Positions 1 to 64,000 of a DNA stretch of 64,000 nucleotides are shown here, piece after piece. The stretch lies in the NCBI RefSeq assembly GCF_023168145.1, contig NZ_BQYK01000001.1, forward strand, positions 595,343-659,342, in the 5' to 3' direction. Origin of the DNA: Sporosarcina sp. NCCP-2222 (GTDB lineage Bacteria > Bacillota > Bacilli > Bacillales_A > Planococcaceae). The notes under the pieces are model-generated. The model was not told the DNA's origin and did no database searches. It worked only from the letters and a program-made list of their open reading frames with translations. How positions within the stretch are numbered: position 1 is the stretch's first letter; every line of letters starts with the position of its first letter. The position numbers were made by a program, and so were the translations under genes.

Positions 1-725
1 TCTGAAATTGAATATTTCATTGGCGAACCGGCATATCTGATCTTTTCCTGCCCGACAAAATGAGCTTGATGTAAATGGCCAAGAGCCGTATAGTGAAATG
101 GCTTAAATAGTTCTGCTGAAACATATTCAGCCCCGCCTATGGAGAGCGGCCTTTCCGAATCACTTGTATTCTCCGCTTCTTCCCCACCTGGTGTCACAAA
201 TGCATGTCCAATTAATACATGGCGCGCATCTGGCGCAAGGTGGAGCTCTTCAATAATCCTTTTCATGGCACTATGGAAGTCCCGTATCGTATCGTCTTCA
301 TAAAAATGTCTGCACACAGAAGGATCCACGAATGGCACAGGATGAAAATAAACCTCTCCATCAGCATCTTTCAATACAAATGGTGTCGTCTGCTTCGCAA
401 GACGCCCAACTATGTAGAGACCATTTTTCCGCAACAGGTCGCTTCCAAAATGAAGTCGGCTTGGGCTGTCATGGTTACCCGCGACCGCAATGACTGGCGT
501 ATGCAGCTCCATCACGATTTCCTGCAGCACTTCGTCTAATAGATTCACAGCTTCTGTCGGCGGTACAGCCCGATCATATAAATCACCCGCAATAATGACG
601 GCATCAGGCTTTTCTTTTTTTATCGCATCTACGAATTGTCGTAATATAAAACGCTGTCCGTCTGTCATATAGACACCTTGAACAAGTTTGCCAAGATGCC
701 AATCCGCTGTATGGAAAAACTTCAT
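1..725 (-). CDS. sbcD: Exonuclease SbcCD subunit D (SbcD), 3' part cut off by the window
   Basis: About 241 N-terminal residues are present; the gene runs off the left edge. The translation begins MKFFHTADWHLGK and carries the metallophosphoesterase motifs in order: D-x-H near the N-terminus, GDLYDR, GNHDSP at about residue 95, and GHLH near the cut end. These bind the two catalytic Mn ions in the Mre11/SbcD nuclease family. With SbcC, SbcD processes hairpins and DNA ends. A GGGAGAGG ribosome site precedes the ATG at 725. SbcC would be expected just outside the window. The family call is firm; a YhaO-like relative is less likely because of the HTADWHLGK start. Confidence 0.9.
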   Translation of the reverse strand, partial: MKFFHTADWHLGKLVQGVYMTDGQRFILRQFVDAIKKEKPDAVIIAGDLYDRAVPPTEAVNLLDEVLQEIVMELHTPVIAVAGNHDSPSRLHFGSDLLRKNGLYIVGRLAKQTTPFVLKDADGEVYFHPVPFVDPSVCRHFYEDDTIRDFHSAMKRIIEELHLAPDARHVLIGHAFVTPGGEEAENTSDSERPLSIGGAEYVSAELFKPFHYTALGHLHQAHFVGQEKIRYAGSPMKYSIS

Positions 726-852
726 TCTGCCTCTCCCCCGATTCTAGTTCTCCTTTTATTTTACAGTACTTTCTTGTGATAGCCATAGCAATCCAAAGTG
801 AGGGAAATTGAAAAAGTTATGGAACTATATAAAACTGTCCAAGAAAAAAGAC

Positions 853-881
853 TTTACTCTGAATCTAAGATATACTATACT
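853..881 (+). promoter_or_regulatory. Putative SigA promoter of the manganese transporter operon
   Basis: TTTACT at 853-858 and TATACT at 876-881 are separated by 17 bp, a good vegetative promoter. It lies directly upstream of the first MntR-like box and about 140 bp before the first gene of the operon. Confidence 0.6.
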
Positions 882-886
882 GGCAT

Positions 887-907
887 AAGTTGCTCTAGGG
901 AAACTTT
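887..907 (+). promoter_or_regulatory. MntR-like operator 1
   Basis: The sequence reads AAGTTGC, a short variable centre, then AGGGAAACTTT. It closely resembles the B. subtilis MntR box (TTTGC...GG.AAACT type) found before mntABCD and mntH. It sits just downstream of the -10, where a Mn-bound repressor would block transcription. Confidence 0.6.
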
Positions 908-978
908 GATGGTAGTGTTCATTTATCACCTCTAAAAGCATATATTCAACCGCATATCGAACTACTTTTTTTAACCTG

Positions 979-999
979 AAAGTTGCACAAGGGAAAGTT
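979..999 (+). promoter_or_regulatory. MntR-like operator 2
   Basis: A second copy reads AAGTTGC, ACA, AGGGAAAGTT. It matches operator 1 at most positions and lies 92 bp downstream, just before the ribosome binding site of the first mnt gene. Paired sites suggest tight repression by manganese. Confidence 0.55.
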
Positions 1000-1020
1000 G
1001 GATTGATTGGAGTGAAAAAC

Positions 1021-1764
1021 ATGAAAGACCAATTACGCGTCCATGACGTATCCGTATCGTATTATGGAAATCCCGTGTTGGTGGATGTGTCCTTCACATT
1101 CACATCAGGGAATCTCATCGGCATATTGGGCCCAAATGGCGCCGGCAAATCAACATTGATGAAAGCAATGCTCAGTCTAATACCAAATGACAAAGGTTCA
1201 GTTGAAATCAACGGGAAACCGATTAAAGAGGTCCGTAAGCAAATCGCTTATGTTCCGCAAAGATCCAATATCGACTGGAACTTTCCGATCACTGTGAAGG
1301 ATACCGTCCTGTTAGGAACGTATCCTAAGCTCGGTCTTTTCCACAGACCGAAAAAAGAACATAAGGAATGGGCGATGCAATGTCTGGAACAGGTAGGCAT
1401 GGCGGATTTTGCGAATCAGCAAATCGGGGAACTTTCGGGAGGACAGCAACAGCGGGTATTCCTAGCACGGGCCCTTGCACAACAAGCAGACATTTTCTTC
1501 CTCGATGAACCTTTCGTCGGCATTGACGTATCAAGTGAAGAAGTAATCATCGGCATATTAAAACGGCTTCGCGATGAGGGAAAACTCGTGTTTGTCGTTC
1601 ATCACGACTTGACGAAGGTGAAACAATACTTTGACGAGCTTGTATTGATCAATAAAAACTTGATTGCTGCCGGACCGGTTCAAGAAGTTTTCACGACGGA
1701 AAATATGACGAGAGCGTATCAGCGTCCATTTTCAATGGTCGAAGGATCGGAGGTACCTTTATGA
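1021..1764 (+). CDS. mntB: Manganese ABC transporter, ATP-binding protein
   Basis: This is the ATPase of a metal-type (cluster C9) ABC importer. Walker A is GPNGAGKST, the signature is LSGGQQQR, and Walker B is IFFLDEP, followed by an H-loop in VVHHDLT. The start is set at the ATG at 1021 because GGAGTG at 1009-1014 is correctly spaced; a TTG at 1003 in the same frame overlaps that site. The gene overlaps the permease gene by four bases (ATGA). The two upstream MntR-like boxes and the downstream binding protein point to Mn2+ rather than Zn2+. Confidence 0.9.
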   Translation: MKDQLRVHDVSVSYYGNPVLVDVSFTFTSGNLIGILGPNGAGKSTLMKAMLSLIPNDKGSVEINGKPIKEVRKQIAYVPQRSNIDWNFPITVKDTVLLGTYPKLGLFHRPKKEHKEWAMQCLEQVGMADFANQQIGELSGGQQQRVFLARALAQQADIFFLDEPFVGIDVSSEEVIIGILKRLRDEGKLVFVVHHDLTKVKQYFDELVLINKNLIAAGPVQEVFTTENMTRAYQRPFSMVEGSEVPL

Positions 1765-2618
1765 TCGAATTCATACATGATTTGCAAACGTATGCGTTTT
1801 TACAAAAAGCTTTTACGACATCGATTATGGTTGGCGTTATCTGCGGCGTTATCGGAAGCTTCATCGTCCTGCGGGGCATGGCGTTGATGGGCGATGCGAT
1901 TTCACATGCGATCTTGCCGGGCGTGGCTATTTCCTATATGCTCGGCATCAATTATTTCTACGGCGCCGTATTGACAGGCGTGTTAACAGCGTTCGGAATC
2001 GGCGCTATCACGCAAAACAGCCGAATAAAAAGTGATTCATCGATCGGACTCGTCTTTTCTGCTTTTTTTGCTCTTGGCATCATTTTAATCAACCGGGCTA
2101 AGAGCGCTACCGATTTGACACAAATCCTTTTCGGCAATGTACTTGCCGTCCGCAACTCGGATATGTGGCTGACATTGGCAATCGGCGGTCTGGTCTTGTT
2201 GGTCGTCATCATTTTCTATAAGGAATTGCTCATTTCCAGTTTTGACGAGACGATGGCAGCGGCTTATGGATTACCGACACGGCTTATCCATTACGCAATC
2301 ATGTTCCTGCTGACTTTAGTTACTGTCGCATCCTTGCAGACAGTCGGTGTCATTTTGGTCGTATCTCTGCTGATCACACCAGCATCCACGGCTTATCTAA
2401 TGACGAACCGCCTCTCAGTTATGGTCGTCCTGTCAGCCATTTTCGGTGCCCTGTCTGCCGTAATCGGCCTGTATTTCAGTTTTCTTTACAACATGCCATC
2501 GGGTCCTGTCATTGCACTCGTAACAACTGCCCTGTTCGTCCTGGCTTTCCTTTTTTCACCGAAGCAGGGGTTACTAGTAAGAAAACTGAAGTCCGCAAAC
2601 AGAAAAAGATATGCATAA
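1761..2618 (+). CDS. mntC: Manganese ABC transporter, permease
   Basis: An integral membrane protein of 285 residues with about eight hydrophobic segments, of the ZnuB/MntC permease family (motif GDAISHAILPGVAISY near residue 45). It forms the channel used by the ATPase encoded just upstream, with which it overlaps by four bases. The basic C-terminal tail is cytoplasmic. Only one permease gene is present, whereas B. subtilis mntABCD has two (mntC and mntD). Confidence 0.9.
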   Translation: MIEFIHDLQTYAFLQKAFTTSIMVGVICGVIGSFIVLRGMALMGDAISHAILPGVAISYMLGINYFYGAVLTGVLTAFGIGAITQNSRIKSDSSIGLVFSAFFALGIILINRAKSATDLTQILFGNVLAVRNSDMWLTLAIGGLVLLVVIIFYKELLISSFDETMAAAYGLPTRLIHYAIMFLLTLVTVASLQTVGVILVVSLLITPASTAYLMTNRLSVMVVLSAIFGALSAVIGLYFSFLYNMPSGPVIALVTTALFVLAFLFSPKQGLLVRKLKSANRKRYA

Positions 2619-2647
2619 TATTTTCGACATAAGGAAGGAGATTACAA

Positions 2648-3586
2648 ATGAAACGATTGATACAATGGATCAGTTTAACCTTAGTTGCCTCCATATTACT
2701 TTCCGCATGTGGAACTGAAAAAGATAACACTAAGGATCCTAATGCGCCTTTGAAAGTTGTTACATCCTTTACCATCATCGCTGATATGGCAAGTGAAATC
2801 GGCGGCGATCTCGTAGAAGTCCATAACTTAGTGCCAACTGGAACCGATCCGCATGAATATGAACCATTGCCTAATGATATTAAGGCAGCTACAGATGCAG
2901 ACTTGTTATTTTACAATGGTCTGAACCTGGAGGGGGGCAAAAAGGGCTGGTTTTTCAAAATGATCGACACGGTTCAACAAAACGAAGAAAATGTTATCAG
3001 CCTAACAGAGCGTGTAGAACCAATGTATCTGACGAATGAAGATGGTAGAGAGGAAGAAATTAATCCGCATGCCTTCATCGATCCAGCAGTCGGCATTAAA
3101 ATGGCTGAAGATCTCCGAGATGCGCTCGTTAAAAAACATCCTGCCAAAAGCGAAGAAATCCAAAAGCGCGGGGACGAATATGTGGAGCGTTTGAAAGCGA
3201 TTGATCAGGAGTATGAAGAACGAATTCAAGACATTCCGGAAGACAAGAGAACCCTCGTTACGAGTGAGCGTGCGTTCCAATATATGACGTCTCATTACGG
3301 CTTGAGGGAAGCGTATATTTGGGAGATCGACACTGAGGAAAACGGTTCCCCTGCCCAAATCAAATCACTGGTGAATTTTATTCGTGAACATCAAGTCCCT
3401 GTACTCTTCATTGAATCTAATGTGGATCCAAGGCCGATGGAAACCGTAGCTGCTGAAACGGATGTGCGCATCGCAGAAAAACGAATCTATTCCGATGAAA
3501 TCGGTCAGCCTGGCGATGAAGTCGACACATATGTAAAATATTTGAACTATAATATTAACCTCATTCATGATGAACTGAGCAAATAA
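2648..3586 (+). CDS. mntA: Manganese-binding lipoprotein of ABC transporter
   Basis: A 312-residue cluster A-I metal-binding protein. The N-terminus is a lipoprotein signal ending ILLSAC. The metal ligands expected of the PsaA/MntA family are visible: His in TDPHEYEP, His in NPHAFIDP, an acidic residue in TSERAFQY, and Asp in YSDEIG near the C-terminus. There is no His-rich loop, which favours Mn over Zn. An AAGGAAGGAG ribosome site precedes the ATG. It is the last gene of the operon; a terminator follows. Confidence 0.92.
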   Translation: MKRLIQWISLTLVASILLSACGTEKDNTKDPNAPLKVVTSFTIIADMASEIGGDLVEVHNLVPTGTDPHEYEPLPNDIKAATDADLLFYNGLNLEGGKKGWFFKMIDTVQQNEENVISLTERVEPMYLTNEDGREEEINPHAFIDPAVGIKMAEDLRDALVKKHPAKSEEIQKRGDEYVERLKAIDQEYEERIQDIPEDKRTLVTSERAFQYMTSHYGLREAYIWEIDTEENGSPAQIKSLVNFIREHQVPVLFIESNVDPRPMETVAAETDVRIAEKRIYSDEIGQPGDEVDTYVKYLNYNINLIHDELSK

Positions 3587-3592
3587 CAACAA

Positions 3593-3636
3593 TACCCGCA
3601 TACAGCCTCATGGGCGCGTATGCGGGTACTCTTCGT
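3593..3636 (+). terminator. Rho-independent terminator after mntA
   Basis: An 11-bp perfect stem, TACCCGCATAC at 3593-3603 with its complement at 3618-3628, is followed by a T-rich stretch. It lies between converging genes and may serve both. Confidence 0.8.
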
Positions 3637-3638
3637 TT

Positions 3639-4004
3639 TCAAAAAAATACTTTTTCCGTATTGTACTTCGCACGGAGAGTATTAATAATATACGTTTCAT
3701 AAATCTCGCGTTCCATCGGATCTTCCACAAGGATGACAGAGATTTTATTTACTTCACTTCGATGATCTTTGATTGGAGAAACGTTATCCTCCAAATGTTT
3801 TTTCACTCGTTGACGCAGTTTTCGTGCCTTTCCTGCAAAAAGTAATTCGTCCTCTCGGTTATAAAAAAGAACGATTCCCCCTTTGTCACGAGGAATTTCA
3901 TGCAAATCAATAAAACCGCAAATCGGTTTGATTGTTGCTTCGCCAGAGTCCTGCTTCCGTTGGACGATAGTTACATCCGGTTTCGGTATTGTTATGGAAA
4001 TCAT
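3639..4004 (-). CDS. GIY-YIG-type nuclease domain protein (UvrC N-domain-like)
   Basis: A 121-residue protein resembling the isolated UvrC N-terminal nuclease domain. The stretch GIVLFYNREDELLFAGKARKL matches the degenerate GIY...YIGKA..L core, followed by R..VKKH. The acidic residue in MEREIYE and the final NTLRAKYN match the UvrC domain end. The canonical YIG is replaced by FAG. It resembles short proteins annotated as nucleotide excision repair endonuclease (YurQ-like). It stands alone, convergent to the mnt operon. Confidence 0.7.
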   Translation of the reverse strand: MISITIPKPDVTIVQRKQDSGEATIKPICGFIDLHEIPRDKGGIVLFYNREDELLFAGKARKLRQRVKKHLEDNVSPIKDHRSEVNKISVILVEDPMEREIYETYIINTLRAKYNTEKVFF

Positions 4005-4074
4005 TTGTCCACTTCCTATCCTTTTCTAAACATCTATCTTACCATATCATGCCCTATCCGGACGATTTTTCACC

Positions 4075-4911
4075 TTATTGTTCTAAGAAACTCCTCATGG
4101 CCTGGCAAAACTCAGCCGCTTCTTCGAATGGTTCTAAATTCGATAGCATACCAATAATGACAGGCTTTCTGATTGCTTCCTTCATCAGCTCTTCCTCAAT
4201 CACCTCAAGACTAATAGTCATATCGGCATTAGCACTATCTCGTTTTAACGCATGCAACTGGCTGGCGAGATCTGCCTTTATGGCAGCTGAGGAGGAACAG
4301 CCCGTTTGAAAACCGAATATCGAATCACTATCCAAAAGTGGTTCATTGAGACCATCCACGACGGAATCGATCCGCTCCACCAGATAATCGGAAAGTCTTT
4401 TATAATCAAGTTCCACTTTCGTCATAATAATAATTTCAATATATCCTTTCGTCATGCCGTTGACGATGACGAAGAGATCGGGAAGATGAGCGCTGATTGC
4501 CTGTCCATAGCGTTCTACAAACAAAGCTTCCTGCAATTCAAAGGCTTTCCGGCGCAGCCGGCTGAGCAGCCTCATCATTTCTTCATTGCCAAGATTCGTC
4601 TGTTCTCTCACTTGCATTAATATAAAATCTTTATATTTCTGAATCTCTTCAAATTGAATAACTAAATATTCACTGAGTCTCTCTTGTGAATTAATTTCTT
4701 TCTGGAAAACAGTACTGATCCGGTCTACCAGCTTGGATGTAAAATATTCAAAAATAGCGAACAGCAAACTTTCTTTTGATTTAAATGTTAGATAGAAGGA
4801 GCCTTTGGATATACCGCACGCATCTGTTATTTCTTGCACTGATGTCGTATCAAAGCCTTTCTTCGCAAAGAGCTCGGAAGCCTTTTCAATTATCATTGTT
4901 CGTTTATCCAT
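4075..4911 (-). CDS. TetR-family repressor, probable regulator of the adjacent RND pump
   Basis: The N-terminal 50 residues are a classic TetR helix-turn-helix (ELFAKKGFDTTSVQEITDACG, then GSFYLTFKSKESLL). The 230-residue C-terminal part is the ligand and dimer domain, longer than average for the family but like B. subtilis YerO, the repressor of swrC (yerP). The gene diverges from the RND pump, and a perfect 14-bp palindrome lies between them. It starts at the ATG at 4911 behind GGGAGG. Confidence 0.85.
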   Translation of the reverse strand: MDKRTMIIEKASELFAKKGFDTTSVQEITDACGISKGSFYLTFKSKESLLFAIFEYFTSKLVDRISTVFQKEINSQERLSEYLVIQFEEIQKYKDFILMQVREQTNLGNEEMMRLLSRLRRKAFELQEALFVERYGQAISAHLPDLFVIVNGMTKGYIEIIIMTKVELDYKRLSDYLVERIDSVVDGLNEPLLDSDSIFGFQTGCSSSAAIKADLASQLHALKRDSANADMTISLEVIEEELMKEAIRKPVIIGMLSNLEPFEEAAEFCQAMRSFLEQ

Positions 4912-4952
4912 ATGAATTCCTCCCTATGAATCCCTTATTCTCGCCATTTCCA

Positions 4953-4987
4953 TTGACGTCTGACTGACCGGTCAGTTATCATGATAA
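4953..4987 (+). promoter_or_regulatory. Pump promoter with overlapping palindromic TetR operator
   Basis: A perfect 14-bp palindrome, ACTGACCGGTCAGT (4963-4976), sits between a -35 TTGACG (4953-4958) and a -10-like TATCAT (4977-4982). It is followed at once by a second perfect palindrome, TTATCATGATAA (4976-4987). The first is a typical TetR-family operator shape, placed to occlude RNA polymerase. Confidence 0.7.
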
Positions 4988-5029
4988 AGTATTAGTGTCA
5001 ACTCGTCAAAACTAGAAATGGAGGATCTT

Positions 5030-8000
5030 ATGAATTCAATCATCAATTTTGTCATGCGAAACAAATTGGCCGTTTGGCTTCTTACTATCATTATAACCGT
5101 TGCGGGAATTTATTCGGGAATGAAAATGAAGTTAGAGACGATTCCCGACATTACGGTTCCAGTTGTCAGCGTCACAACCATCTACCCTGGCGCGACACCT
5201 GAACAAGTGATGAATGAAATTTCGGAGCCTCTTGAAAAAACGGTGAAGAATTTAAAAGGCGTGAAATCCGTAAGCTCCACTTCATACCAAAACGCTTCTT
5301 CCATGCAAATCGAGTATAGTTTCGGAACAGATATGAAGGCTGCCGAAGAAGAGGTCAAAGAAGCGATCGGCAATTATCAGCTGCCCGATTCAGCGCCAGA
5401 ACCGTCTGTTGGCAGAATTAGCATTAATGCTTTTCCAGTAGTCGCTTTAAGCGTTTCAGATAAAAACAAAACGCTCGAGGACTTGACTGCCTTAGTTGAA
5501 GATTCCCTTGTGCCGGACTTGGAAGGCATTGATGGAGTTTCCAGTGTGGCTGTATCTGGCCAGCAAATTGAAGAAGTCGTATTGACCTTCGACCAGGAAA
5601 CGCTAGCTGAAAATAATCTGGATGAAGAAACGGTAAAACAACTGATTAAAGGATCAGACTTAAAAATGCCGCTCGGTCTGTTCAATTTTAACGGTGAAGA
5701 GCAATCCGTCGTCGTAGATGGAAAGCTGACAACCATACCAGAATTGGAGAATCTCTTGATTCCTGTAATTCCGAAAGCAACGGGTGCTGCGCAGTCCCCT
5801 GCCAGTCAAAGCGCCCCACAAGGAATACCACCTGCCGCGTCGGCTGGCATCCCGACAGTCAAGCTGGGAGACATTGCATCAATTAAGCATGTCGGCAAAG
5901 CGGAGTCGATTTCCCGTATGAACGGGAAAGAAGCCATTGCAATCCAAGTTGTCAAATCACAGGATGCCAATACAGTGACTGTCGTTAATGCAGTGAAAGA
6001 GATGACGGCTTCATTCCAAGAGGAACACGACGGCCTCTCCATCTCTGTCTCATTGGATCAGGGAGAACCGATTGAACAATCCGTAGAAACGATGCTGAGC
6101 AAAGCATTATTTGGAGCGCTATTCGCAGTCATTATTATCATGCTGTTCTTGCGCAATTTCCGATCTACCATCATTTCAATTATCTCGATCCCTATGTCTC
6201 TGCTTATCGCAGTATTATTATTGAAAGAACTCGATATTACATTAAATATGATGACACTCGGTGCTATGACGGTCGCCATCGGCCGAGTTATTGATGACTC
6301 GATTGTTGTCGTAGAAAATATTTATCGGCGAATGCATCTCTCAACAGAAAAATTGCGGGGCCGTGATTTAATTCGGGAAGCAACAAAAGAAATGTTCAAA
6401 CCGATTGCATCCTCCACACTTGTCACTGTGGCGGTATTCCTGCCGCTCGGCCTGGTCGGAGGCATGGTAGGAGAATTGTTCCTCCCGTTTGCGCTCACGA
6501 TTGTCTTTTCTTTATTAGCATCACTTCTCGTTGCCATCACTATTGTGCCAATGCTGGCCCATACATTGTTTAACAAGCAATTAAACGGCAATGTTGGGGT
6601 TCATAAAGAACAACATGGCAAAATGGCGAACGGCTACCGAAAAGTCCTGAACTGGACATTAGATCATAAATTGATCACTGTTATTCTATCCTTAGCGCTT
6701 CTTGGAGGCAGTCTCTTCTTGGTTCCGCATGTCGGTGTTAGTATGCTGCCGGATGAAGAACAGAAAATGATGTACATTACGTACACGCCTGAACCAGGTG
6801 AACCATTGGACACTGTCAATGACAATACCGTCCAAGCGGAAAATTACCTGCTAGATTTGAAAAACGTGGAAAGCGTCCAAGTTTCCGTAGGTGGCGAAAA
6901 CCCGATGGCACCTGGTGCTTCAAATGGTGCGCTTATGTTCGTAAATTTTAATTCCGATACACCGAACTTCGAAAAAGTAAAAGAGAAAACGATGAATGAG
7001 CTGAATAAGCTGTCTGTGAAAGGCGAATGGAAATCTCAGGACTTCGGAGTAAGCGGCTCCAGCAATCAATTGAGCTACTATGTATACGGAGAGCGGCTAG
7101 ATGAGATTGAACCTGTTGTCAACGACATTGAAACTATCTTATCGTCAAATAAAGATTTGAAGAATACGAAAACAAGCATGTCTCGCACCTATAAGGAATA
7201 CACTTTGGTCGCTGATCAGGAAAAACTGACTCAATATGGTTTGACGACAGCTCAGGTCGGTATGATTTTATATCCGAATAAACAACAGCAAGTAATTACG
7301 AAATTGGAAGACGGCAGAAAATCGATCAATGTTCTGGTCGACGACGCCAAGAAAGAACATAAAACAATCGAGGAACTGCTGGATGAAAAGATTCAAACGC
7401 CATTCGGGATAGAAATACCTGTTTCGGAAGTCGTTGAATTGAAAGAAGGCACAACTTCGGATACCGTTTCCCGCCGAGACGGAAAACTGTTCGCAAGCGT
7501 GTCGGCAGAAATCGTCACAAAGGATGTATCCAAAGTATCCAAAAATGTAAGTGAAAAAGTCGATAAGCTGCAAATGCCATCTACTGTCAAAATCAAGACA
7601 GCTGGCGTCACAGAGGATATTACAGAAGCATTTACGCAACTTGGGCTGGCTATGCTCGCTGCGATTGCTATCGTGTATCTCATCCTTGTTATTACCTTCG
7701 GAGGCGGATTAGCCCCATTCGCAATCCTCTTCTCCTTGCCGTTCACAGTAATCGGCGCATTGGTCGGATTGTTGATTGGCGGAGAAACAATCAGTGTTTC
7801 CGCAATGATTGGTATGCTGATGTTGATTGGTATCGTTGTAACGAATGCCATTGTATTGATTGACCGAGTCATTAACAAAGAAAAAGAAGGACTGCCTACC
7901 CGGGAGGCCATTCTTGAAGCAGGTGCTACAAGACTGCGTCCAATCTTAATGACTGCGTTGGCAACAATCGGCGCATTAATTCCGCTCGCTATTGGAGCTG

Positions 8001-8140
8001 AAGGAAGCGGCTTGATTTCCAAAGGTCTCGGCATTACAGTTATCGGTGGGCTGACAAGCTCGACACTGCTAACCCTCATATTTGTACCGGTCGTCTTTGA
8101 ATTCGTAGGCAAGTACCGGAGAAAAAAGGTTAGAAACTAA
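5030..8140 (+). CDS. swrC: RND efflux pump permease (SwrC/YerP-like)
   Basis: A 1036-residue HAE1/AcrB-type transporter with TM1, a large extracytoplasmic domain, TM2-6, a second large domain, and TM8-12. The proton-relay acidic pair is visible in TM4 (GRVIDDSIVVVENIYR). The first extracytoplasmic loop has a Pro/Ala/Ser-rich insertion around residues 250-270. The ATG at 5030 is chosen over that at 5018 because GGAGG (5020-5024) spaces well only to it. No membrane-fusion gene is adjacent, as for B. subtilis swrC, which confers surfactin self-resistance. The substrate here is unknown. Confidence 0.88.
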   Translation: MNSIINFVMRNKLAVWLLTIIITVAGIYSGMKMKLETIPDITVPVVSVTTIYPGATPEQVMNEISEPLEKTVKNLKGVKSVSSTSYQNASSMQIEYSFGTDMKAAEEEVKEAIGNYQLPDSAPEPSVGRISINAFPVVALSVSDKNKTLEDLTALVEDSLVPDLEGIDGVSSVAVSGQQIEEVVLTFDQETLAENNLDEETVKQLIKGSDLKMPLGLFNFNGEEQSVVVDGKLTTIPELENLLIPVIPKATGAAQSPASQSAPQGIPPAASAGIPTVKLGDIASIKHVGKAESISRMNGKEAIAIQVVKSQDANTVTVVNAVKEMTASFQEEHDGLSISVSLDQGEPIEQSVETMLSKALFGALFAVIIIMLFLRNFRSTIISIISIPMSLLIAVLLLKELDITLNMMTLGAMTVAIGRVIDDSIVVVENIYRRMHLSTEKLRGRDLIREATKEMFKPIASSTLVTVAVFLPLGLVGGMVGELFLPFALTIVFSLLASLLVAITIVPMLAHTLFNKQLNGNVGVHKEQHGKMANGYRKVLNWTLDHKLITVILSLALLGGSLFLVPHVGVSMLPDEEQKMMYITYTPEPGEPLDTVNDNTVQAENYLLDLKNVESVQVSVGGENPMAPGASNGALMFVNFNSDTPNFEKVKEKTMNELNKLSVKGEWKSQDFGVSGSSNQLSYYVYGERLDEIEPVVNDIETILSSNKDLKNTKTSMSRTYKEYTLVADQEKLTQYGLTTAQVGMILYPNKQQQVITKLEDGRKSINVLVDDAKKEHKTIEELLDEKIQTPFGIEIPVSEVVELKEGTTSDTVSRRDGKLFASVSAEIVTKDVSKVSKNVSEKVDKLQMPSTVKIKTAGVTEDITEAFTQLGLAMLAAIAIVYLILVITFGGGLAPFAILFSLPFTVIGALVGLLIGGETISVSAMIGMLMLIGIVVTNAIVLIDRVINKEKEGLPTREAILEAGATRLRPILMTALATIGALIPLAIGAEGSGLISKGLGITVIGGLTSSTLLTLIFVPVVFEFVGKYRRKKVRN

Positions 8141-8151
8141 GTCCATAAATG

Positions 8152-8186
8152 AACCGCCTGCCGTCAACGACGACAGGCGGTTTTTG
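8152..8186 (+). terminator. Terminator after RND pump
   Basis: AACCGCCTG and CAGGCGGTT form a GC-rich stem (extended by CG/CG across one mismatch) followed by TTTTT. Confidence 0.85.
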
Positions 8187-8292
8187 CTAGTAGAGAAAAG
8201 GGGTTCAGTGTCTCTCACGTAGTGTCATTCATTTCGGCCGTGTTCATATACTGTATGACTCGGTAAGAGTCAGAAGGGAGCTTGGCCACGGA

Positions 8293-8907
8293 ATGGACCT
8301 ACCTGTTACAGTCATATCACGAAAGCTGGATTCGGATTCAGATAAAATTACGATATCGTATCCAGTCATTATTGAAATGGAAGATGCCATTATTCAACGG
8401 AAAATTAATTTCGCCATTATTTCTGTCTATAATGATATACTCATCGAACAAAATTTTTATAATGAAGATTTAGTCGAACTAATTGGATATTTTGAAGTAA
8501 AGACAAATGAACGGGGTATCCTAAGCCTCAATCTTATTGTATATTCGTACACAGGTGGCGCACATGGCATGACTATTGTGAAATCTTTAACTTTTTCCAC
8601 AAAAACAGGCGAACATTATAAATTACAGGATTTGTTTAAAAGCGGCAGCAATTATGTAGAGGTGATCTCCGATATTATCCGTCAACGGATCGATGACTGG
8701 GACATCACCTTACTTGATCCGCCTTTCACGAAGATTCGCCCCAACCAGGATTACTACCTGGCAGACACGTCGATCGTCATCTACTTTCAGCTTTATGAAA
8801 TTTCGCCTTATGCGCAGGGATTCCCATACTTCCCGATTCCGCTCAAAGATTTGGAAAAATTGATAGCCTCAGATAGTCCGTTAGCCAAATTGATAACTTT
8901 TACGTGA
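8293..8907 (+). CDS. DUF4163/DUF3298 (RsiV-like) domain protein
   Basis: A 204-residue protein with no clear signal peptide. The region YSYTGGAHGMTIVKSLTFSTKTGE at about residues 80-103 is the hallmark of the DUF3298 fold found in RsiV-type proteins: a TGGAH loop, then a strand and an L-x-D-LF element (YKLQDLFKSG). It ends with a strand/helix pair (FQLYEISPYAQGFPYFPIP) also typical of the family. The function is unknown. The ribosome site GGGAG is about 12 nt upstream of the ATG, rather far. It is convergent with the TIMP-like gene across a shared terminator. Confidence 0.65.
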   Translation: MDLPVTVISRKLDSDSDKITISYPVIIEMEDAIIQRKINFAIISVYNDILIEQNFYNEDLVELIGYFEVKTNERGILSLNLIVYSYTGGAHGMTIVKSLTFSTKTGEHYKLQDLFKSGSNYVEVISDIIRQRIDDWDITLLDPPFTKIRPNQDYYLADTSIVIYFQLYEISPYAQGFPYFPIPLKDLEKLIASDSPLAKLITFT

Positions 8908-8908
8908 A

Positions 8909-8956
8909 AATAGCTGTCATTCGACTCGTCTAACACCGAGTGGATTGACAGCTATT
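8909..8956. terminator. Bidirectional terminator between convergent genes
   Basis: AATAGCTGTCA...ACTCG and its complement (8937-8956) form a 20-bp stem with two mismatches. The right arm overlaps the last codons of the minus-strand gene. Confidence 0.75.
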
Positions 8957-9518
8957 ACTTTGTCTTATTTCTTTTACAAGAATAGATCTTGAAAAAAATA
9001 AAGGCGAAAAGGAAACAACAAATGGCCACTATCCATCCTGCTTCATTTGTATTGTAATGATCAGATGTCCATTTATTTGATTGCTCAATAACGATTCCGC
9101 TTCCCAATTCCGCCAGCTCCTCTGATGCTTCTGCAAGGCGAGCCGTCCTTTGGCAAATGTTTGTTGATAATGTATTTTGCCCATAAAAATCATTGACGAT
9201 CGCAAAGACGAGATACGATTCTCCCTCTACAAATGGAAAGCCACAATCTCCGTCATCCAAACCTGTTCTAATTACGATTTTGCTTTTTTCATCGCCTTTC
9301 CAAACTTCATTCACTTGAAATGTAACCGTCTTACCTCGATTCCAGCTCTTCTTACTTTCAGTGATTCCAACGACCTTCCCGCTAAACACTGCTTTGGCTT
9401 CCTCAAGAGCTTGATCAACAGGTGGAGACATGGCACAGGAACAGGCGGACGCCTCTTCTGGTTTATTCCATACAAAGAAAAACAGAATTACGAACAACCA
9501 AAGTCCATTCCTTTTCAC
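8955..9518 (-). CDS. Secreted TIMP-like (netrin/NTR-fold) protein with C-terminal membrane anchor
   Basis: The open frame extends upstream to 9653, but the best start is the GTG at 9518 (VKRNGLWLF...) behind GGGGGAG. A signal peptide ends ASACSC, so the mature protein begins CSC. That Cys-x-Cys start followed by AKAVFSGKVVGI resembles the tissue-inhibitor-of-metalloproteinase fold found in some Bacillus surface proteins. Two further cysteines (DGDCGFPF and TNICQRT) fit disulfides. Residues about 165-180 form a TM segment with a short basic tail, suggesting anchoring at the outer face of the membrane. No partner is evident nearby. Confidence 0.65.
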   Translation of the reverse strand: MKRNGLWLFVILFFFVWNKPEEASACSCAMSPPVDQALEEAKAVFSGKVVGITESKKSWNRGKTVTFQVNEVWKGDEKSKIVIRTGLDDGDCGFPFVEGESYLVFAIVNDFYGQNTLSTNICQRTARLAEASEELAELGSGIVIEQSNKWTSDHYNTNEAGWIVAICCFLFAFIFFKIYSCKRNKTK

Positions 9519-9579
9519 TTCGATCACTCCCCCATTTAACCCAGTAGACGGTCGGGAACATAGAATGTTACGGAAAAAT

Positions 9580-10302
9580 TTACAAATCCCCTCCCAGATC
9601 TTGATCGGCCTCTGCGAGCACGACTCCAATATCTTTATCATGAATAACAACATCCGCGTAATGATCCAGTAAAGTCCGCTCTCTATTCACAATGACCAGT
9701 TTGGCGCCATGTTCTTTTGCTAGTAAAGGAAATTGATTGGCAGGCGTGACGGTCAAGGATGACCCAAGGACAATAAACAGATCACACCGCTCCGTTTCGT
9801 GTAAAGCTCTTGCAAATGTAGCTTCCGGTAACATTTCGCCGAACAAAACAACGGACGGCCGCAGAGTGCCTCCACAAGAACAATAAAAATGCTCGTCAGA
9901 ATATCGATCATTTCCATAAACCTGGCCGCATGTTTGACAATGAACCTGTTGAAGAGTCCCGTGCAGTTCCATGCTATTAACAGTTCCCGCCTCCGCATGG
10001 AATCCGTCCACATTTTGCGTAATCACTCCTTGAATCAGCCCTCTCCTTTCCCAATCCGCTAAGATAAAGTGTCCTGCATGTGGTTTGCAATCTTGGATGC
10101 CCACTACTCGATGTCTGTAAAAGCGGAAAAACTGTTCCACATTTTTATTTAGCGCCTCGGTACTGGCTACCCTGCTGGGATCCTCCTGTTCCCAAAGGCC
10201 TGAATTCGAACTACGGAAATCAGGCAGCCCACTTTCTGTAGACATGCCGGCTCCTGTAAAAACGATCGCATGTTTTGAGTCACGAAGTAAAGTTGCAAGC
10301 AT
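9580..10302 (-). CDS. NAD-dependent protein deacylase (sirtuin, Sir2 family)
   Basis: A 240-residue class U-type sirtuin. The NAD-binding motif GAGMSTESGLPDFRS lies at about residue 17, the catalytic histidine is in QNVDGFH (about residue 115), and zinc is held by CQTC and CSCGG. LGSSLTVTPAN is the conserved ribose-contact loop. It removes acetyl or other acyl groups from lysines, producing nicotinamide and O-acyl-ADP-ribose. The ribosome site AAGGAGG precedes the ATG. It diverges from the YfcC gene and sits 61 bp upstream of the TIMP-like gene in the same direction. Confidence 0.9.
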   Translation of the reverse strand: MLATLLRDSKHAIVFTGAGMSTESGLPDFRSSNSGLWEQEDPSRVASTEALNKNVEQFFRFYRHRVVGIQDCKPHAGHFILADWERRGLIQGVITQNVDGFHAEAGTVNSMELHGTLQQVHCQTCGQVYGNDRYSDEHFYCSCGGTLRPSVVLFGEMLPEATFARALHETERCDLFIVLGSSLTVTPANQFPLLAKEHGAKLVIVNRERTLLDHYADVVIHDKDIGVVLAEADQDLGGDL

Positions 10303-10559
10303 AATTTATTCATCCTCCTTTTATACTTTAACATTATATGGATAATTTTAAATATTTTATTTCCCGGGAAATCATAAATCTTATTATAAATTGAAATTAA
10401 TATACATGCCATTTTACTCTATTTTTCAACTAGTTTCTTTCTTAAACATCATTTCAAATTTTGTTGATTGTCATTTTTTGACCTTGCATTATATTTGAAT
10501 ACCTTTTACAATCAAGTGAATAAAAATACATTATAATGAATAACAAAGGAGCAAGTGAC

Positions 10560-11984
10560 ATGCAGAGACAGACATCTGAGAACAGCCATCAGTACGCAGG
10601 TCAACCTAAAAAGAAACCTCTCCATATTAATGCATTCGTCTTATTATTCCTAGTAGTTCTCCTATCTGCCGCAATGACATACATCATGCCGGCTGGTGAA
10701 TATGACCGGGTGGAAAAGGATGGGCGGACTCTTGTCGTTCCGAACTCCTTCCACTGGTCAGAATCATCCCCTGTCGGTTTCTTCCATGCGTTTACGAGCT
10801 TTCATGAAGGGATGGTCAATGCAGGGGGCATTATTTTCTTCGTCCTTATCATTGGCGGGGCTTTTGGCATTTTAAAAGCAACCGGTGCGCTGGACGCTTT
10901 GATTGTAAGTTTGACAAGAAAGCTTGGCAAACGAGAACTATTGCTTATACCAGTCTTAATGCTCTTTTTTGGTGCCGGCGGAACCTTAATGGGTATGGCG
11001 GAAGAAACGATTGTCTATATCGCAATCGTCACTCCTCTTGCCATTGCACTTGGTTTTGATGCAATTGTCGGTTTCGCTATTGTATCTGTCGGTGCAAATA
11101 TCGGATTCATGAGCGCAGTCTTGAATCCCTTTAATATAGGCGTCGCCCAAAGTATAGCCGATCTGCCCACATTCTCCGGAATCGGTCTCCGCATCGTGTT
11201 ATTCTTCACTTTATACAGTGCAGGCGTCCTATATGTATTTCGTTATGCCAAGAAAGTGAAGACCCATCCTGAACTGAAGTTCACCGGCCATCTTCAAAAT
11301 GATTCAATCGAAAATGCCGGAAACATGACGAAACTGACGAACCGTCATAAATGGATACTTTCCTTGTTCTTATTTAACTTTATCATCCTTATTTTTGGTG
11401 TCATTAAATTAGGCTGGTATATTACAGAAATCGCTGCACTATTTTTGCTATTTGGCGTTGTGATCGGTTTAATTGGCAAATTGGGGCCGAATAAGATGGC
11501 GGACAGCTTTATTGACGGAGCAAAAGAACTCATTGGCGGTGCTTTGATTATTGGCTTTGCACAAGCGATTCTTGTTGTCATACAAGACGGAAAGCTGATT
11601 GACACTATATTGTTTTATGCATCTTCTGTGCTTGGGGAACTGTCCCCTATTTTGAACGCCATCGGAATGTTTTTGGTCCAGCTGTTCCTCAACTTTCTCG
11701 TACCTTCAGGAAGTGGCCAGGCGGCTCTCACCATGCCGATATTAGCACCGCTCTCCGACCTCGTAGGCGTCACGAGACAAACGGCTGTCCTTGCTTTCCA
11801 GCTGGGCGATGGCATTTCCAACGCGCTCTTTCCGACATCCGGTGTCCTGCTCGCAGGCCTTGCTGTTGCAGGAATTCCTTTTACAAGGTGGATCAAATGG
11901 GTGACTCCACTTATCTGCATACAAATCGTCATTTCGATCATCTTTCTCATCGTGGCACAGCTGATCCACTATGGCCCTTTTTAA
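10560..11984 (+). CDS. YfcC-family membrane transporter
   Basis: A 474-residue polytopic protein of the YfcC/DcuC-like part of the ion-transporter superfamily, with about 12 TM segments. Typical features are the N-terminal MPAGEYDRV loop, the half-repeat GMAEETIVYIA and VGANIGFMSAVLNPFNIG, and the second-half PSGSGQAALTMPIL. The ATG at 10560 is preferred over that at 10536 because AAAGGAG (10546-10551) is 8 nt upstream. The substrate is probably an amino acid, peptide or dicarboxylate; the amidohydrolase encoded next suggests an acylated amino acid or small peptide (inference). Confidence 0.82.
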   Translation: MQRQTSENSHQYAGQPKKKPLHINAFVLLFLVVLLSAAMTYIMPAGEYDRVEKDGRTLVVPNSFHWSESSPVGFFHAFTSFHEGMVNAGGIIFFVLIIGGAFGILKATGALDALIVSLTRKLGKRELLLIPVLMLFFGAGGTLMGMAEETIVYIAIVTPLAIALGFDAIVGFAIVSVGANIGFMSAVLNPFNIGVAQSIADLPTFSGIGLRIVLFFTLYSAGVLYVFRYAKKVKTHPELKFTGHLQNDSIENAGNMTKLTNRHKWILSLFLFNFIILIFGVIKLGWYITEIAALFLLFGVVIGLIGKLGPNKMADSFIDGAKELIGGALIIGFAQAILVVIQDGKLIDTILFYASSVLGELSPILNAIGMFLVQLFLNFLVPSGSGQAALTMPILAPLSDLVGVTRQTAVLAFQLGDGISNALFPTSGVLLAGLAVAGIPFTRWIKWVTPLICIQIVISIIFLIVAQLIHYGPF

Positions 11985-12069
11985 TCGGTTATAATAATAT
12001 TATACACTTGGATAGTAAAAGCTTTTAAGCTGCTTCACATTCAAGCCATACTAGATGAGGAGCTTCAAA

Positions 12070-13224
12070 ATGAATAAATTATCACTGGATCAAACGCTGA
12101 TCGATTGGACGATTGAACAGCGCAGACATTTCCACATGTATCCTGAGTTGTCTGGTCAAGAAGTAGGAACAGCTGCTTATATCAAAGCGAGATTAGCAGA
12201 ATTCGAAATTCCATTAGTCGATGGCTACTCAGAACCGAATGTCATTGCATTTTTTAAAGGAACAGAAGGAAGCAAAACGATTGCCCTGCGAGCGGATATG
12301 GATGCCCTGCCACTTGAGGAGGAAGGAGATAAACCGTATATATCCAAAGTCCCCGGGGTCATGCACGGTTGTGGCCATGACGGGCATACAGCCACATTGC
12401 TGGCAGTCGCCAAGTGGATGAGCGAAAATGCGCAGCACATTCGCAATAATATACTGTTCATCTTTCAAAGTTCTGAAGAGGCCTCGCCCAGCGGTGCGAA
12501 ACAGCTTGTCGAGGAAGGCATCTTAGACGGTGTTGATGTCATTTACGGCATTCATTATATGGCCAACATGCCTCTTGGGAAAATTGGATTTGCCACTGGC
12601 CCCGCCATGGCTTCCTGTGATGATTTTGACATCGTCATAGAAGGCAAAGGCGGCCACGGAGGCAGCCCGCACGAGACGGTGGATCCGATCTATATTGCTA
12701 CACATGTCATACAGGCATTCCAATCAATCGTCAGCCGAAATCTAAATCCCTTGCATGCAGGCGTCATTTCCATAGGCGGACTACAAGCTGGCAATTCCTA
12801 TAACGTCATTCCGAATAAGGTTTTATTAAAAGGGACCATCCGAGCATTAACATTCGAAGGCGCTACACTCATGCACAGTAAAACAGAGCAATTGACGAAA
12901 TCCATCTGTGAAAGCTTCGGTGCGGTTGGACATTATCAATTCATCGAGGGAACACCCCCTTTGTATAACCACCCCGAAGCATGTGAGGTGGCGAAGGATA
13001 TTATCGAGAAAACATTTGGTGAAGATGCCTTTGTAGACTACGAGCCAGTGCTTGGCGCAGAAGACTATGCCTATTACTTGAAGAACAAAGTCGGCGTTTT
13101 CATTAATGTCGGCATGCAAAGTGAAAAAAGCCAATACCCGCACCATCATCCGAAATTCGATATCGACGAAGCAGCAATCCCGGCAGGCATCGAATTGATG
13201 ATCCAATTGGCACTTCATGGATAA
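12070..13224 (+). CDS. M20-family amidohydrolase (N-acyl amino acid or hippurate hydrolase type)
   Basis: A 384-residue metallopeptidase of the M20D group. The metal site is visible as MHGCGHDGHTA (about residue 100), SSEEASPSGAKQ (about 138) and GAEDYAYY near the C-terminus. GGHGGSPHETVDPI marks the dimerisation domain border. Members cleave N-acyl groups from amino acids. The ATG at 12070 is favoured by GAGGAG at 12057-12062. It follows the YfcC transporter gene by 85 bp and may share its transcript, suggesting import and deacylation of one substrate. Confidence 0.88.
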   Translation: MNKLSLDQTLIDWTIEQRRHFHMYPELSGQEVGTAAYIKARLAEFEIPLVDGYSEPNVIAFFKGTEGSKTIALRADMDALPLEEEGDKPYISKVPGVMHGCGHDGHTATLLAVAKWMSENAQHIRNNILFIFQSSEEASPSGAKQLVEEGILDGVDVIYGIHYMANMPLGKIGFATGPAMASCDDFDIVIEGKGGHGGSPHETVDPIYIATHVIQAFQSIVSRNLNPLHAGVISIGGLQAGNSYNVIPNKVLLKGTIRALTFEGATLMHSKTEQLTKSICESFGAVGHYQFIEGTPPLYNHPEACEVAKDIIEKTFGEDAFVDYEPVLGAEDYAYYLKNKVGVFINVGMQSEKSQYPHHHPKFDIDEAAIPAGIELMIQLALHG

Positions 13225-13286
13225 GCAGTTTTTTTGTAACGCCTTCGGTTGAAGAAGGGAAAAAAACATTAAATAACAGATCCATC

Positions 13287-13326
13287 GAGGACACAATTCG
13301 TATATGAATTGGTGTCCTCTTTTTTT
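13287..13326 (+). terminator. Terminator after the amidohydrolase gene
   Basis: GAGGACACAATTC pairs with GAATTGGTGTCCTC (one bulge), followed by seven T. Confidence 0.85.
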
Positions 13327-13448
13327 GATATAGCGAGATTGAAGGTCTCTAGACAACCGGTGCTTTATTATCGCACAAACAATTTGGAACTTTTTGTATT
13401 CTAAATCGTATTACTTAATAATAAGAATTATTTTATGGAGGTGTTTTT

Positions 13449-14003
13449 ATGAGAGGCATTCCTATATTAATAATTTTACTGTCTTTAATTATCTCCCTAA
13501 TGGGATGTAGTTCTAATGTTCAAGGTAGCATGAAAGATTACAAAAACAGTGATGTGGCAGCAATTGTTGGAGACAAAGAAATTACAATAGGTGACTTACG
13601 ATTTCTGTATTCAGATGATGATGTCTTAAATAACATTGAGGGGATTGTAAAGTTCGAATTAATGCTCCAGGAAGCTAAAAAAATGAATCTAGACATTTCT
13701 GAAGACAAAGCTGTTCGGAAAGAAATTATGCTATCTCTTCCTCTTGAAGAAGGAGAGGTAAGAATGCAAGAGTTTATCACATCCCAAGCAGATAAGCTCG
13801 GAATGGAAAAAGAAGAATATTACAAGAAGTATGCTGAAATAAGGAGCGAACAAGATTCGTATGTAAATGCCTACATACAAGAAATGGTTGGTGCTGACGG
13901 GTATGATGAAGAGAACCTAAAGGAATTTGATAAAAAGGCAAATGACTTTTTGAATGATTTAGTAAAAAAACATGAAAAGGAAATAAAAATACTAATCAAG
14001 TAA
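13449..14003 (+). CDS. Small lipoprotein with SurA/PrsA N-terminal-like helical domain
   Basis: A 184-residue protein with a lipoprotein signal ending LISLMGCS. The mature part begins with VAAIVGDKEITIGDLRFLY, the typical opening strand and helix of SurA_N/PrsA-type chaperones, followed by charged helices. It lacks the peptidyl-prolyl isomerase domain of PrsA. The ribosome site GGAGG precedes the ATG. The gene is more AT-rich than its neighbours and faces a repeat-filled gap, which may indicate acquisition (inference). It probably acts outside the membrane. Confidence 0.6.
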   Translation: MRGIPILIILLSLIISLMGCSSNVQGSMKDYKNSDVAAIVGDKEITIGDLRFLYSDDDVLNNIEGIVKFELMLQEAKKMNLDISEDKAVRKEIMLSLPLEEGEVRMQEFITSQADKLGMEKEEYYKKYAEIRSEQDSYVNAYIQEMVGADGYDEENLKEFDKKANDFLNDLVKKHEKEIKILIK

Positions 14004-14061
14004 CTATTAATCCTTTTTAAAGCTAAAGGGTGCGTTTGTTAAGTTAGAAATATCGGATTTA

Positions 14062-14593
14062 AAACGCACATTTCTGTGCGTTTCAGACTGTAGACAAAGT
14101 CACTTCGAGATGAATAGAAATGCATAAACTAACCGGCAGGGAGCGCAACTTCGCTTTCCATGGGCTTGGCTTCAGCCTCCTCGTCACTTCGTTCCTGTGG
14201 GGTCTTCAGCTCAAGCTATTCCCATAGGAGTCTACGTTGCGCTCCCTGCCTTTAATATAATTTCTTTATGATTAAGTAAATATGAAAGTTCCTTTAACTT
14301 CCTATATACAAGGTTCATCATTTTAATTATTACTAACATAACTTGTTAGCAGAACATCCGTTGATTGGAGCGGAAGGCGGCGACTCCTGGGGGATGAGCG
14401 GGACAGGTGAGACCCCACAGGAAGCGCAGCGGACGAGGAGGCTCACCGCCCGCCCCCCGGAAAGCGACCGCCAGAAGCGGAAATCAACTTTATTAAGAAT
14501 CTTATGTGAGCAACAGTTGCTTATTATTTTTATACGCGACAACAATTAATATGCTTTTGTCTACGCTCTGAAACGCACATTTCTGTGCGTTTT
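14062..14593. repeat. Nested inverted-repeat element (about 530 bp, no ORF)
   Basis: The left end (14062-14099) and right end (14554-14593) are inverted copies: AAACGCACA, four variable bases, TGTGCGTTTCAGA, two variable bases, GTAGACAAA. Each end also contains its own hairpin (AAACGCACA/TGTGCGTTT), so it can act as a terminator. Inside are two oppositely oriented homologous units. Unit A (14135-14250, minus) is bounded by a perfect 15-bp inverted repeat, GGCAGGGAGCGCAAC. Unit B (14360-14488, plus) is bounded by GTTGATT.../...AATCAAC. Both share the core ACTCCT, GACCCCACAGGAA, GACGAGGAGGCT, GGAAAGCG. I recall such cores as common intergenic repeats of Bacillaceae and Planococcaceae. No transposase is present. 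Confidence 0.7.
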
Positions 14594-14793
14594 TTTATGT
14601 TGATTTTGATAGAACAAAGTACTTGTGGATTAGGTTTCTAACTTACAGTATGTTGTTTTCACGTTTTCTCTCGTTAAGCGAACTCGTAATGGCATTGTTA
14701 TTTGTTGGTTCACGTTAAGGACTTTGCCAGCTAGTGGTTCTCTCTGGTATGGCTGAATAAAGAGATTATAACGCCATACTCCCCGATGGTTTG
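14594..14793. other. Gap with no recognisable gene
   Basis: Between the inverted-repeat element and the periodic array there is no supported gene. The minus strand has an open stretch from about 14782 to the stop at 14630 (about 50 codons with unbiased-looking residues, including RYNLFIQPYQRE). It has no start or ribosome site and could be a decayed gene end or chance. Confidence 0.4.
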
Positions 14794-14988
14794 AACCTCT
14801 CGTTTATCATTCCAACCTCTCGTATATTTCATCAACCGCTCGTAAATCATTCCAATCTCTCGTATATTTCATCAACCGCTCGTAAATCATTCCAACCTCT
14901 CGTATATTTCGTCAACCGCTCGTAATTCTCCGTGACCGCTCGATTATGCAAGGAAACCTCTCGTATCTGCTTGCGGAACCGCTCGCTT
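14794..14988 (+). repeat. Periodic 12-mer array 1 (10 units)
   Basis: Ten copies of AACC(G/T)CTCGTAT begin at 14794, 14814, 14834, 14854, 14874, 14894, 14914, 14934, 14955 and 14977. The first eight are spaced exactly 20 bp, then 21 and 22. In the first part G- and T-variants alternate with two kinds of 8-bp linker (ATTTCATC and ATCATTCC), making a 40-bp higher-order repeat. It ends 153 bp before the phosphatase start, in the same orientation. Confidence 0.9.
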
Positions 14989-15141
14989 CATTTAATAGCA
15001 AGTTAATACTTTTTTAGCATACTTGATTAACCAAGCGACCCTTCTCCTCCATGCCGTCTATCTATTTTAAAACAAGCATCTTTCTTACGGTTCACTCATC
15101 TCTCAGGTAGAATAAAAAGAATAAATAAGGAGTTGTCGCAT

Positions 15142-15873
15142 GTGAAACGGACATTGGTAATAAGTGATATTCATGGAGAGATTACAGCTTTCAATCAATT
15201 ATTGAGTGAGATTAATTATGAGCCTGGCACCGATCAGCTGATTCTCCTCGGTGATTATGTAGATCGGGGGGAAGATTCAAAAGCGGTGTTGGACAAAGTG
15301 ATGCAGCTTCGCGAGCTTGGCGCGATTGTCCTCAAGGGAAACCATGAAGATATGATGATTAAAGCATTAACGAGTGGAGAAGAACGGCCATGGCGTCATT
15401 GGGTGGACCGGAATGGAGGAAATGAAACATTGCGCAGCTACGGCTTTCGCGAAGAGGAGTATATCGTTTCTCCCGATCTACCGTTTGAGCAGCCTCAACT
15501 TTCCTCGGATGCACTGAAGAAGCATCTTGAGTTCATCTGCTCTTTAGACATTTATATAGAACTAGACGATTTCATCTTCGTGCATGCAGGCGTTCATCCT
15601 GAAACGCCTATCCATGAGACGGAGGAAAGGGATTTTCTCTGGATTCGCGATCCTTTCCATAATGGCTATAGTGGTGAAAAAAAGGTAGTGTTCGGACACA
15701 CTCCAACCAAGTATTTATATAAAGATGATACTAACCACTCCATTTTTTTGGGGGAGAATAATATTATTGGAATTGATGGTGGTGCTGTATATGGCGGCCA
15801 GTTGAATTGTCTGGAACTGCCCGGTCTCACTCCTTATTCCGTAAAATTAATATCTGAAGAGCCCTCAGAATAA
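15142..15873 (+). CDS. PPP-family serine/threonine (metallo)phosphatase
   Basis: A 243-residue protein with the phosphoesterase signature in order: SDIHGE (about residue 9), LLGDYVDRGED (about 36), LKGNHEDMM (about 64), HAG (about 148) and FGHTPT (about 186). This is the small bacterial PrpA/PrpE/ApaH-like group that dephosphorylates proteins or dinucleoside polyphosphates; the exact substrate is not evident. The GTG at 15142 is chosen since AAGGAG (15127-15132) is 9 nt upstream; an ATG at 15140 reads straight into TGA. Monocistronic, with repeats upstream and a terminator downstream. Confidence 0.87.
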   Translation: MKRTLVISDIHGEITAFNQLLSEINYEPGTDQLILLGDYVDRGEDSKAVLDKVMQLRELGAIVLKGNHEDMMIKALTSGEERPWRHWVDRNGGNETLRSYGFREEEYIVSPDLPFEQPQLSSDALKKHLEFICSLDIYIELDDFIFVHAGVHPETPIHETEERDFLWIRDPFHNGYSGEKKVVFGHTPTKYLYKDDTNHSIFLGENNIIGIDGGAVYGGQLNCLELPGLTPYSVKLISEEPSE

Positions 15874-15890
15874 AATTGACTTACATAAGA

Positions 15891-15924
15891 AAAACCGGTG
15901 CCTATAAAAGCACCGGTTTTTCCA
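15891..15924. terminator. Bidirectional terminator
   Basis: AAAACCGGTGC (15891-15901) pairs perfectly with 15910-15920. A-run and T-run on either side serve the converging phosphatase and BCCT genes. Confidence 0.88.
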
Positions 15925-17556
15925 TTATTCCACTTTTGCTTCTCTCTTAGACTTCTTATTCGCTTTCTTCTTCACTGCTTTTTCAATGTGTTCGAATCGC
16001 CGAATGTCGGTCGGCCGAACGGTGATCGGTTCCTTTTTCAGCAATTTCATCATGGAGAACACGAGCAGCAGCAAAAAGAGTGTGAATGGCAAGGCCGAAA
16101 CGAGCGACGCGGTCTGCAGCGCTTCCAAGCCGCCAGCATATAGCAGCACCGCTGCAATAGCTGACATCAAAAAGCCCCAAACGACTTTGACAATCAATGG
16201 TGGAAACAGATTCCCCTTCGTTGTCATACTCGCTAAAATGTAAGTCGCGGAATCCGCGGAAGTTACGAGAAATGTAAAGATCAAGATAATTGCCAGCACA
16301 GAAAGCACGTTTGTGAATGGCATATGCTTAAATGTTTCAAATACAGCTGATGTGACCTCGGCATCTACAGCTTCCGCAATATGCGTGCCGTTGTTCAAAT
16401 CATTATAGAGAGCAGTCCCCCCTAACGTTGCGATCCACATACAGGCAAACACTGGCGGAATGACCATGACGCCTGCAATAAATTCTCGGATCGTCCGCCC
16501 TTTGGATACGCGGGCAACAAATGCACCGACAAATGGAGACCAGGCGATTGTCCAAGCCCAGTAGAAGATGGTCCACTCTTGGACCCACGTTCCTCCCTGA
16601 TAGGGTTGGAGGCGTAAACTATAACGAATGAAATTATTAATATAATCCCCGATCGCCAATGTGAAGCTCTCCAGGATAAACACTTTTGGTCCGACAATGA
16701 AGAAGAATGCAAGCAGGACAAGCGCCATTCCTAGATTAAAGTTTCCTAAATAGGCAATCCCTTTACTTAAACCTGTAGATGCCGAGAGCATATAAGCTAC
16801 AAATACAACAAAGATAATGAGCAATTGAATGAGAAATGTATTTTTGACTGGAAAAACATATTCCAATCCGCCGCCCATTTGCAGGACACCCATTCCGACA
16901 GATGTCGCGATACCCATGACGGTTGCGATGACTGCAAAGGAATCAATCCCCGTCTTCACGATTTTATTTGAACCGACGAGCGGCTCCATTGCAGTTGATA
17001 TTAAACCATCCTTTTTCTTTCGAAACTGTAGAAATCCAATAACGAGTCCGACGATGCCAAAAATAGCCCACTGAGAGATTCCCCAATGGAAAAACGAATA
17101 CCCCATTGCGACACGAGCCGAATCCACTGTCTTAGACTCCACTCCAGTTAATGGCGAGGTAAAATAATGGCTCATTGGTTCGGCGACACCCCAGAAAACG
17201 AGGCCCACCCCAAATCCGGCAGAGAACAGCATGCCAATCCATGTGAAGAAAGGATAATCGGGCCGTTCATCATCTCCGCCAAGACGGATTGCGCCATATT
17301 TGCTTATTGCCAGACCCGCCAAAAATAGAATGACAATAAACACTGCCAACAAATAAAACCACCCAAATTTTGCTGTAGTAAAACCGTATAACACATTGGC
17401 CACATTACCAAATTGTTCGGGCATGATTGCCCCCAAGACGGCCAGCACCAAAATGACGACTGCCGAAATGGAAAACACCGGGTTCTTCAAAAATCTTCTG
17501 TCCAAAACTAAATCGACTCCTATAGATTGATTGTCTTTCCTATACCCTAAATACAA
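15925..17556 (-). CDS. BCCT-family glycine betaine/choline transporter (OpuD-like)
   Basis: A protein of up to 543 residues with 12 TM segments. The BCCT signature is present as WAWTIAWSPFVGAFVARVSKGRTIREF, the betaine-binding region as FFHWGISQWAIF, and the sodium-linked half as GMGVLQMGGGLEYVF. It imports betaine or a related osmolyte with Na+ or H+. The cytoplasmic C-terminus is rich in Lys/Arg, as in osmosensing members. The frame opens with a TTG at 17556 with a weak ribosome site; a TTG about 17 codons later behind GGAG is an alternative start. Confidence 0.88.
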   Translation of the reverse strand: MYLGYRKDNQSIGVDLVLDRRFLKNPVFSISAVVILVLAVLGAIMPEQFGNVANVLYGFTTAKFGWFYLLAVFIVILFLAGLAISKYGAIRLGGDDERPDYPFFTWIGMLFSAGFGVGLVFWGVAEPMSHYFTSPLTGVESKTVDSARVAMGYSFFHWGISQWAIFGIVGLVIGFLQFRKKKDGLISTAMEPLVGSNKIVKTGIDSFAVIATVMGIATSVGMGVLQMGGGLEYVFPVKNTFLIQLLIIFVVFVAYMLSASTGLSKGIAYLGNFNLGMALVLLAFFFIVGPKVFILESFTLAIGDYINNFIRYSLRLQPYQGGTWVQEWTIFYWAWTIAWSPFVGAFVARVSKGRTIREFIAGVMVIPPVFACMWIATLGGTALYNDLNNGTHIAEAVDAEVTSAVFETFKHMPFTNVLSVLAIILIFTFLVTSADSATYILASMTTKGNLFPPLIVKVVWGFLMSAIAAVLLYAGGLEALQTASLVSALPFTLFLLLLVFSMMKLLKKEPITVRPTDIRRFEHIEKAVKKKANKKSKREAKVE

Positions 17557-17586
17557 GCCGACTAACGTAAAATTTCAATAAAAATA

Positions 17587-17608
17587 CCATTCATCCGAAA
17601 ATGAATGG
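17587..17608 (-). terminator. Terminator after the MFS gene
   Basis: CCATTCAT and ATGAATGG enclose a 6-nt loop; on the minus strand the stem is followed by TATTTTTATT. Confidence 0.75.
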
Positions 17609-17616
17609 CAGATACC

Positions 17617-18840
17617 TTATTTAGGAGAAGCTGAAACTGCGGCACCGACTTTTTGATCCTTCGGCAAACCGAGCCCCACCAGGCCGATAAATGGAAGAAA
17701 CGAAGCAAGAATCATTGTTTGATAAACACCGATTGTATCCATCAGCATACCAATGCCAACCGCGCCAAGAGCTCCCATGCCAAATGACAAACCAACTGTC
17801 AAACCCGCCATCGTCCCAATCTTGCTTGGCACGAGTTCTTGCGCGTAGATGACAGTAACTGAGAAACTAAGCATAATGAAGAAACCGATTCCGATGAGAA
17901 GCAGGGATACGGCCCAAAGCGGAGCGTAGGGCAGTAATAGACATAGCGGAAGCGGAGCAAGCAATGATAGGACAATGACCTTCTTGCGGCCAATTCGGTC
18001 TGCCATCGGACCTCCGAAAAATGTTCCTGCTGCTCCTAATGCCATGAAGAGGAATATGTATAGCTGTCCCGATTCAATTTTCAAATTGTAATGATCAATT
18101 AAGTGAAATACATAAAAACTCGTAATCGTTGTCACATAAAAAGAACGGGCAAAAATGATGATGAACAATAACGTTAAGGCGGTTCCTACTTGTTTGCTTG
18201 TCAATTTTCCGATGGTGCTCAGAACTACTTTTTTACGCTTTGCTTTTTTCTCCTGATCCAGCTGTTCTTTATACCATCTCGATATTCTCGTTAATATGTA
18301 AATGCCTAGTGCAGCAACCAAAATAAAGACCGCCGCCCCGATTTGCCCAAGCGGAACAAGAATGAAGGCGCTGATTAAGGGGGCTAACGCCTGCCCGGAA
18401 TTCCCGCCGACTTGGTAGATCGATTGGGACAATCCGCGTTTATTGCCTGCGGCCAAAAAAGAAACCCGTGATCCTTCCGGATGGAAAACCGCTGATCCTA
18501 ATCCGAGCACAATGACAGAAAGTAAAATGAGAGCGTAGCTTGGGGCAAAGGCTAATCCGGCCATGCCAAGCATGGAAAAGGTCATTCCAATCGGAAGTGC
18601 ATAAGGCATTGGTTTACGATCACTGAAATAACCAACAACCGGCTGCAACACCGAAGCAACCATATTCAAACAGAAAAATATGAAGCCAAGCTGTGTAAAG
18701 CTGAGACCCCTTTCCTGCTCTAGCACAGGGAACATGGCCGGAATGACGGACTGTAATGTATCGTTCAATAAATGACAGCCCCCAATTGCAAACATGATGG
18801 GATATACAGGTAAATGGCTGTTTACTTCCTTGGTCGTCAT
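17617..18840 (-). CDS. MFS transporter, fosmidomycin resistance (Fsr) group
   Basis: A 407-residue major facilitator with 12 TM segments. The opening GGCHLLNDTLQSVIPAMFP and the HPEG motif in loop 4-5 are typical of the Fsr family. GGPMADRIGRKKVI is the loop 8-9 MFS motif. Such proteins export fosmidomycin and other compounds; the natural substrate is unknown. The gene has an AAAGGAGG ribosome site directly downstream of a perfect 9-bp inverted repeat, so it is probably controlled by a dedicated repressor not in this window. Confidence 0.85.
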   Translation of the reverse strand: MTTKEVNSHLPVYPIMFAIGGCHLLNDTLQSVIPAMFPVLEQERGLSFTQLGFIFFCLNMVASVLQPVVGYFSDRKPMPYALPIGMTFSMLGMAGLAFAPSYALILLSVIVLGLGSAVFHPEGSRVSFLAAGNKRGLSQSIYQVGGNSGQALAPLISAFILVPLGQIGAAVFILVAALGIYILTRISRWYKEQLDQEKKAKRKKVVLSTIGKLTSKQVGTALTLLFIIIFARSFYVTTITSFYVFHLIDHYNLKIESGQLYIFLFMALGAAGTFFGGPMADRIGRKKVIVLSLLAPLPLCLLLPYAPLWAVSLLLIGIGFFIMLSFSVTVIYAQELVPSKIGTMAGLTVGLSFGMGALGAVGIGMLMDTIGVYQTMILASFLPFIGLVGLGLPKDQKVGAAVSASPK

Positions 18841-18860
18841 AATTTGAAATCAACCTCCTT

Positions 18861-18885
18861 TATACTGAATGTACTTTTCAGTATA
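18861..18885. promoter_or_regulatory. Perfect 9-bp inverted repeat upstream of the Fsr-type transporter
   Basis: TATACTGAA (18861-18869) and TTCAGTATA (18877-18885) flank a 7-nt spacer. The position, about 20 bp before the start codon and next to the ribosome site, and the symmetry suggest a repressor operator of TetR or MarR type. Confidence 0.6.
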
Positions 18886-18949
18886 CATGACTTGTTCCTA
18901 CATTTGGAGACGAGATCCTCCGTTTAAATTGTGCAGATTACTGGGTACA

Positions 18950-18969
18950 CTACCTGTAAACTCAGGTAG
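18950..18969. promoter_or_regulatory. Short hairpin abutting the 18975 start codon
   Basis: CTACCTG and CAGGTAG (7-bp perfect arms, 6-nt loop) end 5 bp before the ATG at 18975. It could be an operator for the divergent pair or a translational hairpin. Confidence 0.35.
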
Positions 18970-18974
18970 AAAGG

Positions 18975-19349
18975 ATGAAACCATTGGGATTTATCAGTAG
19001 CGCGTCTCTCGCCTCTCTGATGCCTGCCGCCATGCTATTGATCACTATTGAAATTGTAATTGCAAGCTACAAAGCATTTGCCTCGGAATGGACAAAGACT
19101 CTGGCCATTGGCAATTTCATCATTAACTTGCTTTGGATTTGCCTCATTTCCATATTCGTCATAAATCCTGCGATCATCCAACATGCCGTCGCTTCCTTTT
19201 TCGCCTCCATTTTTCAAAAAGCTCCAGAGGATATTTACGGACAAGTCCGGTGGATTATTATCGGTATTGGTCTCGCAACGATAGTGACGACCGCTATTGA
19301 TGCTTTCGCGGGTTTCCGGAAACACGAAAAAAGTGATCCATCAATATGA
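18975..19349 (+). CDS. Small membrane protein of unknown function
   Basis: A 124-residue protein with three predicted TM segments (residues about 14-32, 42-65 and 92-112) and a charged C-terminal tail. I do not recognise the family. The purine-rich AAAGG lies immediately before the ATG with no spacing, and an in-frame stop lies only 18 bp upstream. The start is therefore poor, and the frame could be the remnant of a longer gene. The stop codon overlaps the A/T-flanked terminator shared with the convergent yitT-like gene. Confidence 0.5.
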   Translation: MKPLGFISSASLASLMPAAMLLITIEIVIASYKAFASEWTKTLAIGNFIINLLWICLISIFVINPAIIQHAVASFFASIFQKAPEDIYGQVRWIIIGIGLATIVTTAIDAFAGFRKHEKSDPSI

Positions 19350-19362
19350 TGATCACTTTTTT
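19327..19362. terminator. Bidirectional terminator overlapping both gene ends
   Basis: AAAAAAGTGATC and GATCACTTTTTT are perfect 12-bp arms with a 12-nt loop. The left arm encodes the last residues of the plus-strand gene and the right arm the last of the minus-strand gene. Confidence 0.85.
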
Positions 19363-19937
19363 TGATAGGCCACAATGCAGCTGGCTGTAATTCCTATTGT
19401 AGTGACGGTTGCCAAAGATAATCCAAGCCGTGCATGGCTGAGAAGCATGGTGCCAATTGACACAATGATGACATCAAAACAAAGAATCATCAGTGCAGGA
19501 TTCATGGATAACTTTTTAGCAGCCATTTGTGCCAATAGGTCTGTCCCGCCGATACTTATATCCTTCCTTAACATGAGACCAGCTCCCATACCAATACAGA
19601 CTCCCGCTGTAAAAGCACCCAGCCATGGATTCATCTTGTCGCTCAGACCCGCTTCTCTAAGCGGCATAAGCATATCGATAATGACAGAGGAACATAACAG
19701 GCCGTGTATCCCATTATAGAAAAATGGCCTGTACAAAAACCATGCCGCAATAAAAATCGGAATGCTAATCAGCAAAAATGTTAATCCAACTTTAACGTTC
19801 AATATGTAGTGAAGGATTAAACTAATACCCAAAGCGCCGCCCTCTAAAAATCCGAAGGGTACGAGAAACAGATTGATTCCAATCGAGATAAATAGACATC
19901 CGATTCCTACGGCCGTTGCTTTCCTTATAAATTCCAC
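19353..19937 (-). CDS. YitT-family membrane protein (short form)
   Basis: A 194-residue protein with five or six TM segments. NLFLVPFGFLEGGALGISLIL is the typical first-repeat motif, and GAFTAGVCIGMGAGLMLRKDISIGGTDLLA is the best-conserved YitT/DUF161 stretch. It ends before the cytoplasmic DUF2179 domain found in full-length YitT proteins, as in other short members. The role is unknown. It starts at the ATG at 19937. Confidence 0.82.
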   Translation of the reverse strand: MEFIRKATAVGIGCLFISIGINLFLVPFGFLEGGALGISLILHYILNVKVGLTFLLISIPIFIAAWFLYRPFFYNGIHGLLCSSVIIDMLMPLREAGLSDKMNPWLGAFTAGVCIGMGAGLMLRKDISIGGTDLLAQMAAKKLSMNPALMILCFDVIIVSIGTMLLSHARLGLSLATVTTIGITASCIVAYQKK

Positions 19938-20137
19938 TATTTCCCCACCTAACTTTCGTCTGTTAGATGTATATGATAGTCATGCCGAAAGTATCAAACT
20001 TTCCTGCCAAATTGGTTTGTAATCATTCTATCTCACCTTGAATTCATGCTGATTTGCCGTGTTTTTAAAAAATTCTGCTGTTGTTTGTTATGCTCATTCC
20101 TTTACCAGCCAACATTGATGTAAGTTCCGCTGCCCAT

Positions 20138-20162
20138 GTTTAACCAATTTGTCAGCGGGAAG
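20138..20162 (+). promoter_or_regulatory. Putative SigB promoter of the ykuS-like gene
   Basis: GTTTAA (20138-20143), 13 bp, then GGGAAG (20157-20162) matches the general-stress sigma factor consensus (GTTTAA, 12-14 bp, GGGWAW) well. It lies about 40 bp before the start codon. Confidence 0.5.
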
Positions 20163-20202
20163 AGATGGGTGGAGAGAATAATACAACATGGAGGTGCTTC
20201 AA

Positions 20203-20436
20203 ATGGCAAAAGTGGCTGTAGAAAACCCATTTACTGATGTCAAACAAGCATTGGAGGAAAAAGGCTACCAAGTAGAAATGTTTGAAAGCGACGAGAATGT
20301 AAACGGGTGCGATATTGGTGTCGTCCGTGCTTTAGGAGATGTCAACGTCGATCAGTTTGACTTCCCTGTCGTCAGCGTGGAAGGACGTTCAGTCCAAGAT
20401 ATCGTTGACAGTGTGGAAGAACGGTTGAATCGATAA
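20203..20436 (+). CDS. YkuS-family (UPF0180) small protein
   Basis: A 77-residue acidic protein starting MAKVAVENPFTDVKQALEEKGY, the conserved UPF0180 opening (an A-V-E-x-L-x-x-V...L...GY pattern). GCDIGVVRALGDVNV forms the middle strand. The ATG at 20203 follows GGAGGTG by 6 nt; the ATG at 20188 lies before that ribosome site and is rejected. No function is known for the family. The SigB-like promoter suggests stress induction (inference). Confidence 0.8.
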   Translation: MAKVAVENPFTDVKQALEEKGYQVEMFESDENVNGCDIGVVRALGDVNVDQFDFPVVSVEGRSVQDIVDSVEERLNR

Positions 20437-20484
20437 TTCGGCCGTACCTGTAGGTATGGAAACGATTAGTATATTCCGGACATA

Positions 20485-20523
20485 AAAAAGCGGCGAAACC
20501 GTGTAGTTTCTGCCGCTTTTTCA
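20485..20523. terminator. Bidirectional terminator
   Basis: AAAAAGCGGC (20485-20494) and GCCGCTTTTT (20512-20521), with an inner GAAAC/GTTTC stem, lie between the convergent ykuS-like and gltP-like genes. Confidence 0.85.
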
Positions 20524-20537
20524 TGTTTCTCATATGT

Positions 20538-21755
20538 CTATGAAACTGCGCTGTCCTCTTCTTTTTCTGTGCCTGCCACCACAACCGCAGCAGAAGCATC
20601 CCCAATAATATTGACAGAAGTTCTCATCATATCGAGGACCCGATCGATTCCAGCAATTAAAGCGATCCCTTCCAGCGGCATATTTACTGAACTTAGCACC
20701 ATGGCGAGCATGATCATGCCCGCTCCAGGTACTCCTGCAGTTCCGATCGATGCAAGAATGGTAATGAGAACAACAGTCAGCAGCTGAACAAAGGAGAGCT
20801 CCAATTGGAAAAATTGGGCGATAAAAATAACTGCGACGCCTTGATAAATAGCTGTGCCGTCCATATTGATTGTGGCACCTAGAGGCAGGACAAAACTCGA
20901 GATTTTTTTCGGTACGCCTAAGTTTTCATTCGTATTTTTGATCGTCACCGGCAAAGTTCCAGCACTGCTGGCCGTACTGAAAGCGACAAGTGCAGCTGGC
21001 GATATTCCCTTGAAGAACGTGAGCGGGCTCATTTTCGCAAATGCCTTCACTGCTGTGGAATAGACGATCAATGCGTGCAAGATACAGGCAAGATAAACCG
21101 CGACAATTACCTTGAGCAATGGAAGAAGCACGGACAAACCGTATTGGCCGACAACTGGAGCAAGAAGGCCAAGAATCCCGATTGGTGCTACCTTCATAAC
21201 AATCCCTGTTATTTTGTACATGACCTCGGAAAATCCTTCAAAGAATCGGTAGACCGGCTGTGCCTTTTCCCCTACCAGCGTAATCGCCAGTCCAATGAAT
21301 AAAGCAAAAAAGATGATCTGTAGAATATTGCCTGATGCGAGAGCGGAAAACGGATTATCGGGCACGATATTCAATAATGTCGTAATAGCACTCTGCGGTT
21401 CCTGTGTAGCCGCTTCCGGCGCAACAAGTCCTTCCGAATCAAGTGACACTCCTTTTCCAGGAGAAATAATAAATGCGATAAGCAGGCCGATCAAAATAGC
21501 AATCGCCGTTGTTGCCAAGTAATATACCATTGTTTTGAGTCCAATCCGTCCCAGCTGTTTAGGATCAGATGAGCTTGCGACTCCTACAACAAGCGTCGAT
21601 AAAATGAGCGGAGCAATGATGAATTTTATTAAACGCAGAAATAAATCACCGAACGGCTTTAAAAAATTGATATTCTCCCCGAACAGACTTCCCAGCAGAA
21701 CGGCCAGAACAAATGCAATGAATATTTGTGTCATGAGCGTAAACTTGATCTTCAT
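20538..21755 (-). CDS. Dicarboxylate/amino acid:cation symporter (GltP/GltT/DctA family)
   Basis: A 405-residue glutamate-transporter homologue. The serine-rich HP1 loop is seen as FSTASSAGTLPVT, the cation-site motif as LGATINMDGTAIYQG (normally NMDGT), HP2 as ASIGTAGVPGAG, and TM8 as DRVLDMMRTSVNIIGD. The Arg in TM8 favours acidic amino acids or dicarboxylates. Substrates enter with protons or sodium. The second ATG (21755) is preferred because AAAGGGG stands 6 nt before it and touches the first. Confidence 0.92.
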   Translation of the reverse strand: MKIKFTLMTQIFIAFVLAVLLGSLFGENINFLKPFGDLFLRLIKFIIAPLILSTLVVGVASSSDPKQLGRIGLKTMVYYLATTAIAILIGLLIAFIISPGKGVSLDSEGLVAPEAATQEPQSAITTLLNIVPDNPFSALASGNILQIIFFALFIGLAITLVGEKAQPVYRFFEGFSEVMYKITGIVMKVAPIGILGLLAPVVGQYGLSVLLPLLKVIVAVYLACILHALIVYSTAVKAFAKMSPLTFFKGISPAALVAFSTASSAGTLPVTIKNTNENLGVPKKISSFVLPLGATINMDGTAIYQGVAVIFIAQFFQLELSFVQLLTVVLITILASIGTAGVPGAGMIMLAMVLSSVNMPLEGIALIAGIDRVLDMMRTSVNIIGDASAAVVVAGTEKEEDSAVS

Positions 21756-21853
21756 CCCCATCCCCTTTCAAAAATTTCAGATCACTACATCTTATACAAG
21801 TCCCACTGCCTTCATGAATGCTCAATTAAGGATTTTGGCGCTTTACAAAACAA

Positions 21854-21897
21854 AAGATCGCAGGAACCCGCTCGTAGGCGATGTCCTCTGCGATCTT
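21854..21897 (-). terminator. Terminator after the DUF4870 gene
   Basis: AAGATCGCAG and CTGCGATCTT are 10-bp perfect arms. The loop contains AACCCGCTCGTA, close to the 12-mer of the periodic arrays, as a single copy. Confidence 0.75.
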
Positions 21898-21906
21898 ATT
21901 TATTGT

Positions 21907-22212
21907 TTAGAAAAACCTACCGACAATCGGATAGTTGTATGTTTCACCATTCAACGCCTTAATAATGCCCAGAACCGGAACAATGATCGTTGCCAATCCA
22001 AAAGCGATGAGCAGCGGAATTCCGATCAAAACAAAGCTTAAGATTATCGAAACGGTTATAGCAAATCCCATCATAACCTGGAACAACAAGGCTTGAATGG
22101 ACAACCTCTTTATTTCATGATCATCAACAACTAGATAGAGGATGAATGGAACTAAAAAAGGTGCAAAAAATGCGCTGGCGTGAACTAATACTTTTAGACC
22201 TGTGTTTTCCAC
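21907..22212 (-). CDS. DUF4870 small membrane protein
   Basis: A 101-residue protein with three TM segments and the family pattern: HASAFFAPFLVPFILYLV, then a charged loop DDHEIKRLSIQALLFQ, two more hydrophobic stretches, and the closing AL.GE.Y.YP..GR motif (ALNGETYNYPIVGRFF). The function is unknown. It is preceded by a GGAGGTGC ribosome site. Confidence 0.78.
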   Translation of the reverse strand: MENTGLKVLVHASAFFAPFLVPFILYLVVDDHEIKRLSIQALLFQVMMGFAITVSIILSFVLIGIPLLIAFGLATIIVPVLGIIKALNGETYNYPIVGRFF

Positions 22213-22280
22213 AGTAGCACCTCCATTTTCTTTTACTTTCTATCTTTTATACGGGTAAAGAAAATAAAGGTTTCATCACT

Positions 22281-23522
22281 CTATTGATTTTCCACTAATT
22301 TTTTATACGTATTGTTGACGACGGCCGCATCGAACGACTGAACCGGATCATCTTCCAAGCCATAAGCCTCTTTTAATTCCAAGATCCGTCGTACACTCTC
22401 ATTCAAGCGTTCCTCGGAAATGGCACCTGAAGCAACTGACTTGTTGAACAACTGTATTGTCTTCAATTGTTCATCCTCATCGCCAGCGATGAGCAGCACA
22501 TCACTTCCTGCTAAAAAGGATTGCAATGCTGCTTCGGAAACCGAATGGTCATTCGTTATCGCGCCCATTGTCAAATCATCCGTAATGATAACACCTTGAA
22601 AACCCATTTGCTCACGCAGCAGATCGCTAATGATGCTGCTGGACATGGAAGCTGGCCATTTGGAATCTAAAGCAGGGTATACGACATGCGCCACCATGAC
22701 AACATCCGCACCCTTGTCTATGGCTTGTTGGAATGGCAGTAATTCAGTCTGCTTCAATTCTTCAAGACTCTTTTCGACAACTGGCAAGGAGTGATGCGAA
22801 TCGACTGCTGTATCCCCATGCCCTGGAAAGTGCTTAATGACAGGAATGACACCATGGTCTTTCATGCCGTTCATCGTCTCGATACCTAAATCAGCAACAA
22901 CTTGTGCACTACTCGCATATGCGCGGTCACCGATGACCGGATTGGCTGGATTGCTGTGAACATCTAGCACTGGTGCATAATTCATATTGTACCCAAAAGA
23001 CTGTAGCAGCTCCGCCAAATACTCGCCTGTCCGATAATTGTACGCTCCATTCTGCCTTTGCCCCACCTTTTGTGCAGAAGGGAGTTTCCGGATTCCTTTC
23101 GGCAATCTGGATACACGGCCGCCCTCTTCGTCAACTGAAAGGAATAAAGGGATTTGATTCACTTGATTAGCAGCTTTCGCCTCATTTAATACAGCTACCA
23201 TATGATCAGCCGTTGACACATTCCTGCCTAACAGAATAAGACCGCCTATATGATGTTTTTGTATCATTTCTTTCAATTGCGGCGAAAAACTTTTGCTTTC
23301 GAATCCAAAAATAAATAATTGACCAAGTTTCTCTTCGACTGTCATTTGTTCTAATAAACTTTCAATCGCATCGACATTAGGGATAGTAAAATCGCTTGGC
23401 ATACTACGTTCCTCAAGAAATACCGTGTTTGTACGGCTGGATGATGATGCATCTTCCTTTCCTACAGAACAGCCTGAAAGAAGCAAGACAAATGCCAGAA
23501 ATAAAATCAGCCATTTTCTCAT
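22281..23522 (-). CDS. nagZ: Beta-N-acetylhexosaminidase, NagZ-type (GH3) lipoprotein
   Basis: A 413-residue glycoside hydrolase family 3 protein with a lipoprotein signal (LLLSGCS). The NagZ signature KHFPGHGDTAVDSHHSLP, containing the general acid/base His and Asp, lies at about residue 225. The catalytic nucleophile Asp is in ITDDLTMGAI at about residue 305. It removes GlcNAc from muropeptides outside the cell during wall recycling. It lacks the extra C-terminal domain of B. subtilis NagZ. The DUF1992 gene ends 3 bp upstream, so they probably share a transcript. Confidence 0.9.
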   Translation of the reverse strand: MRKWLILFLAFVLLLSGCSVGKEDASSSSRTNTVFLEERSMPSDFTIPNVDAIESLLEQMTVEEKLGQLFIFGFESKSFSPQLKEMIQKHHIGGLILLGRNVSTADHMVAVLNEAKAANQVNQIPLFLSVDEEGGRVSRLPKGIRKLPSAQKVGQRQNGAYNYRTGEYLAELLQSFGYNMNYAPVLDVHSNPANPVIGDRAYASSAQVVADLGIETMNGMKDHGVIPVIKHFPGHGDTAVDSHHSLPVVEKSLEELKQTELLPFQQAIDKGADVVMVAHVVYPALDSKWPASMSSSIISDLLREQMGFQGVIITDDLTMGAITNDHSVSEAALQSFLAGSDVLLIAGDEDEQLKTIQLFNKSVASGAISEERLNESVRRILELKEAYGLEDDPVQSFDAAVVNNTYKKLVENQ

Positions 23523-23525
23523 GAA

Positions 23526-23915
23526 TCAATTCCAGAAATTTTTGGCTGTCTCGACCGATTGAACACTCACTTTTCCTTTGACAAATGGAGGTGGACAGTG
23601 TTTATTATGTTCGGCGATCTTTTCATTGACCTGCTGAATCCTCTCCTGCATATCGAGTGAAGCATCCTGCTTCATTTGAAAGGAAATGTCGTTTAATTCA
23701 TCACGTATTTCATGCTGCAACTTGAGCCAATGGGGTTTGTATCCTGCATCCTTTGCGATTTTCTGAAAGTGCTGGAATGTATCACCCGAAAAGTATTCCT
23801 TAGAGAGCGGCTTGCCCTGCCCTTTTAAATTTTCCATTCCGCCGTCATCCGTATGCCGCTTTAGTATATCTCCAATCAAATCGTTGTACTTTGGGGTTAC
23901 ATAATCATCTGCCAT
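23526..23915 (-). CDS. DUF1992 (DnaJ-homologue subfamily C member 28-like) protein
   Basis: A 129-residue protein. The DUF1992 core is visible as GGMENLKGQGKPLS (the usual G-x-F-x-NLPGxGKPL) followed by conserved aromatic residues and LKLQHEIRDELND. A helical C-terminus follows. The ATG at 23915 is chosen over a GTG two codons earlier because GGGAGG is about 8 nt upstream. The function is unknown. It is the middle gene of a run of minus-strand genes with 3- and 14-bp gaps. Confidence 0.8.
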   Translation of the reverse strand: MADDYVTPKYNDLIGDILKRHTDDGGMENLKGQGKPLSKEYFSGDTFQHFQKIAKDAGYKPHWLKLQHEIRDELNDISFQMKQDASLDMQERIQQVNEKIAEHNKHCPPPFVKGKVSVQSVETAKNFWN

Positions 23916-23929
23916 CTTCACGGCCTCCC

Positions 23930-24181
23930 TTAGTCGATTTTAATGAGCTCCTTCGCTCCGCTTGAATAATCCAGTTTCATTTGCTCCAGCTCCAACTTCA
24001 TTTTTTCCGTTTCAATAATGAAGTTCTGCTGCTTTAATTTTTCCAGTTCAATTTCCTGTCGAACGATATCTGCCTTGAATTTAATTGCTTTTTGTTTATG
24101 GTCTGTGATGATCGCCGTGATGGGGACACACATTACAACCGCTACAATTCCTAAAACATATAACATCACCATGTCTTTCAC
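23930..24181 (-). CDS. Single-TM protein with a cytoplasmic coiled coil
   Basis: An 83-residue protein. One TM helix spans residues about 4-25, followed by a strongly charged helix with heptad character (QEIELEKLKQQNF, then ETEKMKLELEQMKLD). I do not recognise the family. The topology resembles small PspB-like or envelope-scaffold proteins, but no phage-shock genes are nearby. It starts at a GTG (24181) or the ATG three codons later; both fit the weak AAAGGTATAGG ribosome region. Confidence 0.6.
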   Translation of the reverse strand: MKDMVMLYVLGIVAVVMCVPITAIITDHKQKAIKFKADIVRQEIELEKLKQQNFIIETEKMKLELEQMKLDYSSGAKELIKID

Positions 24182-24307
24182 CTATACCTTTACTTTTTAT
24201 TCTGTAATTCATTTCCGGCTATTTCGTCATTTTACCGAAGAACAGCAGTACTTCCTTTACGGGGAAACCATGATAATCGTTTCATCACGATGTTTAGGAA
24301 AAGCATA

Positions 24308-24790
24308 TTACTTCGCTGTAAAAGAAGCCGGCATCACGACACCAACTACTTCACCCGTTGCACACAGTTCCTCTCCAGCAAATACTTGTACTTCCACCTT
24401 AAACTTCTTCGGATGGATTTCTTCTACTGTTCCCACTGCCTTTAATTCAACATGCTGGGGCGTCGGCTTGCGATAGTTCACCTGCAATGAAGCAGTTACA
24501 AAGCGAGGGACTTCCGCACCATCTCCTGGCTCATGTCCATTTTTACGATGCAGTGCGAGTGCACAAGAACCGGTTCCATGACAGTCAATTAAGGAAGCGA
24601 TCAACCCGCCATATACAAAACCGGGTATCGCAATATGTTTCTCTTCCGGATCATAATATGTGACCGTTTGTTCCCCATCCCAACCGGTCCTGAAATGATA
24701 ACCATCTTTATTTAATCGCCCACAGCCAAAACACCAGGCAAAATCGTCTGGATATTCATCCTGGATTGCCTTATTCATTTCCGTATTCAT
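24308..24790 (-). CDS. PaaI-family (hotdog-fold) thioesterase
   Basis: A 160-residue protein. It opens with CFGCGRLNKDGYHF, a C-x-x-C-x-x-x-N-x-x-G motif common in this subgroup. The hotdog core is IPGFVYGGLIASLIDCHGTGSC, where the Asp is in the catalytic helix, followed by TASLQVNYRKPTP and a terminal E.CATGEVVGVV strand. It probably hydrolyses acyl-CoA or a related thioester. The ATG at 24790 lies 7 nt from GGGAGG. Confidence 0.82.
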   Translation of the reverse strand: MNTEMNKAIQDEYPDDFAWCFGCGRLNKDGYHFRTGWDGEQTVTYYDPEEKHIAIPGFVYGGLIASLIDCHGTGSCALALHRKNGHEPGDGAEVPRFVTASLQVNYRKPTPQHVELKAVGTVEEIHPKKFKVEVQVFAGEELCATGEVVGVVMPASFTAK

Positions 24791-25021
24791 GAACATTCCT
24801 CCCTTTAGTCGTCTAATTTCTTTTAATTATAACACTACTCTACCGATTACTTTGCAAAGATTTTATGGCACTGGCATTTACTAGCTGTCTAAAAAATTTC
24901 TGCATGCTCCGCATTTGCACCTGACCATTAATGTTTTGCCTCTCTGTCACATAGCATATGTACTATTCCAAAGTATTGCGGCATGCGTATACTAAACAAA
25001 CGACTCCAGGAGGAAATGGTT

Positions 25022-25465
25022 ATGAAGACAAGAGCTGTACTGTTACTCGCACTTGTAATCGCAGGGGCGTATGCAATGTTTGATGAAATTAATGCGTATA
25101 ATGAAAGACGTTTCGAGGATTTGCTTCAGTCGATGGATGTGGAGTTCCAGTCACTGGTTTTCACGACTCCCCCCATCTTCGGTGCTCCTGCTAAAACATG
25201 GGTCATCGACGATGAGTATGAAGTAGACCAGCTGCTTCAATTCTTGCAGGACTATCGTGTCCAAAAGCTAAAACCTGAAGAAATCACACTACAAGATGAC
25301 ATAGAGGAGTTTAATATCATTCTGAAAGATGGGACTGGGAATACGATCACCATCGTTGTAAATGAAAATCTCATCATCCAGAACTCCATGCTGTACTACA
25401 GAATTGTCGATGGACCGCTAGATGGTGATTGGATTGTCCGCTTCATCGCCTCTAACCGTTCATAA
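25022..25465 (+). CDS. Exported or membrane-anchored protein of unknown function
   Basis: A 147-residue protein. One N-terminal hydrophobic segment (TRAVLLLALVIAGAYAMF) acts as a signal or anchor. The rest is an acidic soluble domain with alternating strands (EEFNIILKDGTGNTITIVVNENLI). I do not recognise the family. The ATG at 25022 is 8 nt from AGGAGG; upstream ATGs in frame are too close to it. It ends at a strong terminator and is monocistronic. Confidence 0.6.
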   Translation: MKTRAVLLLALVIAGAYAMFDEINAYNERRFEDLLQSMDVEFQSLVFTTPPIFGAPAKTWVIDDEYEVDQLLQFLQDYRVQKLKPEEITLQDDIEEFNIILKDGTGNTITIVVNENLIIQNSMLYYRIVDGPLDGDWIVRFIASNRS

Positions 25466-25476
25466 AGATAGAAGAG

Positions 25477-25515
25477 AAGATGTCTTCTGCGATCGTCCAA
25501 GAAGACATCTTTTTT
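25477..25515. terminator. Bidirectional terminator
   Basis: AAGATGTCTTC and GAAGACATCTT (11-bp arms) followed by TTTTT, between convergent genes. Confidence 0.85.
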
Positions 25516-25527
25516 CCGGTTTAACGA

Positions 25528-25986
25528 TTAGTATATCCCCATCTGTGCGGCATAGCTTTTTATCATAGTTTGAACAGCAGGACTTAATTGCTCGGGCAAT
25601 TGGCGAATTGGAAAGAAGCCCGCCTCTGCCGTCTCTACTCCATCTGCTTTAAGTTCTCCCCCCATTACTTCGTTTGTTGCGTAAATCAAGGTCACTGAAT
25701 AATATTCGTCTCCATTTTGTAAGACTGTATGAGTCTGGGGGCCCGAAAATACGCTAACGAGCTGCATCTTGCCAATCTCAATGCCCGTCTCCTCCAAAAC
25801 TTCCCTTCTGCCGGTCTCTTCGGCTGTTTCTCCGAGCTCCATGAAGCCGCCCGGAATGCCCCAGCGCCCATCCACCTTCTTTTGCAGCAAGATTTCTCCC
25901 TTGTCATTCAGAACACCAACGCCGACACCCGTCAGCAGCAACGGCCGGTTGCCAACCTCAGCCCGCAAATCTTCGATATAACCCAT
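25528..25986 (-). CDS. Nudix hydrolase 1
   Basis: A 152-residue protein with a perfect Nudix box at about residues 46-68: GGFMELGETAEETGRREVLEETG. Nudix enzymes cleave nucleoside diphosphates linked to another group. The form GxVNDKGEILLQKKVDGRWGIPGG resembles the YtkD/MutT-like group acting on nucleotides or ADP-ribose; the substrate cannot be read from sequence. It is the last gene of a four-gene operon and starts 1 bp after the methyltransferase stop. Confidence 0.88.
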   Translation of the reverse strand: MGYIEDLRAEVGNRPLLLTGVGVGVLNDKGEILLQKKVDGRWGIPGGFMELGETAEETGRREVLEETGIEIGKMQLVSVFSGPQTHTVLQNGDEYYSVTLIYATNEVMGGELKADGVETAEAGFFPIRQLPEQLSPAVQTMIKSYAAQMGIY

Positions 25987-25987
25987 A

Positions 25988-26806
25988 CTACACTCCCCTT
26001 TGGCTTACGTAATAAGGCACTGCAATCAAAGCATACGTTCCCGGAAGCCGGTCTTCAATCCCTGCTGGTGCTCCTTTTGGAAAGGCCCAGCTCACTCCCT
26101 GATCTTCCTTCATTTTAACAATGTGAAAACCAGACACGATTAACGAATTGATTACTTCAGCTATCGTCCATCTCCTGATCAAATTCTTTTCAAGCTGCGG
26201 ACGGATGCTTTCCGGTAGTAAAGATGCATATGCGACATCTTCCTCAGTATATGATTCATCAAAATAATTCCCCTCAAAGACAGCCTCGCCATCTTTATTG
26301 CACATCACTTTTGCGACGTACGGATGATATTCCCGAATAAGAAAGATACCGTCTGTAGCTAACAAACTGGCGATCTTCTTAAATAACGTAGGCAATTCAG
26401 CAAAATAATGCAGGACGCCCATTTCCAGAAGAACAAAATCGAACTTTCCTGCGTCATGAAGAGGCGTGTCCAGCAGATCCCCAACGATATAGGTAAGAGG
26501 AACTCCCGCTGCTTCAGCTAGCTCCATGGCATATTGCCGGTTGCCCTCTGATAAATCCACAACTGTCACCTCAGCTCCAAGCAAAGCGAAGCATACCGCT
26601 TTATTGCCTTTCGAGCCAAGCGGGTTCAGGATCCTTTTTCCATTGACTTCTCCCATTTCTTTTAGGTAATACATCACTTTATCTGCCGGGGCGGCTTGCA
26701 ATTCTTTTGCATAGTCGCTCGGACTGCCATGTCTCCTTACCCAGGCTTCATAAGCGTATTGGTTCCATCCGACTTGATTTCTTTTGCTCATTTGTTTTTG
26801 TTCCAT
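25988..26806 (-). CDS. Class I SAM-dependent methyltransferase
   Basis: A 272-residue Rossmann methyltransferase. Motif I is ILNPLGSKGNKAVCFALLGAEVTVVDLS (an unusual N-P-L-G-S-K-G in place of D-x-G-x-G-x-G), motif IV is FDFVLLEMGVLHYF, and IREYHP follows. It resembles proteins annotated as class I SAM methyltransferases encoded with Nudix genes in Bacillus; the target is unknown. It overlaps the upstream Nudix gene by 19 bp. Confidence 0.8.
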   Translation of the reverse strand: MEQKQMSKRNQVGWNQYAYEAWVRRHGSPSDYAKELQAAPADKVMYYLKEMGEVNGKRILNPLGSKGNKAVCFALLGAEVTVVDLSEGNRQYAMELAEAAGVPLTYIVGDLLDTPLHDAGKFDFVLLEMGVLHYFAELPTLFKKIASLLATDGIFLIREYHPYVAKVMCNKDGEAVFEGNYFDESYTEEDVAYASLLPESIRPQLEKNLIRRWTIAEVINSLIVSGFHIVKMKEDQGVSWAFPKGAPAGIEDRLPGTYALIAVPYYVSQRGV

Positions 26807-27255
26807 CTCGCTCCCCTTTCTAGTAGGGATGTAAGCTTTTCAGGATAGAGAATTGCTTTCCCTTCAATAAATTCGGAAAATGCAATCCATTTTGCCCAAC
26901 CCTGTTTTTCACCTTCATGCACCCTAAACCGGTCACGCAAATAATTGCTTTCCTTCACAAATTCGACGTCATATAGCTGAATCACTTCATGTCCCATTTC
27001 GGACTGGATCGAAAAAATATTTTCCAAACAACCGATATAGGAAACAATCTTCACCTGCTCCCCAATTTCCTCAAAAAACTCCCGTTTCAATGCATCATCC
27101 GAACGCTCGCCAAACTCGACTGTTCCTCCAAGCGGTCGATAGTAAATGCCTTCCCCGCTAGAATGGGGACCTCTGCATTCTTCGACGAGCAAACGCTTAT
27201 CCGACCATATACAGCCTAACGTTTTCACCCTCGGCAGAGAGGCGGGCCATTTCAA
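26788..27255 (-). CDS. Nudix hydrolase 2
   Basis: A 155-residue protein. The Nudix box is GGTVEFGERSDDALKREFFEEIG at about residues 43-65. RGPHSSGEGIYYRPLGG before the box and a C-terminal W-x-x-F helix resemble the family-wide ADP-ribose/NAD-like branch. It starts with a TTG (27255) 7 nt after AAGGAG, overlapping the stop of Nudix 3 by four bases. The substrate is unknown. Confidence 0.85.
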   Translation of the reverse strand: MKWPASLPRVKTLGCIWSDKRLLVEECRGPHSSGEGIYYRPLGGTVEFGERSDDALKREFFEEIGEQVKIVSYIGCLENIFSIQSEMGHEVIQLYDVEFVKESNYLRDRFRVHEGEKQGWAKWIAFSEFIEGKAILYPEKLTSLLERGARWNKNK

Positions 27256-27668
27256 TTCTGCACTCCTTGAAACGAGTAAGGTATGGATTCACGAAGCAAT
27301 CCCCGAATCCCGCCTTCGTAATAAGGCATCTGGCGATCGGCAAACTCCATGTCCTTCCAGTCCACTTCCAAAATGCCTTCTTTGTCCTGAACAGCCAAAT
27401 CCCCATTCACTTGATGTGCTAAAAAAGTGAAAAAGTGAACGTGATTGCCTTCTTTTTCTCTGAACGTTTCATTCACCGCGAGCAGTTTCTTCACTTGGAC
27501 AGTAAGACCTGTCTCCTCCCATACTTCTCTCACTGCAGCTTCTTCCAGTGTCTCGCCTTCTTCTACCGATCCCCCTGGCAATGTCCAGTTATCATATTTC
27601 CTATTCTTCACCAAAACTACTTTTTCCTCTTTTGCGATTAATGTGTATACAACATCCAATCTTCTCAT
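27252..27668 (-). CDS. Nudix hydrolase 3
   Basis: A 138-residue protein with Nudix box GGSVEEGETLEEAAVREVWEETG at about residues 32-54. VVYTLIAKEEKVVLVKNRKYDNWTLPGG before it is typical MutT/YjhB-type. The ATG at 27668 is preferred; a second ATG three codons upstream (27677) touches the ribosome site AGGGAG. It is the first gene of the operon Nudix 3 - Nudix 2 - methyltransferase - Nudix 1, and each junction overlaps or nearly touches. Confidence 0.85.
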   Translation of the reverse strand: MRRLDVVYTLIAKEEKVVLVKNRKYDNWTLPGGSVEEGETLEEAAVREVWEETGLTVQVKKLLAVNETFREKEGNHVHFFTFLAHQVNGDLAVQDKEGILEVDWKDMEFADRQMPYYEGGIRGLLRESIPYSFQGVQN

Positions 27669-27735
27669 CCCCAGCATCTCCCTCTATTTTGCAGTATACT
27701 TTGAATCATAATGGAGGAAAGGAACTTAAACAATC

Positions 27736-28032
27736 ATGGACAAAAAAACCTTTCAGAAGAAAATTATTGAACTTTATCAGGAAGATGAAATGGTGATGAT
27801 TCGGCTTTTCATTCAGTGGTGTCAGAGAAAAGAACTTGACCCCCATGTACTTTACAGAACTGCCTATCCCACTCAGAGAGACAACGAAATTTTGACTCAA
27901 CTGCTGGCTTCCGAGGAAACGTATGATGATATAGTGGTAGAAAATGACACGATGCTTGATTTATTGCAGCTTTTCGGCAATGACGAGCTTGCTTTTGTCG
28001 TGGCAGAGGAAATTGAAAAGACGCGAAAATAA
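27736..28032 (+). CDS. Small acidic protein of unknown function
   Basis: A 98-residue soluble protein, mostly helical and acidic, with an N-terminal basic helix (MDKKTFQKKIIELYQ). I do not recognise the family; it has the look of a conserved Bacillales hypothetical protein. The ribosome site GGAGG lies rather far from the ATG, with AAAGGAA nearer. It diverges from the Nudix operon across a short gap. Confidence 0.6.
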   Translation: MDKKTFQKKIIELYQEDEMVMIRLFIQWCQRKELDPHVLYRTAYPTQRDNEILTQLLASEETYDDIVVENDTMLDLLQLFGNDELAFVVAEEIEKTRK

Positions 28033-28173
28033 GAGTTTGAAAGGCTGTAGAAATTTCTGGACAATGTTCAAGAATAAAAAGCGGCAGAATCTTTCTATTC
28101 ATTTTTACTTTTCAATCAATCTGCTATATACTTAATATTAGTTCGAATACCGTAATAAAAGGGAGAGATGAGA

Positions 28174-29991
28174 ATGGTAAAAAGCTTGCCGAAACGTTCC
28201 GAAGTAAAAGTTGAAGAAACATGGAACTTGGGTGATTTATTCAAATCCGAAAACGATTACAACAAAGCGATTGAAGAACTTGAACAAGAGGTTGCCGCTT
28301 ATGCGGACAAGTTCAAGGGTAACATTGCCGACGAAACGTCCATCATTGAAGCGTTGAAAGGCTATGCTGCCATCTATGAAAAATTGGTGCCGATCGGTAC
28401 GTATACAAGCCTAGCCATGAGTGAAGACCAAACGAATGACGAAGCACAAATGCGCTCCAGCAAATTTGGCTCGATCTCTGCTAAGTTAGGCAGTCAATTG
28501 TCATTCGTCACAAGCGAGCTTTCTGAGCTCCCTGCTGAATTATTGCAATCCGCTGCGGAGCAATCCGAGGAATTTAATCTCTATTTGCAAGAAATTCTGC
28601 GCGAGAAACCATATCGCCTTCATCCTGAAGTCGAAAAGACATTGGCGGCACTTTCTTCTGTATTGAACGCGCCTTATGGCCTTTACAACACGACGAAGCT
28701 TGTCGATATTAACTTTGGCGAATTCGAAGTGGATGGTGAGAAGTATCCGCTCAGCTACACTTCTTTTGAAGGCGGCTGGGAAACAGAGCCAGATACAAAG
28801 AAACGCAGAGCTGCATACGATGCTTTCCATGCAAAGTTACGAGAATACCAGCATACGACAGCCAAAACATATGATATGCACTTACAAGAAGAAAAGACGA
28901 TGTCCGACCTGCGCGGTTATGAAACAGTTTTCGATTATTTATTATTTAGTCAAGAAGTAGACCGTTCCATGTACGACCGCCAAATCGACTTGATTATGAA
29001 AGAATTGGCGCCGCATATGCGAAAATATGCAAAGCTCCTTCAAAAGGTTCATGGACTGGATGAAATGACTTTCTCCGACTTGAAAATTCCACTCGATCCG
29101 AATTATGAGCCGAAAATCACGATCGAGGAATCAAAGAAATATATTGATGATGCACTTGCCATCATGGGTGAAGACTATATTGACATGGTGGACCGTTCCT
29201 ACAAAGAACGTTGGACGGATTTCGCTCAGAATGTCGGCAAATCGACAGGTGCTTTCTGTTCCAGCCCGTACGGAGTCCATCCGTATATCCTAATCTCCTG
29301 GACTGGCAGCATGGAAGATGTCTTTGTCTTGGCACATGAACTTGGACATGCAGGGCATTTCTACAATGCTCATAAGAATCAGAACATCTTCAATTCACGT
29401 CCATCCCTTTACTTCATCGAAGCACCATCCACGATGAATGAAATGCTGATGGCGAACCACTTGCTTTCGAATTCGGATGATCCTAAATTCAAACGATGGG
29501 TTATTTCTTCCATTGTGGCCCGTACGTATTATCACAACTTCGTTACACACTTGCTGGAAGCGGCTTATCAACGAAAAGTCTATGACCGAATTGATGAGGG
29601 CGGCAGCGTGAACGCCAACGTATTGAACAGCTTGAAACGCGGAGTCTTGGAAGAATTCTGGGGTAACGACGTGGAAATCAATGAAGGGGCAGAACTGACT
29701 TGGATGCGCCAGCCTCACTACTACATGGGCTTGTATCCGTACACATACAGTGCCGGATTGACTATTTCCACACAAGTTTCCAAGCGGATTCTTTCCGAAG
29801 GGCAGCCTGCTGTTGAAGATTGGTTGAAAGTATTGCAAGCCGGCGGTACAAAATCGCCTGCGGAACTTGCAAAAATGGCGGGTGTCGACATTACGACGGA
29901 ACAGCCTTTATTGGATACAATCGCTTATATCGGTGAGCTGATCGATCAACTCGTCGAATTGACCGACGAAATCGAAGCGGCAAAAGCATAA
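28174..29991 (+). CDS. pepF: Oligoendopeptidase F
   Basis: A 605-residue M3B zinc peptidase. The active site is VLAHELGHAGHF (HExxH) near residue 390, with the third ligand Glu in FIEAPSTMNE about 25 residues on. LHPEVEKTLAALS and TSFEGGWETEPD are typical PepF N-domain features. It degrades short peptides in the cytoplasm. The ATG at 28174 is 8 nt after GGGAG, while the ATG at 28168 is too close. It is monocistronic, with a terminator. Confidence 0.95.
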   Translation: MVKSLPKRSEVKVEETWNLGDLFKSENDYNKAIEELEQEVAAYADKFKGNIADETSIIEALKGYAAIYEKLVPIGTYTSLAMSEDQTNDEAQMRSSKFGSISAKLGSQLSFVTSELSELPAELLQSAAEQSEEFNLYLQEILREKPYRLHPEVEKTLAALSSVLNAPYGLYNTTKLVDINFGEFEVDGEKYPLSYTSFEGGWETEPDTKKRRAAYDAFHAKLREYQHTTAKTYDMHLQEEKTMSDLRGYETVFDYLLFSQEVDRSMYDRQIDLIMKELAPHMRKYAKLLQKVHGLDEMTFSDLKIPLDPNYEPKITIEESKKYIDDALAIMGEDYIDMVDRSYKERWTDFAQNVGKSTGAFCSSPYGVHPYILISWTGSMEDVFVLAHELGHAGHFYNAHKNQNIFNSRPSLYFIEAPSTMNEMLMANHLLSNSDDPKFKRWVISSIVARTYYHNFVTHLLEAAYQRKVYDRIDEGGSVNANVLNSLKRGVLEEFWGNDVEINEGAELTWMRQPHYYMGLYPYTYSAGLTISTQVSKRILSEGQPAVEDWLKVLQAGGTKSPAELAKMAGVDITTEQPLLDTIAYIGELIDQLVELTDEIEAAKA

Positions 29992-29999
29992 TAGAGTCA

Positions 30000-30034
30000 G
30001 CGAAGGAAATGCATCCCGTTTCCTTCGCTTTTTT
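30000..30034 (+). terminator. Terminator after pepF
   Basis: GCGAAGGAAA and TTTCCTTCGC (10-bp arms) followed by TTTTTT. Confidence 0.9.
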
Positions 30035-30143
30035 AATTCCACTCGCCGCCAAATTACCCTTCTATTCGTCATGCAATTGTCAATCATGTAATCTTTCGGT
30101 ATCATAAAGAGAGACTAGTTTATTTGAGAAACGAGTGAATTCC

Positions 30144-30881
30144 ATGCGTTCAACAGAATCCAATTGGTTTATCCGCTTAGGATGTTTATCACCAATCATT
30201 GGAACCATCGCGTTATTTGTATTGATACGGCAAGACTCCATTTTGGCGGCCTTTTTATTTTTTGCATTATTTTTCGGCTTCGCCATCCTGTTCCTCTATC
30301 TTTCCGGGAGAGCGGAAGGAAAAGCCAAACAGAAACAACAAGCGCATTTGGAGACTTTCCAACCGGCAAAACCATCGTATACCGAATCTCATGCTTATGT
30401 TTCCTATGATCTGCTGTCAAAAATAGCGATCGATGAGAAGCACCGTAAATTATATCTGTGGGTGCCTCCTCTACGGGACGGAAAGTATGTAAACAAAGCC
30501 TATGCTTCCATGCCTTATGAAATAGTAGAATACGGATACAAAGATCTGCTCGCAGTAGAAGTGTTTGAAAACGGTATCCGGCAAGAACGTTTTAAAAATC
30601 CTGATGAGCGGACAGACGAACGATTGGCTGCACTTGGCCAAGAATGGAAAGAAGAAACGAAATCCAAACTGCCTGTGGCCAAGAAAATCATCTACCGGAA
30701 AGTCGCCACATTGGAAATGAAACTCGTACTAGACGATGAAGAAAAACCGGTTCGAGTCATTCGGTTCTATTCAAACCTGGACAAGCGTTTAAAGAAGCAA
30801 TCGGGCCAATATATGGCGATAAAGAAAGAAATGGATCATTGGACTTCTCTGCTTGCCTTTATTATGGACAACGGCAAATGA
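30144..30881 (+). CDS. Membrane-anchored protein of unknown function
   Basis: A 245-residue protein. Two TM helices lie at residues about 9-28 and 32-55. The remaining 190 residues form a cytoplasmic domain with strands such as VSYDLLSKIAIDEKHRKLYLW and a closing helix. I do not recognise the family, but the domain has the layout of Bacillus proteins related to pleckstrin-like or SCPU hypothetical domains (weak impression). The ATG at 30144 has a weak ribosome site; a GTG three codons upstream is possible. Array 2 follows it. Confidence 0.6.
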   Translation: MRSTESNWFIRLGCLSPIIGTIALFVLIRQDSILAAFLFFALFFGFAILFLYLSGRAEGKAKQKQQAHLETFQPAKPSYTESHAYVSYDLLSKIAIDEKHRKLYLWVPPLRDGKYVNKAYASMPYEIVEYGYKDLLAVEVFENGIRQERFKNPDERTDERLAALGQEWKEETKSKLPVAKKIIYRKVATLEMKLVLDDEEKPVRVIRFYSNLDKRLKKQSGQYMAIKKEMDHWTSLLAFIMDNGK

Positions 30882-30946
30882 GAAATAGACCAGGCGGAGT
30901 GTTTCATACCGTCTGGTTTTTGTTTTTTGGGGGCATAGACCTTTCA

Positions 30947-31083
30947 GACCGCTCGTATCTCACCTTGAACCGCTCGTATATCCTCGCGAACCTCTCGTAT
31001 CAGTTCCCTAACCGCTCGTATCTGTCTGTAACCACTTGTATCTAATCTCCAACAGCTCGTATATGTTCTGCGACCGCTCGTTT
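30947..31083 (+). repeat. Periodic 12-mer array 2 (7 units)
   Basis: Seven copies of (A/G)ACCGCTCGTAT or close variants start at 30947, 30968, 30989, 31010, 31030, 31051 and 31072, a spacing of 20-21 bp. Linkers differ from copy to copy, so only the 12-mer and the spacing are kept. The orientation matches the downstream aminotransferase, whose start is 268 bp away. Confidence 0.9.
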
Positions 31084-31351
31084 ATGCCGGCGAGTGCTGA
31101 TGATAAAGTAGCCGATATATCTGTAAAACTGACCAATAAACATGAAGCATTCAATCAACCCCGTAACCGCCCCCTCCTTGACTGCTTGCTACTAAGCTCC
31201 TTAACCTCATTATCCATCCTGACCCTCTAACTAAGTAAATCTACACTACAAAAAACTATCAGAATATAAGATAGATTTCTTCAATACGATATAGTACGAT
31301 GAAAGGAGTTACTAGTCAGACTAATCTAATATCAAGGAACGAGGTTGTTGA
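31084..31351. other. Leader of the aminotransferase gene, nothing else seen
   Basis: I see no gene, riboswitch or terminator. A ribosome site GAGG lies 7 nt before the ATG at 31352. No SAM or T-box leader motifs were noticed. Confidence 0.4.
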
Positions 31352-32530
31352 ATGCTGATTTCAAATCGTTTGCAACAAATGCCGCCCCATTTCTTTTCGT
31401 CACTGGTGAAGAAGGTGGATGCCGCACGGGCAGCCGGTAAGGATATTATCAATTTAGGCAGGGGGAATCCGGACCAGCCGACGCCTCCCCACATTATTAA
31501 GGCGCTGCAAGAAGCGGCAGAGAAGCCAGAAACTCATGGGTATTCGCCATTCAATGGAACTGCTGAATTGAGACAGGCAGTGGCCGGCTTTTATAAACGG
31601 GAATACGATGTTGATGTGGATCCGGATACCGAAGTGGCGATTATCGGTGGGTCCAAAATCGGTCTAGTCGAGTTGCCGCTAGCCATGATGAATCCGGGTG
31701 ACCTCCTGCTTTTGCCCGATCCCGGGTATCCTGATTATTTATCGGGCGTCAGTCTAGCAGATATACAATATGCGACGATGCCTTTGTTGGAAAAGAATCA
31801 GTTCCTCCCTGATTTCTCCTTATTAACGAAGGAGCAGACGGAACAGGCAAAACTGATGTATTTAAATTATCCGAACAACCCGACGAGCGCCACAGCTTCC
31901 CGTGCTTTTTTCGATGAGGCGATTCAATTTGGCAAAGATCATGACATCTTCATTTTGCATGATATGGCGTATGGGGGTATTGGATTTGATGGTGAAAAGC
32001 CTGTCAGCTTCCTTCAGGCGGAAGGTGCCAAAGATATTGGCGTAGAAATGTATACGCTTTCAAAGACCTATAATATGGCTGGCTGGCGTGTCGCTTTTGC
32101 GGTTGGAAATCGACAAATGATCGAAGCCTTTAGACGTTTGCAAGATTATTTATTCATCAGCATTTTTCCGGCAGTCCAACATGCCGCGATTGCTGCGATA
32201 TCTGAAAACCAGCAATGCGTCAAGGACATGACCGATTTGTATGAGCGGCGACGGGATGTTCTCATATCCGAATGCAGGCGGATCGGCTGGGATGTGACAG
32301 CTCCTAAAGCCTCCTTTTTTGCTTGGTTGAAAGTGCCGCCTGGTTATACAAGTGAAGCATTTGCCGACATTCTCCTGCAGCAGGCAGGTGTAGTTGTCAC
32401 CCCAGGCATCGGATTTGGCACGCACGGTGAAGGTTATGTACGGGTCGGGCTGTTGGCCAGCGAGGAACGCATCCGTGAAGCTGTAGGAAGAATTGCCACC
32501 CTCGGCATCTTTTCACCGAGCGGGGTATGA
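31352..32530 (+). CDS. PLP-dependent aminotransferase, MtnE-like
   Basis: A 392-residue fold-type I aminotransferase. The catalytic Lys is in YTLSKTYNMAGWRVAFAVG (about residue 235), with YPNNPTSATA and a final RVGLL arginine for the substrate carboxylate. It closely follows B. subtilis MtnE: INLGRGNPDQPTPPHI, GGSKIGLVELPLAMMNPGD and DPGYPDYLSGV all align from memory. MtnE makes methionine from ketomethiobutyrate in the salvage pathway. No other mtn gene is near, so the true substrate is open. Confidence 0.82.
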   Translation: MLISNRLQQMPPHFFSSLVKKVDAARAAGKDIINLGRGNPDQPTPPHIIKALQEAAEKPETHGYSPFNGTAELRQAVAGFYKREYDVDVDPDTEVAIIGGSKIGLVELPLAMMNPGDLLLLPDPGYPDYLSGVSLADIQYATMPLLEKNQFLPDFSLLTKEQTEQAKLMYLNYPNNPTSATASRAFFDEAIQFGKDHDIFILHDMAYGGIGFDGEKPVSFLQAEGAKDIGVEMYTLSKTYNMAGWRVAFAVGNRQMIEAFRRLQDYLFISIFPAVQHAAIAAISENQQCVKDMTDLYERRRDVLISECRRIGWDVTAPKASFFAWLKVPPGYTSEAFADILLQQAGVVVTPGIGFGTHGEGYVRVGLLASEERIREAVGRIATLGIFSPSGV

Positions 32531-32550
32531 AGCATGTATCCAATAAAATG

Positions 32551-32592
32551 AATCAGGTGGAGAAAACGTCTAGTTTTCTCCACCTGATTTCT
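32551..32592. terminator. Strong bidirectional terminator
   Basis: AATCAGGTGGAGAAAAC (32551-32567) and its exact complement (32573-32589), a 17-bp stem with a 5-nt loop, lie between convergent genes. Confidence 0.9.
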
Positions 32593-32596
32593 TCTT

Positions 32597-33442
32597 TCAC
32601 ATAAAGCCGATATGAACAGAATCTGCAATATGTTGATAACCGATTTCCTTATAGATTTTATTGGACGTCGGATTCAGCATGTCTGTATAAAGGACACAAA
32701 ACGCATACTCTTGAAGAAGTTCTTTTGAGACATGCGCCACTAATGAACGGGCATATCCCTTCCTTCTCTGATCAGACGGCGTAAACACCAGTGACACGGT
32801 GATGCTATTTTTCGTCGGTCTTGATTTTTTCATCATGGAAACAACCTCACCATCATGTTCCCATACGAAGACTTCCCCGTCCTCAATGAATTTAGAAACC
32901 TTTTCCTTTACCACATTTAAGTCCGTTACTGGCAGATGGGTATCTGATTCGAAGGCATTGTACCATTCTTCAATTAATGAGCTGTCCCCTTCGATCGCTT
33001 TACGCCAATTTCCCGGACTGTGCACGAGAGACTCATCTGTTACATCAAGCCGATACAGGCCTTGGTCCATTAATACAACTGAAGTCTGGCCAGTTTGCTT
33101 TTCCCACTCTGCTGAAAATCGCTCTGCCCAAGGTTTTTGACTGATGATTGATTGCACAGGAATGGAATGTTCGAGAATATACCGTATTGCTTCCTGAAAT
33201 ATTTCCTCGATCCGATCTTCTGCTGCAACAATAATGTTTAATGCATGCGGAGGCGTCATTTGGAACAGTCCCAATAATTCGCCTTCCTCTTCGACAATTC
33301 CCATAAAAGGATCTGCATATTTTCCAGCGCGAATGGCCTGCAAGACACCGTAAAACAGACTGTTCACATCTTCTCCCTGCTCTAAAATCGGTTCCGCCAC
33401 CTGAGCGAAACGATCTGCATCTTCATATTGCTTAAACCTCAT
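32597..33442 (-). CDS. GNAT-family N-acetyltransferase
   Basis: A 281-residue protein, longer than a single GNAT domain. The acetyl-CoA-binding motif VSLVFTPSDQRRKGYARSLV is at about residue 210, followed by YTDMLNPTSNKIYKEIGY, the typical GNAT end. The N-terminal 130 residues are a degenerate second domain. The ATG at 33442 is behind GGGGTGGGG. The substrate is not evident. Confidence 0.85.
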   Translation of the reverse strand: MRFKQYEDADRFAQVAEPILEQGEDVNSLFYGVLQAIRAGKYADPFMGIVEEEGELLGLFQMTPPHALNIIVAAEDRIEEIFQEAIRYILEHSIPVQSIISQKPWAERFSAEWEKQTGQTSVVLMDQGLYRLDVTDESLVHSPGNWRKAIEGDSSLIEEWYNAFESDTHLPVTDLNVVKEKVSKFIEDGEVFVWEHDGEVVSMMKKSRPTKNSITVSLVFTPSDQRRKGYARSLVAHVSKELLQEYAFCVLYTDMLNPTSNKIYKEIGYQHIADSVHIGFM

Positions 33443-33531
33443 AACCCCACCCCATTCTGTTTTGAAGATTATACCGTTCCCTCTTGTACTTGTCATCCAA
33501 TTTTTTCATCCATCTGGCGGAGCAGGCCAAC

Positions 33532-33570
33532 AAAAAAAGGCTTTAAGATGAAATATCTCAGCCTTTTTGC
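33532..33570 (-). terminator. Terminator after the DUF2269 gene
   Basis: AAAAAGGCT and AGCCTTTTT arms; on the minus strand it ends in a T-run. Confidence 0.75.
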
Positions 33571-33617
33571 ATTGAGCATCTACTTCTTTTAGATACCATG
33601 ATATGTACAGCGGAACG

Positions 33618-34058
33618 CTACCAAAGTATTGGCTTTTGCACCATCAGCCACAACATGACTAACATCAGCAGTATGTAAATCCATGTCGTATTCCATAGTC
33701 TACTCAAAATGATGCGTTTATCCTCTGCCTGCCCGAAGCGCCTAAGCACCCTTGTAAAGCCGCTTGCTAGAAAAAAAGCAGATAACAGCATGACGCCGAG
33801 TGTCATAATCACCCAGGACGTATACCAAGGCCATGGTCCAAACAGAATGAGGAGAGCGCCCGTCAATACTAAAGCATGCCCTGCATGCATAATGAAACGG
33901 ACGGCCACAGAGATGAGCGACACATAGGACCGCTCAATCTCCCGTTGCACGCCATTCAGTTGTTTAATGACAAGAAGCAGTACAAACAATGGACCAATTG
34001 CCAGGACGGCACTTACGATATGGAAATACAGGATTATGTCATAGACCGTAACATTCAT
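33618..34058 (-). CDS. DUF2269-family membrane protein
   Basis: A 146-residue protein with four TM helices. The first, YDIILYFHIVSAVLAIGPLF, has the HxxxA pattern of DUF2269/CopD-like membrane proteins, and a second conserved His lies in MHAGHALVL. Such proteins may bind haem or metals, but no function is established. The gene starts 13 bp after the ASCH gene stop and probably shares its transcript. Confidence 0.7.
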   Translation of the reverse strand: MNVTVYDIILYFHIVSAVLAIGPLFVLLLVIKQLNGVQREIERSYVSLISVAVRFIMHAGHALVLTGALLILFGPWPWYTSWVIMTLGVMLLSAFFLASGFTRVLRRFGQAEDKRIILSRLWNTTWIYILLMLVMLWLMVQKPILW

Positions 34059-34071
34059 GAAACGGCCTATG

Positions 34072-34404
34072 TTAATTCTCTACAGCGCTGAATTCATGCA
34101 CCCACACGCTCATCGTCGGAAGCCATGGCATTTTAGGGTGTAAGGACAGTATGGATTGTTTATAGTCTTCAAGATTATCAAAGCCTTCTTGTTTTGCATT
34201 CTCTTCCGTCAATTCGCCAAGTGTTTGAGCATATAGCTTATCAACCTTGAACTCCTTGCCTTCCAGCACCATAATTTCTCCCGGATATGCATAGACACCG
34301 TTTCGTCGTGTCGCTGTCTTCTTGCCTTCCAATACTTTTTTAACATCCGCAGGTACGGTTACGAGGCGTTCTACGGAACATGTTTTTTTCGGATAATCAG
34401 TCAT
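34072..34404 (-). CDS. ASCH-domain protein
   Basis: A 110-residue protein. GKKTATRRNGVYAYPGE is the ASCH hallmark (G-x-K-T-x-T-x-R), a basic cleft thought to bind RNA or nucleosides. A C-terminal LTEENAKQEGFDN helix and WVHEF strand complete the PUA-like fold. The ATG at 34404 is chosen because AAGGAG lies between it and the upstream in-frame TTG at 34425. The function is unknown; a role in RNA metabolism or N4-acetylcytidine hydrolysis (YqfB-like) is possible. Confidence 0.82.
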   Translation of the reverse strand: MTDYPKKTCSVERLVTVPADVKKVLEGKKTATRRNGVYAYPGEIMVLEGKEFKVDKLYAQTLGELTEENAKQEGFDNLEDYKQSILSLHPKMPWLPTMSVWVHEFSAVEN

Positions 34405-34567
34405 TATTATTCTCTCCTTCGTCAATCAAAAGTACTTTATCAATTTTCCAGTCTAAAGCCGGATCAAAGCACGATAACGCCATTCTACCATGATTGTTTC
34501 AAAATCCTCCAGCAGCACAAAGGTACATCAGGTATTTTTTGAACATTTTTTGTCTGGCAGCTTGGCA

Positions 34568-35008
34568 TTACCGAATGTTTTCTTCCACCAATACCTCAAC
34601 ATTTCCTCTGAGTGCCCGGCTGATCATACAAGAAGCTTCGGCCTTTGCAGTTAATTGTCTTGTCAGTTCCCGCTCTGCCTCAGATGCATTTTCCATCAAA
34701 GTAATGGCCGGCTTATGGATAATTTTCTTGTATGTAATGACTCCGTTCGTCACATCCACGATACCGACGGATTCCATCGTCAAACTCCGCTTCTCGATAT
34801 GGCTTCTCTCCATCATCGCAGCCAATGTGATGATATAACATGTCGCAGCCGCTCCAAGCAGCATCTCATCCGGATTTGTTCCAATTCCGGGACCGTCCAT
34901 TTCAATCGGAATCGAAACCTTGGTTTTTAAATGGAGCGCTTCAATCGTTCCCACGTCATTGCGGAGACCCGGCCAGTCCGCTTTCAAATGAAATTGATGT
35001 TCTGCCAT
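34568..35008 (-). CDS. OsmC/Ohr-family protein
   Basis: A 146-residue protein. The two reactive cysteines of the family are in GAAATCYIITLAAMM (about residue 56) and AKAEASCMISRALRG (about residue 127). GTNPDEMLLGA is the conserved turn before the first. OsmC-type proteins reduce organic hydroperoxides with thiols. The open frame extends upstream to 35119, but the ATG at 35008 has AGGAGG 10 nt ahead. Confidence 0.87.
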   Translation of the reverse strand: MAEHQFHLKADWPGLRNDVGTIEALHLKTKVSIPIEMDGPGIGTNPDEMLLGAAATCYIITLAAMMERSHIEKRSLTMESVGIVDVTNGVITYKKIIHKPAITLMENASEAERELTRQLTAKAEASCMISRALRGNVEVLVEENIR

Positions 35009-35148
35009 AGTATCTGGCCCTCCTTCATGTCCTTCCATCATATCATGATTGCCGCATCCTTTCCTTGGATGCTGACTCCACGCCCACTCTCTCCTGATGA
35101 CCCAATCATATAAATACAAAACGAAACGTCAATTGCGGAGGGATGAAA

Positions 35149-35694
35149 ATGCAATTGCTAACCATCATTCTTATTGGAATAGCTGCAAACTTGGACAATT
35201 TGGGCATCAGTCTGTCATACGGATTACGTTATCATCGTATACCGATCGTGTATAATGTGGTCATCTCTTTCATTTCCATGCTTTTTGCCTACTTCTCCAT
35301 TCTGGCAGGCAGCTGGATTTCCGGATATATTCCGATGAATGTCGCAAACATTCTGGGCGGTCTCGCTCTAATTGGTCTAGGCTGCTGGTTCATTTTAAAA
35401 CCAGGCAGCCAGTCGACGGGCAATCCTTCACGGATCACGACCATACACTGGAAGGAGTCGATCGTGCTTGGTTTTATTCTGGCGATCAATTGCCTGACCA
35501 TAGGGTTTGGAGCAGGATTTACAGGAGTTCCCCCTTTCCTGGCTTCCCTTTCCATCGGAGTGTTTTCATTCATCTCCATCGGGATTGGTGTCAAACTTGG
35601 CCATCGGATCGGCTATACGTGGTTCGGCCAGCAGTCCGACAGAATCGCGGGAGTACTTCTTGTACTGATTGGCTTATATGAAATTTTCATCTGA
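35149..35694 (+). CDS. YtaF/MntP-like membrane protein
   Basis: A 181-residue protein with six TM helices and internal two-fold repeat. ANLDNLGISLSYGLR in TM1 and AINCLTIGFGAGF in TM4 carry the paired acidic/Asn positions of the MntP/YtaF (DUF204) family. MntP members export Mn2+, and YtaF is a sporulation membrane protein in B. subtilis. The NLDNLG form fits YtaF better. The ATG at 35149 is 7 nt from GGAGG. It diverges from the osmC-like gene. Confidence 0.75.
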   Translation: MQLLTIILIGIAANLDNLGISLSYGLRYHRIPIVYNVVISFISMLFAYFSILAGSWISGYIPMNVANILGGLALIGLGCWFILKPGSQSTGNPSRITTIHWKESIVLGFILAINCLTIGFGAGFTGVPPFLASLSIGVFSFISIGIGVKLGHRIGYTWFGQQSDRIAGVLLVLIGLYEIFI

Positions 35695-35705
35695 TGCTTG
35701 TAATA

Positions 35706-35775
35706 AAAAGACCGCGTGCAACCGCGAACAGGATCGTTTTCCTTTTCGCAGCATTTTCTGCACGCGGTCTTTTGC
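35706..35775. terminator. Long-loop bidirectional terminator
   Basis: AAAAGACCGCGTGCA (35706-35720) pairs perfectly with 35759-35773 across a 38-nt loop, between convergent genes. Confidence 0.85.
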
Positions 35776-36537
35776 TTATTTTACTTCGACTGTTTTTTCT
35801 TCGTGTTCATGCAAATCGTTGTCATCTTTAACGTGGATTTTGACTGTGTATTCCCCGGCTTGCTGGAATGTAAAGGAAGAATGATATTCACCCTTCGCAG
35901 CCTCCTCAGCATCTACCCAATCGTGTTTTTCTTGCCCCTCTTTCCAGATTTCGTAACGGACCTCTACATTCTCCAAAGGTTCGTTGTTCATTTGCAAATG
36001 TGTCACTAAGTCTGTCGACTTGCCAGCAGCTGGTGCATCCGGTTCCATGAAATGCATGGAGAATCCTTCGCTATGCCCGTGTTCATGGTCACCGCCGTGC
36101 TCATGGCCTTCTTCCACAGTATTGTTTCCACCATTGCCGACCGTTACAACTTTCTCCGGCATCGTATGCATATCACGCGCTGTGACATGGACTTGAATAT
36201 GGAACTGGCCGTCATGTTCAAAGGAGGTTTCGGCTTTATAAAGGCCTTTTCCTTCATTGGATGTCTCGACCTTGTAAGATTCCTCTTTCTTTCCTTCCTC
36301 CCAAATCTCGTAGACCACTTCATTCGCGTCATCCACTTGCTCTTCGCCTTGGGTAACCACCGTTTCCATAACAATGGTTTCATTGACCTCCGCTTTTTCA
36401 GGTACAGTCAATTCTACGGAAATGGGAAGGATTTCTTCACTCTCCGAGGAATCTGGAGCTGCTTTGTCTTTGCTTGCTCCACAGGCTACCAGCATCATTA
36501 CCATGCCAGCACTAATTAGCCAACTTATCTTCTTCAT
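35776..36537 (-). CDS. Lipoprotein with two FixH/YtkA-like domains and a His-rich linker
   Basis: A 253-residue lipoprotein (signal ends MMLVACG). It has two similar immunoglobulin-like halves. Both contain an EIWEEGK/EIWKEGQ strand, and each ends in a H-x-x-x-K...V-V strand (FHIQVHVTARDMH and YTVKIHVKDDNDLH), the YtkA pattern. Between them lies a His-rich run, EEGHEHGGDHEHGHSEG, a likely metal-binding tether. Together with the divergent two-component system and Sco gene, this suggests extracytoplasmic copper handling (inference). The ATG at 36537 has GAGAGGAG upstream. Confidence 0.75.
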   Translation of the reverse strand: MKKISWLISAGMVMMLVACGASKDKAAPDSSESEEILPISVELTVPEKAEVNETIVMETVVTQGEEQVDDANEVVYEIWEEGKKEESYKVETSNEGKGLYKAETSFEHDGQFHIQVHVTARDMHTMPEKVVTVGNGGNNTVEEGHEHGGDHEHGHSEGFSMHFMEPDAPAAGKSTDLVTHLQMNNEPLENVEVRYEIWKEGQEKHDWVDAEEAAKGEYHSSFTFQQAGEYTVKIHVKDDNDLHEHEEKTVEVK

Positions 36538-36617
36538 TCGATTTGCTCCTCTCACATTACATGCTTAACGTTTACAATAAAGTTCAGTATGATTATATAA
36601 ACTGATTTAGAAATTCG

Positions 36618-36649
36618 TGTGAAGTAGTGAACTTCATTTTAATTTCACA
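36618..36649. promoter_or_regulatory. Repeat cluster between the YtkA-like gene and the response regulator
   Basis: TTCA repeats at 36633 and 36644 are 11 bp apart (CTTCATTTTAA then TTTCACATTA), and TGTGAA (36618) is the inverted match of TTCACA (36644-36649). Direct repeats about one turn apart are the usual binding pattern of OmpR-type regulators. Confidence 0.3.
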
Positions 36650-36700
36650 TTATCCAAGCAGACTGTAAGTAATTATGCTTTATTGAAAAGAGGTAAGAGT

Positions 36701-37378
36701 ATGAAAAAGCCACTCACCGTATTAATTATAGATGACGAGCCTCAAATGAGAAGACTGATTAGAACATTTTTAGAGAAAGATGGCTATCTTGTCGAAGAGG
36801 CGACGGACGGGTTACATGCTTTGAAACGTCTTGGAGAGGTGAAGCCTGATTTATGCATCGTGGATGTCATGATGCCCTATATGGATGGATTTACTTTTGC
36901 AGCTGAACTTAAACAGATTTCGGATATTCCCCTCATCTTTCTCTCCGCGCGGGGAGAAGAATGGGATAAAGTGCAAGGGCTGAAAATCGGCGGAGATGAT
37001 TATATTGTCAAACCATTTTTGCCTAGCGAGTTGCTTGCCCGCATCGAGTCGGTGCTTCGCCGCACGTATGGACGAACTGAAAAAGCAGAGATCCTGAACG
37101 TAGGTCCACTGGTCATCGATACCGATGCCCATACGGTGACTTTAAACGGGAATCCGATCAGCTTAACTTTGAAGGAATTTGGCGTGTTGCAAGTACTGAT
37201 GAAACATAAAGGCCGGGTATTTACGCGAGAGCAGCTTCTCCACCTTGTTTGGGGCCAAGATCACCAAAGCACCGATCGGACAGTTGATACGCATATAAAA
37301 ACGCTCCGGCTTAAACTAGGAGATTCAGGAAAATTGATTGAAACTGTCTGGGGCATCGGCTATAAGTTCGAGGTGTAA
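36701..37378 (+). CDS. OmpR/PhoB-family response regulator
   Basis: A 225-residue regulator. The receiver domain has DDEP at residues 11-14, the phosphoacceptor Asp55 in IVDVMMPYMDG, Ser/Thr at FLSARG, and Lys in YIVKPF. The C-terminal winged helix spans about 128-225 (LTLKEFGVLQVLMKHKGRVFTREQLL, TDRTVDTHIKTLRLKLG). The ATG at 36701 follows AAGAGGT. The histidine kinase starts 1 bp after the stop, so they form one unit. Confidence 0.93.
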   Translation: MKKPLTVLIIDDEPQMRRLIRTFLEKDGYLVEEATDGLHALKRLGEVKPDLCIVDVMMPYMDGFTFAAELKQISDIPLIFLSARGEEWDKVQGLKIGGDDYIVKPFLPSELLARIESVLRRTYGRTEKAEILNVGPLVIDTDAHTVTLNGNPISLTLKEFGVLQVLMKHKGRVFTREQLLHLVWGQDHQSTDRTVDTHIKTLRLKLGDSGKLIETVWGIGYKFEV

Positions 37379-37379
37379 C

Positions 37380-38801
37380 ATGAAAAACTTGACCTTGAGC
37401 AGGAAACTCCTTGCTGTTCTCCTTTCAAGTATTGCGTTCACCATCTTGTTTTCATTCTTTTTCATCCATTTCCTGTATTCCAAGCTTTATTTGGACAGCA
37501 TGGAAGAGTCCATTGTGTATCAAGGAAAACGGACAGCCTCCCACTATCATTATGGGGAGCTGAGTGACGAAATCATCGAAAAAATCCAGTGGTATAATAT
37601 TGTGTCCGAATATGAAATTATTGTAGTGGATCAGCTTGATGAATTAACAACGTACTTTCCATATAAGCTGGACTATAAAAATCTGGTGGACAAGAATGAT
37701 TATTCCTCCCTTGAAAAGGGAGCTTATGTCGTCAAAAAAGGATATGTGGAGGAATTGGGACGAGAAGTGCTCGGTGCTATCTTTCCAATCAAAGGAAACG
37801 ACGGCCTAATCGGGTTCATCTATATCTACGTTCCTCTTGCAGACATTCAAGATGTTTTTCGTGAGAGCATACCGATCCTCATAGCGGTTGGAACTTTGTT
37901 CTTCTTCATTTTGTTCCTCGTCGTTAACCGGGCATGGCAATCGATTTTTAAACCGTTGCAGGATTTGCAGCACTTGGCCGGGGAAATATCAAAGGGAAAT
38001 TATTCGAAACGAATGCTTACCAATCGCAATGATGAGATTGGCCAACTGGCAGACGCGTTCAATTCGATGAGCCATTCATTGGAGAAACAGGAGGAGCAAA
38101 AAAAGGAATTCACCTCCAACATCGTCCATGAATTACGGACTCCTCTTACGTATATTAGCGGGTATGTCCATGTCTTACAGGAGAAGATCTATTCTTCACC
38201 GGAAGAAGCGGAATCGTATTTGGCAACGATAGAGAAAGAGACAGAGCGTTTAAATAAATTAATCAATGATCTTGCTGATCTTAACCATCTGCAGGATGGC
38301 ATGTACAAAATGGAGTATCAGCCGATCGCCATCGCCCAATTGTTGCTCGACACACTTGAGCTATTCCAATTCCGTTTGACCGAGAAAAATGCAGAGATGC
38401 AACTGGAACTGGAGGAAGACATTATTGTAGAAGGAGATCCGCAACGAATCCAGCAAGTTTTTTACAATACAATTGATAACGCGATCAAATATGCCGATCC
38501 AAACAGTTTTCTTCAACTACAACTGAGAGAAATAGATGGACAGGCTTCCTACAGACTGACCAATTCAGGCATTTCCATACCCAAAGAGGATCTTGCCCAC
38601 ATCGGTGAACGTTTTTTCAGAACGGATAAAGCGAGGAACCGAACAACAGGAGGTACAGGCCTTGGCCTATCAATTGTTAAAGAAATTGTCAGGATGCACG
38701 GTGGCACATTTACTATTGAGAGTGATGAATCAAATGGGACAACTGTAACGATCGGGTTGCCCTCCTTACCTACTGGCAGAAGGGACGAGTATGATGAATA
38801 A
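37380..38801 (+). CDS. Sensor histidine kinase with HAMP domain
   Basis: A 473-residue membrane kinase. TM1 is at about 9-33 and TM2 at about 163-183, with an extracytoplasmic sensor of about 130 residues between them. A HAMP region (FKPLQDLQHLAGEISKGNY) leads to the H-box NIVHELRTPL, where His250 is phosphorylated, and then N-box NTIDNAIKYA and G-box GGTGLGLSI. The extracytoplasmic domain has no recognisable ligand motif. It overlaps the Sco gene by 11 bp. The stimulus may be copper or envelope redox state, judged from the neighbours only. Confidence 0.92.
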   Translation: MKNLTLSRKLLAVLLSSIAFTILFSFFFIHFLYSKLYLDSMEESIVYQGKRTASHYHYGELSDEIIEKIQWYNIVSEYEIIVVDQLDELTTYFPYKLDYKNLVDKNDYSSLEKGAYVVKKGYVEELGREVLGAIFPIKGNDGLIGFIYIYVPLADIQDVFRESIPILIAVGTLFFFILFLVVNRAWQSIFKPLQDLQHLAGEISKGNYSKRMLTNRNDEIGQLADAFNSMSHSLEKQEEQKKEFTSNIVHELRTPLTYISGYVHVLQEKIYSSPEEAESYLATIEKETERLNKLINDLADLNHLQDGMYKMEYQPIAIAQLLLDTLELFQFRLTEKNAEMQLELEEDIIVEGDPQRIQQVFYNTIDNAIKYADPNSFLQLQLREIDGQASYRLTNSGISIPKEDLAHIGERFFRTDKARNRTTGGTGLGLSIVKEIVRMHGGTFTIESDESNGTTVTIGLPSLPTGRRDEYDE

Positions 38802-39354
38802 AAAATGGATTAGTGTTCTCATGCTGTTTTTTGTATTAAGCGGATGCGGTGGAAAAAACTATTCAGGGCCAAGTATCCCTCCTTTTGCATTTACAGATCA
38901 AGACGGTCATGAATTTGGAACGGAACAACTGCAGGATAAAATATGGATCGCCAGTTTCATTTTCACAAAATGTGAAACGGTTTGTACACCGATGACAAGT
39001 GAAATGGCTGATTTACAGAAGGTAATGCGTGAAGAAGACTTGGATGTTGAATTCGTTTCTTTCACTGTGGATCCGACTGTTGATTCCCCGGAACTTTTAA
39101 AACAATATGTAGGACAGTTCACTGACGATGAATCAAACTGGCATATGCTAACGGGCTATTCCCAGAAAGATATCGAGGAAATGGCGGTTTCAGAGTTTCA
39201 GACCATTGTGCAAAAACCAAAAACCTCGAGCCAAGTCATTCATGGGACGAATTTTTATCTGATTGACCGGGAAGGATATATAGTGGATGAATACAATTAT
39301 GTCGATGATGAATATGTCAAACAAATCATACGCGATATCAAGAAGCTAAGATAA
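38791..39354 (+). CDS. SCO1/SenC-family copper chaperone lipoprotein
   Basis: A 187-residue lipoprotein (signal ends FVLSGCG) with a thioredoxin fold. The copper ligands are the paired cysteines in TKCETVCTPM (about residue 60) and a His in QVIHGTNFYLID (about residue 150). Sco proteins deliver Cu to the CuA centre of cytochrome oxidase or protect against thiol stress. Its start lies inside the histidine kinase gene (11-bp overlap), which ties its translation to the two-component system. The start is ATG 38791 or 38794. Confidence 0.92.
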   Translation: MMNKKWISVLMLFFVLSGCGGKNYSGPSIPPFAFTDQDGHEFGTEQLQDKIWIASFIFTKCETVCTPMTSEMADLQKVMREEDLDVEFVSFTVDPTVDSPELLKQYVGQFTDDESNWHMLTGYSQKDIEEMAVSEFQTIVQKPKTSSQVIHGTNFYLIDREGYIVDEYNYVDDEYVKQIIRDIKKLR

Positions 39355-39433
39355 AATTATTCTTTCGTTTGTTTTCATGGTCGTAAAACTGATAGGATAA
39401 ACATAAATAAAACTCGCATCGGGAGGTTTTACA

Positions 39434-39745
39434 GTGAGTGAACCGATGAAAGAAGTCATATCCAGCCTTCCTTTTTTTAAAGTGGAACGATCGGTTGAGT
39501 GGTTTGAACAGAAACAGCAGCAATCGGCTCATGCCATTCACTTATACGTCGAAAAAATTTGCACGCCCAGTCATACCTTTGAACTGACACACGTCCATGA
39601 TGTGTCGTACCGGCCCTTTTCAAACGGCGATGGACTCTTCTATTTGCATACAAATCAGGGTCTCTTCACCTTTGAAGTGAAAACGGATCCTACTGATTTC
39701 ATGACGTCTTACCGTAAGTTGAGGGGAGATTTTTATCCATTGTAA
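39434..39745 (+). CDS. Small cytosolic protein of unknown function
   Basis: A 103-residue protein starting with a GTG 7 nt after GGGAGG. The middle is strand-rich (TFELTHVHDVSYRPFSNGDGLFYLHT, TFEVKTDPTDFMTSYRKL) and resembles a pleckstrin-homology-like or YdbT-type hypothetical fold. I do not recognise a named family. It sits between the Sco operon and a stress gene, without an obvious terminator upstream. Confidence 0.6.
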   Translation: MSEPMKEVISSLPFFKVERSVEWFEQKQQQSAHAIHLYVEKICTPSHTFELTHVHDVSYRPFSNGDGLFYLHTNQGLFTFEVKTDPTDFMTSYRKLRGDFYPL

Positions 39746-39769
39746 ATTGGAATTCCTCCTACAGTATTT

Positions 39770-39794
39770 GTTTAATTCTTTGCATTCGAGGTAT
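39770..39794 (+). promoter_or_regulatory. SigB-type promoter of the general stress gene
   Basis: GTTTAA (39770-39775), 13 bp, AGGTAT (39789-39794) matches the SigB consensus in sequence and spacing. In B. subtilis the YflT/GSP17M homologue is a SigB regulon member, which supports the assignment. Confidence 0.65.
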
Positions 39795-39826
39795 AGATAG
39801 ACAAATACGTTTTGGAGGGATTATTT

Positions 39827-40147
39827 ATGACATTGAAAAAAATCGTTGAAAATGCAGTACAAGCCAAAAAAGAAATCGAAGAGTTAGCAACTCAAGGCTA
39901 CTCACATGATGATATTTACATTTTCGCACATGATAAAAAACGTTCGGACGATATTACAGAAGCGCTCGATACAGAAAAAGTCGGCATGGCAGAGCAAGGC
40001 TTCCTGGACAGCATGAAAAATATGTTCACATCCCGCGGAGATGAGCTGCGCAACAAGATGGAGGCAGCTGGCCTGACTGCAGAAGAAGCTGCAGATGCAG
40101 AGCGTGAATTGGACCACGGGAAACTGGTATTAATTGCAAAAAAATAA
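39827..40147 (+). CDS. General stress protein 17M (YflT family)
   Basis: A 106-residue protein: VENAVQAKKEIEELATQGYSHDDIYIFAHDKKRSDDI is the YflT-like opening. Its C-terminal half is short and acidic (LTAEEAADAERELDHGKLVLIAKK), as in the family. The function is unknown beyond general stress. The ATG at 39827 lies behind TTGGAGGG; the upstream TTG is within that site. It has its own SigB-like promoter and terminator. Confidence 0.85.
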   Translation: MTLKKIVENAVQAKKEIEELATQGYSHDDIYIFAHDKKRSDDITEALDTEKVGMAEQGFLDSMKNMFTSRGDELRNKMEAAGLTAEEAADAERELDHGKLVLIAKK

Positions 40148-40157
40148 ATGTAAGTCT

Positions 40158-40191
40158 AGACTCTATCCGCCATTGGATAGGGTCTTTCTTT
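40158..40191 (+). terminator. Terminator after the yflT-like gene
   Basis: AGACTCTATCC and GGATAGGGTCT arms (10 of 11 paired) followed by TTTCTTTG. Confidence 0.8.
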
Positions 40192-40245
40192 GCTTTCCCC
40201 CTCTTTCATTTTCATGTATGATGTAGATGGAAAGCAGGTGCGATT

Positions 40246-40632
40246 ATGGATTCGAAACTTTGGAAGCTTGGGTTCTTTACGGCTTTGACATCGTTCGTCC
40301 TTCTAATACTGGGTACACGAACTATTTTAGGAAACCAACTAGAGGTAAAAAACTATTTGACATTTGCCGTTTTTGGCCTGACAGTCGGTATGCTGGCGAC
40401 TCTCTTGCGATTTTACAAAATGAAAGCAGGATTTTGGATTTTCATGGCCTCCTTGGCAATCGGCTTCGCAGAAATGTTCCGAAGCTTTATTATGGACAAA
40501 GACGGCTGGGGGGATGCCGCGGGAATCCTTTCCCTCTTCATCATTACTTCATTTGGCTTCGGCATCACCTTGATCGTCCAGGCGGTCAAAATGTTACTTT
40601 CCACAACAAATGGAACTAACCGACCCTCTTGA
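40246..40632 (+). CDS. Four-TM membrane protein of unknown function
   Basis: A 128-residue protein with TM segments at about 7-26, 38-56, 63-80 and 93-114. The family is not recognised. The ribosome site AGCAGGTG precedes the ATG. It is monocistronic with its own terminator. Confidence 0.6.
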   Translation: MDSKLWKLGFFTALTSFVLLILGTRTILGNQLEVKNYLTFAVFGLTVGMLATLLRFYKMKAGFWIFMASLAIGFAEMFRSFIMDKDGWGDAAGILSLFIITSFGFGITLIVQAVKMLLSTTNGTNRPS

Positions 40633-40641
40633 ATGGATGAG

Positions 40642-40672
40642 GACTAGAACAATTGGTTTCTAGTCTTTTTTT
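40642..40672 (+). terminator. Terminator
   Basis: GACTAGAA(C) at 40642 and (GT)TTCTAGTC at 40655-40664 followed by seven T. Confidence 0.85.
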
Positions 40673-40876
40673 GTGTCGAAATTGGAATCACAAGTGCACT
40701 TTCTCGGCAATTGGTTTTGCTAGCAGCCAATTCTACGAAACAATGATGACTAGTTTACTACACTTAATTACTTACCACTAAAACCCTGTAAAAAAATGCT
40801 TTTTCATATCTAAGTTACGTGATTTATGATATGATAAGGACATCGTATACAGGAACTACTAGACTTCTCTTAGTCA

Positions 40877-40900
40877 CCTTCCTAAAAGGGAAGGATGTGA
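40877..40900 (+). promoter_or_regulatory. Hairpin covering a ribosome site, with a start-stop codon pair
   Basis: CCTTCC (40877-40882) and GGAAGG (40889-40894) can pair and would hide the purine-rich ribosome site. ATG TGA follows at once (40895-40900). GTG at 40897 is also possible. Confidence 0.4.
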
Positions 40901-40906
40901 AAACGA

Positions 40907-41128
40907 ATTTCTAGTAACATAACAAAATCATTATTTGATATCCTAACGGATTATCCAACGACCGATATATCATTAACCTTCAATGACGAAGAACAAGTGC
41001 CTCGGTTAGCCATTAGTTATAAGGAAAATCGCTACGAGTTATTAAATTTGCAGAACAACACTATCGACTCTTATGAAGATCTAGACTCTGCAATTTCTGC
41101 CATAAAAAAAGGAATGAATAATAGATGA
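40907..41128 (+). CDS. Small protein with an out-of-frame or ATT start
   Basis: A 73-codon reading frame (ISSNITKSLFDILTD..., ending SAIKKGMNNR) has balanced composition and clear coding character, followed within 10 bp by a perfect terminator. It has no ATG, GTG or TTG at its start. In the adjacent frame, a GTG at 40897 has AAAGGG well placed, but reads GTG AAA ACG AAT TTC TAG. Loss of one A in CGAATTT would join them as MKTISSNITKSLF. So it starts at ATT, or is frameshifted, or the sequence has an error. The family is unknown. Confidence 0.5.
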   Translation: MSSNITKSLFDILTDYPTTDISLTFNDEEQVPRLAISYKENRYELLNLQNNTIDSYEDLDSAISAIKKGMNNR

Positions 41129-41136
41129 TAATCTTA

Positions 41137-41158
41137 AAACCTCACACGCGAGGTTTTT
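41137..41158 (+). terminator. Terminator after the small gene
   Basis: AAACCTC and GAGGTTT arms with a 6-nt loop, then a T-run. Confidence 0.85.
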
Positions 41159-41470
41159 TTTGCGTCCTACATAAATAGCAGTTCCTAAACTACAGTAAAG
41201 TGGCAGTTATATGATTTAGTTGTCTTCCTAAAATACAATCCCCTCGAAAAATGAAATTCGGTCAGTCAGCGAATTCTTCGATGAGTTGATTGGTTTCATT
41301 TGTTTTACTAGCTCCCACTGCCAGACAGAGTTCGCAGTATTCCGTCTCACTCGCCTACCAAACTTTGCATAGTGGATATTTAAACTCGCCTCCCCTGTAC
41401 TTCCATTCCTCACTTCAAAAATTGTATCCCCCGCCACTTTTTAGTAGTAACCGGGATATTTATCCCCTCC
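41159..41470. other. Gap with no supported gene
   Basis: No repeat, RNA or gene is recognised. A minus-strand frame (41437-41228, about 70 codons, containing FEVRNGSTGEASLN and GRRVRRNTANSVWQWE) looks unlike a chance shadow but starts only with GTG and has no convincing ribosome site. It might be a decayed gene fragment. Confidence 0.35.
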
Positions 41471-42933
<1,463 letters not shown>

Positions 42934-42940
42934 AAAAAAA

Positions 42941-42983
42941 AACTGTCATCAGCCGAATCAGTTCGGGCGGATGACAGTCTTTT
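42941..42983. terminator. Bidirectional terminator between tpl and rlmN
   Basis: ACTGTCATC...CCGAA pairs with TTCGG...GATGACAGT, with A-run left and TCTTTTA right. Confidence 0.85.
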
Positions 42984-43000
42984 ATGTTGGTAGAGTGCGC

Positions 43001-44068
43001 TTACGCATTCACTTTATTTTTCTTAATTTGTTTACTGCGTAGCTGACCGCATGCCGCGTCAATATCTGTTCCATGCTCCAGACGGACGCCACAATTGATT
43101 CCGCGTTTCTTCAGCGTCTCATAAAACGTCTTGATGGAGGCTGGTTCACTGCGCTGGTATTGGCTATGTTCGTCAACCGGGTTATATGGAATCAAGTTGA
43201 CATACGACAAGTGTCGCTTATTGTATAGGAGCTTCGCCAGTTGTTCCGCCTCAGCAGCGTGATCATTCACATCATTTAGCAGAATATATTCAAACGTAAT
43301 CCGGCGATTGGTCGTTTCCAAGTAGTAATCGATCGCTTCCATCAATTTCTCGATTGGATACGCTTTGTTAATTTTCATGATCTGTGTTCGCAGTTCATTG
43401 TTCGGTGCATGAAGTGATACGGCGAGATTAATTTGGATATTCTCTTCCGCGAATTCGCGGATCTTCGGCGTCAATCCACTTGTCGATACGGTAATATGAC
43501 GCGCACCGATCGATAACCCTTTTTGATCGTTCACGACACGAAGGAAATTCATCAAATTCGTGTAGTTGTCGAATGGCTCACCGATTCCCATGACGACGAT
43601 ATGGCTGACCCGTTCCTCTTCCCCAAGCTCATCCAAATGCTGTTGGACCTTCATGATCTGACCGACGATTTCTCCTGCATCCAAATCGCGATTTTTCCGC
43701 AGCAAGCCGCTGGCGCAGAAACTGCAGCCGATGTTGCAGCCGACTTGTGTCGTTACACAGACCGATTGGCCGTAAGGAAACTTCATCAATACGGTTTCAA
43801 TCAAATTGCCGTCCTGCATTTTGAATAAAAACTTAATCGTGCCGTCTGCCGAAACTTGTTTAACTTCCTGTTCCAATGTTTGGATTTGAAAGTTATCCTC
43901 CAACAATTGCAGGCATTCTTTATTTATATTCTTCATGTCCTCAAAGCGGACCACTCGTTTTTTATAGAGCCAATCCCAAACCTGTGCGGCACGGAATTTC
44001 TTTTGTCCCTGTTCCACTAACCAATCTGTCAGCTGCTCCAAAGTCAAACCGTAAATTGATTTTTTCAT
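43001..44068 (-). CDS. rlmN: 23S rRNA (adenine2503-C2)-methyltransferase RlmN
   Basis: A 355-residue radical SAM enzyme. The cluster-binding CNIGCSFC is at about residue 117, preceded by CVTTQVG. The catalytic Cys is in [20 protein letters not shown] near the C-terminus, with a second Cys upstream in the pair. [11 protein letters not shown] is the conserved glycine-rich loop. It methylates A2503 of 23S rRNA and A37 of some tRNAs. The ATG at 44068 has AGGA 7 nt ahead; an in-frame upstream extension lacks one. Confidence 0.95.
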
Positions 44069-44163
44069 TGCAATTCCTCGCTTCTCGTTTTGCATTCAGT
44101 CAGTATACCACAAATCTGACAGGAAGTTAACTCACAGCTGTTGAAAACATCCTCATTTTACGG

Positions 44164-44352
44164 TTATTTTGCGTCTTTTCCTTGAACTTTATCCTGTTTA
44201 ATTTTCATGAATAAGACAAGCACATTCATGAGCGTCAATACAGTAAGCATTACGCCGATCCACGTATGCCCTTCCATAAAGCGATTGATTGTGAAATAGG
44301 TTAGAAAAATGATTAGTGCAACATCAATATATTTGGGTGTCATCATTGTCAT
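44164..44352 (-). CDS. Two-TM small membrane protein
   Basis: A 62-residue protein with two hydrophobic helices (about 9-25 and 32-50) and a Lys-rich C-terminus. The ribosome site AAGGGG is 5 nt before the ATG. No family is recognised. It lies between hisC and rlmN on the same strand. Confidence 0.55.
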   Translation of the reverse strand: MTMMTPKYIDVALIIFLTYFTINRFMEGHTWIGVMLTVLTLMNVLVLFMKIKQDKVQGKDAK

Positions 44353-44394
44353 CCCGTCCCCTTCTTTTATCTCTTAGGGATTAGTATAACAGCT

Positions 44395-45474
44395 TTACGG
44401 TTGGACGGGAGACGCGGATGCCAATATTGAAGACAATTCATTCAAAAATACATCCATCTGTTCATCAGTTCCAATCGTGACGCGAATAAAATCGGAAATT
44501 CTTTCGGCATTGAAATGCCGAACAAGGATGCCATGAGCCTTTAATTGTTCGTATATGGCCTGGCCTTCCCATTCATCATACTTAATAAAAACAAAATTAG
44601 CGGCAGACGGAAGTACGGTGCAATTCATTTTTTGCAGTTGCTTAATCACTCGCTCGCGCGTTTTGAGAATTGCCGCTGTCGTATTCCGAAAATACGCAAC
44701 GTCTTCCATAGCGGCCTTTGCTCCTGCCAGCGCCAGGCGGTCGACCGGATACGAATTGAAAGAATCCTTTATGCGAATCAATCCTTCAATCAACTTTTCG
44801 TTCCCGATCGCATAGCCAACCCGCAGACCTGCAAGAGACCTTGATTTTGACATCGTTTGCACGACGAGCAAGTTATCATAGGTTTGAACAAGACAGGCAG
44901 CAGATTTCGGGGCAAAATCAATATACGCTTCGTCGATGATGACGACACGCCCTTCATTCTCCTGCAGAATCCGTTCGATCTCATCCAGTTCCTCATATAG
45001 ACCGGTCGGTGCATTCGGATTTGGCAATATCACGCCTCCTGCTGATTGAAAGAACTGTTCCACTGGCAGTGTAAAATCATTATTCAAGCGGATTTGTTCA
45101 TAGGAAATATCAAAGAGTTTGGTATAAACCGGATAGAAACTATACGTGACATCCGGAAAAAGAATTGGTTTGCCTGGTTCGAAAAAGGCCATAAATGAGA
45201 AAGCAAGCACTTCATCGGAGCCATTGCCGACGAAAATATTTTTTTTCGAAAAGCCAAATGACTCGGCAATCGTTTCCCGCAATTCATCCGCACTAGGACT
45301 AGGATAGCGCTGCAAATTCCGTTGCATTTCCTCCTGGATCGCTTGATTGACAGCTGGACTTGGCGGATACGGATTTTCATTCGTATTCAGCTTAATCAGC
45401 CCTTCCAGTTCCAGCTGTTCTCCTGGTATGTAAGGATCCGTTCGCCGCACCATGGAACTCCACAGTTCAGTCAT
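44395..45474 (-). CDS. hisC: Histidinol-phosphate aminotransferase
   Basis: A 359-residue fold-type I aminotransferase. [12 protein letters not shown] is the classic HisC opening, with the PLP Lys in [19 protein letters not shown] (about residue 215), PNPNAPTG, and Arg in FIRVTIGT. It converts imidazole-acetol phosphate and glutamate to histidinol phosphate. Its start overlaps hisIE by 8 bp. Ending the his operon with hisC differs from B. subtilis, where hisC lies in the trp cluster. No obvious terminator follows. Confidence 0.94.
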
Positions 45475-46105
45475 TGGCTGGCACTTCCTTTTTCAAACGC
45501 CGCTCGCGTAATACGCCAACTACATCGTCCGGCGATACATCCGCTAGTTCCATTAGGACCAGCGCATGGTAGACCAAGTCAGCGAGCTCGTTTTTTAATT
45601 CAGTTGTATCTTTATTTTTAGCTGCAATCACAACTTCCGTCGCTTCTTCCCCAATCTTTTTACATACTTTGTCGATCCCTTCCCGAAATAGATAGGAAGT
45701 ATATGAACCTTCCACTGGATCGTTGCGTCTGCCTTGAATCTCATCCGAGAGCTCGAACAAGATATTGCGTACCTTGGATTCCCCGGAAACGGCGGTGAAA
45801 AAACAAGTTTCTTCACCAGTATGGCAAGCAGGACCCAGTGGCTCGACTTGGATGAGGACGGTATCTTTATCGCAGTCAACGGACAAGCTCTTCACTTGCT
45901 GGCGATTGCCTGATGTAGCCCCTTTATTCCATAGTTCCTGCCTGGATCTGCTGTAAAACCATGTTTCCCCTGTCTCAAGTGTTTGCTGGATTGCTTCTTT
46001 GTTCATATAAGCCAGCATTAACACGTCGCCATTCCTTTGATCTTGCACAATCGCAGGAATCAGACCATCTTCGTCGTATCGCAAACCTTCCAAATTACTC
46101 CGCAT
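45467..46105 (-). CDS. hisI: Bifunctional phosphoribosyl-AMP cyclohydrolase / phosphoribosyl-ATP pyrophosphatase
   Basis: A 212-residue HisIE fusion. The N-terminal cyclohydrolase has metal and substrate motifs [19 protein letters not shown] and [28 protein letters not shown]. The C-terminal half is the MazG-like pyrophosphatase with [16 protein letters not shown] and [13 protein letters not shown]. The ATG at 46105 is preferred to 46114 by AAGGA 8 nt ahead. It overlaps hisF by 11 bp. Confidence 0.94.
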
Positions 46106-46868
46106 AGCAATCATCCTTCACATCAATACCACGGTCTTGCAAAAATCGTTTTAATTCTTTGATACCGATCTCGTCATAGTGGAAGACCGATGCAGCCAGA
46201 GCCGATTCCACACGCCCATTCGTCAACACTTCTAGGAAGTCCTCTTTCGTTCCAGCGCCACCGCTTGCCACGACCGGAATGCTGACGGCTTCGTCCAGCG
46301 CCTTGTATAATTCAATGTCGTAGCCGGCTTTTACGCCATCCTCATCAATACTGTTGACGACTAGTTCGCCTGCTCCCCAGCGCTCCCCTGTCTTTGCCCA
46401 TTCTATAGCATCGATGCCGGTCTCTTCTTTTCCGGCTTTGGCATATACCTTCCACTTTCCGTCGCCAGCCCGTTTCACATCCATCGAAAGCATGATTCGT
46501 TCCGGCCCAAAGCGTTTCACCGCTTCCGGAATTAAATCCGGATCCGTTAATGCCGCGCTGTTTATCGAAACTTTGTCTCCGCCCGCAGCCAGCACATTTT
46601 CGATATCCTTTAACGATTTAATGCCGCCACCGACAATGAAAGGGATCGGCACGACAGCCGCAATTTCTTGGATTAAGTCCAAGAACATTTCCCGTCCGTC
46701 GACAGACGCGGAAATATCATAGAATACGAGTTCATCTGCTCCGTCCGCCACATATTTTTTTGCGCGTTCTAATGGGTCTGCCACTTCTTGTACATCGAGA
46801 AACTTTCGTCCCTTCACAACTTTTCTATTATCAATGTCCATACATGGAATGATTCGTTTCAGCTTCAT
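46095..46868 (-). CDS. hisF: Imidazole glycerol phosphate synthase, cyclase subunit
   Basis: A 257-residue beta/alpha barrel. The catalytic Asp residues are in IIPCMDID (about 11) and [12 protein letters not shown] (about 176). [11 protein letters not shown] and [13 protein letters not shown] are the phosphate-binding turns. HisF needs ammonia from the glutaminase HisH to act on PRFAR, but no hisH lies in this operon. It overlaps hisA by 4 bp. Confidence 0.95.
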
Positions 46869-47581
46869 CTACTAATCGCCTCCTGTAATGAGTTCATGGA
46901 TACCTTGCCTTCGTATAACGCTTTTCCTACGATTGCCCCGTATAACCCCATGTCTGCTAATCTACGAACATCTTCTTCTGTTGAAACACCGCCTGATGCG
47001 ATGATATCTAAATCGGCCATTTGATTGACTAGTTCCAGTTCTTCAAAATTCGGTCCTTGCAGCATGCCATCTTTTAAAATATCTGTGTAAACAACAGTGG
47101 ATACACCAGCCTGCTGAAGCTCCTCAAGTAAATCCACAGCCTTCACAGCGCTCGTTTCCGTCCAACCGTCCGTAGCAACGAATCCATTGCGGGCGTCAAT
47201 TGAAACGGCAATCCTGCCCTCATACAAAGCGGCTGCCTCTCGCAAAAATGTCCGGTTCTCTATGGCGGCGGTTCCGATAATGACCCGGTTAACGCCTCCA
47301 TTCAAATAGGATTTCACTACTTCGAGTGACCTGATGCCGCCTCCTACCTGTACAGGGACACGCACAGCAGCTGCAATATCCTGAATCACTTGCTGATTGA
47401 TAGTTTCACCTGACCTGGCCCCATCCAAATCAACGATATGAATAAATTCAGCGCCTTGCTTTTCAAATTCCTTCGCCATTTCAACAGGCGAATGATGATA
47501 AATTACTTCATCCTCATAATTTCCTTGAAGCAAACGAACACAGTTGCCCCCTCGAATATCAATTGCCGGAAATAAAATCAT
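46865..47581 (-). CDS. hisA: ProFAR isomerase
   Basis: A 238-residue barrel: ILFPAIDIRGGNCVRLLQGNY start with the catalytic Asp at residue 8, IHIVDLDGARSG, QVGGGIRSLE and VVYTDILKDGMLQGPN with the second catalytic Asp. It isomerises ProFAR to PRFAR. It has GAGGGGGG before the ATG and starts 12 bp after hisB ends, the place where hisH normally lies. Confidence 0.95.
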   Translation of the reverse strand: MILFPAIDIRGGNCVRLLQGNYEDEVIYHHSPVEMAKEFEKQGAEFIHIVDLDGARSGETINQQVIQDIAAAVRVPVQVGGGIRSLEVVKSYLNGGVNRVIIGTAAIENRTFLREAAALYEGRIAVSIDARNGFVATDGWTETSAVKAVDLLEELQQAGVSTVVYTDILKDGMLQGPNFEELELVNQMADLDIIASGGVSTEEDVRRLADMGLYGAIVGKALYEGKVSMNSLQEAISR

Positions 47582-47593
47582 GGAGATCCCCCC

Positions 47594-48178
47594 TCATAAT
47601 GTGCCTTTTGTAGAAGGCACCCCGCTAATATGTGGATTAACAGCACTTGCTATGCGAAGCGCCCTGCCAAAGCTCTTGAAAATCGACTCAATTATATGGT
47701 GGCTGTTTTTACCGTAATCCAACTGAATATGCAACGTAATACCGGCATGCCTAGTAAATGCTAGAAAAAACTCCTCCACCAGTTCGGTATCAAAATCACC
47801 CACTTTGTCTTTCAATCCTTCCACACTGTACACGAGGAAGGAACGTCCGCTAATATCGATAGAGACAGTCGACAAGGCTTCGTCCATCGGCGTTGACACA
47901 GTGGCATACCGTTCAATGCCTTCTTTTGTACCAATGCACTTTGCAAACGCCTGCCCAAGTACTATGCCGACATCCTCAGCCGAATGGTGCTGGTCGACTT
48001 CCAGATCACCATCACATTCCACCTTTAGATCAAAACGGCCATGCTTAGTGAATAATGTGAGCATATGATCGAGAAAACCGACACCCGTTTGAATTTCAGT
48101 TCGCCCGGTACCATCCAGGTTGAGTTCCAGCTCCACAGCTGTCTCTGTCGTGTGTCTAGTCAATTGTTCCAATCGCAT
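47594..48178 (-). CDS. hisB: Imidazoleglycerol-phosphate dehydratase
   Basis: A 194-residue monofunctional HisB. Metal-binding histidines are in GFLDHMLTLFTKHG, DQHHSAEDVGI, and the C-terminal NSHHIIESIFKS. It lacks the phosphatase domain of enterobacterial HisB; that step is supplied by hisJ upstream. The ribosome site GGAGGG precedes the ATG, inside the hisD end (23-bp overlap). Confidence 0.95.
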   Translation of the reverse strand: MRLEQLTRHTTETAVELELNLDGTGRTEIQTGVGFLDHMLTLFTKHGRFDLKVECDGDLEVDQHHSAEDVGIVLGQAFAKCIGTKEGIERYATVSTPMDEALSTVSIDISGRSFLVYSVEGLKDKVGDFDTELVEEFFLAFTRHAGITLHIQLDYGKNSHHIIESIFKSFGRALRIASAVNPHISGVPSTKGTL

Positions 48179-49454
48179 TTACTGATCCCTCCCGTACTCG
48201 TATCGATTGGGCGTGGCCTGTCAATCCCTCGACTTCTGCCAGTCGGATGATGTCCTCCGCCACAGCGCCCAACGCTTTCTCTGTATATTGAATGAGACTT
48301 GATTTCTTCACAAAATCATACACACCGAGCGGCGATGAAAAGGCCGCGGTGCCGTTCGTCGGCAATGTATGGTTTGGTCCCGCCATATAATCGCCGAGCG
48401 CTTCCGGCGAATACGGACCGATGAAAACCGCTCCAGCATTCCGTATATTGGGAAGCTGCTCCATCGGGTTTTCTACCAACAGCTGTAAATGTTCCGGTGC
48501 CAAAGTGTTGACGATTTCCCATGCGGCCGTCAGCGTATCCACGACAATAATCCGCCCTTGGCCCTCGACAGACTTTTTGGCAATTTCCCCTCTCTCCATC
48601 TGTCCTAGCAGCTCACTCACTTGCACGGATAACTGTTCGGCAAATGAACGGCTAGTCGTCACACAAACAACTGCTGCCTGTTCATCGTGCTCCGCCTGGG
48701 CGAGCAGATCGGAAGCTGCAAAAACCGGATTGGCAGCTTCATCCGCCACGATGCATAATTCGCTCGGCCCGGCTATCATGTCGATCGCGACATCGCCGAA
48801 CACCCATTTCTTAGCACGGGCGACATAGCTGTTACCTGGTCCAGTAATTTTGGATACCTTCTTTACTGTTTCCGTCCCATAAGCGAATGCGGCGATTGCT
48901 TGGGCTCCTCCCACTTTGTATACTTTATCGACTCCGGCTATCTCCGCTGCCGCCAGAACTGCCGGTTCTACTTTGCCATCCTGCCGGGGAGGCGTCGCCA
49001 TCGCCAGATGCTGGACCCCCGCCAGCTTTGCAGGAATTGCATTCATTAAAACTGTGGATGGATACGCGGCTTTTCCACCCGGTATATAGATTCCGACCCG
49101 TTCTATCGGTGTCACCATCTGGCCAAGCAGCACACCGTCCTGCTGTTGGATGAACCAAGAACGTTCTTTTTGCTCGGCGTGAAATGACTCGATCCGCTGT
49201 TTTGCCTTTTCTAAACTGGTATACACTTCTTGAGGGATAAGAGCCCTCGCCTCCTTGAATTCCTCCGATGACACGACCAACTCTTGAATCTCAGCTCCAT
49301 CGAACTTTTTCGTCATCTCACGGAGCGCATCATCCCCTCTGCGCCTTACATCTTGGATGATTCCGAGTACCGCCTCGTCTATTGAGCTGTCCAAGTTCAA
49401 TGCCTGCCGCTGTTCGCGCTCCGCCCAAAACTGTTGTTCCTCAATAATTCTCAT
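48156..49454 (-). CDS. hisD: Histidinol dehydrogenase
   Basis: A 432-residue Zn enzyme. GGKAAYPSTVLMNAIPAKLAG, the NAD region KVYKVGGAQAIAAFAYGTETV and VARAKKWVFGDVAIDMIAGPSE are conserved; the zinc ligands and catalytic Glu/His follow in LLAQAEHDEQA and NTLAPEHLQL. It oxidises histidinol to histidine in two NAD-linked steps. The start overlaps hisG by four bases (ATGA). Confidence 0.95.
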   Translation of the reverse strand: MRIIEEQQFWAEREQRQALNLDSSIDEAVLGIIQDVRRRGDDALREMTKKFDGAEIQELVVSSEEFKEARALIPQEVYTSLEKAKQRIESFHAEQKERSWFIQQQDGVLLGQMVTPIERVGIYIPGGKAAYPSTVLMNAIPAKLAGVQHLAMATPPRQDGKVEPAVLAAAEIAGVDKVYKVGGAQAIAAFAYGTETVKKVSKITGPGNSYVARAKKWVFGDVAIDMIAGPSELCIVADEAANPVFAASDLLAQAEHDEQAAVVCVTTSRSFAEQLSVQVSELLGQMERGEIAKKSVEGQGRIIVVDTLTAAWEIVNTLAPEHLQLLVENPMEQLPNIRNAGAVFIGPYSPEALGDYMAGPNHTLPTNGTAAFSSPLGVYDFVKKSSLIQYTEKALGAVAEDIIRLAEVEGLTGHAQSIRVREGSVNAIGTID

Positions 49455-50086
49455 GATTGTAATCTCACCTCGGCATTCATAGAATCGATAAATTGCCGTA
49501 TGCTAGCTGTTTTAATGGCATAACTCGCTTTATTCACAATCAGCCGGGCACTAATGTCGGCGATTTCCTCCAAGATGACCAGCCCATTCTCCTTGAGCGT
49601 CGTGCCGGTTTCCACAATATCGACAATGACATCTGCCAAGCCAATCAAGGGGGCCAATTCAATTGATCCATTCAGTTTAATGATGTCTGTACGAAAACCC
49701 TTTTGATCAAAATAGGCTTTCGCCACATTCGGGTACTTGGTTGCCACTGTCATAGCGGAGCTGTTTCGCAACACGGTCTGCGGAAATCCCGCGACTGTGA
49801 TTTTACATTTACCTATTCCTAAATCCGCCAATTCATAGACATTCGGAGCGTCCTCCATGATAATGTCTTTGCCGACGATTCCAATATCGGCAGCACCTTT
49901 CTCCACATATGTCGGCACGTCCACCGCCTTCACTTGCAGCAGCCTAATCGTCTCCGTATCATCGGTAAATACAAGTTTTCTGCTGTTTTCTGGATGGACG
50001 GAAAACCGAATGCCCATGCGAGACAGAATCTCGAGTGCGCGATTGGTCGTTCTGCCTTTCGCCATGGCGATTGTCAATGTTTCCAT
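49451..50086 (-). CDS. hisG: ATP phosphoribosyltransferase, short form
   Basis: A 211-residue short-form HisG: AMAKGR and the PRPP-binding VDIVETGTTLKENGL near residue 165. Short HisG lacks the ATP/histidine regulatory domain and works as an octamer with HisZ, encoded just upstream. METLTIAMAKGR at 50086 is taken as the start; an ATG three codons earlier overlaps the HisZ stop. Confidence 0.94.
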   Translation of the reverse strand: METLTIAMAKGRTTNRALEILSRMGIRFSVHPENSRKLVFTDDTETIRLLQVKAVDVPTYVEKGAADIGIVGKDIIMEDAPNVYELADLGIGKCKITVAGFPQTVLRNSSAMTVATKYPNVAKAYFDQKGFRTDIIKLNGSIELAPLIGLADVIVDIVETGTTLKENGLVILEEIADISARLIVNKASYAIKTASIRQFIDSMNAEVRLQS

Positions 50087-50091
50087 TCGTT

Positions 50092-51294
50092 TCATGCCTC
50101 CTTTTCAAAGAACATTCCGACATCAGTCACTGTAAGAAATTGATAGCTCTCCTCTTGTGTGAGAACCGTTTTTTCTTCTCTTTTCAATAGAACCGTATAG
50201 GCTTTCAAATCATTGAAAGCTTCGTTTTGTAGCTGGCTCATCACGACTTGATATTGTTCTTCCCTCAATTGTTCAGCAAGAAGGATTGCCTCCTCGAGCT
50301 CAGTATTGCTGTAATAAATACAGACACTTTGACTTGCCGGAATTTCTGTCATCCTGCCATCAAGTGCATCGACAATCGGCTCTATCTCAATCGCAAAACC
50401 CATTCCAGGGAGATCAGCTTCAAATGTATCCCCAAGCTTGTCATAGCGCCCTCCCATCACAACCGGCCTCCCAAGTCCTTCTACATAGCCTTGGAAAATG
50501 ATGCCCGAATAGTAATCCATGTTGTTCAGCAAGCCGAAATCGATAATGATTTCCTCTTTGCAGCCATAAATCTCAAGCAGGCGGCAAACCTCCTGGATAT
50601 ACTCCAAGATCCCATCCATTGAGGAGTCCAATCGGATGCCAGCCATTTTGGCAGCGACAACTTCCGGTTTTCCATATACTTGCGTAATTGTTTCGACTGC
50701 CGCAGCCAACTGTCCATCAATCTTCGCTTCACGAAGCAACCCTTGCAGCTCTGCCACATTTTTTGACACGATCAGCTGACTCAGCTGGATGTTCTGGCGC
50801 GTATCCATCCCCATCTGCTGAATTAGGCTGTCGAGCAAGGCGGGATACCCTATTTCGATTTTGATTTCACCAAGCTCAAGATCCTTCAATGTCCGGACAG
50901 CTAATGCAATGGTCTCCGCATCCGCCTCAGGTGATCGGCAACCAAAGAATTCGATGCCTGCTTGCGTATGCTCGATGGGACTCAAATCGGTACCTGTTTG
51001 GCGAAACACTTCTTGTATGTAATAATAACGCCGCTCGCTTGTCAGCCGTCCGTACACATGAGACAATTCCTTAGTAATCGGTATCGTCACGTCCGGGCGC
51101 AAAACTAGTACATCACCAGTCGGATCGATCACTTTGATCATTTCACGCCGCGGAATAGAGCTGTCAATTTCGGAATAAAGATCATATGCTTCAAACGCAG
51201 GGGTTCGGACTTTGGAATACCCGTAAGTTTCAAACCGACGGGATACCTTCCCCACTACGTGTTCGTACACTTTCGAGCGCTCAAGAAAATTCAT
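50092..51294 (-). CDS. hisZ: ATP phosphoribosyltransferase regulatory subunit
   Basis: A 400-residue HisRS-like protein without the tRNA-binding domain. Class II motif 2 is seen in RRYYYIQEVFRQTG and motif 3 in VVMGGRYDKLGDTF. HisZ confers histidine feedback on HisG. It is the first gene of the operon, with a weak ribosome region (AAGG), and diverges from hisJ across about 107 bp that must contain both promoters. Confidence 0.93.
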   Translation of the reverse strand: MNFLERSKVYEHVVGKVSRRFETYGYSKVRTPAFEAYDLYSEIDSSIPRREMIKVIDPTGDVLVLRPDVTIPITKELSHVYGRLTSERRYYYIQEVFRQTGTDLSPIEHTQAGIEFFGCRSPEADAETIALAVRTLKDLELGEIKIEIGYPALLDSLIQQMGMDTRQNIQLSQLIVSKNVAELQGLLREAKIDGQLAAAVETITQVYGKPEVVAAKMAGIRLDSSMDGILEYIQEVCRLLEIYGCKEEIIIDFGLLNNMDYYSGIIFQGYVEGLGRPVVMGGRYDKLGDTFEADLPGMGFAIEIEPIVDALDGRMTEIPASQSVCIYYSNTELEEAILLAEQLREEQYQVVMSQLQNEAFNDLKAYTVLLKREEKTVLTQEESYQFLTVTDVGMFFEKEA

Positions 51295-51401
51295 GCCGTT
51301 TCACAACCTTTTCTTTCTTTATCGCTTTACCACATTAAAGTTATAACGTACTATAAAACTATATGTATCATTTGTCAACTGATAGGAGGAAATTTTTAAA
51401 A

Positions 51402-52196
51402 ATGTTTGATTATCATATGCACAGTTCATTTTCAGGAGATTGCAATATTGATATGGAGGAGATGGTTAAAGGAGCGATTCGGCAAGGCTTGACTGAAATC
51501 TGTTTCACCGATCATGTCGACTATGATTATCCCGACGATTCAATCGTCTTTGATTTTGATAAGAAGTTGTACGCCAGCCGAATCCAACAGCTGCGAGAAA
51601 AATACGAAGGTCAAATTCGCATTAAAAAAGGGGTGGAGATCGGTGTCCAGCCTCACATTTTGCAACAATGCGGGGAGATGGTGAAGGAAGAAGGTTTTGA
51701 TTTCGTCATTTGTTCATTACATACTGTGGCAAGAAAAGGATTGCACTATGGGGAGTTATTCGAAGGCCGTTCAGTGGATGAAGCGTCCGCCATTTATTAT
51801 GAAGAGCTGCTGCATTGCGTGAAGCATTTCGATTCGTACTCCCTTTTAGGACATATCGATCTCATCAAGCGATATGCGAAAGAAAAGGCTTCCTCTGACT
51901 TCCATGATGTGCTGCGTCAAATTTTCGAAGTGATTATTCCTGCGGGAAAAGGAATTGAACTGAATACGTCTGGCGTCCGCTATGGGCTCGACTGCGGATT
52001 GCCAAGCGAAGATGTTTTGAAATTATATAAGCAATGCGGGGGCGAAATCATCACATTAGGTTCGGATGCCCATAAACCTGAAGATATTGCATTTCAATTC
52101 AAAGAGTCCGCTGATTTGCTGCGATCGATTGGGTTCCGCTATTTGACAACGTTTGAACAGATGAAACCGCAGTTTCATTCGATTGATCAATTGTAA
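51402..52196 (+). CDS. hisJ: Histidinol-phosphatase (PHP family)
   Basis: A 264-residue PHP-domain phosphatase. The metal-binding DYHMHSSFS opening, ICFTDHVDYD, ICSLHTV, LGHIDLIKRY and LGSDAHKPED complete the trinuclear site. It removes the phosphate from histidinol phosphate, the step missing from the monofunctional HisB. The ATG at 51402 follows AGGAGG by 12 nt; the earlier in-frame ATG at 51363 lacks a site. It diverges from the his operon. Confidence 0.9.
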   Translation: MFDYHMHSSFSGDCNIDMEEMVKGAIRQGLTEICFTDHVDYDYPDDSIVFDFDKKLYASRIQQLREKYEGQIRIKKGVEIGVQPHILQQCGEMVKEEGFDFVICSLHTVARKGLHYGELFEGRSVDEASAIYYEELLHCVKHFDSYSLLGHIDLIKRYAKEKASSDFHDVLRQIFEVIIPAGKGIELNTSGVRYGLDCGLPSEDVLKLYKQCGGEIITLGSDAHKPEDIAFQFKESADLLRSIGFRYLTTFEQMKPQFHSIDQL

Positions 52197-52217
52197 GTAA
52201 GACGGCCGACAACAGGA

Positions 52218-52250
52218 AGCGGGAGAGGCATTGTGATCGCCTCTCCCGCT
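52218..52250 (+). terminator. Terminator-like hairpin after hisJ
   Basis: AGCGGGAGAGGC and GCCTCTCCCGCT are perfect 12-bp arms. The following run is AAACTGTTTC, so termination on this strand is weaker; it also closes the YdcF gene on the other strand. Confidence 0.55.
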
Positions 52251-52258
52251 AAACTGTT

Positions 52259-52849
52259 TCATTTACCCATAATCATCGTTTTAATTAGTGCAAGTCGTTC
52301 CCGAATATTTTGCTTCGCTTGAACAGAAACTGGTGTTTTTGCGATGACTACATCAGTTTGGAGACCGAGGTCCTTAGCAAGTTTTTTCGCTCTGGCTAAG
52401 TGGAAGTCACTTGAAATAATCGTCAATTCATCTACCGTCTCAGGGAGAAGCCGTTTCGTAAACAGCAGATTCTCGTATGTCGAAGTGGATTGATCCTCTA
52501 TGATCAGACGCTTTTCATCTACCCCATGTTGTGTAAGATGACGGCGCATTGCTTCTGCTTCACTAATCCCTTCATCGGGACCTTGTCCTCCTGAAAGGAT
52601 GAGGATCACATCTGGATGGGCTTCCGCATATTCTAAAGCTTTCTCTAAGCGATATTTCAATGATAAGGAAGGTGTTTCGCCGTTCACTTTCGCGCCAAGT
52701 ATGACAGCATATTGCTTGGAGCCGTCAGCTACCGGCTTCATGCCGTCCTGAATCCATTTGCCTGTCATAATCCAAATTGCAATCCCGCATAATACAATAA
52801 GCCCCACTGCAACCGCCAACTTTTTTCGTTTGTTCAACTCTTCATTCAC
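52259..52849 (-). CDS. YdcF/SanA-like (DUF218) membrane-anchored protein
   Basis: A 196-residue protein. A TM helix at about 11-30 is followed by the DUF218 domain: YAVILGAKVNGETPS, LSGGQGPDEGISEAEAM, and EDQSTSTYENL. ISSDFHLARAK is the family DFHxxR motif. Members are linked to envelope barrier functions or vancomycin sensitivity. The start is the GTG at 52849, after AGGGG. It ends the ABC-2 exporter operon, with its start 38 bp from the ATPase stop. Confidence 0.8.
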   Translation of the reverse strand: MNEELNKRKKLAVAVGLIVLCGIAIWIMTGKWIQDGMKPVADGSKQYAVILGAKVNGETPSLSLKYRLEKALEYAEAHPDVILILSGGQGPDEGISEAEAMRRHLTQHGVDEKRLIIEDQSTSTYENLLFTKRLLPETVDELTIISSDFHLARAKKLAKDLGLQTDVVIAKTPVSVQAKQNIRERLALIKTMIMGK

Positions 52850-52887
52850 TCCGTTTCCCCTACGATATGTTCGGATGAATGTGAAGG

Positions 52888-53562
52888 TCAATACTGTCGT
52901 TCCACTTGGATGCCCCTCGCTTGCAATAATTCAAAATAAAACGGATCTTCCCCAATGGATAATACTCGATCACACAACGTCAAGATTTCATCCATGTCAT
53001 GAGAGGTATACAAAATCGTTTTCCCGTTCTCTTTCGCCAGCTGCTTCAAATAGGAACCGATTTCCGTCTTTGACTTCAAATCGATTCCGACCGTCGGCTC
53101 ATCTAACAACAACAAAACAGGATCGTGGAGGAGACTAATCGCCAAGTTCAACTTGCGCTTCATTCCCCCAGAGAGAGCATGGACCGGCTCGTTCCATTGG
53201 GTCAATTGAAGGTCGAGGCAAAGCTGCCGGCATTCTTCAGGCGATCGTCTCTTCCAAGAGAGCCGTTCAAAGAATCTCATATTCTCCTCTACTGTATACT
53301 CATCCCAAACAGAAATCTCCTGCGGGACGTATCCGATCCTTTTTCGTATATTCTTCATGTCATCCTCATATCGGTTGCCATTTAAACGAAGTTCACCGGA
53401 AGAAGGTTCCATTGCTGTGGCAATTATTTGAAGAAGAGTGGATTTGCCAGCCCCGTTTTCTCCTACCAGGCCGACGATTTCCCCTTCCTTTATTTGAAAC
53501 GACACATCTTGCAAGACCTGCTTTCGTTTGTAGCTTTTTTGCACGTTATTCAATTCAAGCAA
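52888..53562 (-). CDS. ABC exporter ATP-binding protein
   Basis: A 224-residue ATPase: Walker A GENGAGKST, Q-loop YVPQE, signature LSGGMKRKL, Walker B VLLLLDEPT and switch His in YTSHDMDE. The GGM.RKL signature is typical of ABC-2 export systems such as NatA. A TTG at 53562 behind AGGAGGG is the best start; the gene overlaps the permease by 8 bp. Confidence 0.9.
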   Translation of the reverse strand: MLELNNVQKSYKRKQVLQDVSFQIKEGEIVGLVGENGAGKSTLLQIIATAMEPSSGELRLNGNRYEDDMKNIRKRIGYVPQEISVWDEYTVEENMRFFERLSWKRRSPEECRQLCLDLQLTQWNEPVHALSGGMKRKLNLAISLLHDPVLLLLDEPTVGIDLKSKTEIGSYLKQLAKENGKTILYTSHDMDEILTLCDRVLSIGEDPFYFELLQARGIQVERQY

Positions 53563-54667
53563 TCCGTTTCCCTCCTCTCCATATCCAGCCACCGAGTACT
53601 ATGGCTAACGGAAACAACCATACGAACGGCATTGAATTGGTCATAAGTGAACGTACCGGGCTGACCATCTCGACCCACGGCCATTTGCCGGCAAGCCGTT
53701 CGATCGGGATAATGCCCCCTCCTGCAATCGTCAACATGATACTGACCGCCATCCCCGTTACGTAGTACATGATTTGCCTTGCAAACACAATGGCAAGCAA
53801 AAAGGCGAAAAGATTCAAAGTCACTCTGAATACCAGCAAGGAAAAGACAAACCGCCCGGTCACATTTGTCTCAAGCAATTGTGCAAAGACAAGCAGCGCA
53901 AGACCATCTGCGACAAGTGTCAGCATGGTATATACCGCGAGCAAACGGACTGAATAAGATTGGAAGCTAGTGGCGGAATATAACCATCTCGCTTTGAGTG
54001 ACGGTCTGTTTTCTTTAATCATCCAATCAAATACGAAAAAGGCACTGATGATGGCAAACAGAGCCCAAATCCCCCAAACATTTAGAATTGGCACTGGTTG
54101 CTGTTTTGCCACTGTACCTTTTTCAAACGTAAAACTTGTATGCAATAGGCTCTCGGTTCGTTGTCTCTCGATACTCTCCTCAATAATTCTGTTATAATCC
54201 CATTCATGATCCATTTCGAATTCATGAAAGATCTGCTGGATCACATAGGCTGCCTTCGCCCTCGATATATCTTGCTGAGCCAGCGACAAAACCGTCTCAG
54301 ACACACTTGGATAAGCAAAGGATCGATTTGACAAATAGGCCTCAATCAGCCGATTCCTTTGGTTCGAATGGATACGTTCGCCGTACCCTTCCTTAATGAC
54401 AAATACACTGTCCAGCTCATGCTGTTTCAAGCGAAAGAGCGCTTCGTCCAAATTCATATTTTGTACGGATATCAATTCCATCTTTTCAATGCTTGCCGCC
54501 AATTCTATTGCTAAAACGGAATCATCCTCAACAATTAAGGCAATAGGAACCTTTGCATTCTGCTGAAACTCCCCGAGTCCTTTAACAATTACAACGGTTA
54601 AAATGATCGGCAAAAGCAGCCAAATCATGACGCTTTTCCACTCTTTGCGTAAACGAAGTAAAGTCAT
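53555..54667 (-). CDS. ABC-2 type permease 1
   Basis: A 370-residue membrane protein starting MTLLRLRKEWKSVMIW. One TM helix near residue 20 is followed by an external loop of about 160 residues, and then five TM helices; this is the NatB/YhaP-like half-transporter plan. The ATG at 54667 overlaps the stop of the second permease by four bases (ATGA). The frame opens far upstream, but that part overlaps the other gene. Confidence 0.82.
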   Translation of the reverse strand: MTLLRLRKEWKSVMIWLLLPIILTVVIVKGLGEFQQNAKVPIALIVEDDSVLAIELAASIEKMELISVQNMNLDEALFRLKQHELDSVFVIKEGYGERIHSNQRNRLIEAYLSNRSFAYPSVSETVLSLAQQDISRAKAAYVIQQIFHEFEMDHEWDYNRIIEESIERQRTESLLHTSFTFEKGTVAKQQPVPILNVWGIWALFAIISAFFVFDWMIKENRPSLKARWLYSATSFQSYSVRLLAVYTMLTLVADGLALLVFAQLLETNVTGRFVFSLLVFRVTLNLFAFLLAIVFARQIMYYVTGMAVSIMLTIAGGGIIPIERLAGKWPWVEMVSPVRSLMTNSMPFVWLFPLAIVLGGWIWRGGKRIA

Positions 54668-55905
54668 GCCACCCGCCGCCTTTCTTTCCATGTAAGCGAT
54701 AGAAACAAAATGAGCAGAAATGCAAATGCCTGGAAAGCTGCGACTGTATAGTTGGCATAATTTCGGCCTTCCAGCACAAGCTCCATCACCCATTTCAAAT
54801 CACTGTAAGAAAATATATACGGAAATAAAGACTGCAGTGATTGTGGGAAATAAAGGACCGGTACAAGGGCACCGCTTAAAAATACGGCTGCGGCAGCAAT
54901 AGTGCATTGCAAAAACAGCGTCGTTTTCCCGGATCGGAACCAGACGCCAATTACAGCAAAACAACTGGCTAACGTGAGTCCATACAAGCCAATGAATAAG
55001 AATACACGCACATAATCTATTATGTAAAAATCGACAGCGGCAAATTGGATAAGGGCGATAAATAGAACAATCGCAAATGCCGTCGAACAAAGAATAGAAA
55101 CAAGAAGTCTGGATAAAATACGTTGCCTTCCTGTCACGCCTAAAAGTTTCAGCCGGATTGTCATGGACGGCCGCTCTTCACTTTGCAAGACATTGAAAAC
55201 GCCCAATATCCATACCGTCAAGGCTATGAACCATCCCGACACCATGTAATAATTCTTTGGTGATGATGTGGCAGCATTCATGATCAACTCTTCATCGACA
55301 AGCTTATCTTTACCTAATGTAAAAAGCGTAAAATCCATGAACTGGCTGAACATCATTTCTAAACGGTCTTCACGTGACATCGGCGTCTCTTTGGCAAATT
55401 CGTTGATGGTCAATATGTTCGCCTGGGCAGACGCGATATAACGAGCCAAGCTATCAATCAGTTCTTTAGTCAAGTAACTGTCAACTGGACGGGAAGGATT
55501 ACCAACGATCGACAAGGTAACCGCCTCTCCATCGTATAGGTTTTCAGTAAACTTGGGGGGCAATGAAAAGTACGTACTGATTTTGTCTTCCTTTATTAGC
55601 TGCTCGGCTTCTTCCATAGATGCACTTGTCATTTGCAAAAACGAATTGCCGCTTGCCGTCTCCACAAGTAATTTACTGATCAGCTTGGATTCCTTCGTTT
55701 GATCCTCATCGACTATCGCAACGCGGATCGGATCCTTTTCATCTGGGATTAGAATACCTGCAACCAAAAGAAGCACAAGCGCTATGAGGAATAAAGGGAA
55801 TAGAAAAAGAAGAAGAAGGGTTCCCCACTTCTTCTTCAGCTGTTTTGCATCTTCTTTCATAAAAAAGATGGTATTGCGAATCGCATGCAATTCATTCACT
55901 TCCAT
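54664..55905 (-). CDS. ABC-2 type permease 2
   Basis: A 413-residue membrane protein of the same plan as permease 1: TM near 25-48, a large outside loop, then five or six TM helices in the C-terminal half (ILGVFNVLQSEERP, then SALVPVLYFP-like SGALVPVLYFPQSL). Together the two form a heterodimeric exporter. The start is uncertain: the ATG at 55905 lacks a ribosome site, and a TTG five codons in has GGAAG. It follows the DUF6583 gene by 19 bp. Confidence 0.8.
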   Translation of the reverse strand: MEVNELHAIRNTIFFMKEDAKQLKKKWGTLLLLFLFPLFLIALVLLLVAGILIPDEKDPIRVAIVDEDQTKESKLISKLLVETASGNSFLQMTSASMEEAEQLIKEDKISTYFSLPPKFTENLYDGEAVTLSIVGNPSRPVDSYLTKELIDSLARYIASAQANILTINEFAKETPMSREDRLEMMFSQFMDFTLFTLGKDKLVDEELIMNAATSSPKNYYMVSGWFIALTVWILGVFNVLQSEERPSMTIRLKLLGVTGRQRILSRLLVSILCSTAFAIVLFIALIQFAAVDFYIIDYVRVFLFIGLYGLTLASCFAVIGVWFRSGKTTLFLQCTIAAAAVFLSGALVPVLYFPQSLQSLFPYIFSYSDLKWVMELVLEGRNYANYTVAAFQAFAFLLILFLSLTWKERRRVA

Positions 55906-55924
55906 TCAGACGGAGTGGAATTTA

Positions 55925-57514
55925 TTAAAGACCGTCAAACTCGTTCTGCAAGTCTTCCATCAAATCTTCTAGCCATCTCATAAAATCTTCCTGCAAATCT
56001 TCTTCTATGAACGTATCAAGCTCATCCATTGTCATATCGCCAAGATTGACAACATTTTTATTCGGATCTGGCATATCCACTTTCTTCACGATTTTTCCTT
56101 CTTGCTTCACATGAAGATTGATCGTATTGCTTCCAAGCGATTCTTCTTCGAAGGAGAATTCATGATTCGCTTTCATTGAATCTTTCTCGTGAGTTGCGTC
56201 ACCACTCCAAATAACCGTAGGAGTGGAGTAGCCATCGTTTATACTGAACGTTCTTGTAAAAGTACGTTTCTTCCCTTTCAGCTCTTCATTTCCTTCATAA
56301 AGAACTTCTCCATCATCAAAACTTAAGGAAATCTCGTCTTTGGCTTTTCCATCTTTCCATTTCAAATCTCCCTTGAATACGAGAACTCCTTCATCTTCGT
56401 ATTCGTCAATACCAGTAATTTCATAATTCCATTTCTGCCCGTCTTGTTTCAATAACTGTTCGCCTTTTACTTTGATCGTGACTACTTCCTCTTTAGATGG
56501 GCCGACGGTCATTAGAAAATCACGTTTTACGATACTTCGTTTCTGATGCCATACAGTCGATTTTAGACCGTCAGGCATTACAAATTTGTCCATTGATTTT
56601 AGTCCATCATCCAAACTATCTTCAAATTCGCGGATCAATTCAGCCACTTCCGCTCTAGGCACCTCTTCGCCAAGAGATGAAAGGGTCAGTTGCTCCTTCA
56701 ATAATGCTTTTAACTTCTCATCATTGCGGGCTTTTTCAAATAGCTTCGTCAACAAATCCTTCACTTGCGCTTCAGACAAATTCATTTCAACTTTTTCCAC
56801 TTTCATCTTGTCGCCGAAGACACTAACTTCCTCTTTTTCACTTGTAAATGCTTCATCCGGCAATTCCTTATAGAGGAATTGTAAATATTCTTTTTCGATA
56901 TAAGTTCGGAATTCCTCTGTAAATCCATAACGCTCTTCAAATAATTGAGATAAGCCCAGCTTTTCATCACCAGTGAAGGAATCATCTGTTTCCTTCATCA
57001 TCTTACCGTAATCCTTGTCGTCAAAGCGAAGTACCTTCTCTGTAAAAGGAAGCGCAAGCAAGATCCGTTCCGGCGTCAAATACATTTGGCCGATTTCTAC
57101 ATCGACACTGCCCAGCGATCCACTCATGTTCATTTCCCACTCTTTTTTCACAGGGTCTTTCACTTGCCCAAGTTGCAGAGTCGTGCTGTTTACGATGGAC
57201 TGAATTTCTTGCATGTCATAACCGGCAGCCGGGTCATTCCACTCTGCTGAAACATCCCAAGTCGTTTCAACCGGTTTCTTATTTTGCACTTCCAGCCAAT
57301 CCACTTCATTTTTGTACCGGTCTTGAATTAATTGACTCATCTGGGTCAATGTTTGCGTTTCAGCCAATAAATATTTTGCCTTTGGCGATTTATTCAACAG
57401 AAAGAAAGCTGAAACACTCCCTGCAGCTGCAACAAATAATACAGTCAATAAAATAATGAGCAGCTTCGGTGATTTTTTCTTTCCTCCTGTGTTTTGCTGT
57501 TGTTGTTCTACCAT
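55925..57514 (-). CDS. Large membrane-anchored extracytoplasmic protein (DUF6583-like)
   Basis: A 529-residue protein with a Gln-rich cytoplasmic start, one TM helix (about 20-43) and an acidic outer domain rich in strand-forming repeats. There are no cysteines in the mature part. The C-terminus is an acidic amphipathic helix (EEDLQEDFMRWLEDLMEDLQNEFDG). I place it in DUF6583 from overall layout, with moderate certainty. It heads the operon with two ABC-2 permeases, the ATPase and YdcF, so it may be the extracytoplasmic partner or cargo sensor of that exporter. The ATG at 57514 follows GGGGAG. Confidence 0.65.
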   Translation of the reverse strand: MVEQQQQNTGGKKKSPKLLIILLTVLFVAAAGSVSAFFLLNKSPKAKYLLAETQTLTQMSQLIQDRYKNEVDWLEVQNKKPVETTWDVSAEWNDPAAGYDMQEIQSIVNSTTLQLGQVKDPVKKEWEMNMSGSLGSVDVEIGQMYLTPERILLALPFTEKVLRFDDKDYGKMMKETDDSFTGDEKLGLSQLFEERYGFTEEFRTYIEKEYLQFLYKELPDEAFTSEKEEVSVFGDKMKVEKVEMNLSEAQVKDLLTKLFEKARNDEKLKALLKEQLTLSSLGEEVPRAEVAELIREFEDSLDDGLKSMDKFVMPDGLKSTVWHQKRSIVKRDFLMTVGPSKEEVVTIKVKGEQLLKQDGQKWNYEITGIDEYEDEGVLVFKGDLKWKDGKAKDEISLSFDDGEVLYEGNEELKGKKRTFTRTFSINDGYSTPTVIWSGDATHEKDSMKANHEFSFEEESLGSNTINLHVKQEGKIVKKVDMPDPNKNVVNLGDMTMDELDTFIEEDLQEDFMRWLEDLMEDLQNEFDGL

Positions 57515-57695
57515 GGTCTCTCCCCTATCTATCATTGGTTAAATTTCACACATCATTGAAATTCTACTATAAAGCTATGACGAATGTTCCCTTTTTAAAA
57601 GAATTGAATATTTCCAACTAGTTACTAGTTATTAGTCACTAGGGAATCGTAATCAAAAAGCATTTTTTATTTTCATCATCTCCCCTGTCTGAAAA

Positions 57696-57749
57696 GAAAC
57701 GATGGCAGAACAAGAAACGATGGCAGAACAAGAAAATCGGCAGAAAAGT
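57696..57749. repeat. Short tandem repeat, 18 bp x 2.7
   Basis: GAAACGATGGCAGAACAA occurs at 57696-57713 and 57714-57731, and a degenerate third copy from 57732 becomes the left arm of the next hairpin. Confidence 0.7.
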
Positions 57750-57785
57750 GACACCCACCGTAATGGGCATCGCTTTTCTGCCGAC
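57738..57785 (-). terminator. Terminator-like hairpin after argG
   Basis: CGGCAGAAAAG (57738-57748) and CTTTTCTGCCG (57773-57783) enclose a 24-nt loop. The minus-strand tail has only GATTTTC, so it may act mainly as a structural 3' end. Confidence 0.55.
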
Positions 57786-57879
57786 TAATAATATAGAGGG
57801 AATATTTATTTTTTCATCACTCACGCAATCAATTTCAGAATCGACTTTTATTCACATTATACAAAAGTCCTATAACCGT

Positions 57880-59088
57880 TCAGCTTTTCACCTTTTGTTT
57901 TTGATTGACGGTACTATGCACTTCTGTTGGTAAGCCCCATAGTTGAATAAAACCAACCGCCGCAGACTGATCGAATTGATCATCAGAAGTATAAGTCGCA
58001 AGCTTTTCATCGTACAGAGAATTCGCGGATTTACGGCCTTCCACAATGGCATGGCCCTTGAATAATTTTACGCGCACCGTACCGTTTACGTATTGCTGTG
58101 TTTCTTTAATGAAGGCTTCCAGTGCATCACGTAGAGGAGAGAACCAAAGTCCGTTATAGATAAGTTCACTTAACTTTTGTGAGACGATTGGTTTAAAGTG
58201 GGCGACATCTTTGACTAATGTGATGTCTTCCAGTTCCTTATGAGCCTTGAGCAAGGTCACAGCCCCTGGGCACTCATACACTTCACGGGATTTGATTCCC
58301 ACTAAACGGTTTTCCACATGGTCAATCCGACCGACCCCATGTTTTCCGGCCAATTCATTTAATTGTAAGATGAGCTCGCTAAGCGGATAATTCTTTCCGT
58401 TCAGACTGACTGGCACGCCTTTTGCAAATTCAATTTCTAAGTAATCCGGCTCATCCGGCGCGTTTTCAATCGATGCCGTCAAACCAAATGCATCTTCTGG
58501 CGGAGCAGCCCAAGGATCTTCCAAAATACCGCATTCATTGCTGCGTCCCCATAAGTTCTGATCGATCGAATACGGGCTGTCGAGATTGATTGGAATCGGG
58601 ATATTCTTTTCTTTTGCATACTCGATTTCCTCTTCACGGGACCAGCTCCATTCCCGAACTGGCGCAATGACTTCCAATGAAGGATCCAAAGCCTTAATGG
58701 CGACCTCGAAACGTACTTGGTCGTTTCCTTTTCCTGTGCATCCATGAGCGACTGCTGTTGCATTCTCCTTATGCGCCACCTCTACAAGCTTTTTCGAGAT
58801 AAGAGGACGAGACAAAGCAGAAACGAGTGGATACTTATCTTCGTAGTACGTCCGTGCCTGCAGCGCGAGCAATGCGTATTCATTCGCAAACTCTTCCTTT
58901 GCATCAATTACATAGCTGTTGACCGCGCCGACCTGCAACGCTTTCTGCTGGATGAAATTCAAGTCCTTCCCTTCCCCAACATCCAAGCAGCATGCTACCA
59001 CCTCGTAACCTTGATCAGTCAGCCATTGAACCGCCACTGAAGTATCTAACCCACCCGAATACGCAAGCACCACTTTTTTCTTTGTCAT
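57880..59088 (-). CDS. argG: Argininosuccinate synthase
   Basis: A 402-residue ligase. The ATP-binding P-loop is [15 protein letters not shown] at residues 9-22, and [19 protein letters not shown] and the citrulline/aspartate-binding [17 protein letters not shown] follow. It joins citrulline and aspartate in arginine synthesis. AGGAGG precedes the ATG. Upstream lie two ARG-box-like sites. The usual partner argH does not follow. Confidence 0.95.
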
Positions 59089-59112
59089 AATGACGTCCTC
59101 CTTTATTCATAG

Positions 59113-59147
59113 ATGTATTTTTATTCAACTAAATGTATTTTTATAAT
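59113..59147 (-). promoter_or_regulatory. Two ARG boxes (ArgR/AhrC operators) before argG
   Basis: On the minus strand TTGAATAAAAATACAT (59128-59113) and ATTATAAAAATACAT (59147-59133) match the B. subtilis ARG box (CATGAATAAAAATKCAAK). A promoter is likely just upstream (TTGCAT at 59169-59164 and a TTATAA-type -10), so ArgR would block it. Confidence 0.65.
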
Positions 59148-59353
59148 AACATACTTTATTCGAAATGCAAGTATTGTATTTTGAAAGTAATGAAAGTACA
59201 TTTTTGAATGGGTTTTGAGTTTCAAAGGATATAAAGATAAGTGGAAGCACAAGCGGCTGGAAGCAACTTTATAGGACTGCTGATGAGAATAGTGTTGGCG
59301 GAAAGAGAGTAATAGGCATTCTCGACTGAAAATTTGAACGGCTTAGGGAACCG

Positions 59354-59571
59354 ATACAAGCGGTTCGAAAGCTTATATGAGTAGTTGCTGACCTGATACG
59401 AGCGGTTTGAGAAATATACGAGCGGTTCGACAGCTTATACGAGTGGTTCGGCAGCAAATACGAGCGGTGCTGGCAATGGGCATGTTCGACTGGAGAATTG
59501 AATGACTTAGGGAACCGATACGATCGGTTCGAAAGCTTATATGAGTGGTTGCTGAACTGATACGAGCGGTT
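59354..59571 (-). repeat. Periodic 12-mer array 3 (9 units, minus strand)
   Basis: Nine copies of ATACGAGCGGTT (the complement of AACCGCTCGTAT) begin at 59354, 59375, 59396, 59416, 59437, 59458, 59518, 59539 and 59560, mostly 20-21 bp apart. The first three units with flanks are repeated as the last three, offset by 164 bp with about 80-90% identity, so the array grew by segmental duplication. Reading toward argG, the last unit is about 265 bp before its start. Confidence 0.88.
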
Positions 59572-59583
59572 CGGTTCATGCTA

Positions 59584-59677
59584 GTACTCGGCAATTACTC
59601 TTGCGCACTCACCCGTTTATCCACGCACTACAAAATAACATCGAGTATGTGCACTCGGCAGCCACTTTCGTGTACTC
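59584..59677. repeat. Second phased motif next to array 3
   Basis: G(C/T)ACT(C/A) occurs at 59584, 59605, 59625, 59651 and 59672, i.e. 21, 20, 26 and 21 bp apart. One copy has the 10-mer CTCGGCAATT, also found at 40703-40712 next to another GTGCACT. The pattern is weak. Confidence 0.35.
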
Positions 59678-59747
59678 ATTGACATTTTTGAGCAGTCGAC
59701 CATAAATTCCGGGCACTTTTCAAAAATATCATCATCAACAAAAAAGA

Positions 59748-59777
59748 AGGAGAAACGAAAACTCGTTTTCTCCTCCT
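59748..59777 (-). terminator. Terminator after gdhA
   Basis: AGGAGAAA.CGA and TCG.TTTTCTCCT arms; on the minus strand the tail is TCTTTTTTG. Confidence 0.8.
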
Positions 59778-59807
59778 GTTCACTCTATAAACCTTTGGAC
59801 GGCCATA

Positions 59808-61187
59808 TTACCTGATGCCGTGCGCAACCATGGCGTTGGCCACTTTCAAGAAGCCGGCGATATTGGCTCCCATGGCGAAGTTGCCGGGGTGGCCGTAGTT
59901 TTCTGCCGCTTTTTTGCAACTCTCAAATATATTGTGCATGACGACTTTTAGTCGTTCATCCACTTCGGCTTCTGTCCAGGAGAGCCTCATGCTGTTTTGA
60001 GACATTTCCATTGCCGAAACGGCCACCCCTCCTGCGTTCGCGGCTTTTGCCGGGGCAAATAAGACGCGGTTTTCATGGAATAAGTTGATCGCTTCGATGG
60101 TGCATGGCATGTTGGCACCTTCCCCGATGGCAATGACACCGTTTCCAATAAGCGTATGGGCAGAAATTTCGTCAATTTCATTTTGGGTGGCGCATGGCAA
60201 TGCTATGTCACAAGCGACTGACCAGATGTCCGAGCAGTCTGGATGGTATTCCGCGTTCGGGTGATCTTTCATGTAGTCTGCGATCCTTTTATTTTCCACT
60301 TCTTTCAAGCGCTTTACTGTGGCAAGGTTTATCCCTTCCGAATCGACTATATACCCATCAGAATCACTACAGGCGATGACTTTGGCGCCTAGCTGCTGCG
60401 CCTTTTCCATCGCATAAGTGGAAACATTCCCTGAACCGGATACTATGACCGTCTTGCCCTCGATGGACTGGCCATATTCATTCAGCATCTCTTCGACAAA
60501 GTAGACGGTCCCATATCCGGTCGCTTCTTTTCGTCCTAAGCTTCCGCCATGATTCGGGTCTTTGCCGGTCAGGACGCCTGCTTCGTAGCCGCCCTTTAGT
60601 CGATTGTACTGGCCGAACATGTAACCGATCTCTCGTTTTCCGACTCCGATATCGCCTGCGGGCACGTCGATGTCCGGGCCGATATGTTTGCTTAATTCTG
60701 TCATGAAACTTTGTGTAAAGCGCATGATTTCACGGTCCGATTTCCCTTTCGGATCAAAATCAGAGCCGCCTTTCCCGGCACCGATCGGCTGGCCCGTCAG
60801 TGCATTTTTAAAAATTTGTTCGAAAGCGAGGAATTTCATAATGCTGCTGTTGACTGAAGGATGGAAGCGGATGCCGCCCTTATAAGGGCCGAGGTCGCTA
60901 TTGAATTGGACACGGAAACCGCGGTTCACTTGCACTTTCCCTTTGTCATCCTCCCATGCTACCCGGAAAGAGATGATGCGCTCCGGCTCGGTAATCCGTT
61001 CCAATATGCCATTGGCAATGTATTCCGGATGTTTGGCAAAGACGGGCCGCAGTGAATCAAAAATTTCTCTTGTTGCCTGCAGAAATTCCTTTTCATCCGG
61101 ATTCCTTTTTTTCACTAATTCATATACTTCATGCACATAATCATTCGCCCGGTTCCGGTTCTCTGTCAATACCTCTAATTTTGTCAT
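59808..61187 (-). CDS. gdhA: NADP-specific glutamate dehydrogenase
   Basis: A 459-residue hexameric-type GDH. PYKGGIRFHPSVN and NALTGQPIGAGKGGSDFDPKGKSD hold the catalytic Lys residues, followed by DVPAGDIGVG. The nucleotide loop SGSGNVSTYAMEKA and a Ser (CSDSDG) in the cofactor pocket fit NADP. The length and sequence match assimilatory GdhA rather than the NAD-type RocG. It aminates 2-oxoglutarate. The ATG at 61187 has GATGAGG upstream. Confidence 0.93.
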   Translation of the reverse strand: MTKLEVLTENRNRANDYVHEVYELVKKRNPDEKEFLQATREIFDSLRPVFAKHPEYIANGILERITEPERIISFRVAWEDDKGKVQVNRGFRVQFNSDLGPYKGGIRFHPSVNSSIMKFLAFEQIFKNALTGQPIGAGKGGSDFDPKGKSDREIMRFTQSFMTELSKHIGPDIDVPAGDIGVGKREIGYMFGQYNRLKGGYEAGVLTGKDPNHGGSLGRKEATGYGTVYFVEEMLNEYGQSIEGKTVIVSGSGNVSTYAMEKAQQLGAKVIACSDSDGYIVDSEGINLATVKRLKEVENKRIADYMKDHPNAEYHPDCSDIWSVACDIALPCATQNEIDEISAHTLIGNGVIAIGEGANMPCTIEAINLFHENRVLFAPAKAANAGGVAVSAMEMSQNSMRLSWTEAEVDERLKVVMHNIFESCKKAAENYGHPGNFAMGANIAGFLKVANAMVAHGIR

Positions 61188-61278
61188 ATGCCTCATCCCT
61201 TTCTGCATCGGTGCCGAAGAAATGAATTATCCAAACAACAAAATTGATATTTCGAAATTATTTCTCCGTTTTTAACTA

Positions 61279-61327
61279 TTATTACTGAAAATTTCAACAG
61301 ACACAACTATTTTTATTCTAGAAAATT
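61279..61327 (-). promoter_or_regulatory. Two CodY-box-like sites upstream of gdhA
   Basis: TTATTACTGAAAATT (61279-61293) and TTATTCTAGAAAATT (61313-61327) share the same half-site; on the minus strand each begins AATTTTC, the strong half of the CodY consensus. They match it at about 10-11 of 15 positions. Such AT-rich motifs arise easily by chance. Confidence 0.25.
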
Positions 61328-61486
61328 TATTTCTAATAATATCTCGAACAAAATATAGCAGACATAATTGATTCAGCAATGGAATAAAATAATGATTTAC
61401 AAGGTTCTGAAGATAGAGTATTATGAGTCTACTTACTTGGCAAGCCCCTTGTAAGCACATCTATCAAGAGAAAGAGGCGATGCATT

Positions 61487-61627
61487 ATGAAATTCACCAA
61501 ACTCCTACGAACTGTCATCGGCGCGAATCTGATGATCATCCTGACATTTGCATTCCTACCTGCTCTACTGATCAATCCTGAATTTGAACTATTCCAAAAT
61601 CTATCGAACTTTATATCAAAAGAATAA
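61487..61627 (+). CDS. 46-residue membrane peptide
   Basis: MKFTKLLRTVIGANLMIIL..., with a single hydrophobic helix (about 8-31, including TFAFLPALLI) and a short acidic tail. AGAGAAAGAGG lies about 9 nt before the ATG, and a strong terminator follows the stop by 9 bp. These features support a real small gene. The family is unknown. Confidence 0.6.
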   Translation: MKFTKLLRTVIGANLMIILTFAFLPALLINPEFELFQNLSNFISKE

Positions 61628-61635
61628 ATTGTAAA

Positions 61636-61677
61636 GGAACCGTTTATGCAATGACTGCATGAACGGTTCCAATTTTT
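61636..61677. terminator. Bidirectional terminator
   Basis: GGAACCGTT.ATGCA pairs with TGCAT.AACGGTTCC (61656-61670), with a T-rich tail. It serves the mini gene and the SleL-like gene. Confidence 0.85.
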
Positions 61678-61681
61678 CTAA

Positions 61682-62974
61682 TTATCGTTTACGTACATTA
61701 AACATATCTTCTAGTAACAACCAATTTTGCGGGAAGGATAGACCTAACTTCCAATACATAATTCCTCTTAAGTTGAATTCTTTCAGTAGATTAAATTTGG
61801 CACGAATGCTGCGTGCATCTTCAAACCATACTTCATGGCGAACGCCGTTGTTGTCGGTATACGTAAAATGCGGGGCTTGGGCGGTATAGTCATATTGAAT
61901 GGCGGTATTCGTGTTGATTGCCAAATTGACAGCTTGCTGTGGACTGAGGGCTTTTGCGGGTATCCCGCTTTCAGGCGGATATGGGGTTGACCAATCATAC
62001 CCATACAGATTTTGTCCTAAAAAGACTTTTTCCGGTGGAATTTGGCTCACTGCATATTCCACTACTTTACGGACCTCTGGCAATGGACTGACCGGCTGTG
62101 GCTCGCTGTAAGAATAGCCCCATTCGTAGGTCATCAATGTCACAAAGTCACAAATTTCCCCGTGCGCCTTGTAATCAATCGCCCCATACAAACCTGACTT
62201 ACTGTCGCTTGTCTTCGGAGGCAAGGCTGTAGAAATCGTTAAACCGGCAGGCTTGAAGCGTGCTTTTGCCTTTCGCAGAAAATCATTATATAATTCTCTG
62301 TCGCCCGGCCGCAAAAATTCGAAATCAAAATGGATATCCCGGTAGCCAACCTTCCGGGCTACTTGTACAATATTCTCGAATAATCGATTTTGCACCGTTT
62401 GATTCACAAAAAGCTCGTGAGCCAGTTCAGAGCTGAACGCAAAGTTCTCCAGGTTGCTGACGACCATTGTATTCAAAACTCCGGCAGCGCTCGCGATGGA
62501 AGGGATATCACCAATTGGCGGTTCCTTTAAAGTGCCGTCCCGTTGTGGCTCATAACTGAACATTGCTAAATAGGTGAGCTGCGGCGATCTTCTTCTTACT
62601 TCCTGCACGAGCGTCTCACTGACAGGAGGACGCGGTTCCACATAGGCAAGCACATCGATATCTGTTTTCGGCATTGGCGGAATATACAGCCGCAATCCGA
62701 CAGGCAAAATACCGTTGACCGACAGTCCATTTATCCTTGCCAATTCTTCTACCGTTATACCATATCTCTTGGCAATCAAATACAATGATTCCCCTGGCTG
62801 CACCCAATGATAACTGCCCGTTATCGGTATGACCAATGCTTGCCCCACAACAATTCTCGAAGGATCAACTAATTCATTTGCAGCAGCTATTTTTTCGTAA
62901 GAGACTCCGTATGCTTGACCAATTCCATATAAACTTTGTCCTTTCTGCACCACGTGGATTTGCACATCCATCAT
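61682..62974 (-). CDS. sleL: Spore cortex-lytic N-acetylglucosaminidase, SleL/YaaH-like (two LysM + GH18)
   Basis: A 430-residue protein. Two LysM modules span residues about 3-47 and 51-95 (IHVVQKGQSLYGIGQAYGVS and YHWVQPGESLYLIAKRYGIT). The GH18 barrel follows, with the catalytic motif DIHFDFEF at about 218-225, a D-x-x-x-D-x-E form of the usual motif. There is no signal peptide, as for SleL. It degrades muramic-lactam-containing cortex fragments during germination. The ATG pair at 62974/62971 follows GAGGAAAGG. YaaH and YdhD are paralogous alternatives. Confidence 0.88.
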   Translation of the reverse strand: MMDVQIHVVQKGQSLYGIGQAYGVSYEKIAAANELVDPSRIVVGQALVIPITGSYHWVQPGESLYLIAKRYGITVEELARINGLSVNGILPVGLRLYIPPMPKTDIDVLAYVEPRPPVSETLVQEVRRRSPQLTYLAMFSYEPQRDGTLKEPPIGDIPSIASAAGVLNTMVVSNLENFAFSSELAHELFVNQTVQNRLFENIVQVARKVGYRDIHFDFEFLRPGDRELYNDFLRKAKARFKPAGLTISTALPPKTSDSKSGLYGAIDYKAHGEICDFVTLMTYEWGYSYSEPQPVSPLPEVRKVVEYAVSQIPPEKVFLGQNLYGYDWSTPYPPESGIPAKALSPQQAVNLAINTNTAIQYDYTAQAPHFTYTDNNGVRHEVWFEDARSIRAKFNLLKEFNLRGIMYWKLGLSFPQNWLLLEDMFNVRKR

Positions 62975-63132
62975 CCGCCTTTCCTCATACGTATGAACAT
63001 CTTCTTCACTATATTTTTGAGGGCAGATGATTATGACATGGACCACGCGATCTTCTCATTTTCCAATGCATAACTCTGTTTAGGGATACCATACTACTCC
63101 TGATTGCACATCATGAAGGAGGAGGAATACCT

Positions 63133-63774
63133 TTGACACAAAATCCCTTTGGCCAAACACACCAAAATATGCACACAGGACAGGTGCCCCCGAAAATGAA
63201 TCACGGCGGACATGAATTATTCGATGTCCACGAAGTGCTCAACGCCGCAGTTGGCGCTATGAACCAGGCAGTATTGCTGCGTCCTCACGTTAAAGATCCA
63301 GAGCTACTTGATATTTTGGATCGCCAATTGCGTTTCATGCAGGATGAATACAATATTACCGTGGAATGTTTTAAAACTGGACAGGATCCATCCCATCCGA
63401 CGCAAAGCTACAAAATGAAGCAGAACAATGATTTTATTTACGGCATGAAGCAGTCTCAGCCTAAAAAACCGATTCAATCAGCAAATGAGATTACTGATGA
63501 AATCATTTCCGGCTTTTTGCTTGCTTCCGCAAAAGCATCTGCTTCCCATAAAACAATGTCTGCATTGGAAACAACAAACCCTGTCGTTCGCCGAGTTCTT
63601 GCAGATTCCGTACCAAATTGCATCGAAATGGCATACGAATTGTCAATTTATCAAAATAAACATCATTACTATCAAGTTCCTCAGCTGGCACAACAGGATA
63701 TGCAGGCTATCTTGAATGCCTATGCTCCTACCCAAGTACAAATGGGTATGAAGAACAACAATAATCTTCAATAA
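63133..63774 (+). CDS. CotF-type spore coat protein
   Basis: A 213-residue protein. The CotF core is helical: LFDVHEVLNAAVGAMNQAVLLRPHVKDPELLDILDRQLRFM, and NEITDEIISGFLLASAKASASHKTMSALETTNPVVRRVLADSVPNCIEMAYEL. The N-terminus is Gln/Asn/His-rich, as in coat proteins. The start is a TTG at 63133 behind GGAGGAGG. It lies divergent from the SleL-like gene, which also belongs to the spore. Confidence 0.85.
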   Translation: MTQNPFGQTHQNMHTGQVPPKMNHGGHELFDVHEVLNAAVGAMNQAVLLRPHVKDPELLDILDRQLRFMQDEYNITVECFKTGQDPSHPTQSYKMKQNNDFIYGMKQSQPKKPIQSANEITDEIISGFLLASAKASASHKTMSALETTNPVVRRVLADSVPNCIEMAYELSIYQNKHHYYQVPQLAQQDMQAILNAYAPTQVQMGMKNNNNLQ

Positions 63775-63780
63775 TAAAGA

Positions 63781-63815
63781 AACAGGTGCCCTCCATTGGG
63801 CACCTGTTCTATTTT
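63781..63815. terminator. Bidirectional terminator
   Basis: AACAGGTGCCC and GGGCACCTGTT (11-bp arms, 6-nt loop), then a T-rich tail, between the coat gene and the RluA-like gene. Confidence 0.88.
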
Positions 63816-64000
63816 ACTTTCCTGTAAAACACTTCTGGAACTTCCGATACAAACCGCATCACTTTGCCCGTCTTTGGGTGAATTACTTCTAATGCAGAAG
63901 CATGAAGTCCCAGTCGTTTAATTGGGTTGACAGTTGAACCGTATTTCCGGTCTCCAACTATCGGATGCCCAATCTCCTCCATATGGACACGAATCTGATT
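63809..64000 (-). CDS. RluA-family pseudouridine synthase, C-terminal part
   Basis: The last 63 codons are in the window; the 5' end is cut off. NQIRVHMEEIGHPIVGDRKYG is the conserved RluA motif (QIRVH...GHPI.GD..YG), followed by RLGLHASALEVIHPKTGK. The catalytic Asp lies outside. It converts uridines to pseudouridine in rRNA or tRNA. Confidence 0.88.
   Translation of the reverse strand, partial: NQIRVHMEEIGHPIVGDRKYGSTVNPIKRLGLHASALEVIHPKTGKVMRFVSEVPEVFYRKVK

Follow-up and report, generated by a model that had tools for sequence, protein, structure and literature searches.

Histidine synthesis in Sporosarcina sp. NCCP-2222 is very probably complete, with a partnerless HisF that takes up free NH3 and with the loss of hisH as one of many such losses throughout the genus. 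Judged from sequence, (i) HisH is missing, the HisF residues assigned to the cyclase are kept and those assigned to acting with HisH are lost, and (ii) other amidotransferases are missing or have no predicted nucleophile, while a putative urease gene cluster is present in this genome. That HisF turns over NH3 in the cell, the sequence in which the events took place and the abundance of ammonia as their cause are inferred without an assay, and are put forward as the most likely account. HisF would take NH3 from the cytoplasm with no glutaminase partner, and the ammonia of this species would be supplied at least partly by urease. Plentiful ammonia is inferred to have allowed the amidotransferase losses, and the damaged amidotransferases are presumed to use NH3 now. 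For the genus, the best explanation is that, among the glutamine amidotransferase functions considered, the majority have been lost or damaged and that these bacteria lean on ammonia.

The his Operon and Its hisB-hisA Junction

The his genes lie on the minus strand of the window (the whole 64,000-nucleotide stretch of DNA that was analysed) in the order hisZ-hisG-hisD-hisB-hisA-hisF-hisIE-hisC, with hisJ divergent (Table 1). The preliminary description had reported a spacing of just 12 bp between hisB and hisA and a good ribosome site at their junction, and this is borne out, the 12-bp spacer being a portion of the ribosome-site stretch GAGGGGGGATCTCC. Its statement that the other steps are present, including hisJ and a fused hisIE, is upheld by NCBIfam models, which recognise these genes with HisZ only slightly short of its curated cut-off (265.4 vs 271.65 bits) and the HisF of the window at 313.6 bits (TIGR00735, cut-off 294.55). 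The placing of hisH at this junction as the normal state is likewise supported, since hisH adjoins hisB, hisA or hisF in 36 of 36 control loci (hisF-linked or hisH-linked loci of other genera). No Rfam match to an RNA leader reaches the gathering score between positions 40000 and 56000 of the window. Near the operon is a tyrosine phenol-lyase, an ammonia-releasing enzyme (window 41533-42933, plus strand; 831.7 bits vs a cut-off of 720.7).

Table 1. Positions in the window of the his genes and of the hisB-hisA junction.
Feature	Position	Strand	Remarks
hisC	44395..45474	-	NCBIfam model
hisIE fusion	45467..46114	-	NCBIfam model
hisF	46095..46868	-	Q123 = Glu; catalytic D11, K19, D130 kept
hisA	46865..47581	-	NCBIfam model
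hisB-hisA junction	47582..47593	-	12 bp; site of hisH in relatives
hisB	47594..48178	-	NCBIfam model
hisD	48156..49454	-	NCBIfam model
hisG	49451..50095	-	NCBIfam model
hisZ	50092..51294	-	NCBIfam model, slightly below curated cut-off
hisJ-family histidinol phosphatase	51363..52196	+ (divergent)	NCBIfam model

HisF Residues with and without a HisH Partner

The reference set of HisF proteins with a HisH partner (n = 45) includes 36 sequences from 34 genomes of the family, four paralogs and five sequences of Lentilactobacillus/Peregrinibacteria, among which 60 positions are invariant. Like the HisF of the Thermotoga maritima-type HisF-HisH imidazole glycerol phosphate synthase, the Sporosarcina proteins belong to the HisF fold family and retain the catalytic D11, K19 and D130 plus E46 and K99 (21 of 21). 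By contrast, they have no HisH, Q123 and C124 are replaced, and D98 or R5 is replaced in part of the genus. Q123, kept in all 45 HisH-partnered proteins, is lost from each of the 21 Sporosarcina HisFs and from each of the five HisFs of a second hisH-less group (genus g4, see below). Only L2, Q123 and C124 are altered throughout both hisH-less groups, with one of the 21 Sporosarcina sequences having a gap at L2. D98 is changed to Asn in 8/21 Sporosarcina and to Ser in 5/5 g4 proteins, and R5 to Lys in 8/21 and 5/5, respectively; both residues are kept in the window. For T. maritima, PMC9052757 describes recognition of the HisH-bound glutamine by fQ123, and PMC8115485 a shift of fD98 to the HisH active site upon activation.

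The two hisH-less groups have lost the same predicted HisH contacts, and the putative cyclase site is intact in both. Sporosarcina and g4 do not group together in the HisF tree (midpoint root, no support values); thus, the losses are taken as independent. By score and predicted catalytic residues, the HisF of Sporosarcina fits normally into the HisF family, and its turnover of PrFAR with ammonia is inferred. The enzyme as a whole fails the definition of a glutamine-dependent HisFH complex, with no HisH and with Q123 lost. The idea that a low HisF score signals the loss of HisH was considered and rejected, as GltD-linked HisF paralogs score equally low.

Glutamine Amidotransferases of the NCCP-2222 Genome

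The glutaminase domain is kept but the nucleophile cysteine is gone from four proteins of this genome: CarA (Gly), GuaA (Ser), PyrG (Gly) and PurQ (Gly, with the catalytic histidine replaced by Leu). An AsnB-like protein starts with Met-Thr instead of Met-Cys and has, thus, lost Cys1. The frames after a TrpE-like one are trpD-trpC-trpF-like, with no intervening trpG, and those after a PabB-like one are pabC and a folP-like frame, with no intervening pabA. TrpE and PabB are distinguished here by their neighbours, as neither chorismate-binding frame reaches its curated cut-off, and among the neighbours only pabC passes its own model. The search for GOGAT yielded no PF00310 match in this genome. 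GlmS and PurF are kept, both with their cysteine, and a canonical glutamine synthetase is accompanied by a second GlnA-like protein; thus, glutamine is still made and used here. Short tandem-like repeats are observed between the trpE-like and trpD-like frames (L215:2200-2520) and after pyrG (L003:2317-2907).

The genome has five PF00117 matches: CarA, GuaA, PyrG, a PuuD-like hydrolase and a PfpI-like protein. The PuuD-like hydrolase has an intact cysteine motif and a PdxT-type glutaminase is not excluded, such that one of these, or an unknown glutaminase of the cell, could dock to HisF and feed it. This is unlikely, however, as HisF has lost residues used for contact with HisH and the glutamine there, CarA, GuaA, PyrG and PurQ have no nucleophile, and the PuuD-like protein reaches only 125 bits against the gamma-glutamyl-GABA hydrolase cut-off of 266, while the HisH model gives it no more than 18.8 bits. 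The preliminary description had left three options, namely hisH elsewhere in the genome, a HisF that works with ammonia, or service by another amidotransferase. The ammonia-fed HisF is the best supported of these and the first is contradicted by the searches described below; the last, while a PdxT-like protein is not excluded, is not supported because HisF has lost residues with which it would act on a partner glutaminase.

The one missing gene could also mark a dead pathway in a decaying his operon, but this is very doubtful given that the remaining his genes are open and have model scores near or above the cut-offs, that the catalytic HisF residues are unchanged in all 21 Sporosarcina proteins, and that a relative, S. 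pasteurii, grew without histidine, as stated in PMC7775470.

Search for hisH in Genome, Genus and Family

The genome searched measures 4.02 Mb in 24 contigs and is 99.95% complete, with the window on contig 1. A whole-genome profile search for HisH (TIGR01855) gave a best score of 18.8 bits against a cut-off of 105.4; of 14 control genomes searched in the same way, 13 pass. Across the genus, hisH is over the cut-off in none of 68 Sporosarcina genomes, single-contig genomes included. In a survey of 151 genomes of the family, hisF is over the cut-off in 147 and hisH in 127, the latter number overstating the HisH of histidine synthesis, as up to 19 in genera g2 and g4 may be paralogs. The 17 Sporosarcina genomes of this survey all have hisF over the cut-off, and none has hisH. 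Outside Sporosarcina, hisH is below the cut-off in seven genomes of the survey; hisF is also below it in four of these (G017, G050, G061 and G107), and hisF without hisH is found in G008 and G027 (genus g8) and in G041 (genus g4).

The hisB-hisA-hisF arrangement without hisH is found by BLAST in 20 further Sporosarcina loci (5 named and 15 unnamed). Measured up to the start of the HisA of the window, the hisB-hisA gap spans 11 to 14 bp in the five named loci and 13 to 301 bp in the other fifteen. Among named relatives, the closest by HisF are Sporosarcina cyprini, with 95% identity, and a strain under the name S. luteola, with 93%. No relic of hisH is detected in hisB-hisA gaps of at least 45 bases (12 of Sporosarcina and 2 of g4; best E 0.096), with gaps below 45 bases left out of the search. 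Two matches with E values of 0.036 and 0.083 are discounted, as they lie in the entry for the window, which included padding with hisA sequence.

Loss of hisH in, or before, the common ancestor of Sporosarcina is the best explanation of these findings. The preliminary description had argued against a recent deletion, which fits a genus-wide loss with no relic in the 12 Sporosarcina gaps of at least 45 bases, and had pointed to the junction in related genera, where the comparison places Sporosarcina loci without hisH beside control genera with it. Its alternative of a simple relocation of hisH is virtually ruled out, as small gaps do exist in a 24-contig assembly but the whole-genome search is negative at 99.95% completeness and so are all 68 genomes of the genus, those in a single contig among them.

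A Second hisH-less Group and the HisH/HisF Paralogs

A second group of hisH-less his operons is observed in genus g4 (L235-L239, from G041, G057, G135, G117 and G129). Like those of Sporosarcina, the g4 operons have hisB-hisA-hisF with no hisH between, and Q123 and D98 of HisF are lost in 5/5. Unlike Sporosarcina, the CarA, GuaA, PyrG and PurQ of G041 keep their cysteine, and in all but one of the five genomes a HisH elsewhere in the genome is over the cut-off. Thus, as G041 combines a hisH-less operon with intact CarA, GuaA, PyrG and PurQ, the loss of hisH does not require the wider change. The HisH found elsewhere in g4 adjoins a HisF paralog in both cases examined (L027 and L031). Paired HisH and HisF paralogs adjoin a GltD-like oxidoreductase gene at L027, L030, L031 and L033 (genera g2 and g4), and no hisA or hisB is found beside these within 3.6 kb, the neighbourhood having been Pfam-checked for L027 only.

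Amidotransferase Losses across Sporosarcina

The comparison across the genus is based on CarA, GuaA and PyrG from 21 genomes and PurQ from 18 of the 68, which were chosen by hand and not at random; a CarA-sized match occurs in at least 46 of the 68 genomes among the matches listed. In the alignment, the CarA nucleophile is Gly in 21/21 Sporosarcina and Cys in 9/9 controls of other genera, and the catalytic His of CarA is also lost in 3/21. The PyrG nucleophile is replaced by Gly (10), Ser (9) or Ala (2) in the 21 Sporosarcina proteins and is Cys in all six controls. GuaA is less uniform, with Ser in 13, Ala in 1 and Cys in 7 of the 21 (controls, Cys in 5/5). PurQ carries Gly with the His-to-Leu change in 16 of 18 and is intact in G116 and G156, as it is in both controls. 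Genus g8 shares the nucleophile losses of CarA (2/2), PyrG (2/2), GuaA (2/2) and PurQ (1/1).

All 23 control proteins of the TrpG/PabA type that were examined keep their cysteine. Among the matches listed, which extend to 112 bits, a TrpG/PabA-sized one is present in 2 of 68 genus genomes (G167 and G178). Of the 68, G167 and G178 are also the two with a GOGAT glutaminase domain. In these two genomes, GOGAT is observed together with a TrpG/PabA-type gene that adjoins a TrpE-like one (L210, L211, L219 and L220), either regained or never lost. Glutamine synthetase gives no match in 27 of the 68 genomes. In G110 it is observed as fragments only, one with a stop (G110:C1:1289519-1289887), as if decaying. 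With PF13522, searched in 28 Sporosarcina genomes, 11 (e.g., G002, G021 and G039) have a single PurF-sized match, and no GlmS or AsnB amidotransferase domain was found in these 11. The cysteine is kept in every PurF (18/18) and GlmS (7/7, this genome included) of Sporosarcina examined, while Cys1 of the AsnB-like protein is lost in five of nine and kept in G116, G167, G178 and G196. The predicted outcome is a strong shift away from glutamine that is uneven across species, not an abolition.

Single amidotransferases that use ammonia are known, e.g., the mitochondrial carbamoyl phosphate synthetase I of mammals, in which the glutaminase domain has no cysteine and free ammonia is the nitrogen source. 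The Sporosarcina proteins resemble this enzyme in retaining a glutaminase domain without its cysteine; they differ in that several enzymes of one genus are concerned instead of one, and in that their use of ammonia is inferred. No account of a concerted loss of amidotransferases in one genus was found in the open-licence PMC literature, nor anything there on Sporosarcina and amidotransferases. The losses suggest that the genus builds much of itself from free ammonia.

Biosynthesis is generally taken to follow the rule that ammonia is channelled from glutamine. If a genus has abandoned this in many pathways at once, it would be a natural experiment on the purpose of the tunnel, and offers for study a partnerless HisF and glutaminase subunits without a nucleophile.

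Ammonia Supply and Sporosarcina pasteurii

A wider reading, somewhat favored on present evidence, is that the genus has largely dropped glutamine as a nitrogen donor and makes histidine, tryptophan, folate, pyrimidines and purines from free ammonia, which would explain the needs of S. pasteurii. It would entail that nearly all genomes lack HisH, TrpG/PabA and GOGAT and that glutamine synthetase is being lost, while CarA, PyrG, PurQ and, in many cases, GuaA and AsnB persist in a disabled form. If true, this would provide a molecular reason why S. pasteurii needs ammonia or urea plus alkaline conditions; the ammonia requirement of this urea-splitting species could be explained, and the cause is testable. 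S. pasteurii is used for calcite precipitation, and the reading predicts what must be supplied in its media.

A partly masked gene for the urease alpha subunit is present in the NCCP-2222 genome, and the four frames after it resemble, by eye, ureE, ureF, ureG and ureD. Urease is over the cut-off in 53 of the 68 genus genomes and below it in 15. Isolated T. maritima HisF is active with ammonium salts at basic pH, as described in PMC11350729, and an activity of this kind is proposed to occur in the cell here. For S. pasteurii, PMC7775470 relays from other work that ammonia is required, with urea as a possible substitute, and that GS and GOGAT activities are missing from this species; it further reports that strain DSM33 grew without the amino acid group containing histidine and glutamine, and that leaving out amino acid groups slowed its growth.

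A genome of the set, G021, encodes a UreC identical to the UreC of PDB 5a6t. This structure is presumably the urease of S. pasteurii. G021 has no HisH, GlnA or GOGAT match, and the absence of the latter two accords with the S. pasteurii biochemistry relayed in PMC7775470. The CarA, PyrG and PurQ of G021 are without the nucleophile, and its GuaA keeps it.
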